From the NCBI GenBank assembly GCA_905479735.1, contig CAJQNS010000093.1, forward strand, positions 1 to 64,000: a DNA stretch of 64,000 nucleotides, written 5' to 3'. A program made the translations under genes and the position numbers. This DNA comes from an uncultured Desulfofustis sp. Lineage in GTDB: Bacteria > Desulfobacterota > Desulfobulbia > Desulfobulbales > Desulfocapsaceae. The notes under the pieces were generated by a model that was not told the DNA's origin, made no database searches, and saw only the letters and a list, made by a program, of their open reading frames with translations. This document shows, piece after piece, positions 1 to 64,000 of the stretch. Position 1 is the stretch's first letter, and every line of letters begins with the position of its first letter.

Positions 1-124
1 CAACATAGGCTGTGTTGACCGATTTTACCGGTCCGCCATTATTTCCCAACATTGCACACATATCATTTTCGGTTAATCCCCCTTTAATGTTGGTGTCCTA
101 CTATCTCAGACATGAGAGTCAATA

Positions 125-155
125 CTTGCGAAATAAGCCCAATCCATCCCCTCAT
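125..155 (+). promoter_or_regulatory. possible heat-shock (sigma-32-like) promoter of degP
   Basis: CTTGCGA at 125-131 and CCCCTCAT at 148-155 are separated by 16 bases, resembling the sigma-32 pattern (CTTGAAA, then CCCCATNT). Transcription would start near 165, leaving a leader of about 145 bases before degP. HtrA proteases are commonly stress-induced, which fits, but the match is imperfect. I see no convincing gene in the rest of 1-311. Confidence 0.3.
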
Positions 156-311
156 GCTCGATTACTCACTGGGTTGTCTGCTAACAGCGCCACCAAGCTG
201 CTCCGCCGACTCCTCTGTCGCGCCTTGCCTGAGACGGCGCCTTGGGCCTATTACATATGTAGAAAATTTCTCATGACTCAAGGAGAAATCAATCTTAACA
301 GGAGGTAGAAA

Positions 312-1817
312 ATGGCTAACCACGATAAACCCAAACTCTCGATTAAAAATTTAAGGCCTAGGAAGCTGCTGCTTGCCGGAATTCCCTTTTTTGTGGCCGG
401 TGCTCTGGTGGCGACAGGATTAAACGGGACAAGAACCCTCAGCGCAGGAGATACGGTTGCCGCTGAGCAGAACCAAGTAATTGAATCTCCTTCAATGCCG
501 ACATCGTTTGCGGAACTCGCCGACAAGCTCAGTCCAAGTGTCGTAAATGTAAAGGTGACCAAGGTTGCAGAGGCTGCCTTCCAAGGACCAGAGATGCATG
601 GAAACCCCTTTGGGGACCAGTTCGGTGACTTTTTCGGTAAATTTTTCGAGCAGATGCCCCAGGGGCCCAGAAGCCATCCTTCCCAGGGGGCCGGTTCGGG
701 AGTCATCATAAGTGAAGATGGTTACATCCTCTCGAATAATCACGTGGTTGAAGGTGCCAAAGAAGTCTCGGTAACCCTGGCAAACGAGAAAGAATATCCG
801 GCCGAAGTGGTTGGCTTAGACCCTAAAACAGACCTCGCGGTCCTCAAGATCAAGGCCCCGAAAAATCTACCCAAAGCCACGCTGTGCAACTCCGAGAACC
901 TGAAAGTGGGTGACTGGGTGGTCGCCATCGGCAACCCCTTTGGCCTCAATCACACCGTTACCTCGGGAATCGTCAGTGCCAAGGGAAGAGTTATCGGGGC
1001 TGGACCGTACGACAATTTCATCCAGACCGATGCTTCCATCAATCCTGGTAATTCAGGCGGACCCCTGTTCAATATGAAGGGCGAAGTGGTCGGTATCAAC
1101 ACGGCCATCATCCCCCAGGGCCAGGGAATCGGTTTCGCCATTCCGGTCAACACTGCCAAGCCGCTTATTCCCCAGTTGGTCGAGCATGGTGAAATCACCC
1201 GCGGTTACTTAGGGGTCAACATCCAGACGATTACTCCCGATCTGGCCAAGGCACTTGAAGTTGAGGAGCACAGCGGGGCCCTGGTGGCCGACGTTACCCC
1301 TGACAGCCCGGCGGCGAAAGCGGGAATCGAACGGGGCGACATAATCATCGATTTCGACGACCACAAGATCAAGGACAGCCGTGATCTGCCAGCCAAGGTG
1401 GCTGCAACTCCGGTTGGGGAGGAAGTTGAATTAACGGTTCTTCGTGATGGTCAGGAAAAACAGCTGACGGTCAGCGTCGGTGAACTTGCTGCAGATGATT
1501 CATTTCACGGTAAAGCTGACGACGCTGGCAAAGGAAAATGGGGCCTGCAACTGCATGACCTCGATGAGAATGTAGCCCAGCAGCTCCGGGTCGAAGCCCA
1601 GGACGGTGTGGCAATTGTCGGCGTCGAACCGGGCAGTGCTGCCTCCGAGGCCGGTCTGCGCAAAGGAGACGTCATTGTCGAAGTAAACCGCAAAGCAGTC
1701 GACTCGGTGAACGAAGTTAAAAAGCAGCTGCGTGATTCCAAAGACAAGGACAAGCTCCTTCTGCTCGTCCAGAGAGAGAACGGCAAATTTTATGTGCCGC
1801 TGGAAGCGCAGGGATAA
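312..1817 (+). CDS. degP: DegP/HtrA-type periplasmic serine endoprotease
   Basis: A 501-residue Do-family protease that degrades or refolds damaged envelope proteins. An N-terminal hydrophobic segment (about 18-40) should export or anchor it. The trypsin-like domain shows the catalytic triad: His144 in the SNNHVVEG motif, Asp174 in TDLAVLKI and Ser248 in GNSGGP. Two PDZ domains follow, roughly 285-385 and 405-495, and the length is normal for the family. An AGGAGGT ribosome binding site at 300-306 sets the start. It stands alone, with a possible heat-shock promoter upstream and a hairpin after the stop. The family assignment is secure; the exact paralog (DegP, DegQ or MucD) is not. Confidence 0.95.
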   Translation: MANHDKPKLSIKNLRPRKLLLAGIPFFVAGALVATGLNGTRTLSAGDTVAAEQNQVIESPSMPTSFAELADKLSPSVVNVKVTKVAEAAFQGPEMHGNPFGDQFGDFFGKFFEQMPQGPRSHPSQGAGSGVIISEDGYILSNNHVVEGAKEVSVTLANEKEYPAEVVGLDPKTDLAVLKIKAPKNLPKATLCNSENLKVGDWVVAIGNPFGLNHTVTSGIVSAKGRVIGAGPYDNFIQTDASINPGNSGGPLFNMKGEVVGINTAIIPQGQGIGFAIPVNTAKPLIPQLVEHGEITRGYLGVNIQTITPDLAKALEVEEHSGALVADVTPDSPAAKAGIERGDIIIDFDDHKIKDSRDLPAKVAATPVGEEVELTVLRDGQEKQLTVSVGELAADDSFHGKADDAGKGKWGLQLHDLDENVAQQLRVEAQDGVAIVGVEPGSAASEAGLRKGDVIVEVNRKAVDSVNEVKKQLRDSKDKDKLLLLVQRENGKFYVPLEAQG

Positions 1818-1831
1818 TTAACAGAAAATAT

Positions 1832-2016
1832 GGGAGAGGTTGACGCCTCTCCCGAAAGAATGACACACCACCCTCTTCGCTGCCAGTCCTACCATAATGC
1901 TCATCCTGTTCCTCCCCTTCTCTCCTATTCACCTCGATGAGCATGGAGTCATAGTTTGTGCTGGCAGCGATGTTCACGCTGCTTCGGCTATCCGAATTAC
2001 TACCCACTCGGATAGC
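1832..2016. repeat. cluster of stacked inverted repeats
   Basis: Directly after degP lies a perfect 8-bp hairpin (GGGAGAGG 1832-1839, CCTCTCCC 1846-1853), probably part of its terminator although no T-run follows. Next is a nested pair: CGCTGCCAG 1878-1886 with CTGGCAGCG 1961-1969, enclosing ATGCTCATC 1897-1905 with GATGAGCAT 1936-1944. A third hairpin is GCTATCCGA 1987-1995 with TCGGATAGC 2008-2016. No gene overlaps this block. It may be a structured RNA, a double terminator or a palindromic repeat relic. Confidence 0.6.
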
Positions 2017-2052
2017 TCCTTAAAAGGTGCGGCTGTGCTCAACTAAAAGTAC

Positions 2053-2238
2053 TCAAACTGTCTCGCGCGCTTCCCCGGCAACAATTTCTGCCACCCGTTC
2101 CTGGGCTTCTTCCCGCCGAACTGTTTTAACGAAGAGTGAAATCGGCCACCAGACGGCCCCCACACACAAGGGCATGACGATAAAAAGAACCACAGGCAAA
2201 AACCACATATAGACAACGACTTGATCCAATCCGTTCAT
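2053..2238 (-). CDS. small membrane protein of unknown function
   Basis: A 61-residue protein with one long hydrophobic stretch (about residues 7-38, with a Pro and Cys in it) followed by a charged, Glu/Arg-rich tail, the usual build of small single-span membrane proteins. A GGGGGG run about 7 bases before the ATG could act as ribosome binding site. It is convergent with degP and divergent from the cobalamin riboswitch. I do not recognise the family. The amphipathic layout makes a real gene more likely than chance, but conservation would have to decide. Confidence 0.5.
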   Translation of the reverse strand: MNGLDQVVVYMWFLPVVLFIVMPLCVGAVWWPISLFVKTVRREEAQERVAEIVAGEARETV

Positions 2239-2602
2239 CTCACGCCCCCCTCAGTCATGTTAATTACTGATTTTGCCACCGATCGGCAGCGCCTACCGGT
2301 CATCTTCTGGTTAGGACTCTATTTTGCCAGGAATGTGCCAGAAACATGTTGCCCCCTATATTCTTTTGAACATCCCACTAAATACCTTATATTATATAAT
2401 AATATTAATACCCATGCCGCTTCTTCGGTACCACTGCTCACGTCTGGCACAGCCATCGGTGTCAATTGTGTGGACACCAGAAGATCAAGTGTACACTAGT
2501 TGGGCGGCCACCCCCTAACTATCTTTTGGTGGTCTGTCTCCAACCATTAATGGGACAGCAGATGACTCAGCCGCTGCCCCTCGTCAGTGGCTGACAATAT
2601 CA

Positions 2603-2631
2603 TTGACACGGTTCCGCTATCTCGTTAATAC
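2603..2631 (+). promoter_or_regulatory. sigma-70-type promoter for the cobalamin riboswitch RNA
   Basis: TTGACA at 2603-2608, a 17-base spacer, then TAATAC at 2626-2631, directly before the riboswitch. The -35 is perfect and the -10 partial. The stretch 2239-2600 upstream is gene-free and AT-rich around 2380-2410; I see no other feature in it. Confidence 0.55.
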
Positions 2632-2639
2632 TAGATCAA

Positions 2640-2830
2640 TTTCAGGTTCCACCAAGGTGGTGAAAAGTGAACCCGGTGCGAATCCGGGACGGGCCCGCCG
2701 CTGTAATCCTGCTCCTGTTCTCTGCTGCAAGGATGGGAGAACGCGTTCAACATTTCGTGCCACTGCCGTGCAGGCGGGAAGGCAGTTTGAAGGCGAAGGA
2801 AAGTCAGAAGACCTGCCTGGAAGAAAGGTG
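2640..2830 (+). ncRNA. cobalamin (B12) riboswitch
   Basis: The conserved AdoCbl-riboswitch core is readable: GAACCCGGTGCGAATCCGGG at about 2669-2688, then GGGCCCGCCGCTGTAAT, later GCCACTGCC and GGGAAGGCAG, and AAAGTCAGAAGACCTGCC near the 3' end. It precedes a cobalt chelatase gene. A small stem between it and the ATG (GGTCTG 2901-2906 with CAGACC 2921-2926, with a T-rich loop) may be part of the expression platform. By family precedent, bound cobalamin would switch the downstream gene off. Confidence 0.93.
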
Positions 2831-2946
2831 AATTATCTTGCGGACAAAGTAGTTCACACCGATACGAGATTACAGGGCATCCCGGATCAGTAAATAAAAT
2901 GGTCTGGGATTTTTTTATTTCAGACCGGAACAGGGGAGCAAGAGTT

Positions 2947-3936
2947 ATGAAATCTAATTGCAAGGTGTTCTTTCTGGCCATGATAATCTGCCTTTTGGGG
3001 GGAAGCGCCGCCTTTGGATCCGGTTCGATGGCTAAATCTGGAAACGGCAACAGCGCTATTATTCTGGCCAGCTTCGGAACCACAGTACCAGAAGCTGTCG
3101 GGGCCATCACCAACATCACTGCTACAGTGAGAAATGCCTACCCCGAGACGGAAGTTCGGATTACCTTCACCTCAAATATCATTCGCTCGATCTGGAAAGA
3201 GCGACAGGCAGAGCCTGACACCTGGATCTCCCGGGGAATTCCCGAAGAAGTGCTCTATGTGAAAAATTTCATAGCCACGGTCGGTGATCTGCTGGAGGAC
3301 GGCTATACCAATATCGTCGTTCAGCCCACCCATATGTTTTTTATGGAACAGTCCCACGACCTTCAGCAGTATGTCAATGGACTGGTCTCGATACGGACCA
3401 TGAAGCCCCGCTGGAAGCCGATCAACAAAATCGTCATGGGAAGACCCGCTCTGGGCAGGCCCGGGGATCTGTATCCCTATCATGACGATGTGGAGGCAGT
3501 CTGTGAGACACTGGCAAAAGACGCCGAGGAGGCCAGGCTAGCCGGTGCGCTTCTTGTCTACATGGGCCATGGCAATGAACACTGGTCAACCGGTATTTAT
3601 GCGGAGACAGAAAAAAAGATGAGGGAGCTCTATCCTGAGATAAAAACCTTTATCGGCGTTGTCGAAGGTGCACCGACATTGGCTGACCTGATGTCCCGGA
3701 TGAAACATCTGGAGAGTAAAAAGATCATTTTGCGGCCTTTCATGATTGTTGCCGGTGACCACGCAACCAATGATATGGCAGGGCCTGAAGTGGATTCCTG
3801 GAAATCGGTCCTGACGGAAGCAGGGTATAAGGTTGATGCGAAACTTGAAGGCCTTGGCAGCAATGACCAATTTGCTGCGCTGTTTGTCGATCATATCGCC
3901 GACGTGGCCAAAGATGCCGGGATTTTGCTGAAATAA
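2947..3936 (+). CDS. cbiK: CbiK-type sirohydrochlorin cobaltochelatase with signal peptide
   Basis: A class II chelatase that inserts cobalt into sirohydrochlorin, an early step of anaerobic cobalamin synthesis. The ATG at 2947, preceded by GGGGAGCAAGAG, gives 329 residues beginning with a clear signal peptide (about 1-24, hydrophobic core then AFGSG); an in-frame ATG at 2899 would bury it and is unlikely. Typical CbiK motifs are seen: ASFGTTVPEA near the mature N-terminus, PTHMFFMEQSHD, MGHGNEHWSTG and AGDHATNDMAG, holding the metal-binding histidines. Exported CbiK is known from Desulfovibrio, where a haem or iron transport role has also been suggested. The cobalamin riboswitch upstream supports a corrinoid role here. 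Confidence 0.93.
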   Translation: MKSNCKVFFLAMIICLLGGSAAFGSGSMAKSGNGNSAIILASFGTTVPEAVGAITNITATVRNAYPETEVRITFTSNIIRSIWKERQAEPDTWISRGIPEEVLYVKNFIATVGDLLEDGYTNIVVQPTHMFFMEQSHDLQQYVNGLVSIRTMKPRWKPINKIVMGRPALGRPGDLYPYHDDVEAVCETLAKDAEEARLAGALLVYMGHGNEHWSTGIYAETEKKMRELYPEIKTFIGVVEGAPTLADLMSRMKHLESKKIILRPFMIVAGDHATNDMAGPEVDSWKSVLTEAGYKVDAKLEGLGSNDQFAALFVDHIADVAKDAGILLK

Positions 3937-3997
3937 TGATTATGCAGTCAACATCTTATCAAAACTTCATTTAACGCTTCACCAGGGGCAAAACGGC

Positions 3998-4429
3998 ATG
4001 ACCTGCACGGACTCTATGAAAAACTGCAAATTCGATGAACTCGAAGTACAATTTCAGCATATAGCCTCAGCCGACCAGGTCCCGATTGCCAAATTGGGAC
4101 TGTATGCCACCGCCTCGATGAAACATCTCGTCGAATATGAACAATCCTTTCAAGAGCTCAAGGATAGTGGCGATGTCTGCATCGGCTGTGGTGCAGATGA
4201 GGCGAACTGGTACTCAAGGGTGGTCGAATTATTTGCAGCCACCCTTGAGGAAGCCAGGCTTAACGGCACCATCAGAGCGGTCGATAATCATCGGGTTGGC
4301 ACAATGTATCTCGATGCCATATTGAACCTGATGATGCACCGCCTCGGTTCCACGACCCAGGACGGCATCGAGGATGACGTCCGAGTTCTGATGGATCTTT
4401 ATCTGAACGGGCTGGCGATAAACCGCTAG
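3998..4429 (+). CDS. TetR-like ligand-binding domain protein without DNA-binding domain
   Basis: A 143-residue protein resembling the C-terminal half of TetR regulators: amphipathic helices, a segment of the type ELFAATLEEARLNGTIR, and a C-terminal DVRVLMDLYLNGLAINR helix like the TetR dimerisation end. The roughly 50-residue helix-turn-helix that should precede it is absent, and the upstream bases are occupied by cbiK, so no in-frame extension is possible. CIGCG (residues about 61-65) adds two cysteines. It starts 61 bases after cbiK and may share its transcript. It could be a decayed regulator, or a stand-alone sensor that forms non-binding dimers. Its stop overlaps the end of the convergent gene at 4426-4698. 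Confidence 0.6.
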   Translation: MTCTDSMKNCKFDELEVQFQHIASADQVPIAKLGLYATASMKHLVEYEQSFQELKDSGDVCIGCGADEANWYSRVVELFAATLEEARLNGTIRAVDNHRVGTMYLDAILNLMMHRLGSTTQDGIEDDVRVLMDLYLNGLAINR

Positions 4430-4698
4430 TCGGCAGCTTGAGTCGCCCCTAATTTCTGCAGCGCCTCATCCCTGACCACCTTGATGCCGCCGGATTCGAG
4501 CATCGTATCGGGAACCACAATCGACTTGTCAGCGACCAGACCGGCCGTCACGTGCGGAAGGGCTCACCTGACGATAAAGAACTCTTCTTTTCTGATTACC
4601 GTAACATCGACTCCAGGCATCAGTTTCTTGGCCATCATCGCAGCCGGACCGCCGGCACCGCTGCAACCTACTATGACGAGCTTTTCACCATTTTTCAT
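4426..4698 (-). CDS. predicted short selenoprotein: N-terminal FAD module of CoA-disulfide reductase/NADH oxidase family, TGA = Sec45
   Basis: The frame starts at ATG 4698 behind a perfect GGAGG (4706-4710), encodes a Rossmann FAD motif VIVGCSGAGGPAAMMAKKL, and meets TGA at 4564-4566. Reading through gives ALPHVTAGL and a further 38 residues of family-like sequence before a real TAG at 4426-4428, 90 residues in all. The family normally has a redox-active Cys followed by (G/A)LPY here, so the TGA sits exactly on the catalytic cysteine. A hairpin with loop GGUCU begins 17 bases after the UGA. The usual 450-550-residue remainder of the family is missing, so it is either a stand-alone Sec mini-protein or a truncated remnant. 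It overlaps the stop of the convergent TetR-like gene by 4 bases. Confidence 0.65.
4533..4547 (-). promoter_or_regulatory. SECIS-like hairpin of the Sec45 gene
   Basis: On the minus strand CGGCC and GGUCG form a 5-bp stem (one G-U pair) closing the loop GGUCU. The loop begins 21 bases after the UGA, within the spacing used by bacterial SECIS elements, and resembles the loop of the E. coli fdhF SECIS as I recall it. It lies inside the reading frame, as bacterial SECIS elements do. Confidence 0.55.
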
Positions 4699-4996
4699 CA
4701 CCTTTCCTCCATTGGCAGATACTGTGTTGAACAAAATACCGAGCCACCGCAAAGAGACTATTTAAGCCGCAGATTAATCACATATACCCAAAATAAACTG
4801 CCTGTCAAATGAAATACGCTTGAAACAGCAAAGAAGTTTACGACACCGGCGGGACTGGCCGGCAAATCACCTCAGATACCGGGTGCTTAGGAACAAAAAA
4901 CGAATAATTCCGGAAACATACTGCATTGTAGGACAAGAGATATCTCGCCTGAAATATTAAGCTGCTGCTGCGAGATTCGAGGGAAAAACTGCTACC

Positions 4997-5968
4997 CTAT
5001 CTTCGTGGAATGGCCCAGCGGCCCTTTTCGTTCCTGCAGGCTATACCTGGAAACTCATAGGGCAGCCCTTCTTTGGCAAGCACCTGAAGGTATTGTCTGC
5101 AGATGCCACCATTGGGGTGTTTGAAAGATTTCACCGGGGTCACTCCGATGACCAGCTGCTGGTTGAAATTCTCCCAGACATTGGTGTCCCCAATCTGATT
5201 GGCTTCCAGAGCGTTCTGAAACTGTTTCTGAATGGAGAGAATATCGTTTTCATCAGCAGTGAACGTCTGCAGATCCGGCAGCACAGCGATCAATTCTTTA
5301 CTCCGATTTTCCCGGTAGCCGTTGTAATCACGATCTTCAACAACCCAGTGGTTGACGATCGGTGCGTAGTACCAGGTTCGATATTCCCGTGTCTTGCTGG
5401 TGGACCTGAATTTGTTCGGGTATCTTTTGCAGGTGATCTTCCAGGTATCGAAGTCTCCGGCACCTACGCTCAGCTTTTCAGTCCCTATTACTTCACAACT
5501 CCAGAAGCTGTCATAGCGGCTCTCCACGCCCAGTTCATCAAACCAGCGTCCTCTTTCATCGAATCGGGTTTTGTTGCCTACCTCGAGCGGCCAGAGCGGA
5601 GGCGTCGGTGGACTCATTATAAAGGTGGTCTGTTTGAAATCTCTATAGCCGTATCTTTTCTTAGTCTGCCACTTAAAGCGCTTGTAAATAAAATCCGGCG
5701 ACCCGGTGGAAATGGAACCGCGGTGATTTCTCCAGGTAATGCCTTCTGGACCCACTTTTATGACAGTTTCCCACGATCCATCTGAATACACAAAGGTGGT
5801 TCCGGCCTGGTACTTCGGCATCGGAGTTGTTTTCAAACCCAAGGTATTGCCCAGTTTAGCAGCCTCAGAAAATTCACCGCAGAAGAACAGGGCCAGAAGT
5901 AGGACATGGATACCGGCAAACACTTTCATCTGTTTAGAGAAGTCACCGTTAATGATTGAAACTCTCAT
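4997..5968 (-). CDS. secreted protein with 17-kDa surface-antigen-like C-terminus
   Basis: A protein of about 323 residues. The ATG at 5968 follows a weak GGGTGA; a TTG at 6004 or an ATG at 5926 are alternatives. The first 35 residues form a signal peptide (hydrophobic VLLLALFFCG, then SEAA). The middle (about 45-240) is rich in Trp and Tyr and resembles no domain I can name. The C-terminal 60 residues, with GGICRQYLQ, a conserved GIACR and ending GRWAIPRR, resemble the Rickettsia-type surface antigen domain. It follows the acidic secreted protein closely on the same strand, so the two are probably co-expressed at the cell surface. Confidence 0.6.
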   Translation of the reverse strand: MRVSIINGDFSKQMKVFAGIHVLLLALFFCGEFSEAAKLGNTLGLKTTPMPKYQAGTTFVYSDGSWETVIKVGPEGITWRNHRGSISTGSPDFIYKRFKWQTKKRYGYRDFKQTTFIMSPPTPPLWPLEVGNKTRFDERGRWFDELGVESRYDSFWSCEVIGTEKLSVGAGDFDTWKITCKRYPNKFRSTSKTREYRTWYYAPIVNHWVVEDRDYNGYRENRSKELIAVLPDLQTFTADENDILSIQKQFQNALEANQIGDTNVWENFNQQLVIGVTPVKSFKHPNGGICRQYLQVLAKEGLPYEFPGIACRNEKGRWAIPRR

Positions 5969-6013
5969 AATTTCACCCGAGATGTCGTCAATGATGGAGC
6001 CCAAATAAACCGT

Positions 6014-6643
6014 TCAGTTTTCAAGAAGCATCCTCTCTTCCCGCTCGATCAGCGGAGTCAATTCGCTACTTGAGCCCAGCCGGCGAAGGCTGCCTTCCAC
6101 GCTGTATCGATCATAACCTGACAACCTGTATTCCGGGCTCGCCTCGCCATCTATATCATCTCTATTCTTCCCTGAATGAGCGGTGTCTTCACTCTCATCA
6201 GCCTCAGTTTCTTCACCATCGTCATCGTCATCATACTGGTTGTCGCGGTCCTGGTCATCGCTCTCGTCGCCATCGTCGCCATCGAATCCATCGTCCGCTT
6301 CATCCGCCTCATCCTGCTCCGGTTCATCTTCCTCGGCCTCTTCTTCATCGGCTTCGGGCTCGTCTATCTCGCCATCACCATCTTTGTCATACTCGGAGGC
6401 AAAGTCGGCTATATCCTGTTCGCTGGGCGTATCGTCAGTGGCCTCATCGGATCCAGTCGAACCCTGAGTATCATCTGTTTGTGCCAGAACCGGATTCGGA
6501 GTAATCGAGATACTATCCATGGATTGGTAATGGGGACCGAAAAGAAACAAGCCGAGACAGAGCGAGGCTATTACCAGAGTTCTCCGGAATCTCAGCCTTC
6601 TTTTCCCAACTTCGTTTCGCTTTGTTTTACTTCTGTGTCTCAT
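6014..6643 (-). CDS. exported, highly acidic protein with EF-hand-like repeat
   Basis: A 209-residue protein from ATG 6643 (AGGTG upstream). A basic N-terminus (RHRSKTKR, RRLRFRR) and a hydrophobic stretch near residues 22-37 look like a signal or anchor. Residues about 60-165 are almost only Asp, Glu, Ser and Gly, including DKDGDGEIDEPE, a canonical EF-hand loop pattern, so calcium binding is likely. The tail is mixed and ends with a Glu/Arg helix. I do not recognise a named family. It is the upstream member of a pair with the surface-antigen-like gene. The low-complexity core makes the opposite strand look like a hydrophobic reading frame, which is an artefact. Confidence 0.6.
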   Translation of the reverse strand: MRHRSKTKRNEVGKRRLRFRRTLVIASLCLGLFLFGPHYQSMDSISITPNPVLAQTDDTQGSTGSDEATDDTPSEQDIADFASEYDKDGDGEIDEPEADEEEAEEDEPEQDEADEADDGFDGDDGDESDDQDRDNQYDDDDDGEETEADESEDTAHSGKNRDDIDGEASPEYRLSGYDRYSVEGSLRRLGSSSELTPLIEREERMLLEN

Positions 6644-6747
6644 GATGTACACCTGTTTGACGCGTACTTGCGTTCGGTTCGGACCATTGTGTAGAGTTTA
6701 CCCGCAACAGCAAGATAAATCATTAGAGATCCCCTTTCCAGAACTGT

Positions 6748-7644
6748 TTAAAATTTCCTTAGGTTCTCCGGCAACGGCACCATCGCCCCTCTGTAACTGC
6801 AAACATGGGCGGCAACCCGGTTGGCATGTTCATTAATCGACTCCAGAGAATAGCCTTTCAACATCCCAACCGCAGTGACCGCAGTAAAACTGTCGCCTGC
6901 ACCTATGGTATCCACCACTTCAGCCTGATACCCCGGATGATCGGAAATAGCAGCAGAAGATACCAGCAGGCTTCCGTGAGCACCCCTGGTCAGCGCCGCC
7001 AGGGACAGACGATAGCGCTCCACCAGCAGGCGCAATTGCTCATCGACGGATCCTTTGAGATCTTCCAGTCGGGCCAGCAATACAATCTCTTCGTCATTGA
7101 GCTTCAAGATATCTGCCTGCTCCAGAGAGTCGCGAATTATCTCAGTGGAATAATAACCCTGACGAATATTGAGATCGAAAACCTTGAGGACACCGGAGTG
7201 CAGCGATTTTAAAAAACGTTGTATGGTTAAGCGGGAGTGAGCTGATCGCTGAGCCAGACTCCCGAAACAGACCGCGTCAAGGCGAGAGCCCAACTCCATA
7301 GTCGTCGAATCGATACGGATTCGATCCCAGGCCACCTCATCGGGAAAGACATAGGTCGCAACACCACCTGAATCCACGCTGGCTTGCACGTAACCCGTTG
7401 GGGCTCCATCAATGACGGTGATATGGTCGGTATCAACTCGATACTCCATAAGGGTACTTATCGCCCTTTGGCCCCTGACATCGTCACCGATACTGGAAAT
7501 CGCCAGCGCGGTTGTCCCCATTTGGCCGACATGATAGGCAAAATTGACCGGAGCACCTCCCAGGGTTTCGGTATCTCCCAGCACATCCCAGAGGACCTCA
7601 CCAATACCGGCAACCACTGGTTTTACATCAATCAGTTCAGGCAT
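6748..7644 (-). CDS. PfkB-family carbohydrate kinase (fructokinase-like)
   Basis: A 298-residue ribokinase-fold kinase that should phosphorylate a sugar with ATP. The N-terminus carries the GIGEVLWD and GGAPVNFAYH signatures typical of fructokinases; the C-terminal PfkB signature DTIGAGDSFTA (around 240-250) holds the catalytic Asp and anion hole. Length is normal. It follows a short-chain dehydrogenase on the same strand with about 60 bases between, which suggests a small sugar or sugar-alcohol operon. Substrate cannot be settled from sequence; fructose is the closest guess. Confidence 0.88.
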   Translation of the reverse strand: MPELIDVKPVVAGIGEVLWDVLGDTETLGGAPVNFAYHVGQMGTTALAISSIGDDVRGQRAISTLMEYRVDTDHITVIDGAPTGYVQASVDSGGVATYVFPDEVAWDRIRIDSTTMELGSRLDAVCFGSLAQRSAHSRLTIQRFLKSLHSGVLKVFDLNIRQGYYSTEIIRDSLEQADILKLNDEEIVLLARLEDLKGSVDEQLRLLVERYRLSLAALTRGAHGSLLVSSAAISDHPGYQAEVVDTIGAGDSFTAVTAVGMLKGYSLESINEHANRVAAHVCSYRGAMVPLPENLRKF

Positions 7645-7706
7645 AGCACAAGTTTACACCCTAAAGCAAGTCCACCTAAACTCTTGCCCAATGTTCAACG
7701 ACTCTC

Positions 7707-8480
7707 TCATTCGGGGGTCACGTAGGCAGCGGTAATCCCCCCATCTACAACGAATTCCGTACCGGTAACATAGCTGGCATCATCACTGGCCAGAAAAAGG
7801 GCAGCCTTGGCCATCTCAGCTGCCTCTCCAAATCGACCGGCGGGAATATGGATCAGCCGCCGCTGGCGTTTTTCCTCACTATCGAGAAACTTCATTAAAA
7901 GCTCCGTCCTCAGCGGCCCGGGGCAGAGTGCGTTAACTCTGATATTTTCCCGGGCATGGATCACCGCCAGTTCTCTCGTCATGGACAGCACACCTCCCTT
8001 GGAAGCGGTGTAAGCTATCTGTGGAGTCGCCGCACCAAGCAGGGCAACGAAGGAGGCTGTATTGATAATGGATCCTCCACCGGCCCGCTTGAGTGCCGGT
8101 ATACCGTACTTGCAGCCTAGAAAGACCCCCTTGAGATTGATATTCATGGTCAGATCCCAGACATCTTCTTCGGTCACCTCGGCATTGTCGTCCCGGCTGT
8201 CCATGATACCTGCATTGTTGAAAAGTATATGCAGAGCACCGAATTCAGATTCGGCCTGTTCGACCATTCTGCGGCAGTCCTTGGCTTTCGAGACATCGCT
8301 GTGGACGTAGAGCGCACTGCCTCCATCCTGCTCTATCATTGTGACCGTTTCAGCACCGCCTCGATCGTCGATATCACAGGCGACCACAGAGGCACCCTCG
8401 TTGGCAAAAAGCAGGGCCGTCTCCCTGCCGATGCCGCTTGCTGCCCCGGTGATCAGCGCAACCTTTCCTGACAGTTTCAT
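7707..8480 (-). CDS. short-chain dehydrogenase/reductase (SDR)
   Basis: A 257-residue classical SDR; the ATG at 8480 is chosen because AAGGAGAGGAC lies directly before it. The NAD(P) motif TGAASGIG is near residue 12, NNAG near 90, and the catalytic YTASK with an upstream Ser near 140-160. It ends with the usual glucose-dehydrogenase-like tail VTGTEFVVDGG. Asp after beta-2 (ACDIDD) favours NAD. Substrate unknown; the neighbouring PfkB kinase hints at sugar or polyol oxidation. Divergent from the GDPD gene at 8626. Confidence 0.88.
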   Translation of the reverse strand: MKLSGKVALITGAASGIGRETALLFANEGASVVACDIDDRGGAETVTMIEQDGGSALYVHSDVSKAKDCRRMVEQAESEFGALHILFNNAGIMDSRDDNAEVTEEDVWDLTMNINLKGVFLGCKYGIPALKRAGGGSIINTASFVALLGAATPQIAYTASKGGVLSMTRELAVIHARENIRVNALCPGPLRTELLMKFLDSEEKRQRRLIHIPAGRFGEAAEMAKAALFLASDDASYVTGTEFVVDGGITAAYVTPE

Positions 8481-8625
8481 GTCCTCTCCTTGGCGAATAT
8501 TTTTCAAGATTATTGCGACCCAAATATTGACACATCACCTAATGTATCATAGTCTTATTTTTGTTGTCATCTTAGAATATTAAAGATGACTTAACTAAAA
8601 TAGTGCGGGCTCTTTCGAACTGCTA

Positions 8626-9468
8626 ATGACCGTGACCACGATTCCCTCCAAAGCGCCTCCCTCTTCACTATACAATATCGCACATCGCGGCGCCCGCAGC
8701 CTGGCTCCAGAAAACACCATGGCAGCTATCGAGAAAGCCTGGCAGATCGGAGCTCACGGTGTTGAAGTCGATGTATCGGTTTCTGTCGATGGCGAGTTAA
8801 TACTTTTTCATGACGATTTGCTGAACCGTACCACTGATGTGGATGAGAAGTTCCCGGATAGGGTAGATCAGCCGATTACAACCTTTACTTTAGAGGAATT
8901 ACGCAGTCTTGACGCCGGCACCTGGTTTATTGAGGCAGACCCGTTGGGAGAGGTTAGTGAGGGCAACGTATCGCTCCCGGAACAGTCGGCTATGCGGGGG
9001 ATTCAGATCCCTCTGCTTGAAGAAGTTCTGTTCTTCGTAAAGACCAAGGACTGGTTCATCAACCTGGAACTAAAAGCATTGCCGCCGCCTAATAATAATT
9101 TTCCTGTTGTTGAACATGTGTTGCAGCTACTTGAACGTGTTCAAATGCCATCAACAAACCTGGCGATTTCTTCCTTTAATTTCAACTACCTGAGAAAAAT
9201 ACAAAGCTTGAGTTCAGATCTGGAAATCAACGCCTTGATCGGTGTTCCCTATTCCGGTAAGCAAGACTGGGGAGATTATGAATTTAAAATATACAACGCC
9301 AATTCGGCCTACACCGATGAAAATCAGATTCAAGAAGCGCTGGCACGAGGCTGCCGGGTCAACCTTTTTACGGTAAATGATCCCAACGAGATGATACGCT
9401 TCCGCAAGGCAGGAGTGGATAAACTGATTACCGATTATCCACAGATCTTAAAAGATTTAGATCTTTAG
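8626..9468 (+). CDS. glycerophosphodiester phosphodiesterase family protein
   Basis: A 280-residue GDPD-type TIM barrel that hydrolyses glycerophosphodiesters to glycerol-3-phosphate and an alcohol. Diagnostic motifs: AHRGARSLAPENT near residue 18 (catalytic His), VEVDVSVSVDGELILFHDD (second His, metal-binding Glu/Asp) and the C-terminal VNLFTVNDP. No signal peptide is seen, so it is cytosolic. No clear ribosome binding site precedes the ATG. It is the first of a same-strand run that continues into a glutamine amidotransferase and a polyamine-type ABC transporter. Confidence 0.88.
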   Translation: MTVTTIPSKAPPSSLYNIAHRGARSLAPENTMAAIEKAWQIGAHGVEVDVSVSVDGELILFHDDLLNRTTDVDEKFPDRVDQPITTFTLEELRSLDAGTWFIEADPLGEVSEGNVSLPEQSAMRGIQIPLLEEVLFFVKTKDWFINLELKALPPPNNNFPVVEHVLQLLERVQMPSTNLAISSFNFNYLRKIQSLSSDLEINALIGVPYSGKQDWGDYEFKIYNANSAYTDENQIQEALARGCRVNLFTVNDPNEMIRFRKAGVDKLITDYPQILKDLDL

Positions 9469-9506
9469 GGTACCCTTTAACAACTCAGAGCTTAGGTGAA
9501 CAGTTG

Positions 9507-10370
9507 ATGATCACTACCAAGCAGCAGATTTCTATCTGTGTAATAAATGGCTATCCCAAGGAAAGCAGGGATAACTTCGACCTTTCCGGGGTAGGTCATC
9601 CACACAATTTCTTTATCGATTTTCTAAATAGATACGTTCCTTCTGTCCGGGTCACACTCTGCTTTGCCGCAGATTCCGGGGATATTCTGCCGGATAACCA
9701 CTCCATTGAGCACTTTGATGGCATCATCTGGACAGGCTCGGACCTGACCATCTTTCACCTCGATGACGAGCGCGTTACCAAGCAAATCGCTTTTGCCAAA
9801 GCCGTGTATGAGTATGGTATCCCTTCCTATGGGAGTTGCTGGGGGATTCAGATGGCTGCCGTTGCAGCCGGTGGGGAAGTTGAGAAGAACCCCAGGGGAA
9901 GAGAGTGGTCGATCGGCCGGGATATTCATCTAACCGAGGAAGGGAAACGGTCCCAGCTTCTAACCGGTAAGCCGGACGTCTTCAACGGTTTTGAGATGCA
10001 CCTCGATGAAGTAACAAAGATCCCAGAGGGAGGCACCATTCTCGCATATAACCAGCATTGCAAAGTTCAGGCCCTTGAAGTACATCATAAGAAGGGGACG
10101 TTTTGGGCCGCCCAGTATCATCCGGAATATAACCTTCTGGAAATGGCCAAGCTGATTGCCGCCAGGTCCACCCCCCTGATCTCTGAGGGATTTTTCACCC
10201 AGACACAGGAGGTGCAACGCTATGCCGATGACATGATTGCACTTCACAACGACATCACCAACCGGCAGCTGAGAAAAAAACTCCACATCGGGGATGATAT
10301 CACCGACCGCCAGATACGTGAACAGGAGCTAAGGAACTGGATCGATCACCTGGTTATTCCCAATTTATAA
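9507..10370 (+). CDS. class I glutamine amidotransferase-like protein
   Basis: A 287-residue protein with a GATase1 fold: nucleophile elbow YGSCWGIQMAA (Cys near residue 111) and the His-x-Glu of QYHPEYN (near 202-204). About 70 residues follow the domain and contain two similar RQ(L/I)R-type segments, an extension I do not recognise. ATG 9507 is preferred to the TTG at 9504; AGGTGA lies upstream. Stand-alone members include YfeJ-like proteins and gamma-glutamyl hydrolases. Its position before a PotDABC-type transporter suggests gamma-glutamyl-amine or polyamine processing, but this is only inference. Confidence 0.75.
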   Translation: MITTKQQISICVINGYPKESRDNFDLSGVGHPHNFFIDFLNRYVPSVRVTLCFAADSGDILPDNHSIEHFDGIIWTGSDLTIFHLDDERVTKQIAFAKAVYEYGIPSYGSCWGIQMAAVAAGGEVEKNPRGREWSIGRDIHLTEEGKRSQLLTGKPDVFNGFEMHLDEVTKIPEGGTILAYNQHCKVQALEVHHKKGTFWAAQYHPEYNLLEMAKLIAARSTPLISEGFFTQTQEVQRYADDMIALHNDITNRQLRKKLHIGDDITDRQIREQELRNWIDHLVIPNL

Positions 10371-10473
10371 CAACAATTTAATGAGGATTTAATGCAGATG
10401 TCTATAGGCTGAACCAGGCAACATCTGCTTGAAAGGCAGAAATCATTATCCAATCAACCCCATGGAGGACAAA

Positions 10474-11541
10474 ATGAAGAAAAAAGTGCTTTCCCTAATG
10501 GTTGCAGGCGGATTTATTCTCGGCCTCGGTTCGGGCGTCAGCGCAGAGACACTCGAACTGCTCACCTGGACAGGGTATGCCCCGAAGTCCCTGGTTGAGA
10601 AATTCGAAAAGGAAACGGGTATTACTGTAAATACCACGTTTTCCAACAATGAAGAAATGATCGCCAAACTGAGGGCCACCCGTGGCGCAGGATTTGATCT
10701 AGCCCAGCCCAGTCAGGACCGTATCTCATCGGTTCAGGAAAAATTCAATATCTACCAGCCGATAGATTATACCAAAATCGATGCCAAACTCATTGTCCCC
10801 TCGATGCTGGAAGCAGTCAAAAAGAACACCATGGTTGACGGCAAAAGCTATGGAGTGCCGCACGTTTATGGAACCTCAGGCTTGATCGTCAACAAGAAAA
10901 CTGCAGCGGGTGCCGATGATTATACTGCGCTGCTGGATCCACAATACGAAGGCCGCGTCAGCTATCGTCTGAAGCGTCCAACCCTTATCGCCATGGCCTT
11001 TGCTGAGGGAAAAGACCCCTTTGCCCTCTACGGTGATGCAGAAAAATATGAAGCTTTGATGGAGAGCATAGGCCAGAAGTTGATTGACGCCAAAGGGCTG
11101 GTAAAGACCTATTGGGCCAACGGAGATGCGCTGCTCCAGTCCATGCGCTCCGGAGAAGTTAATGTCGCCATGGCCTGGGACAATGGTGGCTGGAAACTCA
11201 ATGCTGAAAATCCCGATATTGACTTCGTCGCCCCCAAAAGCGGTGCCCTGGGATGGATAGATACCTTTACGATCCCGGCCAAGGCAAAAAATGTCGAAGG
11301 TGCCTATAAGTGGATTAATTTTATGATGCGGCCAGAAAATGCTGCGGTATTTACCAACGCAGAAAAATATGGAACTGCTTCTGCAGGTGCCATCGAGTTC
11401 TATGATGACGCGGTTAAAGCCAATTTTCAAAGAAGCTTCAGCCAGGCTGATGTCGACAATATTAAATGGTACCCGCCAGTCCCGGCCAAACTGGAAGCCA
11501 TTGAGGGTAAAATTCTCGACAAGGTAAAAGCCTCACAATAG
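10474..11541 (+). CDS. potD: polyamine-type ABC transporter substrate-binding protein
   Basis: A 355-residue periplasmic binding protein. ATG 10474 follows GGAGGAC and starts a clear signal peptide (MKKKVLSLMVAGGFILGLG, cut near VSAE). The mature start LELLTWTGYAPKSLVEKFEKE is typical of spermidine/putrescine-binding proteins (PotD/PotF family). The ATPase and both permeases follow on the same strand. Ligand is inferred; related proteins also bind other amines. A strong stem-loop lies between this gene and the ATPase gene. Confidence 0.87.
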   Translation: MKKKVLSLMVAGGFILGLGSGVSAETLELLTWTGYAPKSLVEKFEKETGITVNTTFSNNEEMIAKLRATRGAGFDLAQPSQDRISSVQEKFNIYQPIDYTKIDAKLIVPSMLEAVKKNTMVDGKSYGVPHVYGTSGLIVNKKTAAGADDYTALLDPQYEGRVSYRLKRPTLIAMAFAEGKDPFALYGDAEKYEALMESIGQKLIDAKGLVKTYWANGDALLQSMRSGEVNVAMAWDNGGWKLNAENPDIDFVAPKSGALGWIDTFTIPAKAKNVEGAYKWINFMMRPENAAVFTNAEKYGTASAGAIEFYDDAVKANFQRSFSQADVDNIKWYPPVPAKLEAIEGKILDKVKASQ

Positions 11542-11573
11542 CAACGCTGGCTCCCAAAAAAAAATTCCCATTC

Positions 11574-11614
11574 AGGCACCGCCGCGGATCGCTGCAGAAT
11601 TGGCGGCGGTGCCT
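11574..11614 (+). other. strong intercistronic stem-loop after the binding-protein gene
   Basis: AGGCACCGCCGC (11574-11585) and GCGGCGGTGCCT (11603-11614) pair perfectly over 12 bp with a 17-base loop. No U-run follows, so it is not a classical terminator. By analogy with malE-malF-type intergenic hairpins, it may protect the binding-protein mRNA from 3' decay or reduce read-through. Confidence 0.7.
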
Positions 11615-11637
11615 CATGGAGATCTGGTCTCGATGTC

Positions 11638-12723
11638 ATGGAAGTGGATTTATCCGTAAAAAGCGTCAGCAAACGATTCAAATCCTTCGTCGCGGTCGAC
11701 GACGTCTCCTTTGAAGTTGAAAAAGGTAAGTTCTTCTCAATTCTCGGGCCTTCGGGCTGTGGTAAGACGACTTTATTGAGAATGATCGCCGGCTTTGAAG
11801 AGCCCAGTAAAGGTGCTATCTACATACGCGCCCAAAACATGGCGAATATCTCGCCGAACAGACGGCCCGTAAACCTCATTTTTCAGCACCTTGCCTTGTT
11901 TCCGATGATGAATGTGGCCGATAACATTGGTTTTGGACTGGCCCGCAGAAACGAATCAAAAACCGAAATCAGGAAGAAGGTCTCTGATATTCTAGAACGT
12001 GTCAACCTCCCCGGGTTCGAGGCAAAAAAAATTCACCACCTATCCGGAGGCCAGAAACAGCGTGTGGCTATTGCCCGCAGTCTGGTACTAGACCCCACAG
12101 TTCTGCTTCTTGACGAACCGCTCGGGGCACTCGATCTCAAACTGCGTGAACAGATGAAGATCGAACTAAAGAAATTGCAGATGGAGGTGGGCACGACCTT
12201 TGTCTATATCACCCATGACCAATCCGAGGCTTTGGTCATGTCAGATCACGTGGCGGTCATGAACGAAGGCCGATTCGAGCAGATTGACAGCCCCCAGAAT
12301 CTCTATACCAAACCGGCTTCCCCCTTTGTGGCCAGATTCGTGGGCGACAACAACCGGTTACCCGGTAAAATAGTTGGTTGTAACGATGGCACAGCGGAAC
12401 TGCAGACAGCAAGCGGTGAAAAATTATTGATCAGAACAGACAGACAGCTTACCCCTGGTGTCCAGGCCGAATTGTATATCAGACCTGAATCGGTTATCCT
12501 CGAACCGGCCCAAGAACTACCTGAATTGAACAGGCTGAACGTCCTGGTCAGCTCCATTCTCTTCGATGGAGCCAACACCCAGCTGCTGGTAGAAAGTCCG
12601 GCCTCAGACGACGAACTGCTTATCAGCCTGCCACAAAACCGACAGTACGAACACATCTCTGTAAAAGACCGTATTGAAATAGGTTGGGATGCAAGGGCTG
12701 GCAACTGTTTTCCACTGCCATGA
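11638..12723 (+). CDS. potA: polyamine-type ABC transporter ATP-binding protein
   Basis: A 361-residue ATPase of the importer type. Walker A GPSGCGKTTLL (about residue 37), Q-loop FQHLALFP, signature LSGGQKQRVAIARSL, Walker B VLLLDEPLGALD and the switch His in THDQSEA are all intact. The C-terminal TOBE-like domain (about 240-360) fits the PotA/CysA/MalK group. It ends in an ATGA overlap with the first permease gene, showing translational coupling. Confidence 0.92.
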   Translation: MEVDLSVKSVSKRFKSFVAVDDVSFEVEKGKFFSILGPSGCGKTTLLRMIAGFEEPSKGAIYIRAQNMANISPNRRPVNLIFQHLALFPMMNVADNIGFGLARRNESKTEIRKKVSDILERVNLPGFEAKKIHHLSGGQKQRVAIARSLVLDPTVLLLDEPLGALDLKLREQMKIELKKLQMEVGTTFVYITHDQSEALVMSDHVAVMNEGRFEQIDSPQNLYTKPASPFVARFVGDNNRLPGKIVGCNDGTAELQTASGEKLLIRTDRQLTPGVQAELYIRPESVILEPAQELPELNRLNVLVSSILFDGANTQLLVESPASDDELLISLPQNRQYEHISVKDRIEIGWDARAGNCFPLP

Positions 12724-13589
12724 GCACACTTGGTAAAGCAACATCAAAACTGCCGCTTTTTATCTTTCTCACCCCCATACTGCTCTGGCTCTTCCTGCTC
12801 ATTGTACTGCCCCATATCGACCTGCTCCGAATGTCCTTTCGCATCGAAAACGACTATGGAGACATGGTCTGGTCGGTTTCAAATTATCTCGAATTCTTCC
12901 GGGAGCCGATCTACTGGCTGACATTCACCCGAACCGCCCTTTATGCGATCATCGTGACCTTTCTTACTCTCTGTATCTCACTGCCGGTGGCCTTTTATAT
13001 TACCAAGGTTGCTCCACCTAAATTCAGAGGCTTCTTGAGTCTGCTGCTGCTTATGCCCTTCTGGGTCAGTGAACTGGTGCGCATCTACGGGTGGATGATA
13101 CTGTTGAGAGAAAGCGGCGTGATCAATCATTTTCTAGTCGAGTGGGGAATCCTCCAGCAGCCGGTGGAAATGCTCTACAACGATGTGGCGATGACCATGG
13201 GCCTCGTTTATACCTCCATGCTCTTCATGGTCGTTCCTCTGCTGAGCGTCATGGACAGTTTGGATGACAGCCTAATCGAGGCTGCCTTCGATCTGGGCTC
13301 CAACATGTTTACCATAGTCTGGAAAATCATTATTCCCCATGCCATGCCCGGCATCGCCTCCGGCTCTATCGTGGTATTCATGCTGAGCCTGGGTAATTAT
13401 CTGACTCCCAATCTTATGGGGGGCAAGAATGCTCTATGGTTTACCGAGCAGATATACAATCAGTTCATTGCCAGCTTTAACTGGAATCAGGGCTCAGCAT
13501 TCGGATTTTTGCTGCTCGTCCTTTCATCTCTTATCATTTTTATAGGGTTGAGATTGACCAATCAAAAACTCAGCAAGGTGGTCCAGTGA
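12720..13589 (+). CDS. potB: polyamine-type ABC transporter permease 1
   Basis: A 289-residue permease with about six membrane spans. The ATG at 12720 overlaps the ATPase stop (ATGA), which is why it is preferred to an in-frame ATG at 12684. The EAA loop that docks on the ATPase is seen as EAAFDLGSNMFTIVWKIIIPHAMPG. It ends in a GTGA overlap with the second permease. Family position is PotB-like. Confidence 0.9.
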   Translation: MSTLGKATSKLPLFIFLTPILLWLFLLIVLPHIDLLRMSFRIENDYGDMVWSVSNYLEFFREPIYWLTFTRTALYAIIVTFLTLCISLPVAFYITKVAPPKFRGFLSLLLLMPFWVSELVRIYGWMILLRESGVINHFLVEWGILQQPVEMLYNDVAMTMGLVYTSMLFMVVPLLSVMDSLDDSLIEAAFDLGSNMFTIVWKIIIPHAMPGIASGSIVVFMLSLGNYLTPNLMGGKNALWFTEQIYNQFIASFNWNQGSAFGFLLLVLSSLIIFIGLRLTNQKLSKVVQ

Positions 13590-14443
13590 TTCGAACACTG
13601 CCGCAGAGCAGGAGCTACAGTATTGGCTTCAAAATCTACATTCTTTTGTTCTTTTTCTTTCTCTTTGCCCCTTTGCTGATCACCTGCGTACTGGCTTTCA
13701 ACGACTCGCTATTCCCAGCCCTGCCATGGAAGGGCTTTTCCCTGGACTGGTTTTTTTCAGACGGCCCCGAGCGCGTTGGAATTTTTCATGACCAGATCAA
13801 TCTTACCTCAATCTGGGTGAGCTTTAAAACTGCCTTTTTCGTGGCCATCTTCTCAACTGTCGTCGGCACCTGCGGGGCCTTTCTTTTCGAACAGGAAGAG
13901 TTTCGATTCAAACAGCTGCTTTATTTTTTAATGCTTGCTCCTCTGGTCATTCCCGGCGTCATCCTCGGTATATCCATACTGCTGTTCAGCAACACGCTCG
14001 GGCTTTTCTTCGAGGACCGTTTCGGTATTGATATTGGCCTGCTGCGGCCGGGATTCTGGCTTGTAGTGCTGGGGCAATTCTCTTTTATCACGACCCTGGT
14101 TACCCTGATCGTCTCGGCCCAATTGAAAAAATTCGATTATACCTTGGAGGAGGCGGCGATGAACCTTGGTGCCAACCGTTTCCAGGTCATTGTCTTCATT
14201 ACCCTTCGATTTCTTAAACCTGCGTTACTGGGAGCGACAGCCGTTGCTTTTCTTATGTCATTTGAGAACTTCAACACCACTCTTTTTCTGGTCGGATCAG
14301 AAGCAACCCTGCCAATAAATCTATACCTGCAGGTCCGAGACGGTTCAACTCCGGTAATCAACGCAATCTCTTTTCTGTTGATCGTCGGTACCTCGACCCT
14401 CGCGGTTTTTAATTTATTTATTCAAAGAGATCGTTCTGAATGA
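13586..14443 (+). CDS. potC: polyamine-type ABC transporter permease 2
   Basis: A 285-residue permease, start GTG 13586 overlapping the stop of the preceding permease gene. About six hydrophobic spans; the ATPase-contact loop EEAAMNLGANRFQVIVFITLRFLKP is clear. It completes a PotDABC-type importer (binding protein, ATPase, two permeases) in the inner membrane. The methyltransferase gene follows after about 50 bases. Confidence 0.9.
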   Translation: MIRTLPQSRSYSIGFKIYILLFFFFLFAPLLITCVLAFNDSLFPALPWKGFSLDWFFSDGPERVGIFHDQINLTSIWVSFKTAFFVAIFSTVVGTCGAFLFEQEEFRFKQLLYFLMLAPLVIPGVILGISILLFSNTLGLFFEDRFGIDIGLLRPGFWLVVLGQFSFITTLVTLIVSAQLKKFDYTLEEAAMNLGANRFQVIVFITLRFLKPALLGATAVAFLMSFENFNTTLFLVGSEATLPINLYLQVRDGSTPVINAISFLLIVGTSTLAVFNLFIQRDRSE

Positions 14444-14490
14444 TCAGGCTGGAACATCAGCCAGAACTCGAAGGATGATATGGGGTAATT

Positions 14491-15069
14491 ATGACCACTT
14501 CCAGATCAGAAAACCAGATCTGCAGCCACCGCCACTCATTCGCACTGGACAATATACTCAGAAGGCTGATTCAATCTCCAAGAAAGATTATCGCTCCTTA
14601 CCTCAGCAAGGGGGATACGGTTATCGATCTGGGCTGCGGGCCGGGATTTTTTACCGCGACCATGGCCGCGCTGGTGGGTCCATCTGGGAGAGTAATTGCG
14701 GTTGACCTGCAGAAGGAAATGCTTGCCAAGGTGCGCAGCAAACTGGTGAATCCGAAGCGTCAATCGATGCCGGCAATAACGCTGCACCAATGCAGCGAGC
14801 ACGAAATCGGTCTGGACGAGTCCATCAAAGCCGATTTTATTCTGGCCTGCTACATGGTACATGAAACTCCGGATCACTACCGTTTTTTTCAACAGGTCAA
14901 GATACTGCTGAAAACGACCTCCACTTTTTTGGTTATCGAACCTCCTTTTCATGTGAGTAACAAGGATTTTGCCAAAATGCTCAGCAGGGCTGAACAGGCA
15001 GGCCTTACCGTCATCGACAGACCGAAAGGAAAAGGCGGCAGAAGTGCGCTGCTGGCAATTCAAGCATGA
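14491..15069 (+). CDS. class I SAM-dependent methyltransferase
   Basis: A 192-residue Rossmann-fold methyltransferase: motif I VIDLGCGPGFFTATMA (about 45-60), then VIAVDLQKEMLAKV and a motif with LACYMVHETPD. The N-terminus contains CSHRHSFALDNILRR, a form seen in small UbiE-like methyltransferases of sulfate reducers. Substrate unknown. It may be the last gene of the transporter transcript, or independent. Confidence 0.83.
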   Translation: MTTSRSENQICSHRHSFALDNILRRLIQSPRKIIAPYLSKGDTVIDLGCGPGFFTATMAALVGPSGRVIAVDLQKEMLAKVRSKLVNPKRQSMPAITLHQCSEHEIGLDESIKADFILACYMVHETPDHYRFFQQVKILLKTTSTFLVIEPPFHVSNKDFAKMLSRAEQAGLTVIDRPKGKGGRSALLAIQA

Positions 15070-15262
15070 CCTGCTGTCCAACCTGGTATTCCTCCACAAT
15101 TAAGTAGTTTGCATGGAAAAGCAAATAGTTGAGCCGGTGCATTCGCCAAGGATCAATTAAACCATTAAATTAATTACTTGACAAACAGCCCCGCTCACAT
15201 CAGTGTAGCATATGCACATAAATGCGCTATAATTACGACTTCAATACTCGCGGAATTCTACC

Positions 15263-16246
15263 ATGTGGAACTACCTCATTAGACTTAACAAGAACCTTGT
15301 CCTTGCGATTCCCGTCATGATGGTGGTGGGATTTTCGTTAGGTGTCTTGGTCGATCAGCAGATCGTCAAAACACTCAGGCATCTGATCGTTCCCCTGACC
15401 TTTCTGATGGTCTACCCGATGATGGTAACCCTGAACATCAAGCACCTCACCCAGGGGCTGAACATCAAGCTTCAAGGTATGACGCAGCTCATTAATTTTG
15501 GGATCATCCCATTTATCGCCTACCTGCTGGGCCTGATATTCTTTCCCGAGCAACCATATATGGCTCTCGGCCTGCTGCTTGCCGCACTTCTGCCGACCAG
15601 CGGTATGACCATCTCCTGGACTGGTTTCGCCAAAGGCAATATGGGGGCGGCAATCAATATGACCGTGATCGGCCTCATTGCCGGATCGCTGGCAACACCC
15701 TTCTACATAGACTGGCTTCTGGGAGCAAAGGTCGAGGTATCTGTTATCAAAGTCATGCAACAGATTCTCTTTGTGGTTTTCCTGCCAATGGCTGCAGGTT
15801 TTGTCACCAGACAATTGCTGCTGAAAAAATATGGTATGGCCGAGTTCAAGCAACGCATCGCTCCGCGATTTCCAGCCACCTCGACCATTGGCGTGCTTGG
15901 TATCGTCTTGGTTGCCATGGCCCTGAAAGCCGGCACCATAGTCGCCAACCCGTCAGTGCTGCTGTCCATCTTCATACCTCTGCTCATCCTCTACGCGATC
16001 AATTACGGTCTGGCCACAGTTATAGGGGTAAAATTGTTTATCAGAGGTGATGCAATTGCCCTGGTCTACGGCACGGTAATGAGAAACCTCTCCATTGCCC
16101 TCGCCATTGCCATAAACGCCTTCGGTGAAGCCGGAACCAACGCGGCACTGGTCATCGCTTTGGCCTATGTAATCCAAACTCAGTCAGCAGCCTGGTATGT
16201 CAAACTGACCACAAGAATCTTCGGCCCGCCCACTGCCTCTGGTTGA
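15263..16246 (+). CDS. bile acid:sodium symporter/ACR3-like (BASS superfamily) transporter
   Basis: A 327-residue membrane protein with about ten hydrophobic spans. Family signs are MVYPMMVTLNIKHL, the loop LLPTSGMTISWTGFAKGN and a Gly/Ala-rich span near 260-300. Both bile-acid-type and arsenite (ACR3) carriers share this fold. The Cys normally seen in the ACR3 motif before the conserved loop is not evident, and no arsR or arsC is nearby, so arsenite export is doubtful. A TATAAT at 15228-15233 lies about 30 bases before the ATG. Confidence 0.75.
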   Translation: MWNYLIRLNKNLVLAIPVMMVVGFSLGVLVDQQIVKTLRHLIVPLTFLMVYPMMVTLNIKHLTQGLNIKLQGMTQLINFGIIPFIAYLLGLIFFPEQPYMALGLLLAALLPTSGMTISWTGFAKGNMGAAINMTVIGLIAGSLATPFYIDWLLGAKVEVSVIKVMQQILFVVFLPMAAGFVTRQLLLKKYGMAEFKQRIAPRFPATSTIGVLGIVLVAMALKAGTIVANPSVLLSIFIPLLILYAINYGLATVIGVKLFIRGDAIALVYGTVMRNLSIALAIAINAFGEAGTNAALVIALAYVIQTQSAAWYVKLTTRIFGPPTASG

Positions 16247-16434
16247 TAGCGGAGGTAGATCAACCTATATGGCACAACCCCACGGTTCGCTCCAGGCCTC
16301 CCACTGTGAGAAGCAGTCTGGCCTCTTTGGTAGACGATAGCCACCTGGTTCTTACCCTGCAAAATTTCCGAAACTGAACAACTGTATACAAGCTCGATAT
16401 AATTGGAATTATGCGTTTGCCAGACAAACTATAA

Positions 16435-16460
16435 TGCCACATTGTGGTATTTTCTTGACC
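16435..16460 (+). promoter_or_regulatory. palindromic operator-like site C and possible promoter before the PilZ gene
   Basis: TGCCAC-ATT-GTGGTA (16435-16449) is a near-perfect inverted repeat matching the sites at the cooS promoter and at 36926-36940. TTGACC follows at 16455-16460 and TATAAA at 16476-16481 (15-base spacer), which could drive the PilZ gene. A TATAAT also ends at 16435. The arrangement differs from the other two sites. Confidence 0.45.
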
Positions 16461-16489
16461 TCCTAGATGGTCAGGTATAAAGTATGTTT

Positions 16490-16510
16490 CATCTCATCAA
16501 AAATGAGATG
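16490..16510 (+). other. 8-bp inverted repeat in the PilZ gene leader
   Basis: CATCTCAT (16490-16497) and ATGAGATG (16503-16510) pair perfectly around CAAAA. No T-run follows. It may be a leader hairpin or an operator. Confidence 0.4.
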
Positions 16511-16542
16511 CTTCAGATTTACATTCTTCAGGAGGGATGAGT

Positions 16543-16923
16543 ATGGGGTCCCGAATCAATGAAAGAAGACGTTTTGAGCGATTCACTCTGGAAGACAGCC
16601 TGCTGTTTTCCGATAGTAACAACATTATCGGCATGGCGCAGGTATTGGATATCAGTCAGGGAGGCGTGCGGTGCGTCTCGATTTCACCTGTTAACTGTAC
16701 CATCGGTATGCTGAACAGCATTGAACTGTTCGGTTCCGAAGACAATCTTGAGTTAATCGATTTAAGCGGAAGAATGACCAGATGCAGCGATAATCTGCTC
16801 AATGGTGCTTCAGACTCTGGCGTTGGCTACTACGAGTTCGGTTTCGAGTTTTTCCCACGGCATTACCCCCAGATCGACAGGCTTCAGAATTTTCTCTCGA
16901 CCTCTAAGGTCAGCGACGCCTAG
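16543..16923 (+). CDS. PilZ-domain protein, probable c-di-GMP receptor
   Basis: A 126-residue single-domain protein. ATG 16543 with GGAGGG 6 bases upstream is better placed than the ATG at 16537. It begins with ERRRFERF, matching the RxxxR c-di-GMP motif, and continues with DISQGGVRCVS, matching (D/N)xSxxG, so both ligand motifs are present. It stands alone, with the palindromic site C and a hairpin upstream, and is convergent with the sensor kinase operon. Confidence 0.85.
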   Translation: MGSRINERRRFERFTLEDSLLFSDSNNIIGMAQVLDISQGGVRCVSISPVNCTIGMLNSIELFGSEDNLELIDLSGRMTRCSDNLLNGASDSGVGYYEFGFEFFPRHYPQIDRLQNFLSTSKVSDA

Positions 16924-17041
16924 ACTCGACAGGCACCATATAAAGGGAGAACTTGGCCCGCGCCGCCACCGCGCTGTCCTGATGTTACTGATACTCCAGG
17001 TGGATGATCAGGCAGTTCAAAGCTGACATGGTCCAACCGGT

Positions 17042-18544
17042 TCAGGCAAAACTGCCGGCCATTTCCAGGATGGGAAAACTCAAGGTGAAGGTGGTACCGC
17101 CCTCGGGGCTTGAGCGCACATCAATGTAACCCTGATGAGCTTCAACAACCTCTTTTACCAGGGAAAGCCCGAGCCCGGAGCCGGTGATATGCCTGGTGGC
17201 CTTTCCCTTCACCCGATAGAAGCGGTCGAAAATATGGGGAAGATCATCTTTTGATATCCCGATTCCCGAATCCTGAAAAGTGAGATTGACAAATCCGCCG
17301 GTTACCGAGGTGGAGATGTTTACCTCACCCCCTTCCGGCGTATATTTTACCGCGTTGGAGACGATATTCATGATGGCGGTCCGCATATGATCGTAATCGA
17401 TATTGAACCACCAGTCATCCTCACAGGGATTTAAATTAACTGTAATTTCCTTGGCCTCTGCCTGCGGCCTGGCCACTTCCAGGATATCTTTAATGATCTC
17501 GTGCCCGTTGGTGCGCTCCAGGTTGAAAACCACGGTGCCGCTTTCGAGCTTGGAGAGGTTCAATAGATTCTCTATAAGCCTCAGCAGATCTTTGGTACGT
17601 ACCGTCATCCTGCCGTGCAGCCGGTTGCAGCTATTGGCCTCCTCATATTTGCAGTTTATCTGCAGGGCGTAGATCATTTGCTCGATGGAGGCCAGTGGCG
17701 ATTTCAGCTCATGGGCGACCATGGCGACGAATTCGGACTTCATTTTGTCAATTTGCTTGTGGGTCGAGACATCTTCGAAGGTGGTCACCGATCCCAGAAC
17801 CTTGTCGCCGTCGCTGGTAGAAGAGATCACGGGGGCACAATGGGCCCGGAGGTAACGCCTGGAGACCGTTCCCGGAGCAAACTCACGGGTCACTACCCGA
17901 TTGCTATCGATGGCCTCTTGAACCATCTGCACTACGGCGCTGTCATTGATTGAAACTGACAGCGGTTTACCTATTACCGGATCCGTTTGGATATCGAGCA
18001 TTTTGATCGCTGCAGGATTGTGGTGGACGACCACCGACATGGGATCGGTAATCAAAACAGCCTCGACCATACAGCCAAATACCGTTTTCAGCAGGCTCTG
18101 CTCATTCTGGATCGCCTCCAGGCTCAGAATGCGCTCTTCACGCAGTACACGGGCTTCGGTCTCGAGACTGATCTTTTCCACCGCCCGCTGAACGACGATG
18201 CGAATGTAATCCGGGGTGAACGGTTTGCCGACAAAATCGAAGGCCCCCTGCTTCATCGCGCTCACCGCCTTGGAAACGGTGGCAAATCCAGTGATGACGA
18301 TGACCTCGATGTGCGGCCGGTTCTCCTTGATCCATTCCAGCACCCCGAAGCCATCGATGCCCGGCATCATAAGATCGAGCAGCACGACATCAAAGCCGTT
18401 CTGCTCGATCATCTCAATGCCCGCTTCACCGCTCTCGGCCTTGGCAATCAGATAATTCTTGTCTGCCAGAGAGCGCTCGACCCCGTCGCGAATTACCTTC
18501 TCGTCGTCGATGATCAATACACGCACAGCGTCGTCCATAGACAT
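17042..18544 (-). CDS. receiver-PAS-histidine kinase hybrid
   Basis: A 500-residue signalling protein: receiver domain (about 7-120, phospho-acceptor Asp in LLDLMMPG and Lys in FVGKPF), a PAS-like domain (about 150-260), a HisKA helix with His in MVAHELKSPLAS, and a HATPase domain ending with GSGLGLSLVKEVVEAHQG. No membrane segment, so cytosolic. No DNA-binding output is present. It is the last gene of the Met-Hdr operon, 82 bases after the single receiver gene, which suggests control of, or by, that pathway. Confidence 0.9.
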   Translation of the reverse strand: MSMDDAVRVLIIDDEKVIRDGVERSLADKNYLIAKAESGEAGIEMIEQNGFDVVLLDLMMPGIDGFGVLEWIKENRPHIEVIVITGFATVSKAVSAMKQGAFDFVGKPFTPDYIRIVVQRAVEKISLETEARVLREERILSLEAIQNEQSLLKTVFGCMVEAVLITDPMSVVVHHNPAAIKMLDIQTDPVIGKPLSVSINDSAVVQMVQEAIDSNRVVTREFAPGTVSRRYLRAHCAPVISSTSDGDKVLGSVTTFEDVSTHKQIDKMKSEFVAMVAHELKSPLASIEQMIYALQINCKYEEANSCNRLHGRMTVRTKDLLRLIENLLNLSKLESGTVVFNLERTNGHEIIKDILEVARPQAEAKEITVNLNPCEDDWWFNIDYDHMRTAIMNIVSNAVKYTPEGGEVNISTSVTGGFVNLTFQDSGIGISKDDLPHIFDRFYRVKGKATRHITGSGLGLSLVKEVVEAHQGYIDVRSSPEGGTTFTLSFPILEMAGSFA

Positions 18545-18626
18545 GCTCCGGTTCTGATTATTACAGACCTGGCCGCCCTGCTAGTCCGTCAACGGACATC
18601 CGGCCGCAGATCTGCAGCACAGCCGC

Positions 18627-19013
18627 TCAGCTTACCCAGCTCTTGATCCGCTCCAGCAGTTCAGCCGGTTCCACCGGCTTGGGCATGTAATCTTCTGCCT
18701 CTGATTCCAGCATATCACGATGGGTATAGGTGGAGGTTGTGACTCTGTCAGCAACCGCGGTCAGAAGAATTATGGGAATGTCTTCCGTCTCCTTGCTGCC
18801 TTTGAGTTTGGCGCAAGCCTCATGACCGTTCATCACCGGCATCATGACATCCAGTACTATCAGATCAGGCTTCCGCTCGGCCACTGCTTCCAGTCCTTCC
18901 TGGCCATCGTAGGCGACCGTCACCTCATAACCGCCGTTTTCGACAATGACACGAACCGCTTCAACGAAATCAGGATCGTCATCTACCAAAAGGATCAGCT
19001 TCTTGTCTGCCAT
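18627..19013 (-). CDS. single-domain response regulator
   Basis: A 128-residue receiver: acidic pair DDDPD near the N-terminus, phospho-acceptor Asp in LIVLDVMMPVMNG, Thr in ILLTAV and Lys in YMPKPVEP. No output domain. Lies 40 bases downstream of metF on the same strand and 82 bases before the hybrid kinase gene. Likely a phospho-carrier in a relay with the operon's kinases. Confidence 0.9.
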   Translation of the reverse strand: MADKKLILLVDDDPDFVEAVRVIVENGGYEVTVAYDGQEGLEAVAERKPDLIVLDVMMPVMNGHEACAKLKGSKETEDIPIILLTAVADRVTTSTYTHRDMLESEAEDYMPKPVEPAELLERIKSWVS

Positions 19014-19053
19014 CTGTGTCCTCCTTTAGACATGAAAGCTAGGTTACACTTCG

Positions 19054-19983
19054 TTATTGCTCGACCATCGGCCGAGGCAGCAAGCCTGCCCCGCCGACGA
19101 TTTCATTGAGCTTTTCTTCCCACTCAATCGCCATTACATGTACACCTGCGATACCTTCCATTTCCTTTATTTCCTGGATCTGTTCGATGCACATCTCGAT
19201 ACCCTTGGCCGCCTGCTTTTCCTTGGGCTCATCAGCAATCCGCTTGATGAATTCCTCGGGAATCTCGATACCGGCCACCATCCGGTTCATGAATTTGGCC
19301 ATGCCGGCCGATTTCAGCGGGGTGACCCCGGCCAGAATCTTGGTTCTCTCATGGAGCCCCTCTTTTTTGGCCTCTTCCATAAATCGCTTGAACTTATCCA
19401 TGTTATAGATGCACTGGGTCTGCACAAAATCAGCGCCAGCTTCTATCTTAAGCTTGAACCGGGGTACCCGTATTTCAAACGGATCGGCAAAGGGGTTGAT
19501 AGCACAACCGATGTAGAACTTTGGCGCACCCTCCAGCTTGTCACCGGAAGGGAATACCCCTTCGTCCCGCATGGTCTTAACCAGGTGGATGAGCTGGATC
19601 GAATCGATGTCGAAAACGTTTTTGGCCTGGGGGTCATCACCGAATTTCTGATGGTCCCCCGAGAGACAGAGCAAATTTCTGACTCCCAAAGCAGCTGCCC
19701 CGAGCAGATCGGACTGCAGGGCAATCCGGTTACGGTCCCTGACTACCATCTGCAGCAACGGCTCGGTGCCGGTCTGCTTGACCAGCATACAGCCGGCAAC
19801 CGAACTCATGCGGACCACCGAGGTCTGATTATCGGTGACGTTGCAGGCATCTACGTTGCCCTTGACCAATTCCGCCTTTTTCAGAACCTTGTCCCCATCA
19901 GCCCCCCGGGGAGGTCCGCATTCAGCGGTAACGGCAAAATGTCCGGCTTCCAGCACTCTCTCAAGATTGCTTCCTGCTTTCAT
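19054..19983 (-). CDS. metF: methylenetetrahydrofolate reductase, MetF family
   Basis: A 309-residue TIM-barrel flavoprotein that interconverts methylene-THF and methyl-THF. ATG 19983 is set by a GGGAGGA upstream and by overlap with the metV stop (TAATG). MetF signs: AECGPPRGAD near the N-terminus, NVTDNQTSVVRMSS, a folate/FAD region with LCLSGDHQKFGDDPQ, and QTQCIYNMDKF. It is directly preceded by metV and the Hdr/Mvh genes, the arrangement of the acetogen MetFV-HdrABC-MvhD complex, so its electrons probably pass through Hdr rather than directly from NADH. Confidence 0.93.
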   Translation of the reverse strand: MKAGSNLERVLEAGHFAVTAECGPPRGADGDKVLKKAELVKGNVDACNVTDNQTSVVRMSSVAGCMLVKQTGTEPLLQMVVRDRNRIALQSDLLGAAALGVRNLLCLSGDHQKFGDDPQAKNVFDIDSIQLIHLVKTMRDEGVFPSGDKLEGAPKFYIGCAINPFADPFEIRVPRFKLKIEAGADFVQTQCIYNMDKFKRFMEEAKKEGLHERTKILAGVTPLKSAGMAKFMNRMVAGIEIPEEFIKRIADEPKEKQAAKGIEMCIEQIQEIKEMEGIAGVHVMAIEWEEKLNEIVGGAGLLPRPMVEQ

Positions 19984-20648
19984 TACACCATATCCTCCCT
20001 TATAATGCGCCGTGGGCCGCCATCGCGTGATGAATCCCAACCCTTGTACGGCTTGAGTTTCCCATAGTTGTCCATCTGATCCAGAGTGACGAGACGGTCG
20101 ATGATCAGCTGCCAGCCGCATTTGACCTCTTTGTCCACCTCACAGGTTCCCTGAACCGATCCGCCGCAAGGGCCATGAAATATCGATTTGGCGCAGCGAG
20201 TGACCGGGCAGATCCCCCCGGTCAGATGCAGCACGCAATCACCACAACCCTGGCAACGCTCGGTCCACTCCCCCTGTCGTTCAGTGACACCTAAAAATCC
20301 GGTATTTATCCCCGGCAGCAGGGGCGATTTGGTGAATTTCTCGGCCATGAATTGAATCCCGGCACCGCAGGCGATTGACAGTACCGCCTGATAATCCTCG
20401 ATGTAGGGACGCATTGGTTCGAGATATTCTGGATCGCACTGACGCTCGAGGCACACCTCTTTGATCTCAATTTTTCTCCCGGCTGCCTCACGGGCCAGCC
20501 GCAAAGTCGAGGAGAGCACCTGAACCTCCTTGTCACCTCCGACCCGACATACTGTCACACAGCCGAAACACCCGGCCACGATGATATTATCATAGGGTTC
20601 CAGCATTTCCAGGATTTCCTCGATGGGTTTGGGAGTTCCGGTAATCAT
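19983..20648 (-). CDS. metV: MetV-like zinc/iron-sulfur subunit of methylene-THF reductase
   Basis: A 221-residue protein of the methylene-THF reductase C-terminal family. It is rich in cysteine: GCFGCVTVC near the N-terminus, CGAGIQ, CQGCGDC, CPVTRC and FHGPCGGSVQGTCE, consistent with Zn and/or [4Fe-4S] sites. MetV partners MetF in acetogens. Start ATG 20648 overlaps the mvhD stop (ATGA) and its own stop overlaps the metF start, giving tight coupling. Confidence 0.88.
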   Translation of the reverse strand: MITGTPKPIEEILEMLEPYDNIIVAGCFGCVTVCRVGGDKEVQVLSSTLRLAREAAGRKIEIKEVCLERQCDPEYLEPMRPYIEDYQAVLSIACGAGIQFMAEKFTKSPLLPGINTGFLGVTERQGEWTERCQGCGDCVLHLTGGICPVTRCAKSIFHGPCGGSVQGTCEVDKEVKCGWQLIIDRLVTLDQMDNYGKLKPYKGWDSSRDGGPRRIIREDMV

Positions 20649-21103
20649 GTCGCTTGCACCTCCTGTTCTGACTCCTTGGGTCCATTGCTTCTGGCCAGAT
20701 TAATCGGGCTCGGTCCGAGTTCCTCCACCCGAGTGACGAACTCGCTGGTAAAGGCGGCAAATTTGGCCCCTTCACCGGCGCTCAGGTTATACATCCGGAT
20801 TCGCTCCGGCCCGATATTGATCTGTTCGAGAATGTTATATACCCGCTCCACCCGTGCTCGAGCACGGATGTTGCCGTTGACGTAATGGCAATCGCCTTCG
20901 AGACAGCCGATAACCATAACACCGTCGGCCCCGTTCTCAAATGCCTTGAGCAACAATGATTCATCTATCCTTCCCGTACACGGCAGCATTACAATGCTGA
21001 TTGAGGGTGGATAGGAACGTCTTTCCGAACCTGCCAGGTCCGCTGCGGTATAAGCTCAGTGACGGCAGGCAAAGACGATTACACTGGCGCTGAAGTCACC
21101 CAT
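20645..21103 (-). CDS. mvhD: MvhD/FlpD iron-sulfur electron-transfer subunit, selenoprotein with Sec16 at TGA 21056-21058
   Basis: The full gene starts at ATG 21103, sharing one base with the hdrA stop (TGATG), and encodes 152 residues. MvhD proteins begin with an FxCNWC-type pair; here it reads VIVFACRH followed by TGA and AYTAADLAG, so the second cysteine of the CxxC is encoded by UGA (residue 16). The remainder is standard MvhD: YPPSISIVMLPCTGRID, VIGCLEGDCHYVNGN. A SECIS-like hairpin follows. MvhD passes electrons to HdrA. A gene finder that stops at TGA would start the protein late, at 20989, and lose the N-terminal cluster ligands. Confidence 0.92.
21026..21042 (-). promoter_or_regulatory. 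SECIS-like hairpin of mvhD
   Basis: CGGACCU and AGGUUCG pair over 7 bp (one G-U) around the loop GGC, on the minus strand. The loop begins 20 bases after the UGA, with a G as its first base, as bacterial SECIS elements require. It lies within the coding frame. Confidence 0.65.
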
Positions 21104-24100
21104 CACGCTCCTCCTGTCTCTGCAACAGTTTCCATTTCACCATATGATTTCAACTTGGCATTTATGTTCTCATCCTGGAAGCGGCCCAGGGTGATGGTCT
21201 TGGCCGGACATTCGGCCACACAGATGCCGCAGCCCTGACACAGAGCCGGATTGATGTAGGCGGTATGTTCCTCGTTTATCACCGGTATACCGTATGGACA
21301 GGCCCTGACGCAGGTCAGACAGACCGCACAGTTCTCGGGGATGACTGTGGAGAACACGCCTGAAAGCTTGAGTTTTTCGTTGGCCAGAATCGTGGCTGCC
21401 CGACCGACGGCCGCCTGGGCCTGGGCAATGGTCTCACTGACGTTTTTGGGACCGTGGGCGGTGCCGGCCATGAATATTCCCTCGCTGGCCAGATCAACCG
21501 GCCTGAGCTTGGCATGGGCCTCTATGAAGAAGCCGTTGTCGTTCCTCGGCACTCTCAGCATGGTGGCCAGTTCTTCCGTATCTCTGGGTACGATGCCGGT
21601 GGATAACACCAGCAGGTCGGGATTCAACCGCACCTCCATCTGAATTGACGGATCAGCCACCGTCACCGCAATACCATCTTCTCCTGTTTCTATCGACGGT
21701 GCTTTGTCTGGGTCAAAGCGGATAAAATTGACACCCGCCTGCCTGGCCCTGCGGTAGTCGAGTTCGGTCAATCCGTAGCAGCGCATATCACGGTAGAGTA
21801 CATCGATGCGGGCTTCGGGATTGAGCTCTTTGAGCCTGAGGCTGTTTTTTACCGCCTGGTTGCAGCAGATTCTCGAGCAGTAGCTGAGATGTTCTTCACA
21901 GCGCGAACCGGCGCATTGGACCATGACCACCGATTGGCAGGATGAAGCCCGCTCAGGATCGTCAACGATCAGAGATTCGAAGTCGGTCTGGCTGAGCACC
22001 GTCTCCAAGTCGTTGAGACCATAGATATCCGGACGGTATTCCTCTGCTCCGGTGGCGATCAGGGTGGCGCCATGTTTGATCTTCCTGCTGCCGCCGGTGG
22101 GGGTCATTACCTCGCTTTCAAAGGAGCCGACAAATCCGCCCTGGTCGACCACCACCGAGCTGGTCAAGACCCTGATCTGCTGATCGGCCTCGACCCGGGC
22201 TTTCAGGTCATCAAGAAACGGCCTGAAGTCCTGCCCGTCCCAGCTTCTCTTTAGTCGGTTGACCTGGCCGCCAAGCTCGGTTTCCTGCTCTACCAGGTAG
22301 ACCCCAAAGCCTTGACCGGCCGCCTCGACGGCCGCGGTCATTCCGGCCACCCCGCCGCCAATGATCAACATCGTCGAGTTTACATCGAATTCAAGCTCGG
22401 TGAGCGGCTCCGCCTGGGAGACATTGCCAACGGCCATGCGCATCAGCCGCTTGGCCTTTTCGGTAGCCTTCTCCGGTTCCAGCGGATGAACCCAGCTGCA
22501 CTGATCACGGATATTGGCCATATCGAAGTAATATTTGTTGATGCCCGCCTGTTGCAGCGTTGACATGAACAGCGGCTCGTGAGTGGACGGTGAGCAGGCG
22601 GAGACAACCACTCGATTGAGATCATGTTCCTTGATCAGATCCTTGATCGTTTCGACCGAATCCTGGGAACAGGTGTAAAGGGGATGATCGGAGAACACTA
22701 CATTGGGAAGCGTGGCGGCATACTCGGTGACCGAAGCCACGTCCACCACCGAAGCGATGTTGGAGCCGCAGTGGCAGACAAAGACACCGATTCTCAGTGG
22801 ATCACCCGGCTCCTCGACCCGCTCCTGGGGCAGCACTTCCTCGGAAAGCAGAGTGTTTCTGGCATTGGCCAGCCCAACCGAAGCTGCCTGGGCGGCGCCG
22901 GAGGCCTCGCTCACCGTTTCAGGGATGTCCTTGGGACCGTTGAAGGCACCGCTCACGTACACACCAGGTCGCGAGGCCGCCATCGGCCTAAACCCGTCGG
23001 TCACGGCAAACCCGAAGTCATCCATCTCGATGTCCAGGGTTCCAGCGAGTTTCTTGGTTTGTTCAGGCACCTGGATTCCTACTGAAAGGACCACCATTTC
23101 AAAGACTTCGGACTGCCGTTCACCGTTGTCATCAATGTAGCGCAGCTCTAAATCCCCGGTCTGCGGATCCTCATAGATCCGGCTGATCATTGCCCTGACA
23201 TAGCGGACCTTATTGTCCTCTGCCCGGGTGATGTAACTATCGAAGTTTTTCCCGAACGAGCGCATGTCGATGTAGAAGATCGTCGGTTCGATCGATGAAT
23301 CATGCTCCCGGGCGATATAGGCCTCCTTGGTCGCATACATGCAGCAGACCGACGAACAATAGTCGCGACCGCAACTGTTATCCCTGGATCCGACGCACTG
23401 AATCCAGGCAATTTTGCGCGGGTGCTTGCCGTCACCGGGACGCGACACCGTTCCCGAGGTGGGACCCGATGCCGATAGCAGCCGTTCAAACTCGATGGAG
23501 GTAACCACGTTTTTATGGATGCCGTAGCCGAATTCACCACGGATGGAAGGGTCGAATACTTCGATGCCCGGCGAGAAAATCACCGAGCCGATCTCTATCT
23601 GCTTTTCTTTGACCGTGTGGGTGTAGTCGATCGCGCCCACCCCGCAGACAGCCTGACAGGTACCGCACTCGCCGGTGTTGAGTTTGACACAACTGGCCTC
23701 GTCGATGACCGGTACCCGGGGCACTGCCTGGGGATAGAAAATATTTATCGGTTTGCGCAGATTGAGGCCTTCGTTGAACTCATCGAGCAACGGTCGCGGA
23801 GTCTTGTCGGTGAGCTCTTCCACCGCCAGAAAATTGACCGGGCAGACTGAGGCACAGGCTCCGCAGACCTGACAGATGTCGAGACCTGCCTCAATACCGT
23901 CTTCAACCATTTTCAGTGCGCCGATGCCCATCACCTTGGTGCACATCATCACACAGAGTCCACAACGGATACAATCTGACGGGCTTTGAACCTCGCCCTG
24001 CACTTTTTTGATTTCGTCCGAGCGAGCCCTGATGGCGGTGCCCAGATTTTTGTCGAGTTCTGCTGCCTCGTTGATGGTAATCGCCTGAAATTTTTCCGGG

Positions 24101-24756
24101 CAGGCAACAAAACAGGCTCCGCACCCTGTACATTTTTCCTGATCGATGCTGGCGATTTCCTTCTTCTGCCAGGAGACCGCCCCGTGCAGGCAGGCCCGAT
24201 AACAACCGCCACATTTGGAACATTTTTCCTCATCGACACTGAAATTCCACTTGACCAGGCTGGTAGGCTGTGGTGCTCCGGGACCGCTGATAATTCGCTT
24301 GTTTTTGGCCTTCAGTTTTTTCTTCTTGTCGCCCTCTTCCGGCTGTTCGGGGAACCAGGAGATCTGGGTTACCGGACAGACCAGCTCGCACAGACCACAG
24401 CCGGTACATTTATCGACGTCAACATAGCGTGCCTGCTGGGTGATGCGGGCGCTGAAATTTCCGGCTTCTCCCTCCAGAGCGGCAACTTCGCTGTGGGTAA
24501 GCAGTTCGATATTGCGGTGGCGCCCTACCTCAACCAGTTTAGGCGAGACGATGCACATCGAGCAGTCATTGGTCGGAAAAGTCTTGTCGAGCTGGGCCAT
24601 CTTGCCGCCAATGGCCGGTGAGCTTTCAACCAGGTATACTTTGAACCCCGAGTTGGCCAGATCAAGGGCCGACTGCATACCACTGATGCCGCCGCCGACA
24701 ACCATTACCGCGCCGGTGGTTCCGTTCACAATTTCTACTTGAGGATTTTCCTTCAT
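21103..24756 (-). CDS. hdrA: double-headed HdrA: heterodisulfide reductase FAD/iron-sulfur subunit
   Basis: 1217 residues, about twice a usual HdrA (650). First module: FAD motif VVGGGISGMQ (19-28), Cys pair C65/C68, then five [4Fe-4S] CxxCxxCxxxC motifs starting near 117, 179, 209, 262 and 295. Second module from about 650: VFVCHCGSN, a second FAD motif IIGGGVAGMTA, YCSRICCNQA, and two C-terminal ferredoxin motifs (CAVCLTCVRACP, CQGCGICVAECP). HdrA is the site of flavin-based electron bifurcation in these complexes; two flavin heads suggest a more complex or duplicated electron path. Overlaps hdrB by 4 bases and mvhD by 1. Confidence 0.93.
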   Translation of the reverse strand: MKENPQVEIVNGTTGAVMVVGGGISGMQSALDLANSGFKVYLVESSPAIGGKMAQLDKTFPTNDCSMCIVSPKLVEVGRHRNIELLTHSEVAALEGEAGNFSARITQQARYVDVDKCTGCGLCELVCPVTQISWFPEQPEEGDKKKKLKAKNKRIISGPGAPQPTSLVKWNFSVDEEKCSKCGGCYRACLHGAVSWQKKEIASIDQEKCTGCGACFVACPEKFQAITINEAAELDKNLGTAIRARSDEIKKVQGEVQSPSDCIRCGLCVMMCTKVMGIGALKMVEDGIEAGLDICQVCGACASVCPVNFLAVEELTDKTPRPLLDEFNEGLNLRKPINIFYPQAVPRVPVIDEASCVKLNTGECGTCQAVCGVGAIDYTHTVKEKQIEIGSVIFSPGIEVFDPSIRGEFGYGIHKNVVTSIEFERLLSASGPTSGTVSRPGDGKHPRKIAWIQCVGSRDNSCGRDYCSSVCCMYATKEAYIAREHDSSIEPTIFYIDMRSFGKNFDSYITRAEDNKVRYVRAMISRIYEDPQTGDLELRYIDDNGERQSEVFEMVVLSVGIQVPEQTKKLAGTLDIEMDDFGFAVTDGFRPMAASRPGVYVSGAFNGPKDIPETVSEASGAAQAASVGLANARNTLLSEEVLPQERVEEPGDPLRIGVFVCHCGSNIASVVDVASVTEYAATLPNVVFSDHPLYTCSQDSVETIKDLIKEHDLNRVVVSACSPSTHEPLFMSTLQQAGINKYYFDMANIRDQCSWVHPLEPEKATEKAKRLMRMAVGNVSQAEPLTELEFDVNSTMLIIGGGVAGMTAAVEAAGQGFGVYLVEQETELGGQVNRLKRSWDGQDFRPFLDDLKARVEADQQIRVLTSSVVVDQGGFVGSFESEVMTPTGGSRKIKHGATLIATGAEEYRPDIYGLNDLETVLSQTDFESLIVDDPERASSCQSVVMVQCAGSRCEEHLSYCSRICCNQAVKNSLRLKELNPEARIDVLYRDMRCYGLTELDYRRARQAGVNFIRFDPDKAPSIETGEDGIAVTVADPSIQMEVRLNPDLLVLSTGIVPRDTEELATMLRVPRNDNGFFIEAHAKLRPVDLASEGIFMAGTAHGPKNVSETIAQAQAAVGRAATILANEKLKLSGVFSTVIPENCAVCLTCVRACPYGIPVINEEHTAYINPALCQGCGICVAECPAKTITLGRFQDENINAKLKSYGEMETVAETGGA

Positions 24757-25616
24757 ACCGTTTCCTCCCTGATCTGAGGAGCCGTCTCTATCACATTTGC
24801 TAGAATATCGGCATCAACAAGATGCATTTTTTCCTGCTTTGAAGGGTACTGCCCCTTCAGGGCGGCACTGATCAGCTCAGTTCCGAAAAAGACAGGAAGA
24901 TGATCGGAACTACTCAGATCGAACTGCCTGCTCTCGACATTTACCTGGCACATGGGGCAATCGGTTACCAGACCGTCAGCCCCAGCCCGTAAAGCCGCAG
25001 CCACGATGTCTCCCACCAACTTCTGGGCGATATCGGGCCTGGCCACAATCAAAGAGCCAGAGCAGCATTCGGTCTTATGTGACCAAGAGACCGGCTTAGC
25101 GCCAACACTGGAGACGATCGTCTCGAGCGTTTCGGGCTGCTCGTAGTTGCTTACACCAGTAATTTTCGGATGACGCAGGGAAAGGCAGCCGTAATAACAG
25201 GCAAGGTTAAGACCTTCGAGCCTGATCTTGATATTCTGCCGGATCTTCTGCGCTATCTGTTCGTCAGCTAGCAGCGACGAGATATGGATAATTTTTAAAT
25301 CCGCCGGATAGTCGGTGATATCCCAGTATCCTGGATCCTCCCTCAGGCTTTTTTCGGCCGCCTTGAGCCTCTGAAAACAGGCAGCGCAGGGAACCAGGAT
25401 ATCATGTCCAAGCTCGGCGGCGATGAGCAGGTTGCGCATCGGCAGCCGCATGCCTATCTCGTGACTGGTCATATGTGCCGAAGATGCTCCGCAGCAGTTC
25501 CAGTCGGGAATTTCAGTCAATTCAATGTTTAGTTGACCACACACCTCCTGCACCGACTTTTCATAAAAAAGTGCTGTGCCGTGCAGCGAGCAGCCAGGAT
25601 AGTAGGATAATTTCAT
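24753..25616 (-). CDS. hdrB: HdrB: heterodisulfide reductase subunit B-like
   Basis: A 287-residue protein with the two CCG domains of HdrB: YYPGCSLHG with WNCCGASSAH, and CYYGCLSLRHPK with TECCSGSLIV, plus DCPMCQVN near the end. In HdrB these cysteines hold two noncubane [4Fe-4S] clusters that reduce disulfide substrates. Bacteria of this type lack the CoM-S-S-CoB of methanogens, so the true substrate is open. Tight overlaps (4 bases each) with hdrC and hdrA. Confidence 0.9.
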   Translation of the reverse strand: MKLSYYPGCSLHGTALFYEKSVQEVCGQLNIELTEIPDWNCCGASSAHMTSHEIGMRLPMRNLLIAAELGHDILVPCAACFQRLKAAEKSLREDPGYWDITDYPADLKIIHISSLLADEQIAQKIRQNIKIRLEGLNLACYYGCLSLRHPKITGVSNYEQPETLETIVSSVGAKPVSWSHKTECCSGSLIVARPDIAQKLVGDIVAAALRAGADGLVTDCPMCQVNVESRQFDLSSSDHLPVFFGTELISAALKGQYPSKQEKMHLVDADILANVIETAPQIREETV

Positions 25617-26176
25617 CGCTCATACTCCTTTCCTTTCCCCGAGAATATCTTCTTTATCTCGGATTTTCCTTTGATGGAATGAGGTTTGAGACTCAACTTT
25701 CCTTGGAAAAACATCTTCATGCCCAGTTTCATATCGCCCATGAAATCCTTTGACTTCATTTTGTAGCCGGCGATCAGACCAACCTCGTAGGCTCTTCCCC
25801 AGTTTTCTATCGAGCCGAGGAAACTTTGATGGAACATCTGGACTCTCGGTTCCGCGGGTTTCACTCCTTTTCTGAGGGCCAGCTCGCGCAGCACGTCCAT
25901 GAGTACGGCAATCTCGATGTCGTTGGGGCAGCGGGTGGCACAGGTCTCGCAGGCGGCGCAGAGCCAGATGGCCTTTGAGCTGAGAAGCAGATCTTCCATA
26001 CCGTAAGCGGCCAGCCTGACCACCTCCATAGTGGTCAGGTCAAAGAATTCTGTAATCGGGCACCCCGCCGAACAGCGCCCGCACTGGTAGCAGGCCTGCA
26101 CATCGACGCCTCTCTCCTCGAGTTTCTGGAGGAACTTTCTATTCCCCTGCTGTGGTGAGATCGTGTTGTTGCTCAT
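25613..26176 (-). CDS. hdrC: HdrC: heterodisulfide reductase subunit C-like
   Basis: A 187-residue iron-sulfur protein with two [4Fe-4S] motifs, CYQCGRCSAGCP (about 30-41) and CAACETCATRCP (about 73-84), joining HdrA to HdrB. AAAGGAGAG precedes the ATG at 26176, which lies inside the end of the upstream kinase gene (38-base overlap in another frame). The tail after 110 is basic and typical of HdrC. Confidence 0.9.
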   Translation of the reverse strand: MSNNTISPQQGNRKFLQKLEERGVDVQACYQCGRCSAGCPITEFFDLTTMEVVRLAAYGMEDLLLSSKAIWLCAACETCATRCPNDIEIAVLMDVLRELALRKGVKPAEPRVQMFHQSFLGSIENWGRAYEVGLIAGYKMKSKDFMGDMKLGMKMFFQGKLSLKPHSIKGKSEIKKIFSGKGKEYER

Positions 26177-27725
26177 GGTTCTCTCCTTTCAAGGTGTCCA
26201 CAACCGCAGGAAACCGCAGGGTGAACAGCGCCCCTTTACCTGGGCTGGAGCTCACCTTGATGGTTCCCTGATGCTCTTTGACGATGGCGTAAGAAACCGA
26301 GAGCCCAAGCCCGGTTCCTTCGCCGGTGGTTTTGGTCGTGAAAAAAGGTTCGAAAATCTTCTCCTTCAGGTCCTCCTCAATGCCCGGACCGGTGTCGCTG
26401 AGTAAAATTTCGTTGATGTCGTTTCCTGCTCTTGCCCTGCTGGTGATGCTGATCGTTCCTTCCCCCTTCATTGCCTGGGCTGCATTGACCATCAGATTCA
26501 TCATCACCTGGTTGAGCCGGATCGAATTCCCCAGAGTGGGCGGCAGCTTTTCCGCCAGGTTGAGGTTGAACTTGATATTGTGATAAAGGGGCTGGTTGCT
26601 CAGTATTCCCAGAGTCTTCTGAACCACCTCATTGATGTCGATGGGCTCCATCTCATATCTGGTCTGATGGGAGAACTCGAGCAGATCAGCGACGATTACC
26701 TTGCAGCGCTCGGCCTCGTGAATGATGGTATCCAGATCGGGAGAGGCGGTATGATTTTCGCCAAGATCTTCTTTGATCAGATTGGCATAGAGCATGATGC
26801 CCGACATCGGATTGTTTATCTCGTGGGCGACTCCGGCCGCCAGCCTGCCCAGCCCGGCCATTTTTTCGGACTGCATGAGCATATTGTGGGTCTGCTCAAG
26901 ATCCTGTTCGATCTTGATGATGTCGCGCAGATCCGTGAAGATACCGAAGGTGGCGATCTCTTTGTCCTTGTCGTAGATAATTCCGCCGGAGAACCTCACC
27001 GGGATCTCATGACCGACCTTGTGACAGACGCTGAGCTCATGATAGAGCAGCTTGCCCCTGCCGCCGAATTCGTCGCTGCGCATCCGCTCGATGATTTTGT
27101 AGGCCAGTCCATTCTGATAGAGGCTGGTCACATGCAGTCTTTCCAGACTGGCATCATCGAGATAGCCAAGCAGCGTTAAGGCGGCATCGTTGAAAAGGAT
27201 CAGCTTGCCGTTCATATCGGCGGCAATGATCCCGTCAACCGATGAATTGATCAGGTTGTTGAAAAAGGTGTTGCGTCGCCTCAACTCCCCCTCGAGTTTT
27301 TTTCGCTGGGTGATATCTATGAGATACATCAGGTAGTAAGCTGGCGAGGCGGGCGGGTAGATAAGGGCCGCATCGAGGATTTTTCGCTGGTTCTCGCCGG
27401 TGGTGATTTCTATTTCATGCCTGATTTTGGTTCGATCCATCTCCGCCAGATTGTCGAAAAACTGGCCGATCTGATAAAAGAACCATTGGTTCTCTTCACC
27501 CAGCAGCCGCTCCAGATCGGTATCGGTCAAATCACGATAGCCGACCCCCAGGAGCTGGTTGGCCGCCGGATTGGCATAGAGTACCTGATGATCGAGGCTG
27601 ACCACCATTACTCCATTCGGTGTTTCTTCAAGAATCTGGTAGAGATAAAGATGAGAACCGAGCTCATTGGTTACCTCCGGCAGACTCTTGTGCAGGGGAG
27701 ATCTTTCGTCGTCGCTCTTTAGCAC
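26139..27725 (-). CDS. cytosolic PAS-PAS histidine kinase
   Basis: A 528-residue NtrB-like kinase: PAS (about 30-140), PAS (about 155-270), HisKA with His in AAGVAHEINNPMSG (about 295-310), HATPase with DTGPGIEEDL and GTGLGLSVSYAIVKEHQG. No membrane segment. It sits between the metF paralog and hdrC and overlaps hdrC, so it is translated as part of the Met-Hdr operon. It could sense a redox or metabolic state for the pathway and phosphorylate the receiver proteins at the operon's end. Confidence 0.9.
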   Translation of the reverse strand: MLKSDDERSPLHKSLPEVTNELGSHLYLYQILEETPNGVMVVSLDHQVLYANPAANQLLGVGYRDLTDTDLERLLGEENQWFFYQIGQFFDNLAEMDRTKIRHEIEITTGENQRKILDAALIYPPASPAYYLMYLIDITQRKKLEGELRRRNTFFNNLINSSVDGIIAADMNGKLILFNDAALTLLGYLDDASLERLHVTSLYQNGLAYKIIERMRSDEFGGRGKLLYHELSVCHKVGHEIPVRFSGGIIYDKDKEIATFGIFTDLRDIIKIEQDLEQTHNMLMQSEKMAGLGRLAAGVAHEINNPMSGIMLYANLIKEDLGENHTASPDLDTIIHEAERCKVIVADLLEFSHQTRYEMEPIDINEVVQKTLGILSNQPLYHNIKFNLNLAEKLPPTLGNSIRLNQVMMNLMVNAAQAMKGEGTISITSRARAGNDINEILLSDTGPGIEEDLKEKIFEPFFTTKTTGEGTGLGLSVSYAIVKEHQGTIKVSSSPGKGALFTLRFPAVVDTLKGENHEQQHDLTTAGE

Positions 27726-27731
27726 GTTTGA

Positions 27732-28604
27732 CTATCGTTCGATGAGATCAAGAAAATCGGTCATTTTATCATGCAGTCCCAGTGACAGCAGCACCACACC
27801 GTCGCTGATCTGGGCCAGCTCCTTGAGAAAATCCGCGGCAACTTCCATGCCGGCGTTTTTCTTGTCCGTCGCTTCCATCATTTTCTTCAGGAATTCCTGG
27901 GGTATGGACGGTACTCCGGGCAGATTGTTTAGATAGCGGACCATGGTCACCGATTTGAGAAACATCAGTGAACTGTAGAGCTTTATCCCCGTCTGCTCGG
28001 CAAATGGCAGGAACTGTTCGATGATATTGAGATCGTAGGTGGGACCCAGGGTTACCGACTGAACGCCGAAGTCTTTCAGTTTCAGGAAGTATTCGGCCCG
28101 TTCCCGATTGAAGTTGACATCATCGGAGAGTTCATAATAGAGGCCGATATTAAACTCGGTACCTCCATCCAGTTCCTCCCCGGCAAGGTCTCTGCCGGCG
28201 TTCATATTGGCCGCACAGGTCAGCATGGTTTCCAGATCAAGATCGCCGCTGGTTCTGGCCATGGGCTGATCTCCTTCCTTGGGATCGTGGCCCTCTTTGA
28301 GAACGACATCATTGATTCCCATTGCCGCGGCGCACAACAGGTCACCCTGAAACGACAGCCTGTTTCGATCCCGGCCGTTGATTACCATACTTGGTTCAAC
28401 GCCTTTCTCCTTAAGCGCCAGGCTCGGTGCCAGCGGCGACATGTGTAGAATTGCATGTTCATTGTCGGTTACTCTGACTTGCGCCACCCGGCCTCTGATT
28501 TTCAGGGCCTTGTCAAGAAAGCTGTCAAGATTAGTTCCTTTGGGCGGGTCGATTTCTGCAATCAGGTGGGACGGGGGGGAAAAAGTACTGGTCGTGGCTT
28601 CCAT
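27732..28604 (-). CDS. second MetF-like methylenetetrahydrofolate reductase homolog
   Basis: A 290-residue MetF-family protein, start ATG 28604 after GAGGAGG. Features: LIAEIDPPKGTN (substrate-end Glu), RVTDNEHAILHMSP, a NGRDRNRLSFQGD segment like MetF at 19054-19983, and SVTLGPTYDL where MetF has QTQCIYNM. It is divergent from the other MetF and opens the operon. It may be a true reductase with different electron donor, or act on another pterin; sequence alone cannot tell. Confidence 0.85.
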   Translation of the reverse strand: MEATTSTFSPPSHLIAEIDPPKGTNLDSFLDKALKIRGRVAQVRVTDNEHAILHMSPLAPSLALKEKGVEPSMVINGRDRNRLSFQGDLLCAAAMGINDVVLKEGHDPKEGDQPMARTSGDLDLETMLTCAANMNAGRDLAGEELDGGTEFNIGLYYELSDDVNFNRERAEYFLKLKDFGVQSVTLGPTYDLNIIEQFLPFAEQTGIKLYSSLMFLKSVTMVRYLNNLPGVPSIPQEFLKKMMEATDKKNAGMEVAADFLKELAQISDGVVLLSLGLHDKMTDFLDLIER

Positions 28605-28712
28605 TGAACCTCCTCTTGCTCACTTGAAATTGCCTCTCGAAGCAGTTCAAAACAGCATCAGAACATATCTCAACCATGCGGACTCAAGGGATTCCGCAGG
28701 CTATCAGGAGAT

Positions 28713-28738
28713 AAAAAAAGCGGCGCCATATCGACGCC
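28713..28738 (-). terminator. attenuator-like terminator hairpin in the Met-Hdr operon leader
   Basis: On the minus strand GGCGUC and GGCGCC pair over 6 bp (one G-U) around GAUAU, followed by GC and seven U. It lies between the promoter at 28913-28942 and the first gene (ATG 28604), so full-length mRNA requires read-through. A stem upstream in the leader (GGCTGC 28832-28827 with GCAGCC 28797-28792) may belong to the same structure. No known riboswitch class recognised. Confidence 0.55.
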
Positions 28739-28912
28739 AACCCTACACAGTTTCAATCACAAAGCTATTGTTCGGTCGTGCTGTATTTCAGGCTGCCAGT
28801 CGTTGTTGAAATGTCTTTGGTCTGCAGCCGTTTACATCAAGCAAAACGAGAAAGATCAGTTAGTCGGACTGTCTATAATCAAACTTTTTTAAGACAATCT
28901 TAAATCATCCTT

Positions 28913-28942
28913 ATATTACATTTAGTCACGCCTTTTTGTCAA
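28913..28942 (-). promoter_or_regulatory. sigma-70-type promoter of the Met-Hdr operon
   Basis: On the minus strand TTGACA (28942-28937), an 18-base spacer and TAATAT (28918-28913). Start would be near 28906, giving a leader of about 300 bases. The rest of 28943-29184 shows no other feature I can support. Confidence 0.5.
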
Positions 28943-29184
28943 TCGTCTATCTTTTAATTTTTCAAATTTCTGGACTCTTCACGAAACGACCTCCATACCC
29001 TCATAATCATTAATTTTTTTATATCTGGCCGGAGAGATCACAAGAAAATTCACAGGTAGATAAAAGAGAAATTACGACAGGATCATATTTTTGACCTAAA
29101 TCAAGGCAGGAAAGGTTTCAGACATTATTTTACAGATAGAATCATTTCTTCAGTACAGAGAAAATCTCAAAAGAGGACGAGATC

Positions 29185-29883
29185 ATGAAATGCCCCGGCC
29201 AAGATATGCAGTATTGGACATCGGAAGCCATCTATGAAGTCAACTGCCCGGAATGCGACAAAGCGGTCGAATTCTACAAAGATGACACGACCAGATCCTG
29301 CAGTCACTGCGCCCACCGGTTCGTCAATCCGCGAATGGATTTTGGCTGTGCGGCTTATTGCAAGTTTGCAGATCAATGTATCGGAACCCTGCCGGAAGAG
29401 TTCGTTGGAGCCCAGGAGAACCTGCTGAAGGACAAGGTGGCGGTCGAAATGAAGCGCTACTACAAGACCGATTTCAAAAGGATCGGGTACCTCTCCAGGA
29501 TTGCCAGGCATGCTGAGAATATCGGTAAGCAGGAAGGCGTCAACCTCGCTGTCGTGCTTTGTGCCGCCTATCTGAAAGATATTGAACAAGTCGATGCTGA
29601 AAACCAGACAACAGCAGAAAAGATCCTCGAAAACCTGGGAGCCAAAGAAGAGATACGAACAGAGGTGTGCTCTCTGATAGAAGCCCTCAAAGACGGCCAT
29701 ATAGACGTTTCCAGGGAAGCAGGCAGTCTCGCCGATGCGGCTTCGATTGCCCTGCTCGAGGAGAGAAACAAGGAGCAGGCGATCGATGAGAAGCAATTCG
29801 AAAACTTCATCTCCAACGAGATAGCCACCGAGGCCGGCAGACTGGTTGCCAAGTCAGTTTTTAGTCATCTCGCCGTTTCCTGA
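29185..29883 (+). CDS. zinc-ribbon protein with degenerate HD domain
   Basis: 232 residues. The N-terminus has two CxxC pairs (CPECDKAVEF and CSHCAHRF) of a zinc ribbon, then FGCAAYCKFADQC, a second cysteine group. The rest resembles an HD phosphohydrolase: RIARHAENIGKQEG, but where such domains carry the metal-binding His-Asp this one reads YLKDIEQ, so His is replaced by Lys. Hydrolase activity is doubtful; nucleotide binding or a scaffold role is possible. I recall related proteins in sulfate reducers and acetogens. It is divergent from the Met-Hdr operon. Confidence 0.7.
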   Translation: MKCPGQDMQYWTSEAIYEVNCPECDKAVEFYKDDTTRSCSHCAHRFVNPRMDFGCAAYCKFADQCIGTLPEEFVGAQENLLKDKVAVEMKRYYKTDFKRIGYLSRIARHAENIGKQEGVNLAVVLCAAYLKDIEQVDAENQTTAEKILENLGAKEEIRTEVCSLIEALKDGHIDVSREAGSLADAASIALLEERNKEQAIDEKQFENFISNEIATEAGRLVAKSVFSHLAVS

Positions 29884-30021
29884 GGCGGGTAAATCTTGAT
29901 TGCTTATCTGAAAATCATGACAAAACGAATTGTCGGTCCATCAATTCTGTGCTAATTCGAGTGGGACACTAAGAGATTTTAGACTTCCACCGATATCATC
30001 GATATCTGATTAGAGGCAATC

Positions 30022-30903
30022 ATGCAAAACCAGCACACGCAGAAAATTGGCTTCATAGGCCTAGGCCTGATGGGCAAGCCCATGTGTCGTAACCTCATCC
30101 AGGCGGGATTCGAGCTTTTTGTCGCCAACCGCTCGGCTCAGCCGCGTGCAGAACTGGCAGAGGCAGGCGCAACGCCGCTGGAAACACCCGGCCAGGTCGC
30201 TGCCAGGGCCGATACCGTTATCGTAATGGTGGCTGACACTGCGGCAGTTGAGTCCGTACTGCTGGGGGAGAATGGTGTAATCCACAGCCTGAAAGACAAT
30301 AGTCTGGTAATCGATATGGGTACAACCTCGGTTACCCAGACCCGTCGTTTTGCTGAGTTGATCTCCGAAAAAGGCGGCCTCTATGTCGACGCCCCGGTGT
30401 CCGGTGGTACCATCGGTGCCGAATCGGGCAACCTTACCATCATGGCTGGAGGCAGCGAAGAAGGATTTGATCGGGCCCTGCCAATCCTGCAGGTCCTTGG
30501 TGAGAGAATCACCCATGTCGGGACGTCGGGTGCCGGCCAGGTCGCTAAAGCAGCCAACCAGGTGATTGTCGGGCTCAATATTGGTGCAGCTGCAGAAGCT
30601 CTGGCGCTGGCCAAGGCAGCCGGGGTGGATCCAGGCAGGGTTCGCCAGGCCCTGCAGGGGGGATTTGCCGACTCACGGATTCTCGAAGTTCACGGCAAAC
30701 GGATGGTTGACGGCGATTATTCACTCGGAGCGCGATGCACCACCCAGCGCAAGGACATGCATCAGGCAATCGAATTAGCCGCCACTCTGGGCCTTGACAT
30801 GCCGGCCACTTCGCTTTCCCGTGACCTCTACGACAGGCTGATAGAAGACGGCGGTGCCGACCTCGATCACAGTGCCCTGTTCACCCTGCTGGATATCACC
30901 TGA
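30022..30903 (+). CDS. beta-hydroxyacid dehydrogenase (3-hydroxyisobutyrate/tartronate-semialdehyde reductase family)
   Basis: A 293-residue NAD(P)-dependent enzyme: Rossmann motif GFIGLGLMGKPM, substrate motif DAPVSGGTIGAESG, catalytic Lys in GAGQVAKAANQ, and a C-terminal helical domain. Family signatures are complete. The basic residues after beta-2 (ANRSAQ) favour NADP. Members act on 3-hydroxyisobutyrate, tartronate semialdehyde or succinic semialdehyde; the exact substrate is open. It is convergent with the EamA gene. Confidence 0.88.
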   Translation: MQNQHTQKIGFIGLGLMGKPMCRNLIQAGFELFVANRSAQPRAELAEAGATPLETPGQVAARADTVIVMVADTAAVESVLLGENGVIHSLKDNSLVIDMGTTSVTQTRRFAELISEKGGLYVDAPVSGGTIGAESGNLTIMAGGSEEGFDRALPILQVLGERITHVGTSGAGQVAKAANQVIVGLNIGAAAEALALAKAAGVDPGRVRQALQGGFADSRILEVHGKRMVDGDYSLGARCTTQRKDMHQAIELAATLGLDMPATSLSRDLYDRLIEDGGADLDHSALFTLLDIT

Positions 30904-30915
30904 GTAAGCTCGGAT

Positions 30916-31824
30916 TCACCCCTTCGACTGGAGTCTGTTCAAGGTTGCTCTTCTCAGAGCAAGCATCGAATTGGCTCCGAATATCAGCAGTGCCCCAATC
31001 CAGCCGCTCAACACCAAGGGTGGATCGCCGACCAGGGAAGTGCCCAGAAGAGCGGCCAACAGAATACGGCTCGAGGAAATGATCGACCCCTCGACTGCCG
31101 TGACAAAAAGAAATCCATAGGTCAGAAGATATTGTCCCACTACACCCGCTACCGAACACCAGAAAAGATATTTGAACTCGAGGAAATCTGGCCAGAATAT
31201 GGACTCTTTAAAAAACACAAAGATACATAATGCTCCCAGGCCGAACATAAAGAACAGGATCGTCTGGGAATCGTGATGGCGTCTGCTCAGGTTCAGATAT
31301 ATCATGGCCCAGGCTGCACAGAACCCAGAACAAATTCCCCAGAGGCTTTCCAGGCCGGTGGACATCGATCCCGGCGACAGAATCAGCCAGACACCGCAGA
31401 AGGCAACCCCGACTATCGCCAGCGCGATCGAATCACGTTGGTCCTTTACTAAAAACCAGGAAAAAAGGGCTACGAAGAGCGGGTAGGTCATATTGAGGAT
31501 ATTGGCCTCTGCCAGTGAGCCGACCTCCACCGCTTTGTAGAAGCAGAACACCGCCACCGTGTTGGATACAGTGCGGCCAATCAGATAATGATAGCGCCTT
31601 GGCTGCAGGCGCTGACGGCCCATCAGCATGGTCAGGCAGACGACTATGAAACCAAGTAGAAATCTACTGAAAGTAAAGTAGGCAGAGTCAATCGCTACTG
31701 CCCCATCGGCCCAGCGGATTATCGCCGTTGCCAGATAGAAACAGAAGGCTGAGCCAAATACCGCCAGCCAGCCGAGAAGCTGGAGTGAAATCCTGGAGGA
31801 GGAAGCGGCCGAGGATAGTCCCAT
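30916..31824 (-). CDS. EamA-family (DMT superfamily) transporter
   Basis: A 302-residue membrane protein with about ten spans arranged as two EamA repeats (about 20-145 and 160-290). Such carriers export amino acids or other metabolites; substrate unknown. It begins 8 bases after the DUF3786 gene ends on the same strand. Confidence 0.85.
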   Translation of the reverse strand: MGLSSAASSSRISLQLLGWLAVFGSAFCFYLATAIIRWADGAVAIDSAYFTFSRFLLGFIVVCLTMLMGRQRLQPRRYHYLIGRTVSNTVAVFCFYKAVEVGSLAEANILNMTYPLFVALFSWFLVKDQRDSIALAIVGVAFCGVWLILSPGSMSTGLESLWGICSGFCAAWAMIYLNLSRRHHDSQTILFFMFGLGALCIFVFFKESIFWPDFLEFKYLFWCSVAGVVGQYLLTYGFLFVTAVEGSIISSSRILLAALLGTSLVGDPPLVLSGWIGALLIFGANSMLALRRATLNRLQSKG

Positions 31825-31832
31825 TATCTCTC

Positions 31833-32435
31833 CTATCTAAGCAGCTTTCCGGCCAGCAGAGTCCCGGTCATAGCCAGACATTCCATGTCGAGGAAGTGTT
31901 CGGCCGATTCCTGGTAAAGAATCGAGCAAGCGGCCGGAAACATGTCGTCTGCATCGTTGAAGTTGAGCACCACCGGTATACGCGGCAAGGCGTAGAACCT
32001 GGCGGAAATGTCGTAGGAACTGTTGTCCTCGATAAGGGCGCCAAGCTCTTTGCAGCGTTCTTCCAACCGGTCTGCCCCGCCGGAAAAGTGCTGCTCTATG
32101 TTCTTGTTGGTATTGCTGGTAAAGTAGGAGACCAATGGAGCCGCATCACGAAACTCACGGTAGGTCATCCATTTGGGTGACATTTCCGGGAGCTCGTCGG
32201 GACAGGTCAGGACATACTTGGAAAGAATCACCCGGACCGCATCATTTGCCACCACACCGCCCAGTCCATCGATGCCCTGACTGGAAACTGAGTAGGACTG
32301 GTCGTAGAGAGGTATAACGAGGGCCTCACCGTCCGCCTCCACCCCGAGCAGATTAGCCCGGGACAGGTAGTCGATCCGGTCAATTTCGGCCAGATAACGC
32401 TGGTAGGTCTGATCAAAAACAGTGGATTTTTGCAT
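31833..32435 (-). CDS. DUF3786 domain protein
   Basis: A 200-residue soluble protein with the DUF3786 pattern: a Gly-rich region around LGGVVANDAVRVILSKY, then PVVLNFNDADDMFPAACSILYQESAEHFLDMECLAMTG in two parts near the C-terminus. The function is unknown. I recall such genes beside CODH or corrinoid-protein genes in anaerobes; here cooS lies immediately upstream on the same strand, separated by a strong stem-loop. Confidence 0.75.
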   Translation of the reverse strand: MQKSTVFDQTYQRYLAEIDRIDYLSRANLLGVEADGEALVIPLYDQSYSVSSQGIDGLGGVVANDAVRVILSKYVLTCPDELPEMSPKWMTYREFRDAAPLVSYFTSNTNKNIEQHFSGGADRLEERCKELGALIEDNSSYDISARFYALPRIPVVLNFNDADDMFPAACSILYQESAEHFLDMECLAMTGTLLAGKLLR

Positions 32436-32512
32436 GGCGGTCTCACTTCCGATGTTATGTCACCCCGGTCACCTCTTGGGGTGGTAGATAATCATCCTGA
32501 TAAGAGCACAAA

Positions 32513-32553
32513 CGGCCGGTCTCGATCGGACACTATACCATCGAGACCGGCCG
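32513..32553 (-). other. 14-bp perfect inverted repeat between cooS and DUF3786
   Basis: CGGCCGGTCTCGAT (32513-32526) and ATCGAGACCGGCCG (32540-32553) pair perfectly around a 13-base loop. On the minus strand it is followed by TTTGTGCTCTT, a poor U-run. It could terminate cooS mRNA partly or protect its 3' end. A second small hairpin (CACCCC 32461-32466 with GGGGTG 32478-32483) lies just before the DUF3786 gene. Confidence 0.65.
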
Positions 32554-32595
32554 CAGGGAAGGAGACCGCTGAAGTTATGCAGTCTGAGTGAATTA

Positions 32596-34557
32596 TTATT
32601 CGTTGGCCGCCAGCGAGCGCCGATCCGACATATCCATCAGTACCCTCTCTCTGGCTTTGTCGATGCCAAGCTCGCGTCGTTTCTTATCGATATGGGTAAT
32701 CATCAACCGGGCCATTTCCTGGGGGCTGTCAGCAAATCCCCACTTTCCAAAACCTTTCTCCTCTAAGCCGTTGAACAGCAGTTCCTGGAAATTGGTCTGC
32801 TGGGTGATCGGAAAGGTATGACCGAATACGGTATAGACCCCGCTGGCCACAAAGTACTGGCCGATGGCGATGGCCTTCTCGCTCATCCACTCCGGAGCAC
32901 AGCCGGCCACCGGCAAATCGGCGATCGACTCGCCCAAGCCGCCGGTTTTGACCATCTCTGAGACGGCCATCAGAATCCTGCTGTTGTCGACGCAGGCCCC
33001 GAGCCCCAGGATAGGAGGAATCCCCACCGTCTCACAGACTTCCGCCAGGCCTGGGCCGGCCAGGGCTGAAGCCCCCGGCGTGGTGAGTCCGGCCTTGGCC
33101 AGAGCCATCTGCGAACACCCGGTCTGAACCACGAGTATATCGTTCTTGATCAACTCTTTGACCAGCTCGACATGGGAGAAATCCTGCTTGGAGCGTGGGT
33201 TGGTGCAGCCGACCACGCCGGCCACGCCTCTAATCCGACCGTTAATGATATTGTCGTTGAGCGGTTCATAACCACCTCTGAACGATCCGCCGAGCATATA
33301 TTTGATATATTCATGGGAAAATCCATGGACCCCCTTGGCGGTGCGCGCCGGAATTTCGATCTTCTGCCCCCGGTTCTTGTAGCGCATGATGGCCTTGATG
33401 ATGATCTGGTCGGTGCAGTTCATCGGATCGTGCTCGTCGAGCTCTATATGCATCGCCCCTTCAATCTTGGCCCGGTAATTGGTGGTGACAAAGACGGTGT
33501 CGTAACAGCCTGCCACCTTGTGCAGATCCTGCTTGATGCACTGCACATCTACCGTCATGGCGTCAACGGCTCCGGTAACCAGCGCTGCTTCGGTCGATGA
33601 GAAGTTCCCGGCATGGGGAATGCCATGGCGTGACAATACGTCAAGACCAGAACAGCACATGCCGACCAGATTGATGCCCTTGGCGCCCGTTTCCCGCGCC
33701 ATCTCCTTGATGGATGGAGCCGCAGCAGAAATGATCATGGCTTCGAGCAGGATCGGCTCATGACCGTGGACGATGATGTTTACCTGGTCTTCCTTGAGAA
33801 CTCCCATATCAACTGTGACCTCGACCGGTACCGGGGTTCCGAACAGGATGTCGGAGATATCGGTGGAAACCATTGAGCCGCCCCAACCGTCAGCCAGCGC
33901 GGTACGGGAGATCTGTTTGGTGATGTTTTCGTAGTCCTGATCTACTCCCATGGCCGTTCGATGCATCATTTCCATGATTTCGCGCATCGCACCTCGGGGG
34001 ACGATTCCTTCCTTGCGCCAGCTTTCCAGGGTCTTTTGGGGAACCCGTTTTACCAGCGGAATCTCACCATCGACCTGGGTGTAGGTCTTTTCCAGCTCCC
34101 GGTAGACATCGATGGCAACCTCTTTTACCTCCCTGCCTTTGGTTTCTATTTCCAAAGATTCTGCCACCTCGAAAAGCTTGAGGTGATCCTTGATCTCAAA
34201 ATCGATGACCGTCCCTTCGATAACTCCTCTGAAAAGATCGAGCATGGCCATACCATGATCAGTATGGGCGGCTGTGCCAGCGGCAACCATGCGGCCAAAA
34301 TTTCTGGCGGCGATGGTGTCGATGTTAGCACCGCAGACCCCGACATGTTTGTAAGGATCACTGGGGCTGATCCGGCAAGGTCCCATGGAGCAGTGTTTGC
34401 AACAGGCGGAACTGGCGCCGATTGGACACGGTTTGACCGCTTCCGCCCGATCAAAGAAAAGTTCTACCCCGTCTCGTCTCGCTTTGGCGATCATCTGCTG
34501 GGTGGATTCACAGGTAGTAATATCTTCGGGTCGAATTATCTCTTTCGGCTTAGCCAT
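32596..34557 (-). CDS. cooS: anaerobic Ni-containing carbon monoxide dehydrogenase, catalytic subunit
   Basis: A 653-residue CooS that interconverts CO and CO2. ATG 34557 with GGAGG upstream is chosen over a start 33 bases earlier. The N-terminus carries the D- and B-cluster cysteines (CPIGASSACCKHCSMGPCRI, then CGAN). C-cluster ligand regions are present: AGNFSST and MCCSGLDVLSRHG, a Cys in VVGCTNPRSK, VQTGCSQMALAK and the late CAPEWMSEKA. No acsB or cooC neighbour is in the window, so this is a stand-alone CooS. It is driven by a promoter with an internal palindrome. Confidence 0.95.
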   Translation of the reverse strand: MAKPKEIIRPEDITTCESTQQMIAKARRDGVELFFDRAEAVKPCPIGASSACCKHCSMGPCRISPSDPYKHVGVCGANIDTIAARNFGRMVAAGTAAHTDHGMAMLDLFRGVIEGTVIDFEIKDHLKLFEVAESLEIETKGREVKEVAIDVYRELEKTYTQVDGEIPLVKRVPQKTLESWRKEGIVPRGAMREIMEMMHRTAMGVDQDYENITKQISRTALADGWGGSMVSTDISDILFGTPVPVEVTVDMGVLKEDQVNIIVHGHEPILLEAMIISAAAPSIKEMARETGAKGINLVGMCCSGLDVLSRHGIPHAGNFSSTEAALVTGAVDAMTVDVQCIKQDLHKVAGCYDTVFVTTNYRAKIEGAMHIELDEHDPMNCTDQIIIKAIMRYKNRGQKIEIPARTAKGVHGFSHEYIKYMLGGSFRGGYEPLNDNIINGRIRGVAGVVGCTNPRSKQDFSHVELVKELIKNDILVVQTGCSQMALAKAGLTTPGASALAGPGLAEVCETVGIPPILGLGACVDNSRILMAVSEMVKTGGLGESIADLPVAGCAPEWMSEKAIAIGQYFVASGVYTVFGHTFPITQQTNFQELLFNGLEEKGFGKWGFADSPQEMARLMITHIDKKRRELGIDKARERVLMDMSDRRSLAANE

Positions 34558-34643
34558 AACTCCTCCATGGTGTGGATTTGATTGCTGCACTCCCCTACTG
34601 CGCTAGGGGGAAGGTAGCAGATAGGAATGATTATCATCGGTTT

Positions 34644-34672
34644 ATCCTACCACCACATTGTGGTAATGTCAA
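34644..34672 (-). promoter_or_regulatory. cooS promoter with palindromic operator (site A) in the spacer
   Basis: Minus strand: TTGACA (34672-34667), 17-base spacer, TAGGAT (34649-34644). The spacer holds ACCAC-AAT-GTGGT (34664-34652), a perfect 13-bp inverted repeat. A protein bound there would block RNA polymerase, so repression is the simplest reading. The leader of about 80 bases contains a small hairpin (TCCCCTA 34591-34597 with TAGGGGG 34604-34610). Confidence 0.6.
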
Positions 34673-34792
34673 GCATGGAACAGATCGACTGGAAATTAAA
34701 AAAGATCTAAACTTCGGGCAAATAGAAGAGTTGAGAAGGCGCCCTCAAGAGTCTGAAAACAATTGTATGATTAATAGAAACAGCCTCGTCCC

Positions 34793-36505
34793 TTATCCGC
34801 TTGCGGCGATTGTTTTAGAGAGGGCATCTTTCCAGTATTTTACCCGCTCGATGTCGGTATACGGGTTCTTATCGAGCCACTCCACTGCGTCGACGGCCGG
34901 AAATTTTTCATTAATTGCCTTAATGGTCGCCTTGGCCCGTCGACTCATGCCAAGCTCAGTTTGTGCTGCAGCCAGGACAACATGGGCCTCGAGATTTTTT
35001 GGCTGGTATTCGAGCACCACTTCGGCGACCGTCATCGCATCTTCAATCTGTTTGCCGATAAAGAGAGAACAGGCTTTTACGGTCGGATACCAGGGTTTGT
35101 TGACGCCGGTCAGGCGCATTGCCGTATCGAGCAGCTCCACCGACTTTTCCCATTGGCCAAGGTAGCGACGGATACTTCCTTCAAGACCATAAGTCACATC
35201 ACAGGTAGGCCTGGTGATTTCCAACTGTTCAATCGCTGCCAGAGCTTCGCGGTGCCGGCCTTGCGACATGTAGACGGCACCCTCTATAGCCTGAGACATT
35301 CCTGTGGGGTCTCCGTTTTCACTGGCTTTTTGCGCCTGCTGCTGCGCCCTGAGCAGAGCTTCATCGAGATTAGGAGACCAGCCGTTGGCTGCTCCGATCC
35401 AGTTGGCAAACGCAGAAAGAACGTGACCGTATGGCTGGTCCGGATGGGAGTCCGCCACTTGCCCAAAGAGCTCTAAAGCTTGGGACCACCCCTCACGGAT
35501 ATCAGATCTAAGGTGATACCATCCCAGGTAAATTTTCTCGATGGCTTCTGGATCGTCCAATTCGGCATACAATCCCGCCGGTTCGCCAACAATGAGCTCC
35601 ACCTCTATTGATCTTGCCACATCTTCTGCCAGCCTCTCCGACAGTTCGACAAGCCCATCAGCAGCTACGAACCATTTGTACGATTTGACTATGTTCATGG
35701 TAGTGACGTCAAAAAAGGTGGCAAACACACGCACCCTGTCCCCGTGCTGATGCACCCCTGTTTCAATATAATATCTTGCGGCTGTTAACCCTTGTTCCTG
35801 ACCGACTTCAGATTTTGCGTTAACGACAGTGAGCTGGGGTACTGCCGTCAATCGGTGAACCAGTTCCTGCCGTAATATATCGGCCGCCTCTGCCACCAGG
35901 TTGCTCGCATTTTTTATATGAATGGGCAATACCGCAATGGTCGGTGACTCAAGATCCAGCCCTGAGCTGCCAGTGACAGTTGTCTGATCACTTGGAAAAT
36001 CGACGAACTCAAATATCTCTACCAACTCTGGAATGTTTTTCAGTTTGTTTTTTCCGATTGATCTGAAGCGCAGCGCTGGTTCGTCCAGATTTCGATAGAC
36101 TTTTCCCGACACACAAATCCCACCGGCTTTTGCCGTGGTTTGTATTCTGGCCGCGATGTTGAGAACGTCGCCGTAATACTGTTGATCGGCGATACTCACT
36201 TCTCCCGAATCCAACCCCAGTCGAAATCTGACTTTTTCAGAGGAAGATATACGCGGGTCTCGACGTTCAATTTCCGAAGTAACCGATATGGCCGTTTGCA
36301 GAGCCTCGGATACGTTGGAGAAGACGGCCATGAAATTATCGCCGACAAAATTCACCAGGGTTCCGTTGTTAGCGGAGATGTGCCCGGTAACCAGTTGCTG
36401 GAAGGTCTCAACTATGGCTCTAGTCGAATCGTGATCTTCTGCCAATAATTGGCTGTAACTGACAATATCGCCATTTAGTGCTACCACACTTTTTTGTTGT
36501 TCCAT
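34793..36505 (-). CDS. class III adenylate/guanylate cyclase with C-terminal TPR region
   Basis: A 570-residue protein. The first 180 residues form a class III cyclase domain: LNGDIVSYSQLLAED (metal Asp), FVGDNFMAVF (second metal Asp), GLDSGEVSIADQQYYGDVLNIAARIQ. After a TolB-like middle region (about 185-300, with IAVLPIHIKNAS), the C-terminal half is alpha-helical and TPR-like. No membrane segment is seen. Cyclases of this layout are common in proteobacteria. The CCAC-GTGG palindrome lies 420 bases upstream. Confidence 0.83.
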   Translation of the reverse strand: MEQQKSVVALNGDIVSYSQLLAEDHDSTRAIVETFQQLVTGHISANNGTLVNFVGDNFMAVFSNVSEALQTAISVTSEIERRDPRISSSEKVRFRLGLDSGEVSIADQQYYGDVLNIAARIQTTAKAGGICVSGKVYRNLDEPALRFRSIGKNKLKNIPELVEIFEFVDFPSDQTTVTGSSGLDLESPTIAVLPIHIKNASNLVAEAADILRQELVHRLTAVPQLTVVNAKSEVGQEQGLTAARYYIETGVHQHGDRVRVFATFFDVTTMNIVKSYKWFVAADGLVELSERLAEDVARSIEVELIVGEPAGLYAELDDPEAIEKIYLGWYHLRSDIREGWSQALELFGQVADSHPDQPYGHVLSAFANWIGAANGWSPNLDEALLRAQQQAQKASENGDPTGMSQAIEGAVYMSQGRHREALAAIEQLEITRPTCDVTYGLEGSIRRYLGQWEKSVELLDTAMRLTGVNKPWYPTVKACSLFIGKQIEDAMTVAEVVLEYQPKNLEAHVVLAAAQTELGMSRRAKATIKAINEKFPAVDAVEWLDKNPYTDIERVKYWKDALSKTIAASG

Positions 36506-37092
36506 TTTTGCTTTCGATTCCCTGCAATTAGATTTTTTCTAACGATTTTTCCCAAATGACAGTTGGATCCATGGTGCTCAACCGGAAGACCTTTTGCTGA
36601 TATTGGAGGTGGTGGTCTGCATCTCTAATCCTCCTCTGCAATAGTCGAGAATCGACTATTCGAGTTTAGTTCTTTCCCGAAGAAGGACAATTGACAGGTT
36701 AGGTGATATACGATTCATTCACTTTGCTGCAATTGACCTTCGTGTGCTATTCTTGCCTGGAAAATGCAGGTATAGGGTCGCCATGTAGATCAACTGACAG
36801 AGCACCCCATTTTTAAACATCCAAGAACTCAGGTGTTTTAACCCGGGCACTGTTGAAGAACTGGCCCTGAAATCGGTTGGGGATGTTAAAAAAGAACAGC
36901 GTTTATCGAGTATGCATTAGTAATATACCACATCGTGGCATAGTCAAGCAACAAGCCCTTCAAGTCGAGGCAAAAAAACACTCTACTACAAGCAGATAGA
37001 AGAAGCTTGTCGATATATACATCGCGACATAAGTTCAAGACGCTTAATCAGGCAAGGATGGCGAGCAGCCGATGGAGCAGCCAAATATTTTT
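36506..37092. other. gene-free region with tandem promoter-like signals
   Basis: No gene is seen on either strand. It holds the site B promoter, a hairpin AATAGTCG (36640-36647) with CGACTATT (36653-36660), and at 37018-37040 a second promoter-like stretch on the minus strand (TTGAAC, then a TCGCGA-centred element before TATCGA). On the plus strand a stretch at 36798-36923 reads open for about 40 codons without a start; too short to judge. Confidence 0.5.
36920..36947 (-). promoter_or_regulatory. promoter with palindromic operator (site B), upstream of the cyclase gene
   Basis: Minus strand: TTGACT (36947-36942), 16-base spacer holding TGCCAC-GAT-GTGGTA (36940-36926), then TATTAC (36925-36920). 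The layout equals that of the cooS promoter. It lies about 415 bases before the cyclase ATG; no other gene on that strand lies between. Confidence 0.5.
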
Positions 37093-37293
37093 CTAAGCTT
37101 CACCCTTTTCGATTCCAGGCAGCAGTTCACCGAGCTCTCTTAACACACTATCGCGCTCATCCTCGAGGTCCAGCAACTCATGCATGACCGGAGGCTTGAT
37201 CGAATGGGCGGGCAAACGTTTTTCGGTTTCTGCAATGGCTGCCTCCAGCTCTGCGAGCCTGGTCTTCAATGTTTGTATGCGGTTTATTGTCAT
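37093..37293 (-). CDS. small coiled-coil protein of unknown function
   Basis: A 66-residue protein: MTINRIQTLKTRLAELEAAI and then a heptad-rich, highly charged helix with a Pro-containing turn in the middle (KPPVM). It looks like a small helical hairpin. A TTG at 37332, overlapping the stop of the upstream gene (TTGA), would add 13 residues; neither start has a clear ribosome binding site. Probably co-transcribed with 37329-37742. Confidence 0.5.
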   Translation of the reverse strand: MTINRIQTLKTRLAELEAAIAETEKRLPAHSIKPPVMHELLDLEDERDSVLRELGELLPGIEKGEA

Positions 37294-37328
37294 CGTCAAA
37301 GAAAAACTATGTGTAGCGCCTGCGCTGA

Positions 37329-37742
37329 TCAAAGGGCCAGGTGTTCGAGATGTTCTTCTATCAGTTTCAGTTCAATGTCGGTGGGTATACGTTTCTGAAC
37401 GCGGTAGAAGAAAACCTCTTTCAGTTTGGAATTTCTACTGTAGACAATTACCTCATATTTCGACTCGGGGGAGGGGTTGACCTCCACCCATAGAGTTCGT
37501 TCGAGATCAATGGAAAAATCTTCGCACACATGCTTGGCAAATTTTTCCGGATGAGCCGAGATCGAATGCCCCCTGCCCGTCTCCGAATAAAGGCAAAGAT
37601 GCTGCCTGAACGAGGTCACATTGCCGTCGTCCTCCCCAATCGAACAGATATAGAGATGATAGGATCCGGGGAACCAGGCTATCGGGTCTCGGCCGTCACG
37701 TTTCTTGCCATCCCAACTGTATATTCCATTAAATAATTCCAT
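37329..37742 (-). CDS. conserved-looking hypothetical protein
   Basis: A 137-residue soluble protein rich in aromatic residues (ELFNGIYSWDG near the start, GSYHLYICSIGE, EVFFYRVQKR). Composition and lack of low complexity suggest a folded globular domain. I do not recognise the family. It pairs with the small coiled-coil gene downstream (overlapping frames). Confidence 0.5.
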   Translation of the reverse strand: MELFNGIYSWDGKKRDGRDPIAWFPGSYHLYICSIGEDDGNVTSFRQHLCLYSETGRGHSISAHPEKFAKHVCEDFSIDLERTLWVEVNPSPESKYEVIVYSRNSKLKEVFFYRVQKRIPTDIELKLIEEHLEHLAL

Positions 37743-37955
37743 AAGTACTCAGAATAGATGCCTATACTGATCAGTTTATCAGGTTTTCAGCTCTATACCT
37801 TATGGCCGATATCGAAAATGTCTCCCCGCCGTTGCTCAATTTTTCTCCCTCGATATCCTCAAACCGTTCTCACTTGCTGTTTTCCCACACCTGCCGACAG
37901 AAATATGGTAGGGTAATATCGATAACAATCAGGCCCCACAGAGGATTAATCTATT

Positions 37956-38408
37956 ATGACTGAAACAACGACGAGCGCTGAGCGTTTTCTTCAAGGAAAC
38001 GGCTGTTCCCAGGCCGTTCTGACCCAGTTCTGCGAGCAGTTGGGAATGGATCAACTGACCGCCCTGAAAATTTCCTCGGGTTTCCCTGCCGGCATGCAGA
38101 TGGCAGGAGTCTGCGGGGCAGTAACCGGAGCATACATGGTACTGGGCCTCAAGTTTGCTGATCAGCAAAGCTCTGAGTCCACCGGCCGCAAGAAGGTTTA
38201 CGAAGCCGTTGCCGAATTTACTAGCCGCTTCAAACAGCGCAACAACACCCTGGACTGCAGCGACTTGCTGGGCTGCAACATCATAACCCCTGAAGGCAAA
38301 GAGATCGCCGATCAAAAGAATCTTTTCAAGACGGTGTGCCCAAAGTTTGTCGAGGATGCGGCGATCATTCTGCAGGAGATTATCGAAAGCGCTGACCATG
38401 ATCAATGA
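37956..38408 (+). CDS. C_GCAxxG_C_C family protein
   Basis: A 150-residue protein of the family named after its cysteine pattern. The sequence shows GNGCSQAVL near residue 15, GVCGAVTGAYMVLGL near 50-65, CSDLLGCN near 105 and a final Cys near 132. These proteins are thought to hold a metal or redox centre; function is unknown. It is followed after 18 bases by the SAF-domain oxidoreductase, so the two are likely co-transcribed. Confidence 0.8.
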   Translation: MTETTTSAERFLQGNGCSQAVLTQFCEQLGMDQLTALKISSGFPAGMQMAGVCGAVTGAYMVLGLKFADQQSSESTGRKKVYEAVAEFTSRFKQRNNTLDCSDLLGCNIITPEGKEIADQKNLFKTVCPKFVEDAAIILQEIIESADHDQ

Positions 38409-38426
38409 AAGACTATAGGTGACAGT

Positions 38427-39776
38427 ATGAATCTCTATTCGATGCTGAAAAAAAGGGAGCAGGACGAAAGGCCTGTCAAGGTTGGTGTTATCGGAGCAGG
38501 TAAATTCAGCTCCATGTTTCTCAACCAGGCCCGCTTCACCCCGGGTCTGCAGGTAGTCGGTATCGCCGAACTCTCAGCCCAGCGCGCCTATGAGGCTCTG
38601 GAAACGACCGGCTGGGGTAAAGATCGCGCGGCAGCGGCAGCATCATCGGCTGAGATAAACGACACTGCGGCTTCCGGCAAGATAGCCATTACCGAAGATG
38701 CCATTGCCTTGATCGAATCCGAATGCGAGGTAATCCTGGAGATAACCGGCAGTCCGGAAGCGGGAACCAGTCATGCGGTCGCCGCCATCGAAGCGGCAAA
38801 ACATGTGGTCATGGTCAACGTCGAGGCCGACTGCCTGCTCGGACCGGTCCTCTCGAAGAAAGCAGAAGACAACAATGTCGTCTATACCATGGCCTATGGC
38901 GACCAGCCGGCCCTCATCATGGAGCAGCTCGACTGGGCCCGGACGGTGGGCTTTGAAGTCGTCTGCACCGGCAAGGGAACCAGGTATCAGCCCGAGTATC
39001 ATTACTCCACCCCCGAGACCGTCTGGGGTTACTACGGATTTTCCGAAGAACGGGTAGCCAGTGGCGATTACAACGCCCAGATGTTCAACTCCTTTCTCGA
39101 CGGCTCCAAATCTGCGATCGAAATGTGCGCCGTGGCTAACGGCTCGGGACTCAGGCCCCAAAAGTGCGGCCTGCAATTCCCAGCTGTAGATGTGGAGGAC
39201 CTGGCCGATGTGCTGAAACCCGCAGCTGAAGGCGGCATTCTCGAGCATTCCGGCACAGTGGAGGTGATTGCCAGTGAACAGCGTGACGGGTCTCCGATCG
39301 CCAGAGATTTGCGCTGGGGGGTCTATGTGGTATTCAGGGCTCCAAACGCCTACGCGGCACGCTGCTTTCAGGAATACGGCATGAAAACCGACGCCAGTGG
39401 TGTCTATTCCGCCCTTTACCGGCCCTACCACTATATCGGCCTGGAACTTGGCATCAGTGCGGTAAATGCGGTTTTAAGGAGTGAACCCACCGGTTGTTCC
39501 CGCCATTACCTGGCCGATGTCGGCGCATTCGCTAAAAAGGATCTGCGTCCGGGAGACCAGCTCGATGGAGAGGGCGGCTACACAGTATTCGGCAAGCTCA
39601 TGAGCGCTGAAAAGAGTCTGTCGGGTTCTATCCTGCCACTGGGCTTGACCGGCCAGGCACGAGTAGTCAAACCGGTGGCCAAAGATGCAGCACTCACCTA
39701 TGACTGCGTGGAACTCGACACCTCGACAACAGCCTATCGGTTGAGAAAGGAACTCGAATCATGGGGGAGCTCATAA
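38427..39776 (+). CDS. NAD(P)-binding oxidoreductase with C-terminal SAF domain
   Basis: A 449-residue protein: Rossmann motif VGVIGAGKFSSMF near residue 20, a homoserine-dehydrogenase-like N-terminal domain with EITGSPEAGTSHA, a dimerisation/catalytic region, and a C-terminal SAF domain (RPGDQLDGEGGYTVFGKL). Related proteins are often listed as homoserine dehydrogenase or FlgA-like; substrate is not known. Same strand and closely spaced after the C_GCAxxG_C_C gene. Confidence 0.75.
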   Translation: MNLYSMLKKREQDERPVKVGVIGAGKFSSMFLNQARFTPGLQVVGIAELSAQRAYEALETTGWGKDRAAAAASSAEINDTAASGKIAITEDAIALIESECEVILEITGSPEAGTSHAVAAIEAAKHVVMVNVEADCLLGPVLSKKAEDNNVVYTMAYGDQPALIMEQLDWARTVGFEVVCTGKGTRYQPEYHYSTPETVWGYYGFSEERVASGDYNAQMFNSFLDGSKSAIEMCAVANGSGLRPQKCGLQFPAVDVEDLADVLKPAAEGGILEHSGTVEVIASEQRDGSPIARDLRWGVYVVFRAPNAYAARCFQEYGMKTDASGVYSALYRPYHYIGLELGISAVNAVLRSEPTGCSRHYLADVGAFAKKDLRPGDQLDGEGGYTVFGKLMSAEKSLSGSILPLGLTGQARVVKPVAKDAALTYDCVELDTSTTAYRLRKELESWGSS

Positions 39777-39798
39777 AACTGCTGAGCGGCTCCGGGAG

Positions 39799-39828
39799 CT
39801 ATGTCCAAGATCCCTATGTCCAAGATCC
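39799..39828. repeat. perfect tandem 15-bp repeat
   Basis: CTATGTCCAAGATCC occurs twice in direct succession (39799-39813 and 39814-39828) between convergent genes. Probably a slippage duplication; copy number may vary between strains. Confidence 0.85.
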
Positions 39829-39840
39829 GTCTGGGTTGGG

Positions 39841-40911
39841 TCAGACGTTGAAACGGATATTGAGAATATCGCCTTCCTCGACAATATAGTCCTTGCCCTG
39901 TACATAGAGTTTGCCCTGTTTTTTTAATTCGGCCTCACTGCCGTACTCGAGCAACTCACCATATTTGATTACTTCGGCCCTGATAAATCCCTTCTGCAGG
40001 TCCGAATGAATCGCTCCGGCCGCTTCGGGGGCAGTGGATCCGGTCCGCACCAGCCACTGATGTACCTCGTCCTCACCCACCGTGAAAAACGACATTCTTC
40101 CCAGTGCTTTTAAACACAAACGGGTCAGGATACCGAGCGCCGGCTCTTCAATGCCCAGGTCGACACGAAATTCTTTTTTCTCTTCCTCGCTGTCGAGCTG
40201 GGCTATTTCCGACTCGACCTGCGCCGATACGGCCATCGCCTCCATTTTCTGCTCCCGGCAATGGGCAGCGACTCTTTCCAGAACAGTCTTGTCGCCAAGA
40301 TCGTCTTCCGAGACGTTGAACACCAGGATCAGCTCTTTTCTGGTAATAAACGGATAACTGCGGATCAACAGATCCTCTTCCTCGCTGAACTGCATGAGCC
40401 GCAGCGGTTGCTCCTCTTCCAGGTGGACCTGGATCCGCTTCATCAGGTCAAATTCCTTGGCCTGGCGTTCGTCCTTGATTTTTTTCAAGGCGGTTTCCAG
40501 CCGCTCGATCCGCTTTTCGACGAATATCTGGTCATGCATAAGGAACTCGGAATTGATCATTTCAACGTCCCGCACCGGCTCCACCGAGCCTGAGGCATGA
40601 TAGACTGCTTCATCCTCGAAAGACCGGACCACATGACAGAGTGCATCGACATCGACGATGTGCTGGAAGATATCGCCTTTGGCAATTGTTTCCTGCTCGA
40701 TCTTGGGCAGCAGGACCAGATCGATTCGGGCTCTGGTCTCCTTCTTTGGCTCATACATCTCCACCAGCTTGTCGAAGCGCTCATCAACGATATCGGCTGT
40801 ACCGGGGAGCGGTTTGGACTGTCCGCCCTGATCGGCCGCCCCGGAGCCTGTCAAAACTCGAAACAACGTCTTTTTACCGGTCTGCGGCAGACCGACAATT
40901 CCTACCTTCAT
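39841..40911 (-). CDS. YchF/Obg-like NTPase with altered P-loop and C-terminal TGS domain
   Basis: A 356-residue homolog of YchF (redox-regulated ATPase). The P-loop reads GLPQTGKKTLF, where YchF has GLPNVGKSTLF, so the Mg-coordinating Ser is replaced by Lys. A coiled region (about 120-170) and a G4-like NVSE follow, and the C-terminal TGS (about 270-356) ends YVQGKDYIVEEGDILNIRFNV, as in YchF. It is probably a paralog with weakened or altered nucleotide binding. Convergent with the SAF oxidoreductase. Confidence 0.8.
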   Translation of the reverse strand: MKVGIVGLPQTGKKTLFRVLTGSGAADQGGQSKPLPGTADIVDERFDKLVEMYEPKKETRARIDLVLLPKIEQETIAKGDIFQHIVDVDALCHVVRSFEDEAVYHASGSVEPVRDVEMINSEFLMHDQIFVEKRIERLETALKKIKDERQAKEFDLMKRIQVHLEEEQPLRLMQFSEEEDLLIRSYPFITRKELILVFNVSEDDLGDKTVLERVAAHCREQKMEAMAVSAQVESEIAQLDSEEEKKEFRVDLGIEEPALGILTRLCLKALGRMSFFTVGEDEVHQWLVRTGSTAPEAAGAIHSDLQKGFIRAEVIKYGELLEYGSEAELKKQGKLYVQGKDYIVEEGDILNIRFNV

Positions 40912-41193
40912 CTGTTCCTCTTGGGTTGAATCCCCTGTTGATCCTGAAATGTTTCACGTCTCACAGGCCTGGCGAATCTACCACAGTTGAGAAAAGATTC
41001 ACCATTTTCCGGCAGCCCTGTTGATGTCTCTCGGATCCTGCTGCTTTCCTGCTTCATGCACCAGGCTGAATTAAAAGATAATAATTGACTGATCGCCGTT
41101 TGCATTTTATGACTATGGGCTGAAAACTGCTTTTGCTGAATCGTAAGCTTTTTTAACCTAAAAGTCATTGCTGGAACACAAACAAAGGAGCGT

Positions 41194-41388
41194 ATGATGA
41201 AAGTAACCATTACCGATCAGTGCATGGGCGACCGTAACTGCAACAAACTCTGTCCCGAGATATTTGAATATGACGAAGACGCGCTCTTATCGATTGTCAA
41301 GATGGATGCAATCCCCGACCACTTGCAGGATGTGGTACGCCGGGCAGCCCTCGAGTGCGGTGCCGATGCCATCGAAGTCGAAGAGTAG
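41194..41388 (+). CDS. small [4Fe-4S] ferredoxin with Asp in place of the second Cys
   Basis: A 64-residue (or 63 from ATG 41197) ferredoxin; AAAGGAGCGT precedes the start. The motif is CMGDRNCNKLCP, so the second cluster ligand position holds Asp, as in some Pyrococcus and Desulfovibrio ferredoxins, with the fourth ligand in LECGADAI near the C-terminus. Such clusters easily lose one iron and have unusual potentials. The rubrerythrin gene starts 15 bases downstream, suggesting it as redox partner. Confidence 0.85.
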   Translation: MMKVTITDQCMGDRNCNKLCPEIFEYDEDALLSIVKMDAIPDHLQDVVRRAALECGADAIEVEE

Positions 41389-41403
41389 GGACGGCTGAAC
41401 AAG

Positions 41404-41979
41404 ATGGTCAGCTTCAGGGAAAGCCGGACCGCCAAGAGCCTGCAGATTTCTTTCTCGGCCGAGGCCCAGGCCCGCTCCAGGTACAATTTCTTCGCCAGGA
41501 GGGCCGAGGACGACGGCTACATGCAGATCGCCAGACTCTTCGATGAAACCGCCGATCAGGAATATGAGCATGCCCTGCGTTTTTTCAAATTCTTCAACGG
41601 CGGTGAGCTCGAAACAACCTGGCCATTTCCCACGGGCGTAATCGAAGATACCAGAGCCAACCTGCTGAGTTCGGCAGAGCTTGAACTCTACGTACATGAC
41701 ACCATGTATAAGGGTTTTGCTGATATCGCCCGGGAAGAGGGGTTCAAACGGGCGGCCGACACCTTCGACGCGATTATCGTGGCCGAGAAACACCACGAGG
41801 ATATATTCAGAGAGCTGGCGGCAAACATCGACAGCGGTCGAGTCTTCGCCAGAACCGAGGAACGAACCTGGAAGTGCCTCGGCTGCGGATATCTGCACAA
41901 AGGAACGGAAGCCCCGGAAAAATGTCCGGCCTGTGTCAGAAAGCAGGCCTACTTCGAGCTGCTGGGTAAAAACTGGTAG
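41404..41979 (+). CDS. rubrerythrin
   Basis: A 191-residue peroxide-reducing protein for oxygen defence. The diiron domain shows EAQARSRYNFFARRA, DQEYEHALRFFKFF and AEKHHEDIFRELA; the C-terminal rubredoxin-like domain has CLGCGY and CPACVRKQ. Length is normal. Electrons likely come from the ferredoxin encoded 15 bases upstream. Confidence 0.93.
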   Translation: MVSFRESRTAKSLQISFSAEAQARSRYNFFARRAEDDGYMQIARLFDETADQEYEHALRFFKFFNGGELETTWPFPTGVIEDTRANLLSSAELELYVHDTMYKGFADIAREEGFKRAADTFDAIIVAEKHHEDIFRELAANIDSGRVFARTEERTWKCLGCGYLHKGTEAPEKCPACVRKQAYFELLGKNW

Positions 41980-42067
41980 AAATCAACCGCTGGCGTCCAT
42001 CGGCTCACTGCCGCCGGACGCCATCTTTCTGCTCACTATCCTGGACTTGCTGGGCAGGAGTTGCACC

Positions 42068-43357
42068 TCAGCGTTGAGCAAGCGGTATGAACGGTCGGGT
42101 GGTCTCGCCGGTGTAAATCTGCCGCGGCCTCGAAATACGCTGGTTATGTTCCAGCAGTTCACGCCAGTTGGCGATCCAGCCCGGCATCCTGCCGATGGCA
42201 AACATCACCGTATACATATTGAGCGGTATGCCGATGGCCCGCAGCAGAATACCGCTGTAGAAATCGATGTTGGGGTAGAGGTTGCGCTCAACGAAGTAGT
42301 CGTCCTTGAGCGTCTTTTCTTCCAATTCCAGCGCCACATCAAGCAGCGGGTCCTCCTGCTGCAGTTCTTCCAGCACCTCATAGACCCGCTTTTTCAGAAT
42401 CAGAGAGCGCGGATCAAAGTTCTTATAGACCCTATGCCCGAACCCCATCAGCCGGTAATCATTATTCTTGTCCTTGGCCATGTCCAGATAATGGCCGATC
42501 GGCTTGCCCGAAGTTTTGATCTCTTCGAGCATCCTTATTACCGCCGCGTTGGCGCCACCGTGCAGGGGGCCCCAAAGGGCGCAGACACCAGCCGACACCG
42601 AGCTGAATAGATTTGCCCGGGAGCTGCCGACCACGCGTACCGTCGAAGTCGAACAGTTCTGCTCATGATCGGCGTGCAGGACCAGAAAGAGATTAAGGGC
42701 CCGCTCCACCACCGGAGTTGCAATAAATTCCCGGTAAGGCTCGGAGAACATCATGTGCAGAAAATTCGAACAATAGCTCAGATTGGGGTTGGGGTGGATC
42801 AGGGGTTTGCCGGTGGCCATTCGATAGGAAAAGGCGGCAATTGCTCGCACTTTGGAGAGCAGCAGGGCCACGGTTCTGTCAAAAGCCGGTCCCTCGGCGT
42901 GGACCTCGAGCACTTCGGGATGAAAGCAGGAGACCAGATTGAGCATGGCCGAAAGAATAGCCATCGGTGGTGCATCTTTCGGAAATCCCGAAAAGTGGTG
43001 CTCAAGACTGGTATGCAGCTGGGCATGGTCGGCCAGGCTCGCTCTGAAATTGGCGAGCTCCCGTGGGTTCGGCAGTTCACCGTAAAGGACCAGGTAGGCC
43101 ACTTCGACAAAGGTTGCCTGTTCGGCGATTTCCTCGATCGGATATCCCCGATAGCGAAGAATTCCATTGGCACCATCTACGTAGGTAATCGAGGAGAAAC
43201 AGGAACCGGTGTTGCCATAACCTTGGTCCATGGTGATATAGCCGGTCTGGGAACGCAGTTTCTGGAAGTCTATGGCTCGTTCATTTTCTGTTCCGATATA
43301 GGTCTCAAATTCATAGTTCTTGCCGTCAATCGTCAAGGTGGCCGTTTTGTCTGTCAT
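42068..43357 (-). CDS. gltA: citrate synthase
   Basis: A 429-residue type II citrate synthase condensing acetyl-CoA and oxaloacetate. Active-site features: LVLHADHEQNCSTS (first catalytic His), GFGHRVYKNFDPR (second His) and PNIDFYSGILLRAIGIP (catalytic Asp). The N-terminal beta domain (YEFETYIGTENERAIDF) fits the Gram-negative, NADH-responsive group. In an organism with Wood-Ljungdahl genes it may serve oxidative or reversed TCA flux. Single gene, convergent with rubrerythrin, divergent from the amino acid transporter. Confidence 0.95.
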   Translation of the reverse strand: MTDKTATLTIDGKNYEFETYIGTENERAIDFQKLRSQTGYITMDQGYGNTGSCFSSITYVDGANGILRYRGYPIEEIAEQATFVEVAYLVLYGELPNPRELANFRASLADHAQLHTSLEHHFSGFPKDAPPMAILSAMLNLVSCFHPEVLEVHAEGPAFDRTVALLLSKVRAIAAFSYRMATGKPLIHPNPNLSYCSNFLHMMFSEPYREFIATPVVERALNLFLVLHADHEQNCSTSTVRVVGSSRANLFSSVSAGVCALWGPLHGGANAAVIRMLEEIKTSGKPIGHYLDMAKDKNNDYRLMGFGHRVYKNFDPRSLILKKRVYEVLEELQQEDPLLDVALELEEKTLKDDYFVERNLYPNIDFYSGILLRAIGIPLNMYTVMFAIGRMPGWIANWRELLEHNQRISRPRQIYTGETTRPFIPLAQR

Positions 43358-43544
43358 CGTCTCTCCTCGAGTGCAGGTAAAACTGGTTTGATCGCCAGAT
43401 TAAATACTCATTGATAGTAATAATTATTATTGTTCAAGGACGCAATCCACTGGTCAACTACAATAACCAGTCTGATCCGTTTGGCCAGAACGGGTCGCTA
43501 CATATTCATATCCACTTCGGAGATACCAGCTTTTAATTGACTTT

Positions 43545-43576
43545 TTCAGAGGTGCTTATTCTTCAGAGGTGCTTAT
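43545..43576 (+). repeat. direct repeat upstream of the amino acid ABC operon
   Basis: TTCAGAGGTGCTTAT occurs at 43545-43559 and 43562-43576, a 17-base period. TTGACT at 43537-43542 lies directly before it, and TATAAG falls within the end of the second copy (43573-43578). It may be a duplicated regulator site or a slippage duplication that changed promoter spacing. Confidence 0.7.
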
Positions 43577-43646
43577 AAGTATCTTTATTATCGACCTTTG
43601 ATACATCCAGTAATTTAATTACTAATCCCATCCCTTTGGATCATCC

Positions 43647-44420
43647 ATGGAAGACCGGGTCGTTTCGGTAGCGCTTGATGAGATTCATAAACGTTTCGAT
43701 GCCAATGAAGTATTGAAGGGAATTTCCCTGTCGGCTCACCATGGAGAGGTGATTTCAGTTCTTGGTCCGAGCGGCTCGGGCAAATCCACCCTGCTCCGCT
43801 GCATCAATCTGCTGGAAGTACCGGACAGCGGCAGACTGTTTGTGTCAGGCGAAGAAGTGATCCTGAAGAAGACCAGAGACAATCGAACCGTGCCCGCCGA
43901 TATGAAACAGGTGGAGCGCATCAGATCCAAGCTGGCGATGGTCTTCCAGCAGTTCAACCTGTGGTCGCATTTGACAATCCTCCAGAATGTCATCGAAGCA
44001 CCGGTCCATGTTCTGAAAGTCCCCCGTCAGGAAGCGATCGACAGGGCCAAAATGTATCTCGATAAGGTAGGGATTCCCGATAAACTGGAAGCCTATCCGG
44101 CCCACCTTTCCGGCGGCCAGCAGCAGCGTGCAGCCATCGCCCGGGCCCTGGCCGTGGAACCCGAAGTCATCCTCTTTGACGAACCCACTTCAGCACTCGA
44201 TCCCGAGCTGGTCGGAGAAGTGCTTCAAGTCATGAGAACCCTGGCCGAAGAGGGCCGAACGATGATTGTCGTGACCCATGAAATGGGATTTGCCCAGGAA
44301 GTATCCTCGCGGGTGATCTTTCTCGATGAAGGTTTGGTCATGGAGGATGGAGATCCACAGACAGTATTTAATAACCCGGAAACAGATCGATTCTCTACCT
44401 TTATCAAGGCGATGGTCTGA
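43647..44420 (+). CDS. polar amino acid ABC transporter ATP-binding protein
   Basis: A 257-residue HisP/GlnQ-type ATPase. Walker [13 protein letters not shown] (about residue 40), Q-loop VFQQFNLW, signature [15 protein letters not shown], Walker [17 protein letters not shown], switch THEMGFA. Length and the FNLWSHLT stretch are typical of basic amino acid importers (His/Arg/ornithine). First gene of the operon with binding protein and two permeases. Confidence 0.92.
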
Positions 44421-44462
44421 TATTCTTGACTCAACAACAAACCACCAACCAGGAGGTGCCCC

Positions 44463-45245
44463 ATGAAGAGACTCACCCTCGCACTAGTGCTCGTCATTTT
44501 TGCTCTGGCAGCTACCACGGCAGTCGCCAAGGACTGGAGTAAGGTCCGCATAGCCACCGAAGGCGCCTACCCGCCATTCAATTATGTCACACCCGCTGGA
44601 GATCTTGCCGGTTTCGATGTTGACATCGCCAAGGCACTGGGCGAGGCAATGGGTGTTGAAGTCGTTTTGGTTGGGCCTCAAGATTGGGATGGCATTATAC
44701 CTGCATTATTAGCAAAGAAATATGATGCCATCATTGCCTCGATGTCTATCACCGAAGAACGTAAAATGAAGGTGGCATTCTCAAAAAAATATTACAATAC
44801 ACCGGCCAAATTCATCGCCAAGAAAGGAGATATGACAGAATTTTCTCGGGAGGCGATCAAAGGTAAAAAAATTGGCGTGCAGCGGGCCACCATTCATGAC
44901 CGTTATCTGACCGACAATTACGGCAAGGACGTGGAAGTCAAACGTTACGGAACCCAGGACGAAGCCTACCTGGATCTGACCGCCGGTCGCGTCGACATGC
45001 TGCTGGCTGACAGCGTCGCCCTCTCCGACGGTTTTCTGAAGAAACCAGAAGGAGCAGACTATCAGTTTATCGGCCCGGATCTGAGCGACCCGAAATGGTT
45101 CGGTGATGGGGTAGGAGTTGCCATTCGTAAGGAGGACAAGGAGTTGGTCGACAAATTCAACATGGCCATCGACAAGATCCGCAGTGACGGCACCTACAAG
45201 GTTATCCAGGACAAATATTTCGATTTTAACGTCTACGGCGAATAA
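44463..45245 (+). CDS. periplasmic polar amino acid-binding protein
   Basis: A 260-residue binding protein, start after CAGGAGGTGCCCC. Signal peptide about 1-22 (LALVLVIFALAATTAVAKD). The mature start VRIATEGAYPPFNYVTPAGDLAGFDVDIAKALGE (read in two parts) is the classic lysine/arginine/ornithine/histidine-binding family signature. Ligand not determinable. A strong stem-loop follows directly. Confidence 0.92.
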   Translation: MKRLTLALVLVIFALAATTAVAKDWSKVRIATEGAYPPFNYVTPAGDLAGFDVDIAKALGEAMGVEVVLVGPQDWDGIIPALLAKKYDAIIASMSITEERKMKVAFSKKYYNTPAKFIAKKGDMTEFSREAIKGKKIGVQRATIHDRYLTDNYGKDVEVKRYGTQDEAYLDLTAGRVDMLLADSVALSDGFLKKPEGADYQFIGPDLSDPKWFGDGVGVAIRKEDKELVDKFNMAIDKIRSDGTYKVIQDKYFDFNVYGE

Positions 45246-45252
45246 TCTTTAA

Positions 45253-45286
45253 GTCCCGCCTCCTGCTTCAGGGCTTGAGGCGGGAC
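45253..45286 (+). other. 10-bp perfect stem-loop after the binding-protein gene
   Basis: GTCCCGCCTC (45253-45262) and GAGGCGGGAC (45277-45286) pair perfectly, with a 14-base loop that can add a small inner stem. No U-run follows. It sits in the same place as the stem-loop at 11574-11614 in the other transporter operon. It overlaps a possible TTG start of the next gene. Confidence 0.7.
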
Positions 45287-45301
45287 ATTCTCTGTCTATT
45301 C

Positions 45302-45991
45302 ATGTTCTCACTGCATGGCTATGGACCCTCCATCTTCGAGGGCACGATCTTAACCCTTGAGGTTTCTCTCGCCTCACTTTTCATTGCCATGCTGCTTGGC
45401 ATCTGCGGAGCCCTTGCCAAACTCTCCAGGGCCAGATCACTGCGGCTGATCGCCCAGATTTACACCACAACAATTAGGGGGATCCCAGATCTGGTACTGA
45501 TGCTGCTGGTCTTCTACGGCGGTCAGATGTTTATAAACCAGCTCGGTCCAATGCTGGGCTATGACGGATACATAGATATCAACCCATTTATTGCCGGGGT
45601 TTCCACCATCGGCTTTATCTTCGGTGCCTATATGACCGAGACCTTCCGGGGTGCTATCCTGGCCGTCAATAAAGGACAGCTCGAAGCCGGCACCGCCTAC
45701 GGCATGTCAGCCTTCATGGTGTTCAGACGCATAACCCTGCCTCAGATGGTCCGCCATGCCCTGCCGGGCTTCGGCAATAACTGGCTGGTACTGATCAAGA
45801 CCACCGCCCTGGTCTCAATTATTGGGCTCAATGATATGGTCAGAAAGGCGGGACTGGCTGCCGGCGCCACCAGAGAACCGTTTACCTTTTATCTGGTGGT
45901 GGCCATCAACTACCTGGTGATCACCTCGATATCGATATATATCCTCAAGCAGCTCGAGCGCCGCTATAGTGTCGGCGTCAGGGAGTTCTAG
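45302..45991 (+). CDS. polar amino acid ABC transporter permease 1
   Basis: A 229-residue HisQ-like permease from ATG 45302; a TTG at 45275 would add nine residues but lies inside the stem-loop. Four to five spans; the ATPase-contact loop is EAGTAYGMSAFMVFRRITLPQMVRHALP. It ends just before the second permease (1 base between stop and ATG). Confidence 0.88.
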   Translation: MFSLHGYGPSIFEGTILTLEVSLASLFIAMLLGICGALAKLSRARSLRLIAQIYTTTIRGIPDLVLMLLVFYGGQMFINQLGPMLGYDGYIDINPFIAGVSTIGFIFGAYMTETFRGAILAVNKGQLEAGTAYGMSAFMVFRRITLPQMVRHALPGFGNNWLVLIKTTALVSIIGLNDMVRKAGLAAGATREPFTFYLVVAINYLVITSISIYILKQLERRYSVGVREF

Positions 45992-45992
45992 T

Positions 45993-46712
45993 ATGGATCT
46001 GTCGATTATACTCGAGAACCTGCCCATCTATTTCACCGGTTTGAAAAATACCGTCATCCTGGTCTCGATCTCACTCGTGCTGGGCCTGCTGCTGGCCGTC
46101 CCCCTGGCTATTTTGCGCAACTACGGGAATCCGCTGGTACAGCTGCCAATCAGAGCTTTCGTCTACTTTTTCAGGGGTACGCCCCTGCTCGTCCAGATGT
46201 TTCTGATCTACTACGGCTTCGGCCAGTTCGACCTGATCAAGGAGAGTCTGCTCTGGCCCTTTTTCCGCGAAGCCTACTTCTGTGCCCTGTTCGCTTTTAC
46301 GCTGAACACCGCCGCCTATACCACTGAAATTTTGCGCGGTGCCATCAAAGCCACCCCCCACGGCGAGATTGAGGCGGCCATGGCCGCCGGCATGTCACGA
46401 TTTCTGATGGTCCGGCGCATCATCCTGCCCAGCGCCTTTCGCCGTGCCCTGCCCGCCTACAGCAACGAGATTATCTTCATGCTGCACGGTTCATCTCTGG
46501 CCAGCGTCATCACCATCGTCGATATCACCGGGGCAGCTCGAATCATCAACTCAAGATTCTACAGCCCTTACGAGGCCTTTTTAACTGCGGCCGTATTCTA
46601 CTTGGCAATAACCTTTCTAATCGTATTTCTGGTAAAGAAGCTCGAGGTTCACTGGTTCGCTCATCTTCAACCCCAATCTACTAGCGAACAAGTCGTCGAG
46701 TCACCACCGTGA
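45993..46712 (+). CDS. polar amino acid ABC transporter permease 2
   Basis: A 239-residue HisM-like permease from ATG 45993. About five spans, contact loop EAAMAAGMSRFLMVRRIILPSAFRRALP. Its stop overlaps the GTG start of the aspartoacylase-like gene, so the hydrolase belongs to the transport operon. Confidence 0.9.
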   Translation: MDLSIILENLPIYFTGLKNTVILVSISLVLGLLLAVPLAILRNYGNPLVQLPIRAFVYFFRGTPLLVQMFLIYYGFGQFDLIKESLLWPFFREAYFCALFAFTLNTAAYTTEILRGAIKATPHGEIEAAMAAGMSRFLMVRRIILPSAFRRALPAYSNEIIFMLHGSSLASVITIVDITGAARIINSRFYSPYEAFLTAAVFYLAITFLIVFLVKKLEVHWFAHLQPQSTSEQVVESPP

Positions 46713-47845
46713 AAAAAGTCGAAACCCGCGTGCTTCCCCAGACCAGCCCCGGCACCAGAAGATCGCTGACAATTATTCGTTACGGAGTATCCGGCAGTCG
46801 GCCCAAGGCTTATCTCCAGGCCGGACTGCACGCCGATGAAGCGCCGGGTTATCCAGTGCTGCAGGCACTCATTGAAAAACTGGACGAAGCAGCCGAACAG
46901 GGCGCCATCTCAGGAGAGATCATCGTCGTTCCAGCGGCCAATCCAATCGGTCTGGCCCAGTGGCGCGATGAGATGCTGCAGGGACGCTTCGACTTCGTTA
47001 ACTCGGTCAACTTCAACCGTCAGCATCATGATCTCATTGACCAACTGATCGATACCATCGGTTCGGAGTTAGGAGAGGGCGCCGAGGAAAACGTGGCAGC
47101 CGTGCGCAGATGCAGCGCTGAAATCCTCGCCAATATGCAGCCCGAAGACGAAGCATCGACGCTCAAGCTATTGCTGCTGTCGCTTTCCCATGATGCCGAT
47201 ATAGTGCTCGATCTGCACTGTGATCTCGAGGCCTTGATGCACCTTTATATCGGTACTCCGCTGTGGCCGGATGCAGAAGATCTTGCCGCCCAGATGGGTG
47301 CCGAGGCGACATTGCTGGCCGCCGACTCCGGGGGCACTCCCTTCGATGAGGCAAACAGCCGCCCCTGGTGGGTGCTGGCCGAGCGTTTCCCAGATCAGCC
47401 GATTCCGCCTGCCTGTATGGCCGCAACTGTCGAATTACGGGGTTTGTCCGATACTGACCAGGAATTGATCGACCTAGACAGTTCTAATCTGTTCTGTTTT
47501 CTGCAGCGTCGCGGGCTGATATCAGGAACACCAGGCCCACAGCCGACCCTGATCAATCCGGCAACACCGCTGACCGGGGTAGACTACGTCAAAGCTTTTT
47601 CTGCCGGCATCATCGTCTATCTGAAAAAACTCGGGGACTGGATCGAGGAGGGAGAAACGGTTGCCCGGGTCATCAATCCGCTCCCAGAAGGTGAGGATCA
47701 GAAGCTGGTTGAGGTAAAGAGTAGAACGGCTGGTCTGCTGTTCTCCCGCAATGTCGACCGCTTTGCCCGGCCCGGCAAGATCATCGCTAAAATTGCAGGC
47801 CGTAAGGCTCTAAGCGAGTCGGAAGGGACCCTATTGACTCTCTGA
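46709..47845 (+). CDS. succinylglutamate desuccinylase/aspartoacylase family zinc hydrolase
   Basis: A 378-residue protein, GTG start overlapping the permease stop. Zinc-site motifs of the family: AGLHADEAPGYPVL (His, Glu) near residue 38, a NPIGLAQWRDE stretch, and a third ligand in LDLHCDLEALMHLY. The C-terminus (about 290-375) has a lipoyl/biotinyl-like beta fold. It should remove an acyl group from an N-acyl amino acid, which fits its place in an amino acid import operon: import and then deacylation. The substrate is unknown. Confidence 0.8.
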   Translation: MKKVETRVLPQTSPGTRRSLTIIRYGVSGSRPKAYLQAGLHADEAPGYPVLQALIEKLDEAAEQGAISGEIIVVPAANPIGLAQWRDEMLQGRFDFVNSVNFNRQHHDLIDQLIDTIGSELGEGAEENVAAVRRCSAEILANMQPEDEASTLKLLLLSLSHDADIVLDLHCDLEALMHLYIGTPLWPDAEDLAAQMGAEATLLAADSGGTPFDEANSRPWWVLAERFPDQPIPPACMAATVELRGLSDTDQELIDLDSSNLFCFLQRRGLISGTPGPQPTLINPATPLTGVDYVKAFSAGIIVYLKKLGDWIEEGETVARVINPLPEGEDQKLVEVKSRTAGLLFSRNVDRFARPGKIIAKIAGRKALSESEGTLLTL

Positions 47846-48445
47846 CAGCTGCGCACAGGCCTCTTCCACCTGCCTGCGGACTTCTGCCAGCCAGCTCCGG
47901 CGCTGCTCTTCCGTGCTGGTAATGACGATAGCAAACGTCTTTCTGCGCACCTCGGCAACACCGCAGAGTCCGAATATACAGTTTTTCCAGATCGTTTCCA
48001 GCGGGTCGCCGAATACCTGCTGCTCCCGGAGGACTTCGGTATTCGAGGTATTGAAAACGAGGGCCAGTTTGGCCCGCAGAAGGCCGATGGGAACGCCCTC
48101 ACCGCTATCACCTTCGAGAAATTCGTACGCCACCCCAGGGCGAACGACCCGGTCTATCCAGCCCTTGAGCATCGCCGGCGGCTGGCCCCACCAGTTGGGA
48201 TGAATGATGATGATCAGGTCGGCCTCAGCAATTTCCCGGCAATGGGCAGCAACCAAAGCCGGCAGGGTGACATCTTTTGCCACTTCCTCGGCTGGCAGAA
48301 GCGGCTCAAACTGTTCCTTGCAGAGATCATGGAAATTGACTCGCGCGCTGGTGGGAGCAAGAGCTTCCAGCACAACCCGGGCAATGCCATGGTTGAAACT
48401 GGCCGGATCAGGGTGGGCAAGTATTACGGAAACCTGCATGTTCAA
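47831..48445 (-). CDS. NAD(P)H-dependent flavodoxin-fold oxidoreductase
   Basis: A 204-residue protein of the KefF/MdaB quinone reductase family: VILAHPDPASFNHGIA at the start (FMN loop), IIIIHPNWWGQPPAMLKGWIDRV in the middle. Cytosolic; reduces quinones or azo compounds with NAD(P)H. Overlaps the convergent hydrolase gene by 15 bases and its start overlaps the stop of the upstream SbmA-like gene by 4. Confidence 0.85.
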   Translation of the reverse strand: MNMQVSVILAHPDPASFNHGIARVVLEALAPTSARVNFHDLCKEQFEPLLPAEEVAKDVTLPALVAAHCREIAEADLIIIIHPNWWGQPPAMLKGWIDRVVRPGVAYEFLEGDSGEGVPIGLLRAKLALVFNTSNTEVLREQQVFGDPLETIWKNCIFGLCGVAEVRRKTFAIVITSTEEQRRSWLAEVRRQVEEACAQLSESQ

Positions 48446-49404
48446 TAACCGATATTGTGCTCGAATTCCTTGAGTCGTTTATGGATCGAACGCAGCTCGG
48501 TGATGGTGGTCCAGTTGCCGATAAAAATTGAAAACGACTCCCGAACCTTACTGAAGGCATTGGAAACCTGAACCAGCACGCCCAGCGTGATCAATCCGGT
48601 AAACAATCCCGGCCCCATGATCAGGTAGGGTACGATGATCATCAGTTGTTCGAAGAAATTGAGCCAGATATCGAAATACCCGTAATGGAGAAACAGTCGG
48701 TGGTAGTTGAACTTGAGGCCGGTGAACAATTCGACGATGGTCTCGGTCTTACCGAAATTGACCTTATCGTCCTCGGCATATACCAGTTCTTTTCTGAAAG
48801 CCGCCTCGACTTTCTGATTGTTGTATTCCAGACCGGGCAGCTTGATTCCCACGAACCATGAGATCAGCAGCCCCCCGACAGAAACGAGCAGCGCCACCCA
48901 GACCAGGCTGCCTGGGATGTCTTTGATATAGGGGATATCAACCCCTCCACTCAGCCCCCAGAGAATCGGCATAAAGGCCACCAGAGTCAGGATGGCCCGG
49001 ATCACCTGGAGCCCCAGGCTCTCGACTATTCGGGCAAAGCGATAAATGTCTTCCTGGATACGCTGGCTTGCACCTTCGACCTCCTCTTCAACCGTCTGCC
49101 ATTGACTCACGTAGGAAAAGGTCATCGCTTCGCGCCACCTGAAGGCGTAAAGCCTGGTAAAATAGGAGGTCAGAGTAGCTATCAGAACATAGGGAAAAGC
49201 TATATAGCCAAAAATCAGCAGCTCCTGCCAGAATTCCTGGAGTTGATGCTCGGTGGCCTTCTGCAGCATATTGTAAAATCTGCCGTACCATTCGTTGATT
49301 TTCACCGTCAACTCAACCTGGACAAACAACGAGAGCAGCAGGAAGAGGCCCCCGCCCCAGGCCCAGGCAAACCATTTTCTGTTTTTGAAAAATGAACCAA
49401 ACAT
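48442..49404 (-). CDS. SbmA/BacA-like peptide transporter
   Basis: A 320-residue membrane protein with about six spans. SbmA/BacA signs: VKINEWYGRFYNMLQKA near the start, RWREAMTFSYVSQW, EGASQRIQEDIYRFARIVE, and GLKFNYHRLFLHYGYFDIW. The N-terminal extra span of E. coli SbmA (406 residues) is missing. These carriers import peptides by proton gradient. Overlaps the downstream oxidoreductase gene (ATGA). Confidence 0.85.
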   Translation of the reverse strand: MFGSFFKNRKWFAWAWGGGLFLLLSLFVQVELTVKINEWYGRFYNMLQKATEHQLQEFWQELLIFGYIAFPYVLIATLTSYFTRLYAFRWREAMTFSYVSQWQTVEEEVEGASQRIQEDIYRFARIVESLGLQVIRAILTLVAFMPILWGLSGGVDIPYIKDIPGSLVWVALLVSVGGLLISWFVGIKLPGLEYNNQKVEAAFRKELVYAEDDKVNFGKTETIVELFTGLKFNYHRLFLHYGYFDIWLNFFEQLMIIVPYLIMGPGLFTGLITLGVLVQVSNAFSKVRESFSIFIGNWTTITELRSIHKRLKEFEHNIGY

Positions 49405-49500
49405 TGCATCCTTGTGGCCGCCGAGATTTTACGGCGATTGAGTTGCAGACAAATCCAATCTGCGAATATCTGTTGGGCTACGCGGGTCTTCTGGAACTGT

Positions 49501-49896
49501 TCAGGAAGCTCGCAATTCAAACTCCGGTGGCTGGTGGATGTGCTGTTTGACGACGCACTGTTCCATGGCTTTGATGATCGCCGCCCTGTATTTGTCCGGA
49601 AACCCGTCGGGCAATTCCAGATCGATAACCAACTTTGGGTATCGTTTCTGATCTTTGTCCCATTGATACCGCATCTTCAACCGCATGGTCGAACTATCGA
49701 TGTCGCGAGTCCGGCAGAATTTCAGGGCAAAATAACCGGCACAGGTGGCGATGGAGGCAAGAAAATACTCGGTCGGAGAGGGAGCCGAGTTGTCTCCACC
49801 AGACTTTTCAGGTTGATCAGTTACCACTGTAAAGTCGCCTACCGCTGCTTCGACTTTTAGATTTCCGGGAAAACTGACGTTTATTTCTGTCGTCAA
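49501..49896 (-). CDS. OsmC family protein
   Basis: A 131-residue OsmC-fold protein: SPTEYFLASIATCAGYFALKFC holds the conserved catalytic Cys (ATCAG), but the second Cys is less clear. Family members reduce organic hydroperoxides; many paralogs have other roles. Short leader, single gene or pair with 49908-50543. Confidence 0.82.
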   Translation of the reverse strand: MTTEINVSFPGNLKVEAAVGDFTVVTDQPEKSGGDNSAPSPTEYFLASIATCAGYFALKFCRTRDIDSSTMRLKMRYQWDKDQKRYPKLVIDLELPDGFPDKYRAAIIKAMEQCVVKQHIHQPPEFELRAS

Positions 49897-49907
49897 ATTT
49901 GCACTCC

Positions 49908-50543
49908 TTATTTGATGCTGATGGTTTCAAGTTGTCTGTTGATTTCATCAAAATCGAACACATATGGCCGATACCCCGTGAATTCGCCGATATTCATGCT
50001 GAGGTCAGCAAGATCGACACCACTTTCGTCGACAACGGCCAGCATTGCCTGATATTGATGGATGTCGCCTACCTCCTCGGGAGGGCTGCCGTTGGCACCG
50101 TCAAGCAGTCGGGGAAAAGGCTCGAACCTGCCGGCCTCGAGAATCTCCTCGACGGCGATCTGCAGTTCCCAGCCATCACCGCCATCATACAGGTAGCTGA
50201 ACAGAAACTGCATGCCATCCTCGAGTTGGTGGAGCTCAAAAGCTGCTTCGTCATATTCCGGTTTCCTCTTGAAATCCTCAATGCCGAAGCCTGGCTGATA
50301 AAATATTTTGCCGACCAGAAACTGGTGGCTATCACTATCCTGCCAGCCCATGCAGACCTGGATAACCCGGTGCATATCGGTCAGGGTCATCTGGCCCGGG
50401 ACTTGGATACGGCGCCAAATCAACGGATCGGAGAAGGGAATGGCCAGCTTCAGTTGATAACCCGGAATGGTTTTTTCAGCCTGGTCCGCACCCTGTCGGG
50501 CAGGCTTTGCTTTTCCGAATTTACCTTTGAGTATTTTGGCCAT
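49908..50543 (-). CDS. plasmid pRiA4b ORF-3-like protein
   Basis: A 211-residue protein of the pRiA4b ORF-3 family, known by YQLKLAIPFSDPLIWRRIQV and VCMGWQDSDSHQFLVG, then a YDGGDGWELQIAVEEIL stretch. AGGGGAG precedes the ATG at 50543. Function unknown; despite the name, found widely in chromosomes. 11 bases before the OsmC gene on the same strand. Confidence 0.83.
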   Translation of the reverse strand: MAKILKGKFGKAKPARQGADQAEKTIPGYQLKLAIPFSDPLIWRRIQVPGQMTLTDMHRVIQVCMGWQDSDSHQFLVGKIFYQPGFGIEDFKRKPEYDEAAFELHQLEDGMQFLFSYLYDGGDGWELQIAVEEILEAGRFEPFPRLLDGANGSPPEEVGDIHQYQAMLAVVDESGVDLADLSMNIGEFTGYRPYVFDFDEINRQLETISIK

Positions 50544-50641
50544 AATCACACTCCCCTAACTGCTTCCTTGGCAACCTGCTATCCATTTCTTGTGATCTGG
50601 AATAGATAATCATTAATCACGATTAGACCATCTCGCCTACC

Positions 50642-51307
50642 TCATTCAAAGAAGCGGGTAAAGGACTCGACCGACAGCCGCGGTGTCCGATAGCTGTTGA
50701 CCAGCGCTTCGGTGTCCTCATAGCCAAGCGCCATGCCGCCCAGCAGAATCGAATCGGCAGCGTAGTCAAGTTCGCTTTTGACTATCTCCGGGAATTCCCC
50801 GAGCGCAGCCTGAGGGCAGGTGGCCAGCCCCTCCGCCATCGCCGCCAGCATGATGGACTGCATGAACATTCCATAATCCATATAGGATCCGGTTTCCAAG
50901 CCGGGATCCATAAAAAAGAGCAGCATCACCGGGGCATCGAAGGCACGATAATTAGCCACCCACTGTTCCAGCCGGCGGTCCTTCTCCTGCCGCTTGATGC
51001 CCAGGGTCTCATAGAGCTGCAGGCCGCAGGCAAAGCGTCTGGATTTGTACGGCTCTGCCCACTTAAGCGGATAATACTGAAAGTCCATTTGCGGCTTCTC
51101 TCCATTTCTGAACGCCGTTTCTATGCGCTCCTGCAGTCGCTTCTTGCTGGAGCCGGTGACCACCGCAACCTGCCAGGGCTGGGTGTTTACTCCCGATGGA
51201 GAATGACGAGCCGCCTCCAGTACGGCGACTACTTTCTCCTTGCTGACGTCATTGTCCAGAAACGCTCTTGTCGATTTTCTCTTTTTCAATGCTTCACGAA
51301 CATCCAT
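50642..51307 (-). CDS. nitroreductase family protein
   Basis: A 221-residue FMN-dependent oxidoreductase: KRKSTRAFLDNDVSKE at the N-terminus, ARHSPSGVNTQPWQVAVVTG (FMN-binding), and MQSIMLAAMAEGLATCPQAAL. Substrate open (nitro compounds, quinones, others). Same strand as its neighbours but with 30-base spacing from the large sensor gene. Confidence 0.9.
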   Translation of the reverse strand: MDVREALKKRKSTRAFLDNDVSKEKVVAVLEAARHSPSGVNTQPWQVAVVTGSSKKRLQERIETAFRNGEKPQMDFQYYPLKWAEPYKSRRFACGLQLYETLGIKRQEKDRRLEQWVANYRAFDAPVMLLFFMDPGLETGSYMDYGMFMQSIMLAAMAEGLATCPQAALGEFPEIVKSELDYAADSILLGGMALGYEDTEALVNSYRTPRLSVESFTRFFE

Positions 51308-51337
51308 AATTCCCCCCGCGCCAAAACCTTAGTCTGG

Positions 51338-54268
51338 TTAAAAGTAAATTTCGTTGTGGCCGACAAGACTCAAACGCTTTCGCAGCTGGTTGATATTGGC
51401 CAGTATTTTTTCCAGCAGTTCCTTCTCCATATGACTTATCTCTTTGATGTGTACATGGTTGTCCGGCTCCAGGCCCTCATCTATTCGCTTTATCTGATGC
51501 CTGAAGCGAAGCTGCATAAGATAATTATAGGACTCGACAATCTCCTGGTGCACTTCAGGCTTCAGCACGTCTGTTTCCAGAAGACGGTTGATCCGCTGTA
51601 GGGTGTTGGTAATTTCAAGACCATAAAATATTGCATAGATTCGGGCAAAGCCAACGATCTGGGCGATGACATGCTTGATATTGAAGGTATCGGCATGTTC
51701 ACCGCCCGATTCCACCGACAGATTCCCAAAAAAATCGAGGGGTACTTTGAAAAGCAGGGTGTTCTGAGCCATCTGGTAGAGAAAGGCCTTCTGATTCTGG
51801 GCCCGGCTGCGGATATGCTCATGCAATTCAGAGGTGAATCGCTGGTCACCATAAAGACAGCGAAAATCGAAAAAGATTGCAACTTCCATCAGGTCTTCGG
51901 GCGTCGACTTGCCAATCCAGCCGGTAAAATAGGATTTCCACACTGATATCGGTTGACACCATTTCGGCGTCATGGCCATAATTTCGCCTTTGCAGAATTG
52001 GTAACCAACCTCGTCGAGCCAGGTACAGATCATGGTGGCGAATCGATGAAAATAGTCATGCACCTGGGCGGCCGTGGATTCGTCGACGTCTTCGAAAATG
52101 ATGGCGTTGTCCTGGTCAGTCACCAGGGTCTGCTCCCCCCTGCCCTCGCTGCCCACACTGATGAAGGCAAAACGGACCGGCGGCTCGCCGATCTCTTCGA
52201 TGGCCATATCCACCAGTCGTTCCAGCACCGTATCGGAAATTGTGGTGATAATTCTGGTGATATTTCGCGCATGTGCACCGGAATCGTTTAAGGCCTTGAT
52301 AATTCGAGGTAAGCGGTAATGGCTCTGGACGATTGCTTCGACGCTGCTACTGGTTCGGATCTGCTCGATCATGAAGTTGGCCGAATAACGGTGCACATCA
52401 AGCAGTTCCTCGTTACTTATCACACTGACCACGCCATCATGCTCGTCACGGACAACCAGGTAGTCAATATCCTCTTCCTGCAGAAGCATGGCGGCCTCGA
52501 AGATCAAGGCTCTGTCCTCGATGTAGACCAGGGGAGTCTTCATGACCTGCTCAACCGGTGTGGTGTCCGCCAGGTTTTTCGCCAGTACGCGTTCCCGCAG
52601 AAGCCTGTCTGAGATCAGGCCAACCATCATTTCAGCGTTTTTGACCAGAATTGCATTGGTTCTCTTTTCGCTCATCATCTCGGCCGCTTGTCTCACCGTT
52701 GTGGTGTGCTCACAACAGACATACGAGCCAAGCGAGCTGCCGATCGGCTGGTTCATGAACATCAACGAAGTCTGCAGCTCCACTATCAAGCGTTCCCGCT
52801 CGTCGGCCGTTTTCTGCTGACTGGAAACATCTTCGATGAGCCCGTCGCAGTGCCTGACCCTGCCTTCCAGATCCCTCCCCTCTATCATCGACACCGAGAC
52901 GGTTTCTGCTTCCGCCGAGCGATTTTTTACCCTGAAGATCAATTCTTTGGCGATGCCTTGTTGATCGAACCCGGCTGCCAGCGGCGGGGCCGATTTGTCC
53001 TGCTCCAGGTGGTCGAACAGATCGGAATCAATCAGTTCCTCCTCATGTTCGAGTCCGAACAGTTTCAGGGTGACCTGATTGGCCTCGAGGATCTTGAAGC
53101 GCGGCCCCGGCGTGGTCCTGAATATACCGATCCGCAATCGGTTGATGAGCTGTCGATACTGCTCCCGGCTCTCATCGAGCTCCTCTTTGATCCGCTTGGT
53201 GGCACTGACATCTCTGGCGGTGAGGACCAGCACCTTCTGGCTGCCAAGATTTTTATGACTGACACTGAGCATGACTTCCGTCTGCACGCCATCACTTCTG
53301 CTAAGAACAGCCTCCTGCTCAACCTCGACTATTGTGCCCTCGAGCACCCTCTCCACCAGACTGGGCCCGCCATTTTTCTGTTCTTCAAAGGGTTCTGAAA
53401 AGAGCTCGCCCGGATCCATCGACTCGAGTTGGCTACCGATATAGCCGCTGAGCTGCTCCATACCGGTATTGGCATAAATACAGGCGCCATCATGAATCAT
53501 CATTATCGGATCCACCGCCGATTCAACCAGGGTTTTGTACTTGACCCGGGAATGGCGCAATTCCTCTTCGGCATTCCTGCGTTTGCGCTCAATAAGCATA
53601 CTGCGGACGACGACAAAGAGCAGCAGCACAGAAATGCAGAATACCGTCAGATAGATCATCTGCGAAAGGCGGCGGGTTATCGCCAGCGTCTTAGCTTCCA
53701 CATCATCGAGGAATACGCCGGTGCCGACTAGCCAATCCCAGGGCTCGAATTTTTTTACATAGGCAAGTTTGGGCACTACCCGGTCTTCCCCATATTTTCT
53801 ATGCCAGACATACTCGACGTAGCCACTGTCGGACTCGGAGGCCGCCGCTATGAACTCCATGAAAACTTTCTTGCCGCCCACCCCTTGGTAATCACTGAGG
53901 TCTCCGCCGATAAGATCCTTCGAGTAGGGATGCATGATCAATTGCGGCTGCATATCGGAAATCCAAAAATAGTCTCTGAATTCCTCGCCATAGCGCAGGT
54001 GCTCGATCTCACCAATGGCTTTGCTCTGAGCTTCTTCTCTGCTCATCCGGCCGGCTCGTTCTTGCTCTTCGTAGAGAACCATTATGGACCAGGAGACATT
54101 CACCAGTTCCTTGATCATTGCCCGTTTGCTCTCTATAAAACTCTCGGTGAAAATCGGGATGATGAACAGGTAGGTGGAACCGATAAGGGTGGCAATCGCC
54201 AGCACGGACGGCAGGATGATGCCGACGATGAATCTGAGCCAGGGCTTTGATCTGTTCCGATTAGGCAT
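51338..54268 (-). CDS. Cache-PAS-PAS-CBS-DUF294 multidomain sensor/nucleotidyltransferase
   Basis: 976 residues. Order: membrane segment (about 12-35), extracytoplasmic single Cache domain (about 40-195, FWISDMQPQLIMHPYSKDLIG), second membrane span (about 205-227), two PAS-like domains (about 240-360, 370-490), a CBS pair (about 510-625), a DUF294 GlnD-like nucleotidyltransferase with GSEGRGEQTLVTDQDNA (about 690), and the DUF294_C helical domain. CBS-DUF294 proteins are common; the fusion to a Cache-PAS sensor is unusual. An extracellular ligand may control nucleotidyl transfer, but no target is known. Confidence 0.85.
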   Translation of the reverse strand: MPNRNRSKPWLRFIVGIILPSVLAIATLIGSTYLFIIPIFTESFIESKRAMIKELVNVSWSIMVLYEEQERAGRMSREEAQSKAIGEIEHLRYGEEFRDYFWISDMQPQLIMHPYSKDLIGGDLSDYQGVGGKKVFMEFIAAASESDSGYVEYVWHRKYGEDRVVPKLAYVKKFEPWDWLVGTGVFLDDVEAKTLAITRRLSQMIYLTVFCISVLLLFVVVRSMLIERKRRNAEEELRHSRVKYKTLVESAVDPIMMIHDGACIYANTGMEQLSGYIGSQLESMDPGELFSEPFEEQKNGGPSLVERVLEGTIVEVEQEAVLSRSDGVQTEVMLSVSHKNLGSQKVLVLTARDVSATKRIKEELDESREQYRQLINRLRIGIFRTTPGPRFKILEANQVTLKLFGLEHEEELIDSDLFDHLEQDKSAPPLAAGFDQQGIAKELIFRVKNRSAEAETVSVSMIEGRDLEGRVRHCDGLIEDVSSQQKTADERERLIVELQTSLMFMNQPIGSSLGSYVCCEHTTTVRQAAEMMSEKRTNAILVKNAEMMVGLISDRLLRERVLAKNLADTTPVEQVMKTPLVYIEDRALIFEAAMLLQEEDIDYLVVRDEHDGVVSVISNEELLDVHRYSANFMIEQIRTSSSVEAIVQSHYRLPRIIKALNDSGAHARNITRIITTISDTVLERLVDMAIEEIGEPPVRFAFISVGSEGRGEQTLVTDQDNAIIFEDVDESTAAQVHDYFHRFATMICTWLDEVGYQFCKGEIMAMTPKWCQPISVWKSYFTGWIGKSTPEDLMEVAIFFDFRCLYGDQRFTSELHEHIRSRAQNQKAFLYQMAQNTLLFKVPLDFFGNLSVESGGEHADTFNIKHVIAQIVGFARIYAIFYGLEITNTLQRINRLLETDVLKPEVHQEIVESYNYLMQLRFRHQIKRIDEGLEPDNHVHIKEISHMEKELLEKILANINQLRKRLSLVGHNEIYF

Positions 54269-54322
54269 GAGTTAGATAAGATCGGGCAATGGGAAGGTGG
54301 CGGTCCCTATAACTGCAGTCGC

Positions 54323-55498
54323 CTAGATAAACAACTGCTGCTGTGGTGACGCTCCGTTCATCTTCATCTTCTGCCGATAGTTTGCCAGACAATTTCGTTC
54401 CGCCCCGTTGATCTGCACTTCGAACACTTCGGGCCGGGCTTCAAGCACAGTAAAAAATGCATCCACGACGACCGGATCAAAGTGGGAACCAGCTTCCTGG
54501 TGCAGATTGACAATCACATCCTCGACTTTCATTTTGGCAAAATAGGTTCGTCCTGCCAACATCGTCTCAATGGCGTCGCACAGCGTCAGAATCCTGGCGC
54601 CGAGAGGGATGGCCGACCCCTTCAAACCGTCAGGATAGCCGCTGCCGTCGAACCGTTCATGATGATGCAGAATAAGCGGTACCACATCATTGAGGAAATT
54701 TAGAGGCTTGGCGATACGGGCTCCGATTTCCGGATGCTGCTTGACGATATCCATCTCTTTGCGCGACAGGATGCCAAGCCGCTCGAGAATATCGTCGTTC
54801 ATGCCGATCTTGCCGATATCGTGCAGCAGGCCGCCGTGATAAATGGTCTCGAGATCATTTGCCGACAGATTCATTTCCTCGGCCACGACTTTGGCAAATC
54901 TCGCTACCCGGACACTATGGCCGTGGGTGGATTCGTCCTTGGCCTCAAGGGCCAAGGTGAAGCCTTCGACCATCTGCCTGAGGTTCTGCAGCATCTTTTC
55001 ATCGTAGCTGAAAGCCTTGTGCAGGGCGATAGCCCCCTGCTCACCAAGAGCGGTAAGGATTTCCGTCTCTTCGATGCTGAGACTCTTGTGGGCATAAAAA
55101 TATACGGCCAGGATTCCGGAATATTTACCGATAATGTCGAAAAACATGCCGGTGATCGAGCCGACACTCCTCTTGCCGATGGTATCGAGGTCGGGAATTC
55201 TCTTATCCGTCCTGGCGTCCTCGATCCAGACAATCGGTCCCCGATCAGTGTCGAAAATATGGGTTAGTTCACGGTAGTTGACATTGCTGAGGCTGCGATA
55301 AGGGAATCCATCGGAGACCATGGTCTCGATTTTTTCCTGCTGTCGGTCAACAATCCAGTAGATGCATCCTTTGGCGCCCAGAATTTCTTTGATATTGCGA
55401 ACGATATGGCCAAGTATTTCGGTGGTATTTTCTCCGGAATGTATGGCCTTACTCACCTGGCTGAAGACTTTAAAAAAGTCTTTGTAGTCACTGCTCAT
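54323..55498 (-). CDS. GAF-HD-GYP cyclic-di-GMP phosphodiesterase
   Basis: A 391-residue signalling enzyme. A GAF domain (about 20-165) is followed by an HD-GYP domain: STHGHSVRVARFA, GGLLHDIGKIGM (HD), HHHERFDGSGYPDGL (GYP-type), LTLCDAIETM. All metal ligands are visible. It should degrade c-di-GMP. Next to the multidomain sensor on the same strand, and the window also holds a PilZ receptor. Confidence 0.92.
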   Translation of the reverse strand: MSSDYKDFFKVFSQVSKAIHSGENTTEILGHIVRNIKEILGAKGCIYWIVDRQQEKIETMVSDGFPYRSLSNVNYRELTHIFDTDRGPIVWIEDARTDKRIPDLDTIGKRSVGSITGMFFDIIGKYSGILAVYFYAHKSLSIEETEILTALGEQGAIALHKAFSYDEKMLQNLRQMVEGFTLALEAKDESTHGHSVRVARFAKVVAEEMNLSANDLETIYHGGLLHDIGKIGMNDDILERLGILSRKEMDIVKQHPEIGARIAKPLNFLNDVVPLILHHHERFDGSGYPDGLKGSAIPLGARILTLCDAIETMLAGRTYFAKMKVEDVIVNLHQEAGSHFDPVVVDAFFTVLEARPEVFEVQINGAERNCLANYRQKMKMNGASPQQQLFI

Positions 55499-55537
55499 TG
55501 TCTTTCCTCATCCTTAGACCCGAATGTGCCATCGGGC

Positions 55538-56677
55538 TCAGATGACCTTGCGGCTCTTGAGATCTTCTATTTCCGCCTCACTATACCCAAGACCACTCAG
55601 AATTTCTCCATTGTGCTCTCCGAAATGGGCCGGCGTAGATCGTATTGAGCCGGGCGTTCCGGATAATTTTACTGAAATTCCCAATGATTTCTGTTTCATA
55701 CCATCTAACTGATCGTGCTCTACGATCATTTCGCGCTCCTTGAACAGGGGGTGGGCCAGCACCTCATTGAGGTCCAGCACTCTGGTACAACAGACGTCGA
55801 GGTCTTGTAAATATTGCTCCCACTCCCGACCACTTCTATTACGAAAAATTTTCCTGAGCTTGGTCACGATCTCCTCTCGCTTGTGCTCGTCAAACTGCAG
55901 GTCGATATATTCTTCAACACCAAGAGCATCGCAGAGCTGCTTCCAGAATCTGTGTTCCAGAGCACCCACCGCGATTGGGGACCCATCTGCAGTATCGTAG
56001 GTATTGTAGCAGCCGTATCGGTGCGAGAGAAGCTCATCTGAGCGTTTCGGAGGTTTTCCCGATTTGGAGTAAAAATAGTGGGGCAGACTCAGGAATCCAA
56101 GCAGAGTGTCAGTCATGGAAATGTCGACATATTGCCCTTTTCCGCTCTGAGTTCTGGCCAGCAGGGCAAGCAAAATACCGATCATTGCATTCATGCTGCC
56201 GCCGATGTCGGCGATCTGAATACCTGGGATCGAAGGCGGACCGGCAGCCGGGCCAATCAGGTCAAGTATACCGCTGGTGCTCAAATAATTTATATCGTGA
56301 CCAGCCTTATGGGCCCAAGATCCGCCCTGACCATAACCGCTGATCGAGCAATAGACCACGGCGGGAAAGCGCTTATGTAGAGTTTCAAAATCAAGGCCAA
56401 GACGGGCCGCGACTCCCGGCCGGAACCCCTCGATCAAGACGTCACACCGTTTGGCAAGCTGGAAAAATATTGATTTCCCCTCCTCGCTTTTCAGATTGAG
56501 GCTCAAGTGCTTCTTGTTTCGATAGAGACTGGTAAAAAAAAGATTGTCAGCCTCAAACCGACGATCTTCGATGCTGATCACCTCCGCACCATGATCGGCC
56601 AAAAGCATTGAACAGTAGGGTCCCGGTAAAAGTCTGGATAGATCCAGTACTCTGATTCCCTGCAGACTTCCTATCAT
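55538..56677 (-). CDS. CaiB/BaiF family CoA-transferase
   Basis: A 379-residue family III CoA-transferase: IRVLDLSRLLPGPYCSMLLADHGAEVISIE (read in two parts) at the start, GLDFETLHKRFPAVVYCSISGYG, GKGQYVDISMTDTLLG (catalytic Asp) and NLKSEEGKS. Moves CoA between carboxylic acids (carnitine, formate, bile acid or alpha-methylacyl types); substrate open. 20 bases downstream of cobO, 40 bases before the HD-GYP gene. Confidence 0.88.
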   Translation of the reverse strand: MIGSLQGIRVLDLSRLLPGPYCSMLLADHGAEVISIEDRRFEADNLFFTSLYRNKKHLSLNLKSEEGKSIFFQLAKRCDVLIEGFRPGVAARLGLDFETLHKRFPAVVYCSISGYGQGGSWAHKAGHDINYLSTSGILDLIGPAAGPPSIPGIQIADIGGSMNAMIGILLALLARTQSGKGQYVDISMTDTLLGFLSLPHYFYSKSGKPPKRSDELLSHRYGCYNTYDTADGSPIAVGALEHRFWKQLCDALGVEEYIDLQFDEHKREEIVTKLRKIFRNRSGREWEQYLQDLDVCCTRVLDLNEVLAHPLFKEREMIVEHDQLDGMKQKSLGISVKLSGTPGSIRSTPAHFGEHNGEILSGLGYSEAEIEDLKSRKVI

Positions 56678-56697
56678 TTTTGGTCCCTTACCCTGGA

Positions 56698-57219
56698 TTA
56701 GAATTCAATTCCTTTCTGCGCTTTAATTCCCTGTTGGTAAGCATGCTTCACGACCCTGACTTCCGAGACGGTATCGGCAATCTCAACCAGTTCAGGCGGC
56801 GCCTTGCGACCCGTGACAATAATATTTAACCGCTCGGGTTTGGTCCGAAGCGTCTCGACAATTTTCTCCGCGGCCAGAAAATCGAGAGCCGGCAGGTAGG
56901 TCAACTCATCGAGTACCACCAGGTCGTAGCGATCGCTGGCGATAATTTCAGCCGCCAGCCTAAATCCCTCCTCGGCGATTTTTCGGTCTTCTTCAACATT
57001 CTCCTTTTTGAAGACAAATCCTTTACCGCAGATATGCCAGTCGAGATTTTCAAGCTTTTCGGCCAAAATACGCTCTCCGTATTTCCCCTGGCCCTTGATG
57101 AATTGAATGACGCACACCTTTTGGCCATGGCCAAGTGCCCGGAATACCGTACCGAGTGCCGCTGTAGTTTTTCCTTTACCATCGCCGGTGTGGATGATAA
57201 TTCGCCCTTTGGTCTTCAT
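56698..57219 (-). CDS. cobO: cob(I)yrinic acid a,c-diamide adenosyltransferase
   Basis: A 173-residue BtuR/CobO-type enzyme that adenosylates corrinoids. P-loop HTGDGKGKTTAALG near residue 10, VCVIQFIKGQ, LVVLDELTY and NIIVTGRKAPPELVEIADTVSEV in two parts. Provides adenosylcobalamin and fits corrinoid use by the Wood-Ljungdahl pathway. No riboswitch is visible before it. Confidence 0.92.
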   Translation of the reverse strand: MKTKGRIIIHTGDGKGKTTAALGTVFRALGHGQKVCVIQFIKGQGKYGERILAEKLENLDWHICGKGFVFKKENVEEDRKIAEEGFRLAAEIIASDRYDLVVLDELTYLPALDFLAAEKIVETLRTKPERLNIIVTGRKAPPELVEIADTVSEVRVVKHAYQQGIKAQKGIEF

Positions 57220-57907
57220 AGTGATGATCCGCTTCTCTATATTCTCTGTATTCGCTAGAGTTGTCGATGGAACTGTTTGGTTTATTTCCGCAATCGCACC
57301 GGGATTTCTGCCACAAACCTTTTGATACGTTTGCCTGTAAAGGTTTCACATAAAAAAGATTGACAAAAGTCTTCGGGTGAATTTAAATTCAGCCCAATGA
57401 GAACGAGCGCTCGTTCAGTGTAGTTTTATTTACCCAGATTGAACCAAAAGCGCTCATCATTTTTTCTTTTCCGGAGGAGTCAAAAGACTTAGAATCGAGC
57501 ACTAACATCTCAACCCCCGCAAAGGTTCCGACTCCATCCGGCATTCCCCACTCAAACACCCTCGGATGAATCATTGAACCATTTAGCGAGCGAGCGCTCG
57601 ATCTGGACAAAGAATTATCTATTTATGCTGCTGGTCGACCCGGCCGAGACCTGTTTCCGGACGGGATGTACGTCATATAAGAACGAAGCTTGTTTGGGCG
57701 AATACCTGAAACCATAAAGAAACGTTACTTAAATAGCTGCGACCAGTGGTTTCGGATTTACGCAAACCGCTGTCCGCATAAAAAGCACGATTATTTACTG
57801 TTTCACCCTGCTGCAAGATTCCAAACGGGAGAGGTGGTGTCACACTCCCCTGATTGCGGAGTATGGGGAAACCAAAAAACGTTGTTTTTTTTATTAAGGA
57901 GGAGAGC
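57220..57907. other. long gene-free region before the symporter operon
   Basis: About 690 bases without a credible gene. It holds the promoter and palindromes described separately, and AAAAAAC (57872-57878) facing GTTTTTT (57882-57888) just before the RBS of the next gene. A 73-codon frame on the minus strand (57389-57610) has no ribosome binding site or recognisable feature. A long leader for the symporter mRNA (about 510 bases) is possible. Confidence 0.5.
57360..57416 (+). promoter_or_regulatory. promoter with TetR-type palindromic operator
   Basis: TTGACA (57360-57365), 17 bases, TTAAAT (57383-57388). Just downstream of the expected start lies GAACGAGCGCTCGTTC (57401-57416), a perfect 16-bp palindrome of the kind bound by TetR-family regulators of lipid or acyl-CoA metabolism. 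A second copy of the core, CGAGCGCTCG, lies at 57591-57600. Together they could control the symporter. Confidence 0.5.
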
Positions 57908-58174
57908 ATGAATAGTGCGTACAAGAAGGAAATACGCTACACGCTGGTCTTCAGCGCCCTTTTACTTATCTGTGGCCACCTCGGCCTCCTGTTTGTCGCC
58001 TTTCCCGGCCTGCAGAACAAGATGGTCATGGGTTTCCCGTCGCAGTACATCGTCCCAATTGTATTCGGCTGGCTGGTGTTGATGGTGGTTGTCGGTTTCC
58101 AGGCAAAACTTACCAATGATCTGGATGACGAAATCGAAGAACTCAACGCCGGTTTATCGGAAACCGTAGAATAA
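57908..58174 (+). CDS. small membrane subunit beside a sodium:solute symporter (DUF485/DUF4212-like)
   Basis: An 88-residue protein from ATG 57908 (AAGGAGGAG upstream) with two hydrophobic spans (about 12-32 and 48-68) and an acidic tail. Small proteins of this build (DUF485, DUF4212) are encoded just before symporters of the acetate/solute:Na+ family. The symporter starts 10 bases downstream. I cannot decide which of the two families it belongs to. Confidence 0.75.
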   Translation: MNSAYKKEIRYTLVFSALLLICGHLGLLFVAFPGLQNKMVMGFPSQYIVPIVFGWLVLMVVVGFQAKLTNDLDDEIEELNAGLSETVE

Positions 58175-58184
58175 GGAGACTGAC

Positions 58185-59831
58185 ATGGAACATGAAAAGT
58201 GGGTACTTGAAGATCCCATGCTCGGCATGATCTTTGTCGGTGCATCCTTCGTATTTTTCTATCTGATTGGCTGGTATTCCCAAAAAGCCGCCAAATCATC
58301 GACCGATTACTGGACAGCGGGCCGCTCCATTGGCTCAATCACCAACGGCCTCGGGATGGCCTCGAGTTACATGAGTCTGGCTACCTTCATGGGGGTCACT
58401 GCCCTGATCTTGAAGCTTAAAGTGCCGTTCGTCTACATGTGGATTCAGTTTGCCCTGTCCATTCCTCTGATCACCCTCTGGTACGGTACTCCACTGCGCC
58501 GCATGGGAGCTTTTACCCCGGCCCATTTCGTACGCGAACGTTATGGTTTACGGACCTCTTATGTCACCGTGGTGTTCATGATCCTGATCATGGTCATGTA
58601 CGCTCTTGGCCAGATGATTGGTGTGGCCAAGGTCTTTGAGATGCTTTTCGGCATCAACTACAACCTGGCCCTGATCTGTGGTGGTGCACTCATCGTCGGT
58701 TACGTCACCATCGGCGGTATGTACGGAACTTCCTACAACGCGGCCTTTCAGATGATTCTGATGGGTGTCGCATTCGTCGTCCCCTTGGGAGCGATCATGA
58801 AAGCCATGGGCGGCACCGGCTGGTATTTCCCACCGCTGCTCTATTCCGATATGGTTCCGGCCATGCTTGAAGCGGTGCCTGACTTCTTTGATATGAAGTA
58901 CGGGTTCAAATGGTACTTGTCCTTGATCCCCTGTTTCACTTTAGGTGCCATGGGCCTGCCCCATCTGGGTATGAGGGTCTATACTTCTTCAAATCTTAAA
59001 AGTGCCCGCGGAGCGATGGTCTGGTTCACCTTCTTCTGCGGTATCGTCTTCTGCTCAACCTATACCATGGGTTTTTCAGGAGTTTACTTTCAGGCAACCT
59101 CAGGGTCAGCCATTGCCCCTACAGATTTTGACAAGATCACCTTGATTCTCAACTCGGTCTACAATCCGGCCTGGGTACTCGCTTTTGTCATCGCCGGTGC
59201 TATTGCTGCCGGTCTGTCCACCATCAGCGCCAACCTGATGGCTATCGGGGCGATGATTGCCCAAGACATTATCGCCACTATCAAGCCGGATCTGTCTGAC
59301 AAGACCATGAAGGTCATCGGCTACCTGGCTATTGCCGGCGGTGGTGCAACAAGTATTCTCATCGCTCTCAACCCACCGGATTTTCTGGTTGTCAGTATCC
59401 TCTGGGCCTTTGGACTGGCCGGCGTGACTATGGCGCCGCTGGTCATGCTCGGAGTCTGGTGGAAACCGGCTAACCGCTATGGAGCTACTACTGCCTGTCT
59501 GGTGTCCGGTCTAACCTATATTGTGGTTGCCCCGTACTTTTTTCCGAGTATTGTTGTCGGTGGAGGTCTCGAGGCCAAGGTGGGCATGACGGGATCCTTG
59601 CTCTGCGTACCACTGTGCTTCTTCCTGCTGACCACCGTGTCGATGATCACCAATAAGATTCCGGCACTGATGAATCGTTTTGATTATCAGAAAGACCATG
59701 TTCTGATCGACAAGATTCATGGCTGGGCTGATTACAGTGAGGAACGCTACAACTCCAATACCGCCGGCATCATCATTGCCGCGGTCAGCCTGTTCTTCTG
59801 CATCTATGCCGTATTGCCTGGCGGCTGGTAA
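58185..59831 (+). CDS. sodium:solute symporter (SSS family)
   Basis: A 548-residue carrier with about 13 spans. SSS features: DYWTAGRSIGSITNGLGMASSYMSLATF in two parts, and AIAAGLSTISANLMAIGAMIAQDI. With the small partner gene, the ActP-like acetate/monocarboxylate branch is likely. A strong terminator follows. Ligand is inferred. Confidence 0.9.
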   Translation: MEHEKWVLEDPMLGMIFVGASFVFFYLIGWYSQKAAKSSTDYWTAGRSIGSITNGLGMASSYMSLATFMGVTALILKLKVPFVYMWIQFALSIPLITLWYGTPLRRMGAFTPAHFVRERYGLRTSYVTVVFMILIMVMYALGQMIGVAKVFEMLFGINYNLALICGGALIVGYVTIGGMYGTSYNAAFQMILMGVAFVVPLGAIMKAMGGTGWYFPPLLYSDMVPAMLEAVPDFFDMKYGFKWYLSLIPCFTLGAMGLPHLGMRVYTSSNLKSARGAMVWFTFFCGIVFCSTYTMGFSGVYFQATSGSAIAPTDFDKITLILNSVYNPAWVLAFVIAGAIAAGLSTISANLMAIGAMIAQDIIATIKPDLSDKTMKVIGYLAIAGGGATSILIALNPPDFLVVSILWAFGLAGVTMAPLVMLGVWWKPANRYGATTACLVSGLTYIVVAPYFFPSIVVGGGLEAKVGMTGSLLCVPLCFFLLTTVSMITNKIPALMNRFDYQKDHVLIDKIHGWADYSEERYNSNTAGIIIAAVSLFFCIYAVLPGGW

Positions 59832-59861
59832 TCGGCTATAGTAGTATTCATTCACAACAAC

Positions 59862-59907
59862 ACACCCGCTTCATGATGCATGTCATGGAGCGGGTGTCTT
59901 TTCTTTT
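59862..59907 (+). terminator. rho-independent terminator of the symporter operon
   Basis: ACACCCGCT (59862-59870) pairs with AGCGGGTGT (59889-59897); inside, CATGA (59872-59876) pairs with TCATG (59883-59887) around a mismatch. CTTTTCTTTT follows. The next gene begins soon after (59929), so it must have its own promoter or rely on read-through. Confidence 0.88.
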
Positions 59908-59928
59908 ACAGATAGCCAGACTGAGCCC

Positions 59929-60498
59929 ATGAGTTTCGTTCGACTACTTCCGCAACTGATCACCGGCCCACCAGAACTGTTTGAATTGGCCCTGGAAGGA
60001 AAAGCGCGCGTGCTGATGATGGTCAACCTGACCATAACCGGTATCACCTTCGGGCTCTCTAATCTATACGGCACCTTGCTGCAGACCCCTGATCTGCCCA
60101 TGCAGGGCAAATTCGCCCTGCTTACACCGGCAATGTTCTGCATGTTCGGCATCTTTACCATGCTCGGAGCCATGCTCGGACTCACCATGATCTACTGGGC
60201 GGCGGCCAAAGCTTTCGGTGGACCCGGCGGCCTCGTTCTGGTGATGGATTTGATTGGTCTGGCGGGGGCCCCCTTCTGGTTTCTGGCCCCGCTCCTTAAT
60301 CTGGCCTTGAATTTCAACCAGCAGGACTCGCTACCACTGATGCTGCTCATTCCTCTCGTTTTTGTCTTCATCTGGTCATTCAAACTGGTCAGGCAGAGTA
60401 TAGTCACCGGTCAGGGCTTAACAGAAGGCAGGGCTACACTGGCACTTGGCTGCATGTGGATTTTCAGCATCAGCTCAATTTACGTGTTTCTCCCCTGA
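59929..60498 (+). CDS. YIP1-like membrane protein
   Basis: A 189-residue protein with four to five hydrophobic spans and short loops, of the YIP1 domain type. PQLITGPPELFELALEGK at the start is typical of bacterial YIP1 proteins. Function unknown. Its start lies 32 bases after the symporter terminator. Confidence 0.65.
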   Translation: MSFVRLLPQLITGPPELFELALEGKARVLMMVNLTITGITFGLSNLYGTLLQTPDLPMQGKFALLTPAMFCMFGIFTMLGAMLGLTMIYWAAAKAFGGPGGLVLVMDLIGLAGAPFWFLAPLLNLALNFNQQDSLPLMLLIPLVFVFIWSFKLVRQSIVTGQGLTEGRATLALGCMWIFSISSIYVFLP

Positions 60499-60529
60499 AG
60501 TCCACCTGTCTCGCTCTTTTCAGCCGGTC

Positions 60530-61159
60530 GTGACCGTCTCTTATCCCATTCCAATTACTACCATTACTTCTGAACAGACCATAAAACAGTCCAGGTTCAT
60601 CTGTCATCTAGGTCATGGGATGTCACCCCCTCAGGTTCTCAAAGAACTGGATCGGGTTCGTGCTGCCCACCCGAAGGCTGCTCATCTCTGCTGGGCCTAT
60701 ATAGCCGGACCACCAACAACCACTGATAAAGGAATGAGTGATGATGGAGAGCCCAGGGGGACTGCCGGCAGACCGATGCTTACTCTGCTCGAGCACTCTG
60801 GATACGGAGAAATCTGGGCTGGTGTCATCAGGTATTTTGGCGGCGTCAAACTTGGCAAAGGCGGGCTTATCCGGGCCTATACGTCTTCGGTACAGCAGGC
60901 TCTGAGCCTCGTCGAAAGCCGCACCAGACAATCTCTATTGCACTGCCGGTTGCTACTTGATTATAATCTGCTGCCCATTGTCGAGCAGCTGTGCGACCAG
61001 TGCGGTGCTGAAATCGTCAACAGATACTATCGGGAACAAGTTGAGATGGAAGCGCAGGTACCGGAATCAATAATTACTGAATTCCAGAGAAAAATCAACC
61101 GGATCAGCAGCGCGCGCATCCGGCTTACGTTCCTTTCAAATAAGTCTGATCAAGGCTGA
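60530..61159 (+). CDS. YigZ/IMPACT family protein
   Basis: A 209-residue protein. GTG 60530 gives VTVSYPIPITTITSEQTIKQSRF, the standard family start; longer in-frame starts overlap the YIP1 gene and look unlikely. Family core: HLCWAYIAG, SDDGEPRGTAGRPML, IRYFGGVKLGKGGLIRAYTSSVQQAL in two parts. IMPACT proteins bind translating ribosomes in eukaryotes; the bacterial role is unclear. Confidence 0.83.
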   Translation: MTVSYPIPITTITSEQTIKQSRFICHLGHGMSPPQVLKELDRVRAAHPKAAHLCWAYIAGPPTTTDKGMSDDGEPRGTAGRPMLTLLEHSGYGEIWAGVIRYFGGVKLGKGGLIRAYTSSVQQALSLVESRTRQSLLHCRLLLDYNLLPIVEQLCDQCGAEIVNRYYREQVEMEAQVPESIITEFQRKINRISSARIRLTFLSNKSDQG

Positions 61160-61172
61160 TGACGCCTTTGCT

Positions 61173-61877
61173 ATGGTCTTATCCCGCAGTCAACGTCAGG
61201 ATCTGAGAACAGGTTTCACTGCCAACCTGGTGGTTTCAGCCAGTGTGGCAGCCTATGGCAGTGTCTTAGGCCTTATGGCAGCCCAGAAAGGTTTGACCTG
61301 GTATCAGCTGCTGGTCATGAATCTCAGTGTCTTCGCCGGATCCGCTCAGTTCGTAATGGTCGATATGTGGTTGCCGCCCCTGCCCGTGGCGGAAATTATC
61401 CTTGCCGTGCTGGTGATCAACATGCGCTATCTATTGATCGGCGCCTCACTCAGCCCATTGTTTCGTGATACTTCGCTCAAGCATAAATTTCTGTTCATGC
61501 ACCTGGTGGCTGATGAGAACTGGGCCATGACCATGGCCAGATATTACAAGGGGCCGACCACCACCTGGTTCCTGCTTGGCGGCGGGCTCTGCGTCCAGGC
61601 CGCCTGGTGTTTCGGTACCCTGCTGGGACACCGGCTGGGGGCGGTGATCACCAATCCCGAGCGCTACGGGCTCGACTTTTCTTTCGTGGCCGTTTTTACC
61701 GCTCTGGTGTTCAGCTTCTGGAAGGGTAGACAGGATGTTCTTCCCTGGCTGGTAGCCGCTGCCGTAGCAGCTGTTTCGGAATCATTGATGCCGGGCAAAT
61801 GGTATATCGTTTGCGGAGGAGTTGCGGGTGCCCTGGTTGCAGCTCTGATGCCCCCTAAAGGTGCCAGCAATGATTAG
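61173..61877 (+). CDS. azlC: AzlC family branched-chain amino acid exporter, large subunit
   Basis: A 234-residue membrane protein: FTANLVVSASVAAYGSVLGLMA, MNLSVFAGSAQFVMVDMW (family signature), VINMRYLLIGASLSPLF. Together with AzlD exports branched-chain amino acids. Its stop lies inside the azlD start (8-base overlap). Confidence 0.9.
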   Translation: MVLSRSQRQDLRTGFTANLVVSASVAAYGSVLGLMAAQKGLTWYQLLVMNLSVFAGSAQFVMVDMWLPPLPVAEIILAVLVINMRYLLIGASLSPLFRDTSLKHKFLFMHLVADENWAMTMARYYKGPTTTWFLLGGGLCVQAAWCFGTLLGHRLGAVITNPERYGLDFSFVAVFTALVFSFWKGRQDVLPWLVAAAVAAVSESLMPGKWYIVCGGVAGALVAALMPPKGASND

Positions 61878-62184
61878 TCAAAACCTTGATTTACTGGTCT
61901 GGCTGACCATATTCGGTGCCGCCGCGGTCACTTACAGCCTCAGGATCGGCGGCCTGCTCCTCGCTGGAAAATTGCCCAAAACCGGAAGATTCAAGCGCTT
62001 CATGGATGCCCTGCCCGGGACTATCTTATTGTCGCTCATTGTCCCCGCTGCCCTCGCCGCCGGTCCGATCGGCTGGCTGGCAACGCTCTGCACCGGTCTC
62101 TGCAGCCTGAAAACAGGAAATGTATTTCTGTCGATGATCGTCGGTATCGTCATTGTCGCTGGCGGCCGGTTATACGGCTTTTAA
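61870..62184 (+). CDS. azlD: AzlD family exporter small subunit
   Basis: A 104-residue membrane protein with three to four spans, AVTYSLRIGGLLLAGKLPKTGRFKRFMDALPGTI in two parts being the AzlD signature. ATG 61870 overlaps azlC; a GTG three codons earlier is possible. Partner of AzlC. Confidence 0.88.
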   Translation: MISQNLDLLVWLTIFGAAAVTYSLRIGGLLLAGKLPKTGRFKRFMDALPGTILLSLIVPAALAAGPIGWLATLCTGLCSLKTGNVFLSMIVGIVIVAGGRLYGF

Positions 62185-62226
62185 TCTCTCCCCAAACAAC
62201 AATCTGAAATCTGCAGTTATAAGAGC

Positions 62227-62378
62227 GGAGGAGGATTAACTCATGTTTCATTGCGGTAGCCCGTCGTATCAGTTAAAACGGTTTTCGATCGCCTGTAGGC
62301 CGAAGGCCGTCACCCGATCGATTTTTCGCTGATACGTCGATAAAGGCGGAGAGCAGCAGCATGAGTTAATCCTCCTCC
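62227..62378. repeat. 152-bp palindromic element with 19-bp perfect terminal inverted repeats
   Basis: GGAGGAGGATTAACTCATG (62227-62245) faces its exact complement CATGAGTTAATCCTCCTCC (62360-62378). Inside are nested arms: CGTATCAG (62264-62271) with CTGATACG (62329-62336), CGATCG (62286-62291) with CGATCG (62315-62320), and GGCC-GAA-GGCC at the centre. No open reading frame. It looks like a palindromic MITE or a large structured RNA. It sits between azlD and a terminator. Confidence 0.7.
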
Positions 62379-62403
62379 ACTTCGCCATCCGGCCTTAGAA
62401 AAC

Positions 62404-62441
62404 AAAAAAAGGGCTGCCCCGACAACCGGGACAGCCCTTTT
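62404..62441. terminator. bidirectional rho-independent terminator between azlD and yajC
   Basis: GGGCTG (62411-62416) pairs with CAGCCC (62432-62437), and CCCG (62418-62421) with CGGG (62427-62430). Seven A precede and four T follow, so U-runs exist on both strands for the convergent azlD and yajC transcripts. Confidence 0.88.
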
Positions 62442-62481
62442 CATCTTTCTACACCTGTAGAATTTAACAGCCTTTGATTCC

Positions 62482-62841
62482 TCAGGATCCTGAAGACTTC
62501 AGTTTTTTCGTCTTGCCGTCCTTGGCTGCTTTGGGGTCGTCTTTTACCTGGGGGCCGGCGATTGATTGACGGTCTACTTTGATCTGGATGTTATCGGCAA
62601 TCTCCAGGGTCAGAACCGTATCGGTAATCCCGGTGATTTCCCCGTAAATCCCGCCTTTGGTAATGACCTTGTTACCTTTTTTCAAATCTCCTAGAAAGGA
62701 CTGATGCTGCTTAGCCTGTTTCTGCTGAGGTCTGATCAGCAGAAAATAGAAAACAACAAAAATCAGAATGAGTGGAAGAAACGAGGCAAATCCGCCTGCT
62801 CCCCCGGCCGCCGGAGCGGCTGCGTACGCTACTGAAGCCAT
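62482..62841 (-). CDS. yajC: preprotein translocase subunit YajC
   Basis: A 119-residue protein with one membrane span (about 18-40, SFLPLILIFVVFYFLLIRPQQKQ) and a C-terminal beta domain (GNKVITKGGIYGEITGI). RBS GGAGG. YajC is an accessory of SecDF. secD would usually follow but here a terminator ends the unit. Tgt lies upstream, the common tgt-yajC order. Confidence 0.92.
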   Translation of the reverse strand: MASVAYAAAPAAGGAGGFASFLPLILIFVVFYFLLIRPQQKQAKQHQSFLGDLKKGNKVITKGGIYGEITGITDTVLTLEIADNIQIKVDRQSIAGPQVKDDPKAAKDGKTKKLKSSGS

Positions 62842-62928
62842 GAAACTACCTCCACAATATTTAGTCGATTCGCGTACCCGGCTGTCAACCGGGCCGCGGG
62901 TTACCTTGATTTCTGGGCCCTACCTTAA

Positions 62929-64000
<1,072 letters not shown>

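Follow-up and report, generated by a model that had tools for sequence, protein, structure and literature searches.

The 90-codon frame on the minus strand at 4426..4698 of the window (the whole stretch of 64,000 nucleotides that was analysed) is very probably a recent, non-functional relic of a full-length selenocysteine (Sec) enzyme gene, in a genus that is losing this gene. Its two ends are homologous to those of a CoA-disulfide-reductase (CoADR)-like enzyme encoded by ~452 codons, and alignment with intact members indicates that an internal deletion has fused the start and the end of what was formerly a Sec enzyme of ~450 residues, in frame.

The Sec codon and its SECIS hairpin

The sequence-only reading had described a minus-strand frame from 4698 to 4426 with a strong ribosome binding site (RBS), an FAD-binding motif and a single UGA, all of which are confirmed. 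The RBS, GGAGG (4706..4710, minus), lies 7 bases 5' of the ATG and is kept in a shorter relic in the genus mate G001. The FAD-binding start is GCSGAGG, the sole in-frame TGA is codon 45 (Sec45; 4564..4566, minus) and the stop is a TAG (4428-4426, minus), giving the translation MKNGEKLVIVGCSGAGGPAAMMAKKLMPGVDVTVIRKEEFFIVRUALPHVTAGLVADKSIVVPDTMLESGGIKVVRDEALQKLGATQAAD. The sequence after the UGA is family-like, as had been proposed: residues 1-78 (4465..4698, minus), comprising the FAD dinucleotide-binding start and the Sec site, are 60-85% identical to 19 intact homologs, and codon usage resembles that of genes both before the UGA (0.143) and after it (0.146), the window's genes averaging 0.120. 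Neither a sigma-70 promoter nor a terminator was found at the remnant, and no close relatives of it were found in viral contigs. A codon-usage scan of the window for further Sec frames gave none over the 0.15 threshold, a weak result since the remnant itself falls narrowly under it (0.14).

Homologs were sought in 58 related genomes, in a species-genome collection with an N-terminal alignment, and in family genomes. The first 58 genomes contain seven full-length relatives with 68-82% identity over about residues 1-80, each with TGA at codon 45, and the N-terminal alignment scan of the collection found 36 loci, including those of Desulfofustis glycolicus, Desulfoprunum benzoelyticum, Desulforhopalus, Desulfosarcina and Syntrophobacteraceae MAGs. 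The N-terminal searches together yield 34 distinct full-length homologs (450-456 aa, Desulfobacterota), and the Sec-aware comparison suggested with the sequence-only reading finds U45, encoded by TGA, in all 34. A match occurs in 14 of the 93 genomes of the family; 13 carry full-length Sec homologs, the window genome having the sole short one. A profile search of 395 phylum genomes added five TGA members, one ending at a contig edge, and four more distant, stop-free orthologs (L110-L113) with TGT or TGC at codon 45 and without the GCCGGTCTG loop sequence. Because TGA is shared by 34/34 homologs and replaced by Cys codons in these four, the comparison identifies the codon-45 UGA as a genuine Sec codon, one of a Sec/Cys pair. 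That it falls where a CoADR-type FAD enzyme has its redox Cys is also upheld: HMMER aligns Sec45 of the family with the catalytic redox Cys of CoADR/persulfide reductases.

A hairpin with a GGUCU loop had been noted at SECIS distance from the UGA. This element, ACGGCC-GGUCU-GGUCGC (4532..4548, minus), lies 21 nt 3' of the UGA, with its loop at 4542-4538 and a stem of 5 pairs plus an outermost A.C mismatch, within published limits for bacterial SECIS elements (PMC13188914). The fold check that had been proposed bears out the presence of the hairpin and not an unusual stability: the energy, -8.3 to -8.9 kcal/mol, is no better than that of shuffles (z=+1.24) and is uninformative as evidence. Synonymous conservation and covariation, and not folding energy, argue that it is a real bacterial SECIS. 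Of the 144 conserved codons that have four or more synonyms, the three with the strongest synonymous conservation are 52 (GCC, 34/34), 53 (GGT, 32/34) and 54 (CTG, 33/33), set against a median of 0.47 over all 144; these codons encode the apical loop and upper stem. The 6-pair stem is 98% paired over 34 distinct sequences including the window, and its covariation, 0.289, exceeds that of all 500 shuffles and of every slid register (<=0.127). The second stem pair is C-G in the window versus U-A or U-G in the others.

Could the frame be a chance one, with the UGA an ordinary stop and the similarity downstream accidental? The unremarkable folding energy is what such a reading has in its favour. 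It is refuted, and hardly credible, in the face of the 34 homologs that read through the same TGA, the existence of Cys orthologs and SECIS codons that are the most conserved synonymous sites.

The window genome (G000) is a MAG, ~91% complete and in 260 contigs. Its Sec machinery had been put forward as a further check, for which the outcome is mixed: tRNA-Sec (75 bits) and SelA (603 bits) are present, and a search for SelB found none in this MAG or in the genus mates G001, G003 and G004 (91-94% complete); in G002 a contig edge carries a fragment of it. The window genome also encodes a Sec-type HdrA with the motif DCSMUIIAPKLV (L101, G000:C72:47000-52500) and, next to it, an Fe-S oxidoreductase-like protein with UGH. 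With SelB not found, a small doubt attaches to the decoding of UGA as Sec in this organism, even though the genome has selA, tRNA-Sec and further Sec genes.

Internal deletion and probable decay of the locus

The protein ends at 90 residues and lacks the NAD and dimerisation domains, as the sequence-only reading had stated. Its Pfam match, Pyr_redox_2 (E=3.6e-5, short of Pfam's cut-off), covers profile positions 2-58 of 291 only; the NCBIfam match is to CoA-disulfide reductase (E=4.9e-7), and the FAD domain is incomplete as well. Relative to the full-length enzyme, residues 79-444 are missing, that is 366 codons or 1,098 nt, in frame. At the junction (4464..4465, minus) GATGAG is followed by GCGCTGCAG, and the last 12 residues, ALQKLGATQAAD (4429..4464, minus), stand directly after residue 78 (VVRDE) and correspond to the family C-terminus AAEQALQKLx. 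Intact members end in EPITIAAEQALQKLxx with small variations, AEQALQKL occurring in nearly all of the 34. The best placement of the tail's ALQKLG is the C-terminus in 33/34 homologs, and the 12,035 internal homolog 6-mers all score below the median C-terminal match. The alternative that the tail derives from around residues 83-88 (VDALQR in L010) was rejected, the C-terminus giving the better fit in L010 as well. AGG microhomology is possible at the deletion edges (GATGAGGTG and GAGCAGGCGCTGCAG in homologs). The organism's own genome yielded neither a second copy with residues 79-452 nor any further piece of the gene, the next best matches being ~32% identical paralogs.

The deletion is read from the assembly of one genome, the only one available for the species. 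Might the assembler or the binning have joined the two ends of an intact gene? The number of contigs in the MAG speaks for such an error, which is nevertheless very improbable: assembler word lengths far exceed the ~3 bases shared at the junction, no contig of the assembly contains the missing middle, and the relic in G001 represents independent decay.

The locus is flanked by ORF143 (3998..4429, plus), a converging neighbour without Pfam or NCBIfam match whose stop overlaps that of the remnant within CTAG, and by an upstream gene for a 335-aa protein (4997..6004, minus); both also border the site in G001 and G004. An upstream leader (4754..4930, minus) has 70% identity to the same place in G001, marking the locus as orthologous. 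G001 is collinear, with a DegQ-like protease, CbiK, ORF143, the 335-aa protein, a 212-aa protein, a PfkB-like kinase, an SDR and a GlpQ-like protein. Between its ORF143 and 335-aa gene, the leader, the RBS and ATGAAAGATGGCTAATATCTTGTCAT alone are left, the last a relic of ~9 codons (L093 4572) in which MKDG is followed by TAA as codon 5 and then by bases for LVI; its local score is 44 against 30 for the best of 500 shuffles. At the same site G004 has a ~70-base gap with no trace of the gene. The stretches examined in G002 and G003 are also without trace, an absence that is less informative since they are not fully syntenic and one flanking gene is missing at the comparable place. Apart from the window copy and the G001 relic, every relative found is full-length unless the end of a contig truncates it. 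The genus is most likely in the course of losing the Sec gene.

Elsewhere in the neighbourhood, a cobalamin riboswitch (Rfam RF00174, 88 bits) at 2627-2834 (plus) closely precedes the gene for a CbiK-type cobaltochelatase (2899-3936).

Relic or stand-alone mini-protein

The ancestral locus would have carried a full-length ~452-codon Sec gene for a CoA-disulfide/persulfide-reductase-like flavoenzyme with the motif R-U-A-L-P-H. A loss of ~1,098 bp, for which two short AGG repeats are possible end points, would then have brought codon 78 directly before the final 12 codons in frame, with RBS, start, Sec UGA, SECIS and stop all surviving. If the remnant is transcribed, translation would either halt at the UGA (44 aa) or, with Sec insertion, produce a peptide of 90 residues; lacking the NAD and dimerisation domains and the greater part of the FAD domain, this peptide could not do what the parent did. 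Of the conserved Cys and Sec residues it retains C12 and U45 only. AlphaFold2 gives it a pLDDT of 63, falling below 50 in the Sec segment (42-55). Because so few of these residues are kept and the model is poor around the Sec, catalysis by the remnant is very unlikely.

Why, then, is the remnant so neat? It is in frame, its RBS and SECIS are intact, and its pN/pS of 0.18 is inside the 0.14-0.29 of intact members, all of which count against a relic. The absence of any excess of amino-acid change suggests that the deletion is recent or that the remnant is still under constraint, synonymous sites being too diverged to tell which. The sequence-only reading had left the choice between a relic and a new kind of stand-alone Sec mini-protein. 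In the latter case, an in-frame internal deletion would have given rise to a 90-residue protein that is translated and kept under selection, with a proposed redox or metal/selenium-binding role for C12 and U45. Every signal from RBS to stop is intact, the N-terminus is conserved as well as in intact enzymes, the deletion is in frame, and the second stem pair has changed on both sides, from U-A to C-G. A mini-protein is unlikely all the same. Among the genomes searched the short form occurs in this one only, and in G001, the only genus mate where a trace of the gene was found, the relic is still shorter and contains a stop; the Sec loop is predicted to be disordered without the rest of the enzyme, no FAD, NAD or dimer domain is complete, and a fusion would be in frame by chance 1 time in 3. 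The choice thus falls on the relic, both ends matching the full-length enzyme and the middle being gone, and not on the stand-alone kind, of which no other short copy was found.

The parent enzyme and known Sec flavoenzymes

The parent family (450-456 aa) has complete FAD, NAD and dimerisation domains in a CoADR fold, and full-length members, here called UALPH after their motif, are intact in many sulfate-reducing relatives. Intact relatives score 256-264 bits against TIGR03385, under its equivalog cut-off of 578.8, and no dedicated UALPH model is among the best NCBIfam matches. The full-length gene has no evident shared operon partners, no neighbour family occurring in more than 5 of 24 loci. 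An AlphaFold2 model of an intact homolog (pLDDT 83) has fair confidence and resembles CoADR/persulfide reductases (TM about 0.87), among them A. fulgidus persulfide reductase, B. anthracis CoADR-RHD, P. horikoshii CoADR, 6ruz CoADR and Npsr. The Cys enzymes A. fulgidus NoxA-3 (6pfz), B. anthracis CoADR-RHD (3icr/3ict), S. aureus CoADR (1yqz) and Npsr (3nta) align with it at TM about 0.83-0.88 and 25-34% identity. Differently from these, the UALPH enzyme has Sec for Cys, no rhodanese domain and extra conserved C12 and C329. The family's conserved Cys are C12, C282, C329 and C425 (e.g. L039 6001-7353). C425 (SACNP; CAGNP or CAGQP in others) sits where CoADR/persulfide reductases have their C-terminal Tyr, and it is a possible partner thiol for Sec45. 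The parent was probably a CoA-disulfide/persulfide-reductase-like flavoenzyme, and the intact enzyme may work through a Sec/Cys or a Sec-CoA mixed selenosulfide.

A Sec-containing CoADR or FAD-dependent oxidoreductase is already known as a predicted family with the motif UGxP (PMC13188914, PMC9312934), entered under TIGR03385 with WP_011365774.1 (PMC13188914), and a Sec-containing 'NADH oxidase' has been named (PMC1794560). The remnant's parent has superfamily, fold and Sec at the redox-Cys position in common with UGxP Sec-CoADR; it carries UALPH instead of UGxP, and the window copy is short of 366 of ~452 codons. Both Sec enzymes coexist in two genomes (G009 and G035; L104, L105), with 28-33% identity over the matched N-terminus, which argues that UALPH is a separate Sec lineage. 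No description of a UALPH Sec subfamily was found in the part of the literature covered. The remnant thus leads to a well-supported, little-described Sec subfamily, distinct from the UGxP Sec-CoADR of reviews. Since standard gene finders end a frame at UGA, annotations of the sulfate reducers that have the intact UALPH enzyme may well list it wrongly as truncated or pseudo.

In sister species 38 selenoprotein losses have been counted, 8 of them in Deltaproteobacteria and including an 'NADH oxidase' (Zhang et al. 2006, PMC1794560). As here, these are losses of a Sec gene in close relatives. They were inferred from presence and absence, whereas decaying remnants are visible here in two species, so that a selenoprotein loss appears to be caught under way: both ends, the Sec codon and the SECIS persist in the window, nine codons in a sister, and no detectable trace in others.
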